This document shows, piece by piece, positions 1 through 34,926 of a DNA stretch of 34,926 nucleotides. The translations under genes were made by a program, and so were the position numbers. The stretch lies in assembly GCA_031257535.1 (NCBI GenBank), contig JAIROO010000148.1:1-34926 (forward strand). The letters run 5' to 3'. Below the pieces are notes generated by a model, which was given only the letters and a program-made list of their open reading frames with translations, was not told the origin of the DNA and searched no databases. Position 1 is the stretch's first letter, and each line of letters starts with the position of its first letter. The DNA is from Deltaproteobacteria bacterium (GTDB lineage Bacteria; Desulfobacterota; Desulfarculia; Adiutricales; Adiutricaceae).

Positions 1-109
1 AGGTCTTGTTTATACACAATGTATAGTGGTAGCTATACATTTATAATAGCATTTATAGTAGAGCTACGCGCCTAAAATTTCAAAACAAGGGGTTTTTACG
101 AGACCATCA
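1..109 (+). repeat. Dispersed palindromic intergenic element, copy E1 (left end lies outside the window)
   Basis: tgtttatacacaatgtatagtgg...gtagagctacgcgcctaaaatttcaaaacaaggggtttttacgagaccatc matches the other copies. Confidence 0.85.
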
Positions 110-181
110 TTAACCTTAAGTCTTTTAGTTCATTTTTTTGGTAGGCCAATTTACTAAAATTTAATAATAATATTTAATATT

Positions 182-2494
182 TCATATAATTGGTTTTAAC
201 TCGACCCGCTCCATAAAAATCGTGGCCTCAAAGTCCTTTTGGAGGTCTTTATCCACGACGAGCCCAGTCATTAGAAAACCATTTTCTGGGATCGCGACCT
301 CGGAGCTTAATTTTACTTGACCATCAATTAAAGGCAAGTTAAGGCTTTGGCCATTAAACGACAGACTGACCGAAGATAACTTTAAGGCGGTATTTTTAGC
401 CTCGACCTTTAAGGCGACGTTAAGGTTAGCCTTTTGACCCCAGAGATTTTTAGGGGCCAATATTTTTATTAAGACATAATTTTTTATAAAAGCCCAATCT
501 TCATTGACTAAAATACCATAAATTTTCGCGTAACCATGCTCGTTTAGCCACGTTCGGTCAAAAACAAATAAGCCGTTATAAACTCTTTCACTTAGCTCGC
601 CGTTAAACAGGCCCTGATAATTTCGGTCAGAAATTATAGTAAATAACGAATCTTTGGTTAACAAGTATGGCCAAACGTTTGTTGGACTAAAATGAAGATT
701 ACCGTAGGTGTAACTAAATTTATGCTTTGAGTTAAATTTAAAAAACTCAGCCCCAAAAAAAGCGTCGTCTACCCTCATTAAATTAAGTTGAAAATAAGTC
801 CCAGGTCGAGCCCGGGTGATTATATCTCTTAGGGCTGCCAGATAAGTTCTAGCGGACATGACTTTATAAAATTTCTCTGGAAACTCGGTTAGATCCTTTA
901 GATTATCAAAGCCAATTCCCCAAAATAAGGAGAAAGCGGCCAAAAAAACCAAGGGGACGTATCTTATAAAATAATTAGTAAACTTGAAAGCTACAAAAAT
1001 AATTAAGGCCGGATAAATAAACGCCAAAGGAAGTCCCACATAAGAAATAAATTTCCATACTTGGTATCGATTGTCAAAAAAGTAATAGCCAAAAAAATAC
1101 AAAACTATGGCGGCGCTAAAAATTAATATTAAAGCCTTAATAGATTTAACGTTTTGGTCAGAAGATTTAACGTCTTGGCCTTCGCGTTTAGAGTCAGATT
1201 CGTCTTGATATTTAAACCCTAAGCGGTTAGCTAAAAAACCTAAAATGAAAAGTCCAAGGAAAAAGATAAAATACCAATAAACCGGGGCCGCGGAGCTTAA
1301 GACCGTAAAATACTCGACCCGATAAATTGGTAGGCCCGACAAAAGCCAAGGACTTAAAAAGGATATTTGCCAGCCCTCGGTTTGGGTCGCGGTTTCAAAA
1401 CTCCGCCTAATTAACCAAAAAGCCATAAAAGGCGTTAAAATAAAACATAACCCGGTGGTTAAGGCGACTGGTTTTAGCCCCCCCCACAGGGTCGCGCCTA
1501 TACGCCTAACCAAATTATGACCTTGGTCCCAAAGACAAAAACGACGAATTCCTCCAGCCAGGACTAAAAAAAAGACATAGGCTATAAAAGCCCCTTGATA
1601 AGCCAGAAAAAGCCAAAAAATTGGCCAAAAAAAACTAATATACTCTTTTTTACCTAAGTTTTTGGGCCATTGAAACATTTCCCTTAAAGCCACTAAATAA
1701 GCTAGGCTCCCCACCAATTGGCCGACTAAACCTTTAAAGATCAAAAAATTGTAAAAAGCCCCGCCCGTGACCCCTAAAGTTAAAGCCAGACTCACCCAAA
1801 AGCCTAAGCCAAAAATCCGCCTTAAAAACCAATGGATGACCAAGCCCGCGCCTACGACCATGGCCCCCATAAAGCCAAAGACGGCCCATAAAGCGGTTTG
1901 CCCCGCGGCCAAAGCGTAGGCGGCGAACAAAACTTGCGCGCCAAAGGAGTCTTTGGTCATGATTAGGGAGTTATAGGTAAAATTTAAAACCTTAGGGTCA
2001 GCCCCTAACCAATAATCGGTCAACAAAGCCCAGTTTAGGTAATCGACGCTGCCAAAAAGCCAGACCTCAAACCGCCCAGAGGGCCAAATAGCGGCGTAAA
2101 AAAAAGACAAGACCCCGGCTAAGATAACCCCCGCTAGCCAAAGCTCATGGTTTTGGAGGATTTTTTTTACGGCGGCGAACTTATCTTTTTGGCGCAAAAA
2201 AATAGGCAGATAAAAGACGACGATTTCTAAAATCGCTAAAAAGGCCCCTGAATAAAGGAAAACAAGAAGATAAAGACGAAGGTTAGATAAAACGAGGGTT
2301 AAGACCCAAGAGCTAAAAGCTAAAATCGCTCCGCCCGCGGCCAGGGTTAAAGGGTCGCCATACCGGAACTCGTCGCCTTTGACGCTTAACCGTAAACCTT
2401 GCCGCCCCCAAAAACTTAAGGCTAAGGTAAAAAAAACAAAAGTCGAGACGAACGAGCCCACTTGGCTCAATATATTCAACCAGTAATTGGTCAT
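182..2494 (-). CDS. Large multi-pass membrane protein (770 aa), GT-C-like architecture suspected; paralog of 26529..28868
   Basis: Long ORF, many hydrophobic TM stretches; shares SFWGR..L, RYG.PLTL.AG, YQ.WKF..Y..LPL.F and LNE.GYA-type segments with the second copy. Confidence 0.8.
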   Translation of the reverse strand: MTNYWLNILSQVGSFVSTFVFFTLALSFWGRQGLRLSVKGDEFRYGDPLTLAAGGAILAFSSWVLTLVLSNLRLYLLVFLYSGAFLAILEIVVFYLPIFLRQKDKFAAVKKILQNHELWLAGVILAGVLSFFYAAIWPSGRFEVWLFGSVDYLNWALLTDYWLGADPKVLNFTYNSLIMTKDSFGAQVLFAAYALAAGQTALWAVFGFMGAMVVGAGLVIHWFLRRIFGLGFWVSLALTLGVTGGAFYNFLIFKGLVGQLVGSLAYLVALREMFQWPKNLGKKEYISFFWPIFWLFLAYQGAFIAYVFFLVLAGGIRRFCLWDQGHNLVRRIGATLWGGLKPVALTTGLCFILTPFMAFWLIRRSFETATQTEGWQISFLSPWLLSGLPIYRVEYFTVLSSAAPVYWYFIFFLGLFILGFLANRLGFKYQDESDSKREGQDVKSSDQNVKSIKALILIFSAAIVLYFFGYYFFDNRYQVWKFISYVGLPLAFIYPALIIFVAFKFTNYFIRYVPLVFLAAFSLFWGIGFDNLKDLTEFPEKFYKVMSARTYLAALRDIITRARPGTYFQLNLMRVDDAFFGAEFFKFNSKHKFSYTYGNLHFSPTNVWPYLLTKDSLFTIISDRNYQGLFNGELSERVYNGLFVFDRTWLNEHGYAKIYGILVNEDWAFIKNYVLIKILAPKNLWGQKANLNVALKVEAKNTALKLSSVSLSFNGQSLNLPLIDGQVKLSSEVAIPENGFLMTGLVVDKDLQKDFEATIFMERVELKPII

Positions 2495-2509
2495 TTTTGT
2501 TCCAAAGAA

Positions 2510-2650
2510 GATGAACTTATAAAAAACCCATTTGATTTTTTAATAGCTCGTTTATATATTATATATGATAGTCGGTATAATTTAATATTAGTTTATATGG
2601 TAGACCCACGCGGCCTTAAATTTCAAAACCAGGGTTTTTAAGCGGCCATC
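2510..2650 (+). repeat. Dispersed palindromic intergenic element, copy E2
   Basis: gatgaacttataaaaaaccc ... caaaaccagggtttttaagcggccatc; internal gctcgtttatata and ccttaaatttc blocks. Confidence 0.85.
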
Positions 2651-2787
2651 ATAGAAAAGACCTTACTTTTATCGATTCCCATAGCCAAAAAGTCTCTAAT
2701 TAGCAAAAAAATCATTAACTAAAGTAATTAGATTGCCAATAGCGATATTAAGCTAAAAAAAGGCCAGCGCGATTTAAACAAACTATT

Positions 2788-3660
2788 TTATAACCCCAAA
2801 ATCGTCTCTAAATACCGGTCCAGCCCAAAAGGCCACTCGGGCGACCTGATGCCAAAGGTCCGCCGAAACTTGGCGTTAGACAAAACGGAGTTAGCTGGCC
2901 GCGGGGCTGGATATTCGGGATTTTTTTGAACTGGGATCAGGTTTTCGGGTTTTAGGGTCATTAAAGCTCCCCTATCCGTGGCCCATTTTAGTAGATATTG
3001 GGCTAAACCATACCAACTAATCGACCCTGAGGCCGTTAGATTGTAAAGCCCATAAGCTTTTTGGGGTTGGAAGGTGGCTAAGATGGAGGAGATGGCTAAA
3101 AATTCCGCGCTAGTTGGGGCCCCAACTTGATTATCGACCACTTCTAAGGTCTCCCGGGTTTGCGCTAGACGCAAAAAGGTCGATGGAAAGTTCCGACCGC
3201 CCGGGCCATAAATCCAGCCTGTCCGAAAAATAAAATAAGACCCGCCTATCCGCTCTATAGCCTTATCGCCCTTTAGTTTAGCTCGGCCATAAACGTTTAA
3301 GGGGTTGGCCTCGTCGGTTTCCAGGTAAGGCTCCTCTTTGGTTCCGTCAAAAACGTAATCCGTGGAGAAGTGAATCAGCTCAGCCCCATGGTCTTTGGCC
3401 CAAGTGGCCAAGGCCGCGGGAGCCTCGCCATTAATGGCCATCACCGTCTCTTCGTCGTTTTCCGCGGCGTCGATCTTGGTGTAAGCGGCGGCGTTAAAGA
3501 TAAGTTCCGGGTTTAACTGATCTAAAAAAGAGCCTAATTCATCTGGATAGCGTAAATCCGCCTTTTCCCGACAACAGATGGTCGTCTCTCCCAAAAGAGG
3601 CAAAACTCCAGCCAAAGCTCGGCCCAGTTGCCCGCGACCTAATAACAAGATCCTGGCCAT
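2788..3660 (-). CDS. rfbD: dTDP-4-dehydrorhamnose reductase
   Basis: N-terminal LLLGRGQLGRAL Rossmann motif, FSTDYVFDGT, YGRAKLKGDKAI and FRTGWIYGPGGRNFPSTFLRLA typical of RfbD/RmlD. Confidence 0.92.
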   Translation of the reverse strand: MARILLLGRGQLGRALAGVLPLLGETTICCREKADLRYPDELGSFLDQLNPELIFNAAAYTKIDAAENDEETVMAINGEAPAALATWAKDHGAELIHFSTDYVFDGTKEEPYLETDEANPLNVYGRAKLKGDKAIERIGGSYFIFRTGWIYGPGGRNFPSTFLRLAQTRETLEVVDNQVGAPTSAEFLAISSILATFQPQKAYGLYNLTASGSISWYGLAQYLLKWATDRGALMTLKPENLIPVQKNPEYPAPRPANSVLSNAKFRRTFGIRSPEWPFGLDRYLETILGL

Positions 3661-3663
3661 TTT

Positions 3664-3799
3664 AACGCCCTCGTAAAAACCCCCTTTTTTGAGGGCTCGT
3701 TTATATACATTATATAGTGGCCATAAAATTTTTGATTAACTTATAAACTGGAGCCCCGCGCCCAAAATAGCGAAACAAGGGTTTTTCAAGGCCAGCCAT
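3664..3799 (+). repeat. Dispersed palindromic intergenic element, copy E3
   Basis: aacgccctcgtaaaaaccccc...gagggctcgtttatatac...gtttttcaaggccagccat; fills essentially the whole rfbD-gltD gap. Confidence 0.85.
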
Positions 3800-3806
3800 T
3801 TTAAGT

Positions 3807-5183
3807 TCAAGACTTAGAGGCTTTAAAGTCGGCTAAAACCGTTCCCGCGACCTTTAAACCGTCGCTAATGGCCCTAACCACTAAAGAAGGACCACTCGCC
3901 GCGTCCCCAGCCACGTAAAGATTAGGGCTTAAGCGCCCATGGTGGTCGGGTTTAAGCTCCTTGGCCGCGGCTAAACTCCCGGGCTCAGGCCCGGTAAAAC
4001 CCATGGCTAAAAGAACCAAATCCGCGTCTTTGGTAAACTCCGAGCCCGGGACCGGGACTGGTTTAATTAAACGGCCATTTTCAATGAGCCACTCGACTTC
4101 CACGGCTTTTAAGCCATTTAGTCTTTCTGGCGACTTTGGATCCGCCGTAAACTCCAAAGTATTAACCCCCCAGCGACGAAACCCGCCTTCCTCATGGCTA
4201 GAGGAGGTCCTTAAAACCCTAGGCCACTGGGGCCAGGGATTGTCTAAAGCCCTTTCTTTTGGCGGTTTAGGCATTATTTCGTATTGAGACACCTCCACCG
4301 CTCCTTGCCGCCAAGCCGTGCCCACGCAGTCGCTACCCGTGTCGCCGCCGCCAATGACCACCACTTTCCGACCAAAAGCGTTAAGATCCGGGGGGATGGT
4401 GGCCTCCTCCCCAGCGTTAACCCGGTTTTGAGCGGCTAGGTAATCGGTGGCGAAACTTACCCCAATTAAATTCCGCCCCGGGATTGGTAGATCTCTTTTC
4501 CGCCTGGCTCCGATGGTTAAGATCAGAACTTGGTGCCGCTTCCACAAAAGCCTCTCGGAGATATCAAGACCCGCCTCGACCCCGCACAAAAATTTGACTC
4601 CCTCGGCCATCATCAGCTCTAATCGCCGATCAATTACCTCTTTTTCCAGCTTAAAGTCCGGGATGCCGTAACGCAAAAACCCGCCGGCTTTGGCGTCTTT
4701 TTCGTAAACCGTGACCTCCGCCCCCGCCCGCGACAGTCGGTAAGCCGCGGCCAAACCCGCTGGACCCGCCCCAATGACCCCCACGGACAGATCCAAATGA
4801 CGAGACTTTATAGCCCTTTTAACCAATCCCAACTCAAAACCGCGTTCAATGACCTCTAACTCCACTAAACGGGCCGGGACCGGATGTTCGTGAAGCCCTT
4901 GGACGCAGGAGCCTTCGCACAAGGCTGGACAGATCCGCCCGGTAAACTCGGGAAAGGGGCTGGTCTCTAACAACCGGCCTAAAGCGCTGGCCCAGCGACC
5001 GCTTTTCGCCTCAAGGTTAATTTCGGGAATGAGATTATACAAAGGACAGCCTAAAGCGTGGCAAAAAGGGATCCCGCAGTCCTGGCAGCGGTTCAGTTCT
5101 TGGCGCAAGGCCATCTCGGTGGGGCGAGTCTCCACTGGGCGATAATCGCGGAGGCGCTCGGTTACGGGTCTATATTCGCTCAT
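3807..5183 (-). CDS. gltD: Glutamate synthase small subunit (NADPH)
   Basis: CQDCGIPFCHALGCPLYNLIPE, GAGPAGLAAAYRLSRAG, GGGDTGSDC, YVAGDAASG motifs; adjacent to gltB. Confidence 0.93.
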   Translation of the reverse strand: MSEYRPVTERLRDYRPVETRPTEMALRQELNRCQDCGIPFCHALGCPLYNLIPEINLEAKSGRWASALGRLLETSPFPEFTGRICPALCEGSCVQGLHEHPVPARLVELEVIERGFELGLVKRAIKSRHLDLSVGVIGAGPAGLAAAYRLSRAGAEVTVYEKDAKAGGFLRYGIPDFKLEKEVIDRRLELMMAEGVKFLCGVEAGLDISERLLWKRHQVLILTIGARRKRDLPIPGRNLIGVSFATDYLAAQNRVNAGEEATIPPDLNAFGRKVVVIGGGDTGSDCVGTAWRQGAVEVSQYEIMPKPPKERALDNPWPQWPRVLRTSSSHEEGGFRRWGVNTLEFTADPKSPERLNGLKAVEVEWLIENGRLIKPVPVPGSEFTKDADLVLLAMGFTGPEPGSLAAAKELKPDHHGRLSPNLYVAGDAASGPSLVVRAISDGLKVAGTVLADFKASKS

Positions 5184-5349
5184 AACTAAAATCCAGTCGA
5201 CGAAGGCGTAAAAACAAATGAAAAGTCAAAAGAGGCCCTAAAAAAGGCCTAAAACGCCATATGGGCTCTAAAAAAACCATAAAGGCTCTAAAAAAAAGGG
5301 CCAAAACAAAAAGGCAAAAAAAGCCGAGATCGCCTAAAAAGGCCGCTCT

Positions 5350-8300
5350 TTAAGCCGCTGGATCCGGAGGCAAAGACTTTAAGCGACTTTCCAGGTTAAT
5401 GCCTTGGCGGTACTCCATGGGAAAAACTTTAATAAACCTAGCTTTTTCCCGAGCCCAGCCTTTTAAGATTTTTTTGGCGATGGCGCTATTGGTGTACTTT
5501 AAGTGACGGTTAATTAGAGCGTTTAGCTCCTCTTCGTCCTCGCGGTCCATTAGATCCAGATCGACCATCTCCAGGTTACAGTGATTGTCGAACAGACCGT
5601 CTTGATCGTAGACGTAAGCGAGACCCCCACTCATGCCCGCGGCGAAATTAACCCCGGTCGGGCCTAAGACCACGACCCGGCCGCCAGTCATGTATTCGCA
5701 GCCATGATCGCCCACGCCTTCGACCACGGCCAAAGCCCCACTATTCCTGACCGCGAACCTTTCGCCCGCTAAACCGCTTAAGTACAATTCTCCGCTCGTG
5801 GCCCCGTAAAGAGCCACGTTACCGACAATGGCGTTTTCCGAAGGCGTAAAATCCTCGCGGGCGTCAAACGGGGGCCTAATAATTAACTTGCCCCCCGATA
5901 GGCCCTTACCCACGTAATCGTTGGCCTCGCCAAAAAGCTCAATGGTCACCCCTTTAGCCACAAACGCCCCAAAGGATTGACCGGCCACCCCGGACAGCTT
6001 TAAATGGATAGTGTCGTCCGGTAATCCCGCGGCCGCCCATTTACGGACGACCCGACTGGAGATCTTGGCCCCCACCGCCCGATCGGTGTTTTTGACTTCT
6101 CGGTCGAGAACTATAGGGGTTCGGTTCTCGATGGCCGAAGCGACCTCGGGCAATAAGCGGTCGTCTAAGGAGTCAGCCGGACTTTTGGGCGCGTAGGCCT
6201 CAAACGATAAACCTTCTTGGGCGGGTTTATACAAAACGTCGGCGAAGTCTAAACCGCGCTCCATTAAAAAGGTCGAGTCAGAGCGGGGGCTTAGGCGGTC
6301 GACTTGGCCGATCATCTCCTTGACCGTCCGATAACCTAAGCTAGCCATGATTTCCCTTAGTTCTTGAGCCACAAAAGTAAAGAAGTTAACCACGTGCTCG
6401 GGCTTGCCCGCGAATCGAGCTCGCATCCGGGGGTCTTGAGTGGCCACGCCGACCGGGCAGGTATTGGTGTGACATTTGCGCATCATCAAGCAGCCCATAG
6501 CCACCAGTACCGCGGTCGCGAAACCAAACTCGTCGGCCCCCAGTAAAGCGGCCACGGCCACGTCTCGACCGGTCTTCATCTGGCCGTCGGCTTGGAGTCT
6601 AACCCTAGTCCGGAGATTATTTAAAACCAGCGTTTGCTGGGTTTCGGCCAAACCAATCTCCCAAGGCGAGCCAGCGTATCTAATGGAAGACAAAGGTGCC
6701 GCCCCAGTGCCGCCATCAAACCCCGAGATTAAAATGGACTCGGCCATGGCTTTAGCCACGCCAGCGGCGATGGTGCCAACTCCCACCACGGAGACTAATT
6801 TAACTGAGACCGTGGCTTTATCCGCGGCTTGATGTAAGTCGTAAATTAGTTGCGCGATGTCCTCAATGGAGTAAATGTCGTGGTGCGGCGGCGGCGAGAT
6901 CAATGTCACCCCCGGAGTCGAGTGCCTGACTCTGGCTATTTCGCTATCGACTTTATGACCAGGTAATTGCCCGCCTTCCCCGGGTTTCGCCCCTTGGGAG
7001 ATTTTAATTTGCAGTTCTTCGGCGTGGGCTAGGTACTCGGCCGTCACCCCAAACCGACCACTAGCCACTTGTTTGACCGCTGAGATGGTCGACTGACCGT
7101 CGGGCCGAGGTTTATATCTTTCTGGATCCTCCCCGCCTTCGCCAGAGTTCGACCGAGCCCCTAAGCCGTTCATGGCTAAAGCCATGGTCACGTGAGCTTC
7201 CCGCGACAACGAGCCAAAGGACATGGCCCCGGTGGCGAAGCGTTTCACGATCTGGCTGACTGGCTCAACCTCGTCTAAAGGTACTGGCGGCCGGTCTAAA
7301 CGGAAGGCCAGCTGACCTCTTAAGGTAAAAGCTTGGCTTGACTGGTCGTTAATTAAGGCAGCGTATTTTTTATAGAGCTCGTAATCGCCGGTTCTGACCG
7401 CTTCCCTTAAAGCCACCACGCTCTCGGCCGTCCACAGATGAGGTTGGCCGTCATGACGATAACGATAAGCTCCGCCCACCGGCAAAGGTTCTTCGGGCCC
7501 GGTTAGATCGGGTTTTAAGTAGTTAGCGGCTAAAGACAAGCGAGTGGCCGCGCCCTTTTCCAGCTGAGCCAAAGACACCCCGCCCACCCTCGAGGGGATG
7601 CCGGGAAAATACTTGTCCATGAGATCGGAGCCTAAACCCACGGCCTCAAAAATCTGGGCTCCTCGATAACCTCTTAAAGTCGAGATGCCCATTTTGCTCA
7701 TGATTTTTAACAAACCTTTTTTTAAGGCGTTAACGTAATTTTCGACGGCCGTGGTGGGACTTAAATCCGTGGCTAAACACCGGCGTCGGGCTAAATCGGC
7801 CACCGTCTCGTAGGCGAGATAAGGGTTAATGGCCGAGGCGCCTAAGCTTAGGAGCATGGCCATATGACTTACTTCCAAAGCGTCCCCGGTCTCTAAAACG
7901 ACCCCAATGGAGACGCGTCTTTCGATCTCTATTAATTTCCGATTAACCGCGGCCACGGCTAACAAAGACGGAATAGGCAACTCAGGTTTAACCCCGTCGC
8001 TTTTAGGTCGCCCCGCCGCCCGGTCGGAGACGACTATGATGTGGGTGCCCGCTCGAGCCGCCCTAGCCGCCTCTTCTTCTAAACGATTTAAAGCCTTGGC
8101 CAGAGCCTCGCCAGGCTTTTGGTGAGGCGAAGGCGGCGCGAAGGTCGCCGAGATGGTCGCGCAATTAAAGTCGTCGTACCGCAAATCCGCGAGCCGCCCC
8201 AAGTCGTCGTTGGACAAAAAGGGATGAGTTAGCTTAATAAGACGGGCTTGATAAGGCTCTTCGTTTAAAATGTTGGGATCGTAACCAATGAAGGTCATGA

Positions 8301-9912
8301 GGGACATAACCAGTTCTTCCCGGATGGGATCAATAGGCGGGTTAGTTATCTGGGCGAACTGTTGTCGAAAAAAGGAAAACAAGGACTGAAATTTTTGGTC
8401 CAAAACGGCCAAAGGCGTGTCCGCGCCCATAGAACCATTAGGCTCGGCTCCATTTTGGGCCATGGGGCTTAGGATAATCTCCGTGTCGTCGCGGGTATAA
8501 CCAAAAAGGGTTTGCCGATAAGCCAGATCTTCTAAACTTTGGGAAAAATCCGGGGTTAAGGCGAAAAAACCCGGAATGTCGATCCGATTTTCCGAAACCC
8601 AGCGACGATAAGGCCTTCTTCTGGCCAATAAACTTTTGACTTCGGTATTTTTTAACAACCGCCCAGACCCCGCTTCGGCTAAGATCATCTGACCTGGCCG
8701 TAAGGAGCCTTTTTCCACGATTTTGTCGTTGTCAAAGGTTAAAGCCCCGGACTCGCTCGCGAAAACCAAAAGCCCGTCGTCGGTTAAGCAATAACGGGCT
8801 GGCCTTAAACCATTGCGATCTAAAGCCGCCGCCACTTTCCGGCCATCGGAGACGACGACGGCCGCTGGACCATCCCAAGGCTCCATCAGGCCGGCGTGAT
8901 ACTCAAAAAAGCCCCGTAAGTTGGTGCTCATGGGATATTTTTGGCCCCAGGCTTGCGGGAGGAGCATGGATAAGGCGTGCTCTAAAGACCGTCCACCTCG
9001 AGTTAAAAACTCCATGGCGTTGTCTAAGCTAGCCGAGTCCGAGCTCTCCGGCTCAATCACTGGCAAGATCTTTTTAATGTCGTCCCCGTATAAAGGCGAG
9101 GCGAAACTCGGCTCCCGGGCGGTTAACCAGGCCCGGTTGCCTTTGATGGTGTTAATCTCCCCGTTATGGGCCAATCCCCGAAAAGGCTGGGCTAAACGCC
9201 AAGAAGGAAAGGTGTTGGTGCTATATCTTTGGTGAATGACGGCTAAGGGCGCCTGGAAAAGAGGGTCGTTTAAGTCTGGGTAAAAGGCCCCTAACTGCTG
9301 GCCAAAAAGCATGCCTTTGTAAACTACGGTCCGCGAGGAAAGACTGGGGACGTAAAACTCGTCGGCCGAAAAACCCGCCTCTTTGGCTCTCCGCTCTAGA
9401 CATTTGCGCAGAACGTAAAGCCGTCTTTCCAAGGCCTCAAAGTCCAAGGGCTCGCGATTAGGCGAATCAACCACGAACTGCCAAACCGCGGGACAGGTTT
9501 CCCTGGCCATTTGCCCTAGGGCCTCGGGCCGAGTCGGAGTCTTCCGCCACTTAAAGAGACGAAAACCCAAAGCTTTAACCTGATTTTCGACTAACTCACG
9601 AGCTCGGTCGGCGGCGGCGGGATCTTGAGGCAAAAACAAAAGACCTAAACCATAAGAGCCAAACGGCGGCAAGTCTGAGCCAAAATGTTCCCGTAGAAAG
9701 AGATCCGGCAAGGTAACGAGAATACCAGCTCCATCGCCGGTATTGGCGTCGGCTCCGGCCGCGCCGCGATGGGTCATGTTCACGACAAGTTTTAGGCCTA
9801 AACTCACCACCTCATGACTGGCCTGGCCATCCAGTCGGCAAAGGCAGCCGACTCCACAAGAATCCCGCTCGTAAGCTGGATCGTAGAGACCGATTTTCTT
9901 TGGATAAGACAT
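5350..9912 (-). CDS. gltB: Glutamate synthase large subunit (start taken at internal ATG 9912, MSYPKKIG; track ORF extends to GTG at 9924)
   Basis: SCGVGC N-terminal nucleophile region, HRGAAGADANTGDGAG, GEGGEDPERY, GFDGGTGAAPLSS, C-terminal GXGXG-type beta-helix domain. Confidence 0.96.
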   Translation of the reverse strand: MSYPKKIGLYDPAYERDSCGVGCLCRLDGQASHEVVSLGLKLVVNMTHRGAAGADANTGDGAGILVTLPDLFLREHFGSDLPPFGSYGLGLLFLPQDPAAADRARELVENQVKALGFRLFKWRKTPTRPEALGQMARETCPAVWQFVVDSPNREPLDFEALERRLYVLRKCLERRAKEAGFSADEFYVPSLSSRTVVYKGMLFGQQLGAFYPDLNDPLFQAPLAVIHQRYSTNTFPSWRLAQPFRGLAHNGEINTIKGNRAWLTAREPSFASPLYGDDIKKILPVIEPESSDSASLDNAMEFLTRGGRSLEHALSMLLPQAWGQKYPMSTNLRGFFEYHAGLMEPWDGPAAVVVSDGRKVAAALDRNGLRPARYCLTDDGLLVFASESGALTFDNDKIVEKGSLRPGQMILAEAGSGRLLKNTEVKSLLARRRPYRRWVSENRIDIPGFFALTPDFSQSLEDLAYRQTLFGYTRDDTEIILSPMAQNGAEPNGSMGADTPLAVLDQKFQSLFSFFRQQFAQITNPPIDPIREELVMSLMTFIGYDPNILNEEPYQARLIKLTHPFLSNDDLGRLADLRYDDFNCATISATFAPPSPHQKPGEALAKALNRLEEEAARAARAGTHIIVVSDRAAGRPKSDGVKPELPIPSLLAVAAVNRKLIEIERRVSIGVVLETGDALEVSHMAMLLSLGASAINPYLAYETVADLARRRCLATDLSPTTAVENYVNALKKGLLKIMSKMGISTLRGYRGAQIFEAVGLGSDLMDKYFPGIPSRVGGVSLAQLEKGAATRLSLAANYLKPDLTGPEEPLPVGGAYRYRHDGQPHLWTAESVVALREAVRTGDYELYKKYAALINDQSSQAFTLRGQLAFRLDRPPVPLDEVEPVSQIVKRFATGAMSFGSLSREAHVTMALAMNGLGARSNSGEGGEDPERYKPRPDGQSTISAVKQVASGRFGVTAEYLAHAEELQIKISQGAKPGEGGQLPGHKVDSEIARVRHSTPGVTLISPPPHHDIYSIEDIAQLIYDLHQAADKATVSVKLVSVVGVGTIAAGVAKAMAESILISGFDGGTGAAPLSSIRYAGSPWEIGLAETQQTLVLNNLRTRVRLQADGQMKTGRDVAVAALLGADEFGFATAVLVAMGCLMMRKCHTNTCPVGVATQDPRMRARFAGKPEHVVNFFTFVAQELREIMASLGYRTVKEMIGQVDRLSPRSDSTFLMERGLDFADVLYKPAQEGLSFEAYAPKSPADSLDDRLLPEVASAIENRTPIVLDREVKNTDRAVGAKISSRVVRKWAAAGLPDDTIHLKLSGVAGQSFGAFVAKGVTIELFGEANDYVGKGLSGGKLIIRPPFDAREDFTPSENAIVGNVALYGATSGELYLSGLAGERFAVRNSGALAVVEGVGDHGCEYMTGGRVVVLGPTGVNFAAGMSGGLAYVYDQDGLFDNHCNLEMVDLDLMDREDEEELNALINRHLKYTNSAIAKKILKGWAREKARFIKVFPMEYRQGINLESRLKSLPPDPAA

Positions 9913-10102
9913 AAAAAACACCAAAAACGAATTTTTAGCCCGGGAACCTGTTTTAAAGAGGGAGAAAAAGGCTAAAGACCGCGAAGCCGTCCTTTCGCGA
10001 GAAAGGGTAAGTTGGCCAAAAAATTAGGCCAAAAGACGATTTTACCGCGCCTTTAGGCTAAAAACGCCTAAAAATAAGACGCGGTCACTTAAGAGAAAAA
10101 GG

Positions 10103-10138
10103 CGGGAAAAAAAGGCCACAAAGGGCCTTTTTTTCCCG
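10103..10138. terminator. Strong symmetrical hairpin in the glnN-gltB gap; probable glnN terminator (minus strand) or part of a gltB leader
   Basis: Perfect 15-bp inverted repeat CGGGAAAAAAAGGCC-acaaag-GGCCTTTTTTTCCCG. Confidence 0.65.
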
Positions 10139-10304
10139 TCAATTTTCACTGATCTTATCATTATAGCATAGTTACGTTAGTTACGGCCAAAGAAGATCGC
10201 GCTCAAAAAAACGCGACAGGGGCCTTGACGTTAGCTTTGACGGCGATAGGTAAAAACCCCCGCCTTAGCTAAAGCTCGCCTAAGGCGGTAATTAAGGAGC
10301 CTAG

Positions 10305-12491
10305 TTACTGCCAAAGCATCTCGCCGTATTTGGGCAGCGGCCAAATGTTGTCGTCCACGGCCAGCTCCAAAGCGTCGACTTCGACCCGGATCTTAGCCAA
10401 GAGCGGCAGAAGAATATCCCTAGCTCCCTCGGCCTTCTTTAAGTAGCCTTCGGTCGCGTCTAGCTCAATGTGTTTTTGATCCAGCTCCTCCAAAAGAGCG
10501 GTTAAAGCCGCGGTGTGCGCGTAAACCTTTTTATAATAGCGCTCCTCGGGTTTGACCGCCGCCGCTGGGCTGGGCAGATCAGCCACGGCTTTGACCAGAT
10601 CGGCCGCCTTTTTCAAGGTCGTCAAGGCCACGGGCAGGATGACCGACCAGCCTAAGGACTGGACCAGCTTGGTTTCCACGTGGACGACCTTCACGTAGTT
10701 CTCATAAAGGACTTCTTGCCTCGCCAAAAGCTCGCGTTCGGTTAAGACGCCAGGCCGAATAAAAACGTCTTTGACCTCGGGATCGGAGTAATGGGTTAAA
10801 GCGGCCACGCTGTCTTTAAGGTTCCAAAGGCCCCGATTTTTGGCCTCCTCCTCCCACTCGGGAGCGTAGTTGTTGCCGTTAAACACCACGGGTAGGTGCT
10901 CTTGGAAGAATTTAGGCAGAACCTTGTGGGCGGCTTTTTGGGGATCGCTTTCCCCGGATTTTTCTAGCTCCGAGCAGATATCGTCTAAAGCGCAGGCCAC
11001 GGCCGCGTTTAAGGCGATATTGGGGGGAGCGATGGACTGGGAGGATCCCACGGCCCGGAACTCAAACTTGTTGCCGGTAAAAGCGAAGGGGCTGGTCCGG
11101 TTCCGGTCGGTGATGTCGCGAGCCAAAGGCGCCATGGCCGAGACGCCCGGAGCCATGGCCCCGCCGCGCCAAGTCTCGGCGTCGGCTTTGTTGTCGATGA
11201 AGGCCTTAATCACGTCGGTCAGTTGATCGCCCAAGAAGACCGATAAAATCGCTGGCGGGGCTTCGTTGGCCCCTAAACGAAAATCATTGCCCGCCCCGGT
11301 CACCCCAATGCGGAGAGGAATCGCGTATTTGTGGACGGCCCTTAAAACCGCGGCCAGAAAAACCATAAACTGGCTATTAGCCCAAGGAGCCGGCCCAGGA
11401 TCAAAGAGATTTTGGCCTTCGTTGTCGGCTAAAGACCAGTTGTTGTGTTTACCCGAGCCATTAACCCCAGCGAAGGGCTTTTCGTGGAGCAGACAAGCCA
11501 AGCCAAACTCCGCCGCGGTTTCCCTTAAGATCTTTAACAAGAGCATGTTGTGGTCAACGGCGAGGTTAATGTTTTCGTATAAAGGAGCCAGCTCAAACTG
11601 AGCCGGAGCCACCTCGTTGTGCCGAGTCCGGGCCGGAATGCCCAAAGCCCACAACCGATTTTCCGCCTCCGTCATGAAAGCCAAAATCTTGGGCGAGATA
11701 GCCCCAAAGTAGTGATCCTCGAGTTCCTGGCCTTTGGGAGCCGGGGCCCCAAAAACAGTCCGGCCGCTCATGATCAGATCGGGCCTTAAGTTATAGAGCC
11801 GCCGGTCAATCAGAAAATACTCCTGCTCAGGCCCGACGTTAGCCCTGACCCTGGTTACCCTATCGTTGCCAAAGAAGCGTAAAACGCGGATGGCTTGCTT
11901 AGAGACGGCCGCTTGGGACCTTAAAAGAGGGGTTTTGGCGTCTAAAGCCTCGCCCGTATGCGACACAAAAATCGAAGGCACGTAAAGGGTTAGCCGGTCC
12001 CCGGATTTTAGTAAAAAGGCCGGGCTTGTGGGATCCCAGGCCGTATAACCCCGAGCCTCGAAAGTGGACCGGATCCCGCCAGAAGGAAAAGAGGAAGCGT
12101 CTGGCTCGCCCTTGACCAGCATTTTTCCCGAAAACTCGTTAATAATGTCGCCGTGGGAGGTTGGGGTTAAAAAAGCGTCGTGTTTTTCCGCCGTTACCCC
12201 GGTTAAAGGCTGAAACCAGTGGGTGTAATGGGAAGCCCCCCGCTCGATGGCCCAGTCTTTCATGGCGCTGGCGATAACGTCGGCGTCGGCGGGGCTGATG
12301 GGCGCGTCGTTGTCAATGGTGGACAGGAGCCGCTCATAGACCGACTTTGGTAGCCGCTCCCGCATTAGCTTAAGGTTGAACAGATCCCGCCCGAACAGCT
12401 CGGCTGGGGGGGGACTAACGGAAACGGGGAGAACAGGTGGTTTAGCGGCCATATGAGCCCTAATAGCCCGACGAGGACTGTCGCTTGACAT
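10305..12491 (-). CDS. glnN: Glutamine synthetase type III (728 aa)
   Basis: Length and motifs (FFGNDRVTRVRANVGPEQEYFLIDR, ARTRHNEVAPAQFELAPLYENINLAVDHNMLL, HEKPFAGVNGSGKHNNWS, SPFAFTGNKFEFRAVGSSQS) characteristic of GSIII. Confidence 0.95.
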   Translation of the reverse strand: MSSDSPRRAIRAHMAAKPPVLPVSVSPPPAELFGRDLFNLKLMRERLPKSVYERLLSTIDNDAPISPADADVIASAMKDWAIERGASHYTHWFQPLTGVTAEKHDAFLTPTSHGDIINEFSGKMLVKGEPDASSFPSGGIRSTFEARGYTAWDPTSPAFLLKSGDRLTLYVPSIFVSHTGEALDAKTPLLRSQAAVSKQAIRVLRFFGNDRVTRVRANVGPEQEYFLIDRRLYNLRPDLIMSGRTVFGAPAPKGQELEDHYFGAISPKILAFMTEAENRLWALGIPARTRHNEVAPAQFELAPLYENINLAVDHNMLLLKILRETAAEFGLACLLHEKPFAGVNGSGKHNNWSLADNEGQNLFDPGPAPWANSQFMVFLAAVLRAVHKYAIPLRIGVTGAGNDFRLGANEAPPAILSVFLGDQLTDVIKAFIDNKADAETWRGGAMAPGVSAMAPLARDITDRNRTSPFAFTGNKFEFRAVGSSQSIAPPNIALNAAVACALDDICSELEKSGESDPQKAAHKVLPKFFQEHLPVVFNGNNYAPEWEEEAKNRGLWNLKDSVAALTHYSDPEVKDVFIRPGVLTERELLARQEVLYENYVKVVHVETKLVQSLGWSVILPVALTTLKKAADLVKAVADLPSPAAAVKPEERYYKKVYAHTAALTALLEELDQKHIELDATEGYLKKAEGARDILLPLLAKIRVEVDALELAVDDNIWPLPKYGEMLWQ

Positions 12492-12888
12492 CGCGTGAAA
12501 ACTCCTTGAAAGAAAATTGTCAGATATCTGGTTTCTATTGCAACAAATATGCGCGAGTTCGATCTGGATCCTTTTTTAGGTAAATTTTAAATGATTTCAA
12601 TATGTTATGTCTTTGGAAGCACCTGGGACTATAAAAATTTAGCCACATATTTGTCGTTTTCGTTATGACAATTTCACCTTTCCCGTAGTTTTGGCCAAAA
12701 GCCGTCCCCCCTGGTCTAGCCACCTTTTTTGGTCGCCGCGCAAAAAGCCATTCTTAGAACTTAAACGCAATTATTTTACTAATAATACAAAAATAATTAG
12801 ACTTTAAAAAGATTATAAGCTCAAAAAAAACGGAAAGATTAAAACGATATTAGATACAATAACTGAAAACTAAATCAAAAACAAAAGG

Positions 12889-12914
12889 AAGCCCCTGGCC
12901 GTAGCCAGAGGCTT
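12889..12914 (-). terminator. Probable intrinsic terminator of the DinB-like gene
   Basis: On minus strand AAGCCTCTGGC-TACG-GCCAGGGGCTT followed by ccttttgttttt; 11-bp stem with one mismatch, 34 bp past the stop. Confidence 0.75.
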
Positions 12915-12947
12915 TTAAAGATAAAAAAGGCGATAAGACCTTAAGGC

Positions 12948-13424
12948 TTAGTAAATTCCAGCCAGGCCTTTACCCCGAAGAGCCGCGTCAAAAGTACCTA
13001 AATGGTAAAAAGCGTGGGAGTGGAGCTTAATGACGGAGACGACGTTGGTCCAGTCGACGCCAATCAGCTTAAAAACGTCCTCGTTCCGGGCCAAAAGGTC
13101 CTTATCGGAAAGGGAGCGGATAAAAGCGTCGGTCTTGGGTTTTTGGGCTGTCCAACCCTTGACCGCTTCGGCCAGAGGCAGAACCGGGTCGTTTTGGGTT
13201 TTAAAAAGAGCCGAATCGTCGGTGGTCCCAGCGGGATTGGGGGTAATCGGCCCGGGTAAGAAACGGTCGTTAATCCATAAAACGTGCCAGAAATACTGCC
13301 AAATAGGCCAGTTAGCGAACTTTTGGACCCAAAGATCCTCGGGACAAGCCTCTAAAAACTTGGCCTGCATCCCAAAATAGTCGTCGCTAAGCTTAAGTAA
13401 AGTATCGGTCATGACGGAAGCCAT
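12948..13424 (-). CDS. DinB superfamily protein (start chosen at ATG 13424, MASVMTDTLLK, preceded by a GAGG box)
   Basis: WPIWQYFWHVLWINDRF and KLHSHAFYHLGTFDAALRGKG resemble the DinB-like four-helix fold with spaced His residues. Confidence 0.7.
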   Translation of the reverse strand: MASVMTDTLLKLSDDYFGMQAKFLEACPEDLWVQKFANWPIWQYFWHVLWINDRFLPGPITPNPAGTTDDSALFKTQNDPVLPLAEAVKGWTAQKPKTDAFIRSLSDKDLLARNEDVFKLIGVDWTNVVSVIKLHSHAFYHLGTFDAALRGKGLAGIY

Positions 13425-13621
13425 AGTAAATCCTCGCGTAAAATGGCCAAAAACGGCCAAAAGAAAAAAACCAGCCTTAAATAATCAAAAAAGGGACCAG
13501 TTTAACGACCCACCTTTTTTGACCTTAAAAAATTTTATTCATTTTTCGTTTAGCGAAATTGTAATTTATTAAGGACCAAAAGGCAAACGCCCGCCATAAG
13601 GAGAGCTTGGGGAAAATTTTT

Positions 13622-13759
13622 GACGCCACAGTAAAAACACCTTTTTGATTTTTGAAGGCTCGTTAAAATACAGTATATAGTGGTCAATATAATATTGATA
13701 GACTTATGTAGAAAACCACGCGCCTAAAATTTCCACGCCAGGATTTTTACTAAGCCATC
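13622..13759 (+). repeat. Dispersed palindromic intergenic element, copy E4
   Basis: gacgccacagtaaaaacacc...gaaggctcgttaaaatacagtatatagtggtc...cctaaaatttccacgccaggatttttactaagccatc. Confidence 0.85.
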
Positions 13760-13942
13760 CTTTAAGAGGTTGACAGAACATTTTTAATTTGTTAATATAA
13801 TTACTTTAAGAGACTCGAGGTCTTTACCACCACATTAAGTATATAACATAAACCTTTGACAATGACGAATGACGTTATTGAAAAAATTATATTTATTTAT
13901 GCAATACATAATTTAAGATTTATATAATAATATCTAACGGTT

Positions 13943-14080
13943 AATGTTTCACAACTAAGCCAACCTTTTTAATTTTTAAGGGTTTATTAATATACAGTAT
14001 TAAGTATCCGATAAAATTTTATATTCGTTTTTAGTTCTACGGTCCTAAAATTTCATCGCCAGGTTTTTTACTAAGCCATC
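13943..14080 (+). repeat. Dispersed palindromic intergenic element, copy E5 (diverged left end)
   Basis: aagggtttattaatatacagtatt...cctaaaatttcatcgccaggttttttactaagccatc; right end nearly identical to E4. Confidence 0.78.
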
Positions 14081-14154
14081 AAATAAGTTTTTATTAATCT
14101 TTTTGGTTTATATTTTTATCTATCAATTTATTTTTTTAATATAAGTGTTAATAT

Positions 14155-14916
14155 ATGTTTTCGAAGTTAAAACAAATGATTCATGATAGAATTCACCGTA
14201 AATCCGTATATGTTACGTCCATATATTGGGATTCAAAAGCTGAAGGATATGACGCTTCAGCCGTTTCAATGTGGCCTAATACTATTTTAAACGAATATTA
14301 CAACAATGAATTAATGAATATTATTGATTTACTTAAACTAGATTATAACATTTCGAATGTTTTAGATCTTGGCTGCGGAACTGGGATTTTTTCTAGATGG
14401 TTCGCGGCCCAAGGAGCCCAGGTCAAAGGTATTGATTTTTCCGAAAAGGCAATTCAAATAGCTATTAGTAAAAGTAATAGTGAAAATATAACTTATCATG
14501 TCTCTTCAATTTTTGACATCAACGAACAAATAAAGTATAATTTAATTTTTATTAAGAGCGTTTTATCAGTTGCTTGCTCATCGAACGACCAATTAATTTC
14601 TGTATTTAATATTTTAAAACCACTTATCGCTGATAATGGTTCACTTTTTATATGTGAACCTATTCATAAAGGTTTTTTATCACGAGTATTAAATATAAAT
14701 ATAACTGAGTTTACTAATATTTTATCTGCCCAAGGTTTTAAAATTTCTTTTGTTAAACCAATTTGTTTTTGGCCTGTTCGTTTATTGTTATGTTATGTGC
14801 CCTGGCCTAAATTCATCACTTCGCCTATCTATTATTTAGGCGTATTCTTACAAAAATTGCCTTTATTGTCTAGATTAGGCGATTACTGGTGTATATCAGC
14901 GACTTTAAAAAAGTAA
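14155..14916 (+). CDS. Class I SAM-dependent methyltransferase (UbiG/UbiE-like), AT-rich
   Basis: VLDLGCGTGIFSRWFAAQGAQVKGIDFSEKAI motif I/II; markedly more AT-rich than neighbouring genes. Confidence 0.85.
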   Translation: MFSKLKQMIHDRIHRKSVYVTSIYWDSKAEGYDASAVSMWPNTILNEYYNNELMNIIDLLKLDYNISNVLDLGCGTGIFSRWFAAQGAQVKGIDFSEKAIQIAISKSNSENITYHVSSIFDINEQIKYNLIFIKSVLSVACSSNDQLISVFNILKPLIADNGSLFICEPIHKGFLSRVLNINITEFTNILSAQGFKISFVKPICFWPVRLLLCYVPWPKFITSPIYYLGVFLQKLPLLSRLGDYWCISATLKK

Positions 14917-15221
14917 AACTCTCTTAAATAACGTTACACCTCCTGTGTTAATTAGGCTTATTACCCATTTAGGCATCTTTTTTCGCTCCTTTATAGCCAC
15001 CTTAAGTCAATTTTTTCGCCCATTTATCGCCTTTTTTGGCCCCACTTTTCGTCTATTTTTTCTGTCACCAGCCGCCCGTTTATGAACTTTAAGCCTAAAG
15101 ACGTAAGTTCGCCTGGCTTGAAAGTCTAGCCTATATATGGTATTTTGTAGTTAATCTGACCAAAGTTCTTTGGCCTACCCGAAATATCGGGTCTAACAGT
15201 TCCCTTCGGTATATTCGTTTT

Positions 15222-16166
15222 ATGCCAAACCGTCCTTTAGCCGCCCTCGATCTTGGCTCCAACACTTTCCGGCTAATTTTGGCCCAAAGCGACGATTTTG
15301 GCCAAGGGCTCCTTAACCGCCGAGTTTGGCAGGAGATCCCAAGGATCGCGGAAGGACTCGCCCCTGGCGGCTCCTTCGCGGCCGAGCCCTTGAAAAGAGC
15401 TATAGCCGCTCTAGAGACCTTTCAGACCCAAATTGACCAGAGCCAACCCAGCCGCGTCTTAGCCGGGGCGACCATGGCTTTTCGCTTAGCTAAAGACGGC
15501 GAGGCGGTCTTAAAGGCCATCCAGAGCCGTTTTGGCTGGGAGACTCGCCTATTAAGCGGCCAAGAGGAAGCCCGTCTTTCGGCTTATGGCGTCTTAAGCG
15601 GCCTTAAACCCCTCCTCGAAAGCGGCCTTATTTTTGATATAGGGGGCCGCTCAACCGAATTTATTAAAACCCATGGCCAGACCTTAGTTACCGCTCAAAG
15701 TCTAAATCTAGGGGTCGTCAGCTTAACCGAAGACCATATCCACGCCGATCCCCCTACCACCACTGAATTGGCCGCCTTAACCAAAAGCGTCGCCGCTTCT
15801 TTAAAGACCTTAAACCCCGATCTTTGGCCTTTAGACCCAAACGCGACCCTGGTGGGGACGGCGGGCACGGTGACCACGGTCGCGGCCATGCTGATGGATA
15901 TGGCCGACTACGACGGGGATCTCGTCAATAATCAAGTCTTCAAGAAAGCGGACATTGTCAAGCTTTTTGACCGTTTAACCCGCCTCCCGATCGCCCACCG
16001 CCAAAGGACGCCAGGGCTGCACCCCAAAAGAGCCGACGTCATCGTGGCTGGACTGGCCTTAGTCCTCGCGATCTTAGACTTTTTTCAGCGGGATACTTTA
16101 ATGGTTAGCGACAACAGTTTATTAGAAGGTCTGTGGCTAGTCGCCGCCGGCCGAACCCATCTTTAG
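15222..16166 (+). CDS. ppx: Ppx/GppA exopolyphosphatase/guanosine pentaphosphatase family protein
   Basis: ALDLGSNTFRLILA, LSGQEEARLSAYGVLSGL, IFDIGGRSTEFI, GTAGTVTTVAAM, RADVIVAGLALV. Confidence 0.9.
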   Translation: MPNRPLAALDLGSNTFRLILAQSDDFGQGLLNRRVWQEIPRIAEGLAPGGSFAAEPLKRAIAALETFQTQIDQSQPSRVLAGATMAFRLAKDGEAVLKAIQSRFGWETRLLSGQEEARLSAYGVLSGLKPLLESGLIFDIGGRSTEFIKTHGQTLVTAQSLNLGVVSLTEDHIHADPPTTTELAALTKSVAASLKTLNPDLWPLDPNATLVGTAGTVTTVAAMLMDMADYDGDLVNNQVFKKADIVKLFDRLTRLPIAHRQRTPGLHPKRADVIVAGLALVLAILDFFQRDTLMVSDNSLLEGLWLVAAGRTHL

Positions 16167-16186
16167 CCACTTAAACGCCTAATTAA

Positions 16187-17671
<1,485 letters not shown>

Positions 17672-17706
17672 TCTAAAAAAGGCTTTAATCTATAAGGATC
17701 ATTTCC

Positions 17707-17844
17707 GATGGCCTTGTAAAAACTCATGTTTTGAAATTTTAGGCGGGTGGCTCTACTATACGTTAATCAAAATTATAGAGACCACTAACAAATTGCGTAT
17801 AAACAAGCCCACAAAAATTATAAGGGGGTTTTTACAAGGTCATC
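17707..17844 (-). repeat. Dispersed palindromic intergenic element, copy E6, ends immediately before the dnaE ATG
   Basis: gatggccttgtaaaaactc...gggggtttttacaaggtcatc|ATG; near-perfect ~17-bp terminal inverted repeats. Confidence 0.92.
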
Positions 17845-20800
17845 ATGTCTTTCGTTCATCTCCACGTTCACTCCTGCTACAGCCTATTAGACGGGGCCAT
17901 TCGCGTTGAAGAGTTAGTTAAAACGGCCAAAGCCATGGGCATGCCGGCCGTGGCTTTAACCGACCATGGCCAGATGATGGGTTTGTGGACCTTTTATAAA
18001 GCCGCCAGAGCCGAAGGGATTAAACCCATTTTAGGGGTGGAGACCTACGTGGCTAACCACGGCCGTCACGCTCGCTCCCAAAACGAAAGCCGCCACCACC
18101 TTATCCTTTTGGCCCAAAACTTAGTCGGCTACCATAACTTGTGCCGCCTTATCTCTTTGGCTAACTTAGAGGGTTTTTACAACAAACCAAGGGTAGATAA
18201 AGAGATTTTAGCCCAATACAACGAGGGCCTCATCGCCTTGTCGGGCTGCCTTCAAGGCGAATTGCCCCAGGAGATCTTACGGGGCTCGAGCCAAGAACGC
18301 TTAATAGACGTAGCCAACTCCTTTGAGTCGATTTTTCCGGGCCGCTTTTACTTAGAACTCCAAGAAAACGGCATCCCCCAGCAAACTCAGGTCAACGAGG
18401 CTTTAATAGAGCTAGCTCAGATCGCCTCTCTGCCTTTGGTGGCCACTAACGACTGCCATTACCTATTAAGAGAACATCATAACGCCCACGACGTTCTCTT
18501 GTGCGTGCAAACTCATAAACTCCTGACCGACGAAAACCGTATGCGGATGCCCACGGACGCTTTTTACTTTAAATCGTCCGAAGAGATGGCCGAAGACTTC
18601 GCCTATTGTCCCGAGGCTTTGGCTAATACTCTGGCTATCGCCGAGTCGTGTGATCTGGAGTTTCCCGAAAAATCCTATCGCTTTCCGGTCGTCCCCTTGC
18701 CCCCCGGTCAAACGGCCGAGGCGATCTTAGTCGCCAAAGCCCAGGCGGGCCTAAAAAAACGCTTAGCCAAAATGGCGGAAAAAGGCCAAGTTTTAACCCC
18801 AGAGAAAGAGGAAGCCTACTTTCAGCGGCTAGACTACGAGCTGGACGTTATTAACCGGATGGGTTTTCCGGGTTACTTTCTGATTGTCGAAGAATTTATT
18901 AGCTGGGCTAAAAACCACGACATTTTGGTTGGTCCTGGTCGCGGCTCGGCCGTGGGCAGCTTAGTTTCCTACTCTTTGGACATTAGCCAGGTTGACCCCA
19001 TTCGCTATGATCTTTTGTTTGAGAGGTTTTTAAACCCCGAGCGGCAAAGCATGCCCGACGTGGACGTGGACTTCTGCGCCGATGGTCGGGGCCAGGTTAT
19101 CCGCCACGTAGCCGAAGTTTACGGCGGCCACGAATATGTGGCCCAGATCTTGACCTTAAACCAAATGAAAGCCAAAGCCGTCATCAGGGACGTGGGCCGA
19201 GTTTTAGGCATGGATATTAAGGAAGTTGACCCTATAGCCAAACTGATTCCCGCTAAAACCCCCACTAACTATGAAAAAAGCTCGGTCGTCACCATTGACG
19301 TGGCCCTAGATTTGGAGCCTAAGCTCGCTGATTTGGTCAAAAACAACCAAAACGTCCAATCTTTGTTAAATTACGCCCGACTTTTGGAAAATTTACCCCG
19401 CCACGCCTCAGTCCACGCCTCGGGCATCGTTATCGCCGACCGGCCGCTGATGGAAGATATTCCTTTATGCCGCGACTCGCGAACCGAAGACGACGAAGAT
19501 TCTAACCAAAAAGGTCAAGGTATCACCCAATACGAACTCAACGGCGTAGAGGAAAACGGCTTTATTAAGTTTGACTTTTTAGGCTTAAAAACTCTCTCTT
19601 TAATAAAACACTGTTTGGCTTTATTGTCTAAAAAAGGTATAACCATCGATCTAGAGGATATCCCCTTAGACGACCCGAAAGCTTTTGAGCTTTTACAATC
19701 TGGCCGGGTCAACGGAGTCTTCCAACTGGAAAGTTCGGGCATTAGAAAGGTCTTGGTCCAGCTAAAACCCCAAAGCATCGAAGACATTAGCGCTCTTTTG
19801 TCCCTTTACCGCCCTGGCCCTATCGATGGCGGCTACGTGGACGTCTTCCTAAACGTCCGCCAAGGCAAGTCTAAGCCGCCCTCGTTTTTGCCTTTAGCCG
19901 ATCCTGTTTTAAAAGAGACTCACGGGGTTATCGTCTATCAAGAGCAGGTCATGCGCTTAGCCCAGGTCTTAGCTGGCTTTTCCTTAGCCCAAGCCGACGA
20001 GTTACGCTCGGCTATGGGGAAAAAGAACGCGGCTAAAATGGCCAAAATGAAAGTCACCTTCTTAGAGGGGGCGATCAAAAATGGCATAAACTCCGAAACC
20101 GCCGCTACCGTCTACGACACCATGGCCAATTTCGCTAAATACGGTTTTAACAAATCCCATTCCTTGGCTTATTCCTTCCTTTCTTACCGGACGGCTTGGC
20201 TTAAAGCTTACTATCCCAACGAGTTTATGGCCGCTCTTCTAACCTCGGAAATGAACGATTTTAAGAAGCTTAGCCGATTTGTCGCCGACTGCCGAAGAGA
20301 GGGTTTACAAGTCTTACCTCCCAACGTTAACGTCTCCGATTACCCCTTTACCGTCCAAGATGGGCAGATTGTCTATGGCTTAGGAGCCATTAAAGGCATG
20401 GGTCAAATCGCGGTCGAAGCCATCGTGGCTGGACGAGAAGACGGTCCTTACGAGGATCTATTTGATTTTTGTCAAAGAGTCACGTCCAAAAAAATTACCC
20501 GCCGCGTTATTGAGGCTTTAATTCTCTCCGGCTGCTTCGACTATTCTGGGATCGCCCGGGAAGTCATGAAAGAAGCCTTACCCACGGCCATGAAGTCCGC
20601 CAAGTCTTCGGCTAAAAAGAAAGTAGTCGAAGCGAGTCTTTTTGACGATCTACCCGTGCTAAATCCGCCCAGCAAATGGCCTAAAGTTGAACCTATGAGC
20701 CTAAAAGAGCTACTTAACATAGAAAAGGATTATTTAGGCGGTTATATTAGCGCCCATCCTTTAGGGGAATTCGCGGCCACTTTTAAAGCCATTGACACTA

Positions 20801-21393
20801 TGTCCTTCAACCAGGCGAAAAAATGCTTGGTCAAAACCCCCGTGACCTTGGCCGGCAATCTGACTCGAGTCATCTTTAAAACCGACAAAAACGGTCATGA
20901 GTACGCCTTCGCGACCCTCGAGGACCTCGACTCGTTTATTGATCTGGTCATCTGGAATTCACAGCTACCGCCAATCAAACAATATTTGATCCCCGAAACC
21001 ACGGTCTATATTTCTGGCAGCCTCGATCCTGGCAAAGAAAATTTCGGGCCTAAGGTTAACGTTAATGAACTCCTGCCCTTAGAAATGGCTCTAACAAGAC
21101 GCTTAAAATCCTTTTATATCCGGACTCCCTTAGAAGATCTGCCAGCGGTATCCACTTTTTTAAAGCCCCATTTAAAGCTCAGAGACAACGTTTACTCGCC
21201 CCACGTCTGGCTGGGAATTTTAAACGAGGAGGGCGAGGCTTTGTATGAACTGGATAAAACCGTGGAGTTTTCGCCCAAATTATTTACCGAGGCTCGCGAC
21301 GCTCTAGGCTATTTTGGGGAGATCCATTGTTTACCCCCTGGTCGACCTAAAATTGGCGAGGGGCGACCGCTTAGTTACAATGCCCTCGCTTAA
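17845..21393 (+). CDS. dnaE: DNA polymerase III subunit alpha
   Basis: FVHLHVHSCYSLLDGA PHP domain, GPGRGSAVGSLVSYSL, MPDVDVDFC, YQEQVMRLAQ, FNKSHSLAYS. Confidence 0.97.
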   Translation: MSFVHLHVHSCYSLLDGAIRVEELVKTAKAMGMPAVALTDHGQMMGLWTFYKAARAEGIKPILGVETYVANHGRHARSQNESRHHLILLAQNLVGYHNLCRLISLANLEGFYNKPRVDKEILAQYNEGLIALSGCLQGELPQEILRGSSQERLIDVANSFESIFPGRFYLELQENGIPQQTQVNEALIELAQIASLPLVATNDCHYLLREHHNAHDVLLCVQTHKLLTDENRMRMPTDAFYFKSSEEMAEDFAYCPEALANTLAIAESCDLEFPEKSYRFPVVPLPPGQTAEAILVAKAQAGLKKRLAKMAEKGQVLTPEKEEAYFQRLDYELDVINRMGFPGYFLIVEEFISWAKNHDILVGPGRGSAVGSLVSYSLDISQVDPIRYDLLFERFLNPERQSMPDVDVDFCADGRGQVIRHVAEVYGGHEYVAQILTLNQMKAKAVIRDVGRVLGMDIKEVDPIAKLIPAKTPTNYEKSSVVTIDVALDLEPKLADLVKNNQNVQSLLNYARLLENLPRHASVHASGIVIADRPLMEDIPLCRDSRTEDDEDSNQKGQGITQYELNGVEENGFIKFDFLGLKTLSLIKHCLALLSKKGITIDLEDIPLDDPKAFELLQSGRVNGVFQLESSGIRKVLVQLKPQSIEDISALLSLYRPGPIDGGYVDVFLNVRQGKSKPPSFLPLADPVLKETHGVIVYQEQVMRLAQVLAGFSLAQADELRSAMGKKNAAKMAKMKVTFLEGAIKNGINSETAATVYDTMANFAKYGFNKSHSLAYSFLSYRTAWLKAYYPNEFMAALLTSEMNDFKKLSRFVADCRREGLQVLPPNVNVSDYPFTVQDGQIVYGLGAIKGMGQIAVEAIVAGREDGPYEDLFDFCQRVTSKKITRRVIEALILSGCFDYSGIAREVMKEALPTAMKSAKSSAKKKVVEASLFDDLPVLNPPSKWPKVEPMSLKELLNIEKDYLGGYISAHPLGEFAATFKAIDTMSFNQAKKCLVKTPVTLAGNLTRVIFKTDKNGHEYAFATLEDLDSFIDLVIWNSQLPPIKQYLIPETTVYISGSLDPGKENFGPKVNVNELLPLEMALTRRLKSFYIRTPLEDLPAVSTFLKPHLKLRDNVYSPHVWLGILNEEGEALYELDKTVEFSPKLFTEARDALGYFGEIHCLPPGRPKIGEGRPLSYNALA

Positions 21394-22387
21394 CCAAAAA
21401 GCCCAAAGGGCCAAAGCCCTAAAACTTTTAGACCGTCTCCCTTTAGCCACCGTCCTCTGCTTGGGGGATCTGATGCTTGACCGCTATATCTATGGTCAAG
21501 CCGAGCGTCTTTCGCCAGAAGCCCCGGTCCCGGTCGTTCGCGTTCAAAGCCGGAAGATTTCTTTAGGCGGTTTGGGCAACGTAGCTAACAACTTGGCCGT
21601 CTTAGGCGTTACCGTCAAAGCCGTGGGTTTAGTTGGCGACGATCCCTTTGGACAGGAGCTAAAAGGCCTTTTAACTAAGGCCTTAAATCCTGAAAAGCCC
21701 TTGATTATCGTCGATCCAACCCGCCCGACCACCGTCAAAACCCGTTTAGTGGCCGGGATTCAGCAACTGGTTCGTTACGACGAGGAGTCGACCGAGCTCT
21801 TGGCCGACCCCATCGCCCCAAAATATGAGACCGAAGCCATAAAACTTTTAACTAAGGTCAAAGCCGTGGCTCTTTCCGATTATGGGAAAGGGGTTTTAAG
21901 CCCTAGCTTACTCTCTTCTATTCTGGCCCAAGCCAAAGAGCGAGGTTTACCTACGGTCGTCGATCCCAAAGGAGCCGACTACGAGCCTTATCGCGGCGCG
22001 ACCTTAGTCACCCCCAATTGCCAAGAGCTGTCCTTAGCCGTAGGCAAATCCATCGCCAAATCCGATTCCAAAGGGCTCGCCGAAGCTGGCCGGAAGCTTA
22101 TGGAACGCCACGGCCTAGAAAACCTTCTTATCACCCGGAGCGAAGAAGGCATGACCCTTTTAGAAAAAAACGGCCATACTCAAATCATACCCACTCGGGC
22201 GAGGGCGGTTTACGACGTCAGTGGAGCTGGGGACACGGTCATGGGAGTTATGGCCGCCGCTTTAGCCGTGGGGGCGACCTTAGCCGAGGGAGCCGAACTC
22301 GCCGCTTTAGCCGCGGGCGTGGTGGTGGGTAAAGTGGGAGCGGCGGTGGCGAGACCTGAGGAAATTAGAGACTCTTTGGCTTGTTAA
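21380..22387 (+). CDS. rfaE1: D-glycero-beta-D-manno-heptose-7-phosphate kinase (HldE kinase-domain only, PfkB family)
   Basis: VLCLGDLMLDRYIYGQAERLSPEAPVPV, GGLGNVANNLAVLG, YDVSGAGDTV; no nucleotidyltransferase domain. Start at 21380 (MPSLNQKA) preferred over track start 21314. Confidence 0.9.
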   Translation: MPSLNQKAQRAKALKLLDRLPLATVLCLGDLMLDRYIYGQAERLSPEAPVPVVRVQSRKISLGGLGNVANNLAVLGVTVKAVGLVGDDPFGQELKGLLTKALNPEKPLIIVDPTRPTTVKTRLVAGIQQLVRYDEESTELLADPIAPKYETEAIKLLTKVKAVALSDYGKGVLSPSLLSSILAQAKERGLPTVVDPKGADYEPYRGATLVTPNCQELSLAVGKSIAKSDSKGLAEAGRKLMERHGLENLLITRSEEGMTLLEKNGHTQIIPTRARAVYDVSGAGDTVMGVMAAALAVGATLAEGAELAALAAGVVVGKVGAAVARPEEIRDSLAC

Positions 22388-22501
22388 AATCGTAAAAAAT
22401 CAATAAACGCGCTATATACAGTTGTCATAAAATTTTGTAGAGACTTATGTAGTAGCGTCGCTCGGGAGACATCTTAAAAGAAGGGTTTTTACGAAGGAGT
22501 C
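22387..22501 (+). repeat. Dispersed palindromic intergenic element, copy E7 (internally shortened), between two convergent stop codons
   Basis: atcgtaaaaaatc...ctatatacagttgtcataaaattttgtagagacttatgtagtag...aagggtttttacgaaggagtc; TCGTAAAAA/TTTTTACGA ends. Confidence 0.75.
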
Positions 22502-23135
22502 AAGAAGGTTCGGCGGGAGGTTTTATGGCTTCTTTAGTTTTTTGAGGTTTTTCGCCTCGATTCCCCAGCCGTTGGGCCGCAGCCAAGTTTTTCGCGACCC
22601 AGACCTCTATTAATTCAGCGGCCCGCTTTAAGGTCTGGTCCACCAGCGCGGTTTCCAAAGAGGAAAAAGGAGCCAAAACGTAATCCATGGCTTTTTCTAG
22701 AAAAACCGTCTTTTCAGGCCGACCGATCCCCAAACGGAGCCGGTCAAAATTTTTGGGGAGGACCTCTAAAATTGACTCCAAACCTTTGTGACCGGCCGTT
22801 CCTCCGCCTTGGGAAAATTTTAGCCTTCCTACGGGTAGATCCATCTCGTCGTGAACCACCAAAAGATTGGTTGGGCTAATCTTATAAAAATCCAAAACGC
22901 TTCTCACCGCAGGGCCTGAGTTATTCATATAGGTTTGGGGCCAAACCAAAAGGGCCTTAACGCCGCCAGCCTCGCCCCAAGCTATTAGATTAGGGCCACT
23001 TGACCGCGAGTCGGTTAAGCCGAGTTTTTCCGCGAATAGGGCCACGGCCATAAAACCGGCGTTATGGCGGGTGTTTTGATATTTCGACCCTGGGTTACCT
23101 AGGCCGACGACCATTTTAATTTCTTTATCAGCCAC
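22500..23135 (-). CDS. pth: Peptidyl-tRNA hydrolase
   Basis: VGLGNPGSKYQNTRHNAGFMAV, PQTYMNNSG, LLVVHDEMDLPVGRLKFSQGGGTAGHKGLESI. Confidence 0.97.
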   Translation of the reverse strand: MADKEIKMVVGLGNPGSKYQNTRHNAGFMAVALFAEKLGLTDSRSSGPNLIAWGEAGGVKALLVWPQTYMNNSGPAVRSVLDFYKISPTNLLVVHDEMDLPVGRLKFSQGGGTAGHKGLESILEVLPKNFDRLRLGIGRPEKTVFLEKAMDYVLAPFSSLETALVDQTLKRAAELIEVWVAKNLAAAQRLGNRGEKPQKTKEAIKPPAEPS

Positions 23136-23816
23136 TTAGACGGCCTTTCCCGCGTTGGGACTTAGGGTCTTGACCATTATGAGAAAAAGGTCTTTGGCGC
23201 TATAATAGTCCAAGGACTAAAAAAGGCGCGGAGTATTTTAGTCCTTTTCAGCCCTGCCGGTCAAGATTTCACCTAAATAACCTAATTTACCTCATTCACG
23301 CTCTTTAACTGTCAATAAATATATTTAGAAATTAAAATAGCTAACTGCCGTCGTCTTATCTCACGTTCTATCCGACTTAGTTCATCAATTGTTTCAAAAA
23401 ACGCGAAAATATTCCCTTTCTTTTCACCGGGCTAGCGTCAATTTTTTTCGCTTACTGACGTTTTCGTCTTGCTTTGCTCGGCTTTCTAGCTTAAACTTCA
23501 GAAGATAAGCCTTTAAAAAATCTCACCAAAGTTAGCTGGTTTTTAAGGCCTTTAATTTTCCAGGTTTTTTCTCTGGTTTTCGGCCCTTTAAACCTTATAA
23601 TTATTTTTTAGAGGAATAATTGACTCTCCAATTTGACTCTCTAAAAGAGCCAAAGGGGAATTTATTTGACTTTAAGTCCTTGCTTTTGCCTTTATTAATT
23701 TCTTTTGACCTTTTTATAATTATAGCTGATTATTAAATATTAGCTATTTCTTTCTTTTCTTGTTTTTATTGCTTTTATTGGACTTTAAGTTCAATAAATC
23801 TATTATGGAGTAAGCC

Positions 23817-23975
23817 ATGACCAAACACGTCTGCATAGTTTGCGGTTACATTTATGATCCGGCTCAAGGCGATCCTGACAATGGCGTGGCCGCCGGCACT
23901 CTTTTCGCCAAAATCCCTGATGACTGGGCCTGTCCTATTTGTGGGGCGGGTAAGGATCAATTCGAAGAAAAATAA
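23817..23975 (+). CDS. Rubredoxin (52 aa; absent from the ORF track)
   Basis: Translated by eye: [52 protein letters not shown]; two CxxCG/CPxCG iron-binding motifs. Confidence 0.96.
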
Positions 23976-24054
23976 AGGACCATAATAAGCGCGCGAGATT
24001 TTTTCGCGCGTGACGGTTGGTTCCCGGTGGACTTGGTTCCTTTCGAGGTATTTT

Positions 24055-24543
24055 ATGATCTATCCTTTTAACGCGGCCGAAGCTTTTAAAATGGCCATAT
24101 CAATTGAGGAAAACGGGCTGGAGTTTTATCAAAAAGCCGCGGAAATCGTCGGCGCCGGCCCCATTGGCGATCTTTTTCGAACTCTGGCCGAAGAAGAAAA
24201 ACACCACAAATCGACTTTTACCGATTTTTTGGCCAGCGTCAAGGATCAAGGGCCCACGGTCTTTGACCCAGATAACGAAACCGACGCTTACCTCAAGATG
24301 ATGGCCGATCTTCACGTTTTCCGCCAAAAGCCAGGGGCGGTGGCCGAGGCTCTAGCTAGCGTCAAGACTCCCCATGACGCTTTAAAGCTGGCTATTAACT
24401 TCGAAAAGGACTCGGTGATTTTTTTCGTGGAATTGAAGGCCGCCGTGGGCGACGCGGCCGATCGCTTAGGCGTCGAGAAACTCATCCTCGAAGAAGCGGG
24501 GCATATCCGGAAGCTGGCCAGGGTCTACGCTAAACAAATTTAA
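24055..24543 (+). CDS. Rubrerythrin-like ferritin-family diiron protein without C-terminal rubredoxin domain
   Basis: MAISIEENGLEFYQKAA and LAEEEKHHKSTF (ExxH) ferritin-like helices; start at ATG 24055 rather than track GTG 24010. Confidence 0.85.
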   Translation: MIYPFNAAEAFKMAISIEENGLEFYQKAAEIVGAGPIGDLFRTLAEEEKHHKSTFTDFLASVKDQGPTVFDPDNETDAYLKMMADLHVFRQKPGAVAEALASVKTPHDALKLAINFEKDSVIFFVELKAAVGDAADRLGVEKLILEEAGHIRKLARVYAKQI

Positions 24544-24595
24544 ACCTACCCAAATTCTTCCGAATTCCTTTTTCTGGTCGCTATTTTTCTACCAG

Positions 24596-24626
24596 ATCTG
24601 GCGGTTTGCTCGGTAAACCGCCAGAT
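24596..24626 (+). other. Stable 12-bp perfect hairpin downstream of the ferritin-like gene
   Basis: ATCTGGCGGTTT-gctcggt-AAACCGCCAGAT. Confidence 0.8.
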
Positions 24627-24644
24627 AATTAACTCTAAATTCTC

Positions 24645-24664
24645 TCGCGTTAAACGCGATTTTT
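24645..24664 (+). terminator. Short terminator-like hairpin with T-run
   Basis: TCGCGT-taa-ACGCGA followed by TTTTT. Confidence 0.55.
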
Positions 24665-24833
24665 ATATTAACCACCTAATAATTTGGCCTTAAATACTTC
24701 GTGACAACCACGATTTTTACTATCTGTCAGCGGTCTTTTCGGCCGCGACCTATCTAAGACCTAATTTAATTCTATCCTGATTTTTTCTCGCGCTTTTATG
24801 TTTTTTTTCACGCGCTTTCGAGGTTTTTAACAA

Positions 24834-26033
24834 ATGGAACCGATTAAAATAGTAGATAATATCTACTGGGTTGGTGCCGTCGACTACGATATTCGAGACT
24901 TTCACGGCTATTTAACTCCTAAAGGCAGTTCTTACAACGCTTATTTAATCATCGACGATAAGATTACCCTCATTGATACGGTTAAACACGGTTTTGAGGA
25001 AGAGCTTTTAAGCCGGGTCGCCAAAATCGTCGATCCCACTAAGATTGACCAAGTCGTCTCTAACCACGCGGAAATGGATCACTCTGGCGGCCTGCCGGAG
25101 ATCCTGAAAACGATTGGTATCGAAAAACCGGTCTACGCCTCCAAGCTGGGCGTCCAGGCCTTAGGGGCCCAGTTCCAAAACGCGGGCCTTAATCTTCAAG
25201 CGGTGGGCGAAAAACTCTCCGTTGGCCAACAAGACCTCCACTTTGTGGAAACTCGGATGATCCACTGGCCGGACAGCATGTTTAGTTTTCTGCCAGGCCC
25301 GGGGATCCTCTTTTCTCAAGACGGCTTTGGTTTTCATTTAGCCTCAACCCAACGTTTCGACGACGAGTTGGACGAACACTTTTGGGGTCCACTAGCCATA
25401 AATTATTTCGCCAACATTCTGACTCTTTACACCGCCCCCATTAGCAAAATCTTGGAAAAAGCCGTGAGTTCGGGTTTATTGGGTCAAACCAAGATCATCT
25501 GCCCGGATCACGGGCTCATCTGGCGAAAAGACCCCGGCCGCATCGTGGCTCTCTACCAAGAGTGGGTCCAGCAAAAACCTAAAAACAAGGCCGTCATCGT
25601 CTTCGACACCATGTGGCACTCCACTGAGTTCATGGCTCGGGAACTGACCGACGCCTTAGCTAGCTTAGGGGTCGAGGCCAAATATCAAAGCCTAAAAAAC
25701 GTCCACCGCAGCCAAGCGGTCACCGAGTGCTATGAGGCCGCGGCCATCGTCGTCGGTTCGCCGACTATTAATAACCAAATGTATCCCTCGGTCGCTGACT
25801 TCCTCCAATACGCTAAGGGCTTGAAATTTCAGAATAAAATTGGCGCGTCCTTTGGGTCTTATGGCTGGAGTGGGGAAGCCCCTAAACTAATTCAGGCGGA
25901 ACTCGCGACCATGGGTTACGCCCTCCCCTCCCCGGAAATTCGGTATCGCTGGGTGCCTTTGGAAAAAGACTTAGGCCCCATTAGGGATTTGGCCAAAACC
26001 TTAGCCGAAGCTATTAAAAAGGCGGTTGGTTAA
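24834..26033 (+). CDS. fprA: FprA-family A-type flavoprotein (flavo-diiron protein, rubredoxin:O2/NO oxidoreductase)
   Basis: Metallo-beta-lactamase-like VVSNHAEMDHSGGLPE (HxExDH), then flavodoxin-like domain (VFDTMWHSTEFMA, GSPTINNQMYPSVADFL, SYGWSGEA). Confidence 0.94.
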   Translation: MEPIKIVDNIYWVGAVDYDIRDFHGYLTPKGSSYNAYLIIDDKITLIDTVKHGFEEELLSRVAKIVDPTKIDQVVSNHAEMDHSGGLPEILKTIGIEKPVYASKLGVQALGAQFQNAGLNLQAVGEKLSVGQQDLHFVETRMIHWPDSMFSFLPGPGILFSQDGFGFHLASTQRFDDELDEHFWGPLAINYFANILTLYTAPISKILEKAVSSGLLGQTKIICPDHGLIWRKDPGRIVALYQEWVQQKPKNKAVIVFDTMWHSTEFMARELTDALASLGVEAKYQSLKNVHRSQAVTECYEAAAIVVGSPTINNQMYPSVADFLQYAKGLKFQNKIGASFGSYGWSGEAPKLIQAELATMGYALPSPEIRYRWVPLEKDLGPIRDLAKTLAEAIKKAVG

Positions 26034-26100
26034 CCCTTTAAAGCCTTTCAAAGGCTAAAAAAATGGGCGAATCTTAAACAATATTTCGCCCCTCTTCGCC

Positions 26101-26170
26101 AAAAAGGCGTTTAATGGCTAGCGTCGTCTTAACAAATTTTGCCGACAAAGAGCCTTTAAACGCCTTTTTT
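26101..26170 (+). terminator. Long-loop inverted repeat with terminal T-run downstream of fprA
   Basis: AAAAAGGCGTTTAA (26101-26114) pairs with TTAAACGCCTTTTT (26156-26169), 41-nt loop. Confidence 0.5.
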
Positions 26171-26358
26171 GTTGCCAAAAATCGCTTTAGACTCCCCAAA
26201 ATAAGGGTAAATTTTGGCTAACGTTAAGGCCAAAAATCTAGCCGCTCCTAAGGTTATGTTATACTTATGGGAAGTTAAACGGTTAGAGTCAGCCAAGAAC
26301 CTTCTGGCTAAGAACCGGAAATTACCTTAGACTTAAGGCTTTAAAACCTGTCCGCCTT

Positions 26359-26494
26359 GATGGCCTAGAAAACCCAGGTTTTGAAATTTTAGGTGTATGC
26401 ACTACTACTTAAGCCGAACTATAGCTTTTTAAACACCATATATTGTTTATAATCAAGCCTTCAAAAATTAAAAAGGAGTTTTAAAGATTTCATC
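26359..26494 (-). repeat. Dispersed palindromic intergenic element, copy E8
   Basis: gatggcctagaaaacccaggttttgaaattttagg...tataatcaagccttcaaaaattaaaaaggagttttaaagatttcatc. Confidence 0.85.
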
Positions 26495-26528
26495 CACCTT
26501 AATGATCTTTTATTGGTTTATCTAAAAT

Positions 26529-28868
26529 ATGCGTTTAGCTACAATAATAATTTCCGCCTTATCTTTTACCTCTCTATTTATGCTTTTAACACTATCGTTA
26601 CAGTTTTGGGGTCGAAGAATCCTAAAATTAGTTAAGATTAGGGATACAGAGACGAGATATGGCCAGCCTTTAACCCTAGTCGCGGGTCTGGCTTTACTCG
26701 TTCTTTTGGCTGAAATTCTTTATACTTGGCTTAATGACTATAGTTTATTTTTATTAATTTTTTATTTATCTGGTCTTATTGGCTTAATAATAGAATTATA
26801 CTTATTAATTAGAATTTATAAATTAAAAGAGACATTAGCAAAATTTTTTAACGTTGAATTTATATTAATATTATTATTTTTCTCGTTTTTATTGGCGGGC
26901 CTCTATTCAGCCCTCTGGTCTTCTGGCTTAATGGAAAACTGGATGGGTTACAGTTTTGATTATTATACTTGGATTTACCTAAGCGATCTTTTGACCGGGG
27001 GCAACGTCAACGACGCGATTGGAGCTAATATCCTTCTCAATCGCCTTGTTTATGACGCTTTTGGAACTTATATTATTATCAATTTTGTGGCTACGGCTCA
27101 CTTTAACCTGCCACTTGACGCCGCCGCGTCGATCTCGGTGACCTTCTTAGTCTGGGGGGCGGCCGCGATTTACGCCTTAATCCGCCAAGTTTTTGGGCTC
27201 AATTTTTGGCTTTCGGCTCTTTTGACTTTGGGCGTGGCTTTCGGCGGTCTTTATAATTATGTGTCTATTTGCGGCATGTTCGGCCATCAACTGGCTTTGG
27301 TGGCCTTTTTAGTCGCTTTGACCCAATTCTTTCCGGCGTTTGGCGAGGACTGGCCGACTAGTCAGGTGGCTAGAAGAGTATTTTTCCCTCTTTTTTTCTT
27401 ACTTCTTTCCTATCAGGCTGGTTACCAGCTTTTCGCCATAATAATCGTCTTCGCTGGCTTTTTATTGGCGTATTTCAATCTAACGCGGCAAAAATTTATC
27501 TCAAAGGTAATTAAATCGATAGGTTATGGCCTGAGGCCGGTCCTTTACGCGACGATTGTAAGCGCGATTTTAGCCCCAGGCTCATTCGCCTACATGATTC
27601 GTCGGATATTTGAAGTGGCCGCCCAAACCGCCGGCTGGGGTCTACCTTTTTTTAGTCCTTGGCATTTTTCCGGGATTCCATATTACTCGCCAAATGCTTT
27701 TCTAGTTCCGGCCAAACTCCTTCCGGCCGATGGTTTAACGTTAGCCACTTATTTACCTTTAATAGGCCTCACCGCGGCTTTGGCTTTTATGGTTTACTTT
27801 ACAACCGCGAGAGCGAACCAACCCTTACAACCAGCGAACGATAAGTCCCTTAAGGCTGGCCCAATCCTCACCCTGACTATCGTTTACCTATTATCTCTGG
27901 CGGGTTATCTGGGGCTTTCTTTCTTTTTCGGGCACTTTTACCAGATCTGGAAATTCCCGGTTTACGTAATTCTGCCCTTATCTTTTGTCCCTTTAGGCCT
28001 TTTCTTTTTAGCCCTAAAACGCCTTGCGGTTAAAAAATTGACTAAACTGCCCGCTTTAGCGGCTTTCCTCTTAGTTAGCGTTTTAGGCTTAAAATTTGCG
28101 GCTATGCCAGCTTTAACCGATTGGCCTTTTAAATATTATTCTATAACATCCGCTAATTCTTTTATTAACGCTCTTAAATCAATAAAATCTACTATTCCTA
28201 AAAATTTTACAGTCATTATTGATTTTAAATCTTACGCTCGTAAATTTATTGCCGCTCTAATGTTTACAAAAGATCAATTTAAGAATATAAATTTAATTTT
28301 TTATTCATTCTATTTTTTAGGCGATGCATTTTTTTATAATTTAATTAATAATAATACAATTATCGTTTCTGACTCAAAATTTGATCATATATATAATTTA
28401 CATAATACAAAATTTCAATGGGGCGACTTATATATTTATGATTACGATAAGATTAATAACAACGGTTATATAGCCTTCAAAAGTGGCTCGTTTAATTTCG
28501 ATTGGACCATTGATCTTTTACCACTTCATGCGGCTATTAAGCTACCCAAAGATAAAATCGGCCAAGAGCTAAATATCTCGGTCACCCTAAAACCTAAAGA
28601 CAACGCGCCGCCAAACTCCAATAACCGCGCGGCCAGGCTTGGCATACTCCTCTCTAGCGGCGAAACTATCTGGTCCGACTGGGCCAATTCCAAAGGTAAC
28701 GAAGGGCCACGGCCAAAAATCGCGGTCCCAGCCGAACTGACGGCTAAGGGTAGTTTATGGGTCATTGTCGAGCTTAGTCCAAGGTTAAATGAGCCTTATA
28801 ACCCAAAAGAGCCTTCCTTAGCGTCCCGCATAAATGAATTTGATATTCTAAATTTTGATATAAACTAA
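26529..28868 (+). CDS. Large multi-pass membrane protein (779 aa), paralog of 182..2494
   Basis: Many TM segments; same N-terminal and YQIWKFPVYVILPLSF motifs as the first copy; mosaic AT content. Confidence 0.8.
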   Translation: MRLATIIISALSFTSLFMLLTLSLQFWGRRILKLVKIRDTETRYGQPLTLVAGLALLVLLAEILYTWLNDYSLFLLIFYLSGLIGLIIELYLLIRIYKLKETLAKFFNVEFILILLFFSFLLAGLYSALWSSGLMENWMGYSFDYYTWIYLSDLLTGGNVNDAIGANILLNRLVYDAFGTYIIINFVATAHFNLPLDAAASISVTFLVWGAAAIYALIRQVFGLNFWLSALLTLGVAFGGLYNYVSICGMFGHQLALVAFLVALTQFFPAFGEDWPTSQVARRVFFPLFFLLLSYQAGYQLFAIIIVFAGFLLAYFNLTRQKFISKVIKSIGYGLRPVLYATIVSAILAPGSFAYMIRRIFEVAAQTAGWGLPFFSPWHFSGIPYYSPNAFLVPAKLLPADGLTLATYLPLIGLTAALAFMVYFTTARANQPLQPANDKSLKAGPILTLTIVYLLSLAGYLGLSFFFGHFYQIWKFPVYVILPLSFVPLGLFFLALKRLAVKKLTKLPALAAFLLVSVLGLKFAAMPALTDWPFKYYSITSANSFINALKSIKSTIPKNFTVIIDFKSYARKFIAALMFTKDQFKNINLIFYSFYFLGDAFFYNLINNNTIIVSDSKFDHIYNLHNTKFQWGDLYIYDYDKINNNGYIAFKSGSFNFDWTIDLLPLHAAIKLPKDKIGQELNISVTLKPKDNAPPNSNNRAARLGILLSSGETIWSDWANSKGNEGPRPKIAVPAELTAKGSLWVIVELSPRLNEPYNPKEPSLASRINEFDILNFDIN

Positions 28869-28942
28869 TAATTTTTAATTTATCGCGTTAAATATATTTC
28901 TATACAAATAATAGTAAAATAAAATACTATATAGTCATTACA

Positions 28943-29431
28943 ATGCCGTCTAAAACTCCACCTAAAACTAACGCCACGCGGCTTTTAGACAATCTTGACC
29001 TCGCTTACGAGTTACTCGCTTACAAGCCGGGGTCAGACTTATCAGCCAACGCGGCGGCCGATCTACTAGGATTGCCTAGGGCCATTGTTTATAAAACCAT
29101 CTTGGCTCGCGGTAACCTAACTGGCCCTCTTTTCGCGTGTCTTTCAGCCGAACGAGAGCTTGACCTAAAAGCCTTAGCCATAGCCACCGGGGACAAAAAA
29201 ATAACCCTGGTCGCCGTCAAGGAGTTACAGATCTTAACTGGTTACGTCCGCGGGGGTTGCTCTCCCTTGGGGGCGCTAAAAAAATTTCCGGTTTATCTAG
29301 ACGAGGCCATCTTAGGCCCCGAAAAAATAGCTATTAACGCCGGAGCCAAAGGACGACTTATCCTAATCCGGCCAGAAGATCTTCTCGTGGCCACTAGGGG
29401 AACTCTAGCCGTCATCGCTAAAAAAATTTGA
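28943..29431 (+). CDS. ybaK: YbaK/EbsC-type Cys-tRNA(Pro) deacylase
   Basis: LGLPRAIVYKTIL, GYVRGGCSPLGALKKFPVYLDEAIL, INAGAKGRLILI. Confidence 0.88.
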   Translation: MPSKTPPKTNATRLLDNLDLAYELLAYKPGSDLSANAAADLLGLPRAIVYKTILARGNLTGPLFACLSAERELDLKALAIATGDKKITLVAVKELQILTGYVRGGCSPLGALKKFPVYLDEAILGPEKIAINAGAKGRLILIRPEDLLVATRGTLAVIAKKI

Positions 29432-29837
29432 AATGTCCATATCTTTGGCTGTATAATAAAAATATAAGTTTGAATGCGTCGTCTTTCCTCTCCCTCTGAA
29501 CTAAGCTAGCGTTCTTTTCGCGCGCCTCGCTCCAATCAACAGGGCCTTAAGCGCGATTATGTCGCTTGTTTTGGTTAAATTGGCGCGGCGAGCCAAAAAC
29601 AGGCTCCCAGCTCTCTTCACGGAACCTTGGCCAAAAGTCTTCGGGAGTCGTTAGACGCCTAACCCTTAAGAGGGACAATTTTTAACAATCCTTTAACTCG
29701 TAAAGAAGGAATAAAACAATATTACCGGTAAAAGGATACCATCAACCAGATAAGTATTTTTTCTACCCACTTTATGTCTAAATTGACTTGAAATTTTGAT
29801 CGCCAAAATGGTCCGTTTAAAGCGGCCTCTACATTAA

Positions 29838-29851
29838 GTGAACGCTTACAA
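29838..29851. repeat. Left member of a 14-bp inverted repeat flanking the ATPase operon; IS-end-like
   Basis: GTGAACGCTTACAA; exact reverse complement TTGTAAGCGTTCAC at 33944-33957. Confidence 0.6.
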
Positions 29852-29889
29852 GTTTATGAGCCCGCTTTAATCTTTTTTAAGGGTTAAAC

Positions 29890-30561
29890 ATGAAGGACCT
29901 CAAACCAATTTACATCTTATTTCTCTGGAACTTAGCCACAAGTGGGGGCTCGATCTGGCTTAAAGACAATCTTTTAAGTAGCGTCAAAGCTAAGGACCGT
30001 AAAATATTACAGAATCTTAAGCTCATTTTTGAGTCCCAAGATAAAGACCCCGCCGTTCCTAAAGCCAAAGCCAAGACTCGGATTCAGCTGGCCGAGGCTG
30101 GCTGGGGCTATCTCGCCGACCATATGAGTTCGCCAATTAACTCTCGCTCGCCATATAGCTCTGTCATTTTTAGCCAATTCCTAGGCCGCATAAGCCTCTT
30201 TCTGGAAAGCCGCTCCCTTAAACTAGCCGATATTTTCTCGCCTCCCCCGCTCCCGGAACCAGACGAGGTTATGACTAAAGCTCTGGCTCTGCCCCTTGTT
30301 CGGGAACGTTTAGAAGCCATCCGAGCGACCAGTTACAACCCTGTGGCTGGCCTACGCTTAGCGGAACTAAGGCCCCAGTTAACCACCATCCCTCGCGATA
30401 TCTTGGATGAGTCTCTTATTGAACTCCAAAACCAAGGTTATCTAACTCTTCATGATCTAAGCGACTACCCTGGCCAATTGACTGAGGCTGATAAAAAAGC
30501 GGCCCTTTATTTATCCGGCCATCCCCGTCATCTCATTTATCTAAAAGTTGGAGTGGCTTAA
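29890..30561 (+). CDS. Uncharacterised 223-aa protein, C-terminal winged-helix-like; first gene of a two-gene operon
   Basis: ATG with upstream AAGGG; C-terminal ...LAELRPQLTTIPRDILDESLIELQNQGYLTLHDLSDY reads like a winged helix; stop overlaps next ATG (TAATG). Confidence 0.7.
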   Translation: MKDLKPIYILFLWNLATSGGSIWLKDNLLSSVKAKDRKILQNLKLIFESQDKDPAVPKAKAKTRIQLAEAGWGYLADHMSSPINSRSPYSSVIFSQFLGRISLFLESRSLKLADIFSPPPLPEPDEVMTKALALPLVRERLEAIRATSYNPVAGLRLAELRPQLTTIPRDILDESLIELQNQGYLTLHDLSDYPGQLTEADKKAALYLSGHPRHLIYLKVGVA

Positions 30562-33500
30562 TGGACTCTACGTTAAACGAGCTAGAAGTTTTCTTGATGG
30601 CCGATTTCGAGAGCGTGTTTTCATCTGAAAGCGTCTGGAAAGACGACCTCATCGACGTGGCGGAAATTCACCAGGCCGAAAGAGCGATATTTAAAAGGGA
30701 GCTTATCCGTCTACTCGCTAGGCCTTCGGACTCCTCGCCTTCAGGCCTACGCATATCAGGCGACGCTGGCTCAGGTAAAACCCATTTGCTCGCGGCTTTT
30801 CGCCGAGAAGCTTTCGCGCGCGAGGCTTATTATATTTACGCTGGTTTTATGAGAGCCAACGACTTTGACTCTTGTCTCGCCAAAAAAACCTTAAACTCAT
30901 TATCTCAGATCGGCCCAGATGGACGAACGCAAGCGGGGAAGCTGATCGAAAACCTTCTACTCGCGGCGGATGTCAACGATATGAAAGTGGACGACTTGGC
31001 CGAATTGTCGCCCAACGATTTTAAAGACAATTTTAAACGGGTCGCCAACTCCCTCAAAAAGAAATTTCTCGGAGCTCTCCCGAGCGAACAACATTTAAAG
31101 GCCTTTTTCCTTTTCGCCTCAAACGATCTCTTTCTTTCAGAGGTAGGCGAAAATTGGCTTTTAGGGAACAATTATGACAATAAATTTAAAACCTTTGATT
31201 TACCCAACCTGAAAGTCAATCCTTTACAAGTCGTTATAGACACTACCCGGTTAATTAACCTGACCAAGGGAGCCACTGTCTTGGTCATAGATCAAATCGA
31301 CGATATCTTTAATCAGCTTTTAAAAGACAACCTAAACCAGACGGCCGCGGTTCAAAATTTCTGCTGGAAACTGGCCTCTCTAGTTAACGACTCCCGTCGT
31401 TGCTTAGTCGTGGTCGCCTTTTTAACCGCCACCGCCCGCGATATGAACGGAATGGCTCAAAAAGCGTCTCTCCAGAGATTTCCGAACTTGTTTAACCTCT
31501 CGCCTTTATCTGACCTTAACTGCCTGGAATTACTAACTCGCGGTCGGATGGAAGCAGCCTTTCAAGAGACCGGTTTTAAACCGCCCTATCCAACTTGGCC
31601 TTTTCCGCCTAGTTTTATTAAGTCCAAACAGGGGTTAACGCCGCGAGAATATTTGACTCTCTGCAATAATTATCAGACGCAATGCCTGTTAGCGGGCAAA
31701 ATTATCGGCATTGACGAACCCAAAATCGCGATTTCTAAGAACCGATTGAATGAAATTATCAAGTTCTTCAATAATTGTTTCGCGAGCACTAACGTTAGCC
31801 ACTGGCTAGACCCAAATGCCGAAGACACGTTCTGGCCAAAGGCTTTAAATGTTTTCGCCAAGTGTTTCCGCGCCGAAAACGAGGACAACCTCCCCAAAGA
31901 CGAGGCTCTTATAGATGAGTCTTGCGCTAGCGTATCCCCCAAAGTTCCGCCTTCGCTCCACGCTCTACTTCACTACGAACACCAAAAAGGTCAAGACATT
32001 GACCGTTTCTTAGGGATCCGGGCTTTATTTCAGACAAACCCTAGAACTTTTATTACTCGTCTAACGAAAATCATGAAGGAAGTTGGCGAGGGCAATCTAA
32101 ACCGCCAGTTTATTGTGATCCGGCCAAATGTCAATTTTTCTGGCTCCAAAACATTGGCCTTGGTGGATAGGTTCAGCCAAGATGGCGGTAAATTTATCCA
32201 ACCCACTGATAAGCACATAAAGTTCTTGTCCGCGCTATTGGAAACGAGCGAAAAGTTTCCTAAATTATGGCTCGAATTCGCCAAAAATAAGCGTTTAACA
32301 AAAAAAATAGATTTTTTACAGGATGAGCTAAATTTATTGCTTAATGGCCCCTCAAAGGACCAATCGCCGACCAAACCTAACGTAAATCAACCACCGAGTG
32401 ACGCTCAACCGCCGCGTAGCGACGCTCAACCACCGAGTGACGCTCAACCGCCGCGAGACGAAAAAACTCCGTGTTCAAAAAACCCAAAAGGTCAGAAGGG
32501 CTCCACTCAGTGGATATATGTTGGTCAAAATATGACCAACCATAACGAAGATTTCTATCTAAATCCGCAAAATTTAAACAAACACACTATAATCTTTGGC
32601 GGCTCTGGCTCCGGCAAAACGGTTCTTATTCGACGCCTAGTCGAAGAAGCCGCTCTGTTGGGGGTACCGTCCATTGTCGTTGATATTGGCAACGATCTGG
32701 TCAGTTTAGGGCAAAAGTGGCCTTCCCAACCGACTACCTGGAGTCAAACTGACGCGGAGAAGGCTAAAGAGTATTTCGCCAAAACTAACGTCCGAATTTA
32801 TACCCCAGGTTTAACCGGGGGTCGGCCGGTTATCCTGGCCGCCTTACCCGACTTTTCGACCCTAGCCAAAGACAGCGATTATGAAGGTGAAATCGATTTA
32901 GCCACTAATTTTTTGGCCAGCTCCATAAAGCTTTCCACTCAATCCAAAAAAGCCGAAATCGAGAAGGCTTTACTGAATAAGGCCGTAGAAAGCCTAGCCC
33001 AAGCGGGACAATCTGACTTAGACGCTATTATCAATTTTTTGGAAAATCTCTCCAAAGAAGCCGCCGAGATCAGCCAAAACGCCGAACAGATAGGCCGCGA
33101 ACTCGCCAGCGCGTTCAGAGCCTTAAAGATTAACAATCCCCTTTTTAGGAGCGGCCAAACCATCAATATCGACCAAATCTTGGCCCGGGAAAATGGGCAA
33201 ACCGCTATTTCCGTTTTTAATCTTTCTGGCTTAGGCCCTCTAGATTCCCAGCGCGCCTTCGTCAGCCAGTTAACCCAGACCTATTTCCTCTGGGCCAAAA
33301 AAAAGCCCTCGTCTACGTTGCAAGGGCTTTTAGTCATTGACGAGGCTAAGGATTTCGCCCCAGCCTTAAAATCCTCCGCCGCCAAAACGGCCATAGATCG
33401 CTTCGCTAGTCAAACTAGAAAATACGGTTTAGGGCTTATTTTAGCCACCCAAGAACCGAAAAGCGTCGACAGCCATATAGTCAACAACTGCGCCACCCAA

Positions 33501-33710
33501 TTTTTCGGCCGACTGTCATCCCCCGCCAACATTCAGACCGCGGAACAAATTTTAGGCGTTAGCCGGGTCATCGGAAATTTAAAAAAAGGCGAGTTTTATA
33601 CCCTCGGCGAGGACAACGTCAAACCATTAATTAAAATTTCTCTGGGATTATCGGCCCATCAAGGAGCAGTGAGCGAAAAGGAATTAATCAAATTAACGAA
33701 AATTTTCTAA
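30561..33710 (+). CDS. Dual P-loop ATPase: N-terminal AAA/STAND-like module plus C-terminal HerA/DUF87-like module
   Basis: Walker A GDAGSGKTHLL with Walker B TVLVIDQIDD; second Walker A GGSGSGKTVLIRRLVEEA with Walker B LLVIDEAKDF and ATQEPKSVDSHIVNNCATQFFGRLSSP. Confidence 0.85.
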   Translation: MDSTLNELEVFLMADFESVFSSESVWKDDLIDVAEIHQAERAIFKRELIRLLARPSDSSPSGLRISGDAGSGKTHLLAAFRREAFAREAYYIYAGFMRANDFDSCLAKKTLNSLSQIGPDGRTQAGKLIENLLLAADVNDMKVDDLAELSPNDFKDNFKRVANSLKKKFLGALPSEQHLKAFFLFASNDLFLSEVGENWLLGNNYDNKFKTFDLPNLKVNPLQVVIDTTRLINLTKGATVLVIDQIDDIFNQLLKDNLNQTAAVQNFCWKLASLVNDSRRCLVVVAFLTATARDMNGMAQKASLQRFPNLFNLSPLSDLNCLELLTRGRMEAAFQETGFKPPYPTWPFPPSFIKSKQGLTPREYLTLCNNYQTQCLLAGKIIGIDEPKIAISKNRLNEIIKFFNNCFASTNVSHWLDPNAEDTFWPKALNVFAKCFRAENEDNLPKDEALIDESCASVSPKVPPSLHALLHYEHQKGQDIDRFLGIRALFQTNPRTFITRLTKIMKEVGEGNLNRQFIVIRPNVNFSGSKTLALVDRFSQDGGKFIQPTDKHIKFLSALLETSEKFPKLWLEFAKNKRLTKKIDFLQDELNLLLNGPSKDQSPTKPNVNQPPSDAQPPRSDAQPPSDAQPPRDEKTPCSKNPKGQKGSTQWIYVGQNMTNHNEDFYLNPQNLNKHTIIFGGSGSGKTVLIRRLVEEAALLGVPSIVVDIGNDLVSLGQKWPSQPTTWSQTDAEKAKEYFAKTNVRIYTPGLTGGRPVILAALPDFSTLAKDSDYEGEIDLATNFLASSIKLSTQSKKAEIEKALLNKAVESLAQAGQSDLDAIINFLENLSKEAAEISQNAEQIGRELASAFRALKINNPLFRSGQTINIDQILARENGQTAISVFNLSGLGPLDSQRAFVSQLTQTYFLWAKKKPSSTLQGLLVIDEAKDFAPALKSSAAKTAIDRFASQTRKYGLGLILATQEPKSVDSHIVNNCATQFFGRLSSPANIQTAEQILGVSRVIGNLKKGEFYTLGEDNVKPLIKISLGLSAHQGAVSEKELIKLTKIF
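32387..32455 (+). repeat. In-frame 39-nt tandem repeat in the linker of the dual ATPase
   Basis: Two identical 30-nt blocks tcaaccaccgagtgacgctcaaccgccgcg at 32387-32416 and 32426-32455 (period 39 nt = 13 codons). Confidence 0.92.
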
Positions 33711-33943
33711 TTTCGCCGAGATCTGGCTTTTAGGCAATATCCAGCAGCTAATTTAGCCGACTTATGACTTATTAGGTATCAACAACACAATATTAAAATA
33801 AATATTATCATCAACTTTTGTGAACGGTTTGTTCTTTGCTTGGCCAACCACTATATAGTTCTAAAGCAATAGTAATAAAACTGCGGCTAAACCAAAGTAT
33901 AGGTATTTTACTCTCCTAACTAGTTATCTAAAGCCAAAAATTA

Positions 33944-34067
33944 TTGTAAGCGTTCACGGCCCCTTTTAGCCATCATGAACCAGGCAGTCGTCTACCGCCT
34001 GAAAGCTCAAATCTACCTTAAGGTTGCTTGGTTAGGAGCAAGCTTTCACATACAGAGAGAGCCTTAA
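33944..34067 (+). mobile_element. Possible IS terminus plus truncated transposase N-terminus (IS21-like HTH segment?)
   Basis: TTGTAAGCGTTCAC then ATG at 33975 giving MNQAVVYRLKAQIYLKVAWLGASFHIQREP*, reminiscent of an IstA-type HTH start; decayed. Confidence 0.35.
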
Positions 34068-34173
34068 GCCCGAAAAGATTAGTCTAAGCGCGCCTTACGT
34101 CCTAAAGGTCGCGAAAAAACCTCAAATACTATCAATGCGGCGGTCAAGCGCCCCAAAGCAAGGCCTTATAGCG

Positions 34174-34920
34174 TCAATAAATCTTGGCTAAGACATAGGC
34201 TCTTTCGACTATGCCCACAGCCATTTTTTTAGCCACGGGAAATTCTTGATCAAATCCAGCGGCGTATTTCCTTAGGCTTATTTGTTTGATCGCGCCGTCC
34301 ACCGCCTTATTAAGGAGCTTTTTTATGTCTTCTTCGGTCGCCTCGTCCTTTTCGCCGGTAATTTTTTCGAATTTGATTTCGACTATAAAAACCGCCTTTT
34401 TGGGAATCTCAATAAATAAATCGAAGACTCCCTCCGAGACGCTGACCTCGCATTTGACCTTAAAATGGAGGGCCTTTAAAACGGAATAGATGAGGGCGTG
34501 ATGGTAACCTTCCAAAGCCCTTTGCTCTTGATAAGGAACCCACCGTAAAATAGTTTCCAAATATTTCGCGACGGCCGCCTCGTCAAAAGCCAAAAGGGCC
34601 GTCTTGATATTGGCGGCCAACTCAAGGATATGGCTTTCTCGGCACCCGGTCATAGCCGTCAAAAGGCTCGCGTTTAAGGCCTGGTCGACTTCCAAGTTGG
34701 GGCAACGGAGATTAAACTTGTCGAATCCAAGCTTTTTTTCGATCGTTAGATAACCAGTTTGGAAAAGGAGAGGGGCGAGCGTAAGTTTGGCCACGTCTAC
34801 CGCGTTTAAGCTGGACTGACGCAGCTCATAGCTTTCGGCTCGGACGTAATCAATCGGATTTCGCTGGATAAGCTCCAGAAGGAAACTAGGCGTTCCAGTA
34901 TAGAACCAGAAAGATTCCAA
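34174..34920 (-). CDS. C-terminal part of AAA-ATPase-like/PD-(D/E)XK nuclease superfamily protein (DUF1703-type), truncated by window edge
   Basis: FWFYTGTPSFLLELI, ...VFDLFIEIPKKAVFIVEIKFEK (D...ExK); N-terminal ATPase half presumably beyond 34926. Confidence 0.8.
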   Translation of the reverse strand: MESFWFYTGTPSFLLELIQRNPIDYVRAESYELRQSSLNAVDVAKLTLAPLLFQTGYLTIEKKLGFDKFNLRCPNLEVDQALNASLLTAMTGCRESHILELAANIKTALLAFDEAAVAKYLETILRWVPYQEQRALEGYHHALIYSVLKALHFKVKCEVSVSEGVFDLFIEIPKKAVFIVEIKFEKITGEKDEATEEDIKKLLNKAVDGAIKQISLRKYAAGFDQEFPVAKKMAVGIVERAYVLAKIY

Positions 34921-34926
34921 GGATTT

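What the first reader, a model, noticed from the sequence alone, without database searches (positions are those of the whole stretch)
29838..33957. Candidate undescribed system: wHTH-like protein coupled to a double-ATPase (AAA/STAND-like + HerA/DUF87-like)
Seen: two genes overlapping by one base (TAATG). The second encodes two complete Walker A/B sets in one chain. HerA-type ATPases paired with other NTPases or nucleases recur in prokaryotic defence modules (e.g. DptFGH, HerA-nuclease pairs) and in DNA-translocation machines. The locus lies beside IS-like remnants and a PD-(D/E)XK gene. Inference: a putative anti-phage or mobile-element-control module in which the HerA half pumps DNA and the wHTH protein is the specificity subunit.
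Basis: partly seen in the sequence, partly recalled or inferred. Interest (0 to 1): 0.65.

Follow-up and report, generated by a model that had tools for sequence, protein, structure and literature searches.

The report
Nuclease-less HerA defence-type gene pair
Two overlapping bacterial genes encode a probable DNA-binding protein and a two-motor ATPase that, in several other bacteria, sit in a three-gene operon with a DNA-cutting enzyme and resemble a recently predicted class of DNA-pumping anti-invader systems; here the cutting enzyme appears to have been lost.

Summary
S (29890-30561, 223 aa) and AH (30561-33710, 1049 aa) overlap by one base, and AH has two complete P-loop ATPase modules (AAA_16, then HerA/DUF87). 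The pair is conserved: S lies directly upstream of an AAA or AAA-HerA gene in 28 of 31 loci scored. In Tsukamurella, Nonomuraea, a Methylobacterium plasmid and several genera of the window's own family, a DUF559 nuclease gene (X) precedes it: X-S-AH. This matches, without proving, the Orc/CDC6-coupled "HerA/FtsK capture" systems predicted in 2024 (PMC10853773).

AH is mainly vertically inherited in this family and sits at a syntenic place after ybaK, so it is not freshly mobile. Yet AH and S diverge much faster (35-46% identity) than neighbouring genes (55-90%). The adjacent PDDEXK_9 gene is one of about 19 genomic copies and not a partner. The real nuclease X is absent from this assembly, and its usual slot after rarA is empty.

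Best reading: a DNA-capture/restriction-type complex, here a nuclease-less variant. The defence role is inferred, not tested. Interest is moderate.

The parts
29890..30561 (+). S: 223-aa protein, probable wHTH DNA-binding partner of the AAA half
   Evidence: ORF; conserved directly upstream of A/AH genes in 28 of 31 loci; weak wHTH matches in relatives and family profile
30561..33710 (+). AH: 1049-aa AAA-HerA double ATPase, start overlaps the S stop codon by one base
   Evidence: ORF; Pfam AAA_16 and DUF87; full-length relatives
30561..32360 (+). AAA half of AH (residues 1-600); also occurs as a separate gene (A) in relatives
   Evidence: Pfam AAA_16; stand-alone A genes
30759..30785 (+). Walker A of the AAA half, GDAGSGKTH (residues 67-75)
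   Evidence: G67, G70, G72, K73, T74, H75 invariant in 12 proteins
31290..31301 (+). Walker B of the AAA half, DQID (residues 244-247); Q where E is usual
   Evidence: D244, Q245, D247 invariant in AH and AAA-only proteins
32373..32510 (+). Pro-rich linker of AH with an imperfect DNA repeat
   Evidence: direct repeats at 32387-32473; variable in relatives
32511..33680 (+). HerA half of AH (about residues 651-1040)
   Evidence: Pfam DUF87; PDB HerA chains such as 8wiv and 8xau
32598..32624 (+). Walker A of the HerA half, GGSGSGKTV (residues 680-688)
33339..33344 (+). Walker B of the HerA half, DE (residues 927-928)

Best explanation
S and AH are the DNA-binding and ATPase core of a DNA-capture, restriction-type anti-invader system. 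The complete form is a three-gene operon X-S-AH, where X has a C-terminal DUF559 PD-(D/E)XK nuclease domain. S, with one or two winged-helix domains, binds DNA and docks on the AAA half of AH. The AAA half binds ATP (intact Walker A, unusual DQxD Walker B) and acts as a loader or clamp that places the complex on target DNA. The HerA half forms a hexameric ring that pumps double-stranded DNA, and X cuts what is delivered. In this genome X is missing from the assembly and its usual slot is empty, so the window holds a nuclease-less derivative that blocks or displaces invader DNA, borrows another nuclease, or is on its way to loss. Shown here: genes, motifs, conserved pairing and operon order, mainly vertical inheritance in the family, rapid divergence, absence of X. 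Inferred: DNA binding by S, ring assembly, translocation, cutting and the defence role.
For: Two intact ATPase modules in one chain. HerA half related to solved hexameric HerA proteins. S precedes A or AH in 28 of 31 loci. X-S-AH as one operon in two actinobacteria, an alphaproteobacterial plasmid and genera g10/g11 of this family. X carries DUF559 with conserved acidic residues. S and AH diverge far faster than neighbouring genes. G262 copy lies by duplicated tRNA genes and near a SIR2-HerA pair. Same logic as the capture systems of PMC10853773.
Against: No experiment. In this family the parts are mostly vertically inherited at fixed chromosomal places, unlike typical defence genes. X is missing in this genome and in some other members. 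Defence-island context was seen in single cases only. wHTH folds in S rest on weak hits. Structure predictions failed.
Confidence: 0.58

Rival explanations
1. A domesticated chromosomal DNA-metabolism complex (repair, end processing, replication-fork or segregation work) specific to this bacterial family. An ancestral cassette was duplicated and dispersed to fixed places (after rarA, after ybaK, beside a histidine kinase) and now serves the host rather than fighting invaders.
For: HerA halves group by genus; AAA paralogues form old lineages at fixed slots; usually one X per genome; X sits beside rarA, a replication-associated gene, in five genomes of the genus.
Against: Absent from several genomes of the same family and from nearly all of the rest of the phylum sample. 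S and AH are among the fastest-diverging genes of their neighbourhood. Copies occur as one operon in distant phyla, including a plasmid.
Confidence: 0.25
2. A decaying remnant: with X gone, S and AH no longer do anything useful in this genome and are drifting.
For: X, S and A are absent at the rarA slot; repeat ends flank the pair; fast divergence.
Against: Both reading frames are intact, all ATPase motifs are kept, and S-AH without X is also found in G011, a 94% complete genome of another genus.
Confidence: 0.1
3. A function of a mobile element (conjugation, maintenance or transposition) rather than of the host.
For: HerA half scores weakly against conjugation ATPases such as VirB4 and TraD; the non-family copies found come from the plasmid collection.
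Against: No relaxase, integrase or transfer genes beside the pair in the window and synteny across the genus. The VirB4-type scores are weak and confined to the P-loop domain.
Confidence: 0.07

Closest known systems
Orc/CDC6-coupled HerA/FtsK capture systems (Rakesh, Aravind, Krishnan 2024, PMC10853773)
   Same: AAA ATPase plus HerA, an active REase, a fast-evolving small protein with probable wHTH domains, in one or a few overlapping genes; same inferred logic of interception and cutting
   Different: The window's genome lacks the REase. AAA and HerA are fused, genes are vertically fixed and dispersed in this family. Orc/CDC6 clade, inactive REase domain and wHTH count could not be verified, nor whether this exact family is in the paper's supplement
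MADS (mad8)
   Same: mad8 profile is the best PADLOC hit of the HerA half (E 5e-23)
   Different: The same profile matches an unrelated SIR2-HerA HerA equally well (8e-22), so the hit is generic; no other MADS profile matched S, X or AH
SIR2-HerA (Gao19/Nezha) and other HerA-effector pairs
   Same: HerA ring-type ATPase working with an effector protein
   Different: No SIR2 gene beside the window pair; HerA here is fused to an AAA module and paired with S
DndFGH / SspFGH
   Same: HerA half has weak similarity to the HerA domain of DndH over its length (E 2e-8)
   Different: No DndF or DndG match for the AAA half or S; no dnd genes in the window
BREX-Related Capture systems (PMC12839542)
   Same: HerA plus AAA ATPase and DNA-binding protein, class offshoot
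   Different: No PglZ, DUF6079, DUF4007 or TGT gene in the operons seen here

Membership tests
Orc/CDC6-coupled HerA/FtsK capture system | HerA/FtsK ATPase | tested here: met
   DUF87 E 3.9e-16 with intact Walker A, Walker B and arginine region
Orc/CDC6-coupled HerA/FtsK capture system | Orc/CDC6-clade AAA+ ATPase | tested here: inconclusive
   AAA_16 above cut-off; weak matches to DnaA, DnaC, IstB and others; clade not resolved
Orc/CDC6-coupled HerA/FtsK capture system | inactive REase between AAA core and C-terminal wHTH | tested here: inconclusive
   conserved alpha/beta stretch near AH 500-600, but structure model unusable
Orc/CDC6-coupled HerA/FtsK capture system | active REase in the system | tested here: not met
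   Met in relatives (X, DUF559) but no X in this 84.5% complete assembly and the rarA slot is empty. The window copy is therefore called a variant, not a full member
[quoted passage not shown]
   weak MarR-like and Z-alpha-like matches in the N- and C-terminal halves of the S profile
MADS | MADS-specific partner genes | tested here: not met
   only mad8 matched, and it matches HerA in general
SIR2-HerA | SIR2 effector next to a stand-alone HerA | tested here: not met
   S and the genes read around the pair show no SIR2; AH is an AAA-HerA fusion
DndFGH | DndF and DndG partners | tested here: not met
   no DndF or DndG match in PADLOC for S or AH

The most novel reading that the evidence does not exclude
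A HerA capture system that became a fixed, dispersed chromosomal machine in one bacterial family, generally with one nuclease, several paralogous AAA subunits with a built-in DQ (E-to-Q) Walker B, and one or two AAA-HerA motors. In this genome it acts without any nuclease, for instance by loading on and clearing or silencing foreign DNA rather than cutting it.
Probability: 0.15. Interest if true: 0.65.

Novelty: new variant of a known kind. Interest (0 to 1): 0.42.

Why it matters
The capture class rests on sequence analysis; I found no experimental test of it in the papers searched. This work defines a compact three-gene version (DUF559 nuclease, wHTH-like protein, AAA-HerA fusion) for which PADLOC and NCBIfam have no dedicated model. 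It gives complete operons in named organisms that could be tested. It also shows a family where the same parts are vertically fixed, duplicated and, in this genome, nuclease-less, so one can ask what the ATPase core does without cutting.

Tried and rejected
MADS membership: the mad8 profile also hits an ordinary SIR2-HerA HerA. The adjacent PDDEXK_9 gene as partner: 19 family matches in the genome, opposite strand, different family. A composite transposon bounded by the 14-bp inverted repeat: the pair is at the same place in other genomes of the genus. IS66 origin of that repeat: only one weak IS66 transposase match in the genome, so the element is unidentified. I first took the gene next to X for rpoN; Pfam shows it is rarA/mgsA. 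Structure prediction was limited to window sequences without homologues and failed (pLDDT 48 and 34), so no fold search was run. A viral-contig scan with the AH alignment found only HerA-half relatives; the S and X alignments had no stretch conserved enough to scan with. Phage records: no match. Profile comparison of the AAA half with X or S gave nothing. No tool named the organism and I do not claim one.

Full report
Observation. The two genes exist as described: S at 29890-30561 and AH at 30561-33710 on the plus strand, overlapping by one base in TAATG. AH has an AAA_16 module (47-167, E 5e-11) and a HerA/DUF87 module (652-906, E 3.9e-16), both above the curated cut-offs. The window protein S has no significant family hit. 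The window is the first 34,926 bases of contig C39 of a 3.70-Mb, 362-contig, 84.5% complete assembly.

Relatives. In a search of 60 genomes, full-length AH relatives (27-44% identity) or its separate halves occur in most genomes of the window's family, and S relatives in 25 of the 60. In a phylum sample of 395 genomes the AAA half was found outside this family in only one genome, G262; the other matches outside the family cover just the HerA part. One genome of a neighbouring family, G038, also has the pair. In the plasmid collection three distant relatives appear: Nonomuraea gerenzanensis, Tsukamurella tyrosinosolvens and Methylobacterium aquaticum (the same three with the Tsukamurella protein). 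Phage records gave none. Other phyla could not be sampled as whole genomes.

The three-gene operon. In Tsukamurella a DUF559-domain protein, a 223-aa hypothetical protein and the AAA-HerA protein overlap in one operon. The same order is read in Nonomuraea (7157-8257, 8261-8968 and AH ending at 12291 of L050) and Methylobacterium (7240-8301, 8318-8998, 8995-12249 of L052). The first gene, X, matches DUF559 above its cut-off in six proteins tested and PDB 3hrl at 3e-10. The alignment keeps E236, D270, E281, D283, H287 and D300 invariant (Tsukamurella numbering), as expected of an active PD-(D/E)XK enzyme. In the window's family X precedes S-AH in g10 and g11 and S-A in g4 and, after rarA, in g1; in g5 and g2 X precedes AH, with S and an AAA-only gene following. 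S is followed directly on the same strand by A or AH in 28 of 31 scored loci; of the other three, one is at a contig end and two have an unidentified next gene. S is therefore the partner of the AAA half.

Motifs. The alignment of 12 AH proteins keeps GxxGxGKTH, DQxD and two arginines (R306, R329) in the AAA half, and a GSGSGKTV-type Walker A, a Walker B (DE in 11, DD in one) and the R-K/R/Q-Y/F region in the HerA half. The AAA Walker B has Q in place of the usual catalytic E in every protein aligned, including AAA-only paralogues. From general knowledge of AAA ATPases, E-to-Q here slows hydrolysis but not binding, so I infer a clamp or loader rather than a motor. That is untested.

Evolution. 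In the genus, S-AH follows ybaK in four other genomes with contigs covering the place. HerA halves of g1, g7, g10 and g11 each form one group, and the three outside bacteria nest among the family (the root is uncertain). AAA-half paralogues form separate lineages: one beside a histidine kinase in four genera, one of AAA-only genes in the window's genus that includes the two copies after rarA, and the AH line of the genus. Inheritance is thus mainly vertical in this family, with transfers outside. Divergence is fast: against three genus relatives S is 35-43% and AH 42-46% identical, while FprA is 82-84%, the rubrerythrin-like protein 85-90%, the HldE-like kinase 65-70%, DnaE 59-63% and YbaK 56-65%.

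The missing nuclease. In five other genomes of the genus X lies next to rarA. In the window's genome X is not found, and its rarA locus reads coaE-rarA-rpoB, with no X, S or A. X is absent from that place; because the assembly is incomplete, a copy elsewhere cannot be excluded. The PDDEXK_9 gene at 34174-34926 belongs to a repeated family (19 matches), and nothing supports it as a substitute.

Defence context. In G262 the S-AH pair is followed by a tRNA-His/tRNA-Arg block that is present twice, and then by a SIR2-HerA pair with strong PADLOC matches. In Tsukamurella the operon lies with a VapBC pair and a helicase between rplN and rpsQ, inside an otherwise contiguous ribosomal protein cluster. 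These are single cases, not a statistical enrichment.

Comparison with the known. PMC10853773 describes gene neighbourhoods with an Orc/CDC6 ATPase, an inactive REase, an active REase, HerA/FtsK and a wHTH, in one or several proteins, some with a fast-evolving protein of 2-4 wHTH domains, and proposes interception and cutting of invader DNA. A 2026 paper (PMC12839542) describes a BREX-related offshoot. The three-gene operon has the same logic and is probably a member of that class; the Orc/CDC6 clade, the inactive REase and the wHTH count could not be verified. The window's own copy lacks the active REase, so I call it a variant and not a full member. Whether the authors' supplementary lists include this family could not be checked. 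The best PADLOC hit, mad8, is generic.

Conclusion. The finding is real and more than chance. The defence reading is plausible and the class is already predicted. The copy in the window is a nuclease-less, vertically inherited variant whose function is untested.

Noticed in passing
window 29838-29851 and 33944-33957: Perfect 14-bp inverted repeat (GTGAACGCTTACAA) flanks the S-AH pair. It has four exact copies and five one-mismatch copies in the assembly (none for the reversed control), several close to contig ends, so it looks like the end of a repeated element; the element is not identified.
   Followed up: partly
window 34174-34926 (minus): Truncated PDDEXK_9 gene of the AAA-ATPase_like family; the family has 19 matches in this genome.
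   Followed up: yes
window 26529-28868: A 779-aa membrane-protein-like ORF lies between fprA and ybaK, where genus relatives have the two genes adjacent; a similar-looking 770-aa ORF is at 182-2494.
   Followed up: no
window 32387-32473: Imperfect short tandem repeat encoding the Pro-rich linker (QPPSDAQPPR-like) between the two ATPase halves.
   Followed up: no
L074, L075, L076, L078, L079 (X genes): In the window's genus X often matches the nuclease profile twice, which suggests a duplicated, possibly partly inactive nuclease domain.
   Followed up: no
G001 contigs C175 and C210 (L094, L093): Two similar contigs in one assembly carry ybaK-S followed by the AAA half, either a duplication or mixed strains.
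   Followed up: no
L141 8891-11677: The G262 AH is shorter (928 aa), with a reduced HerA half and an altered Walker A.
   Followed up: no
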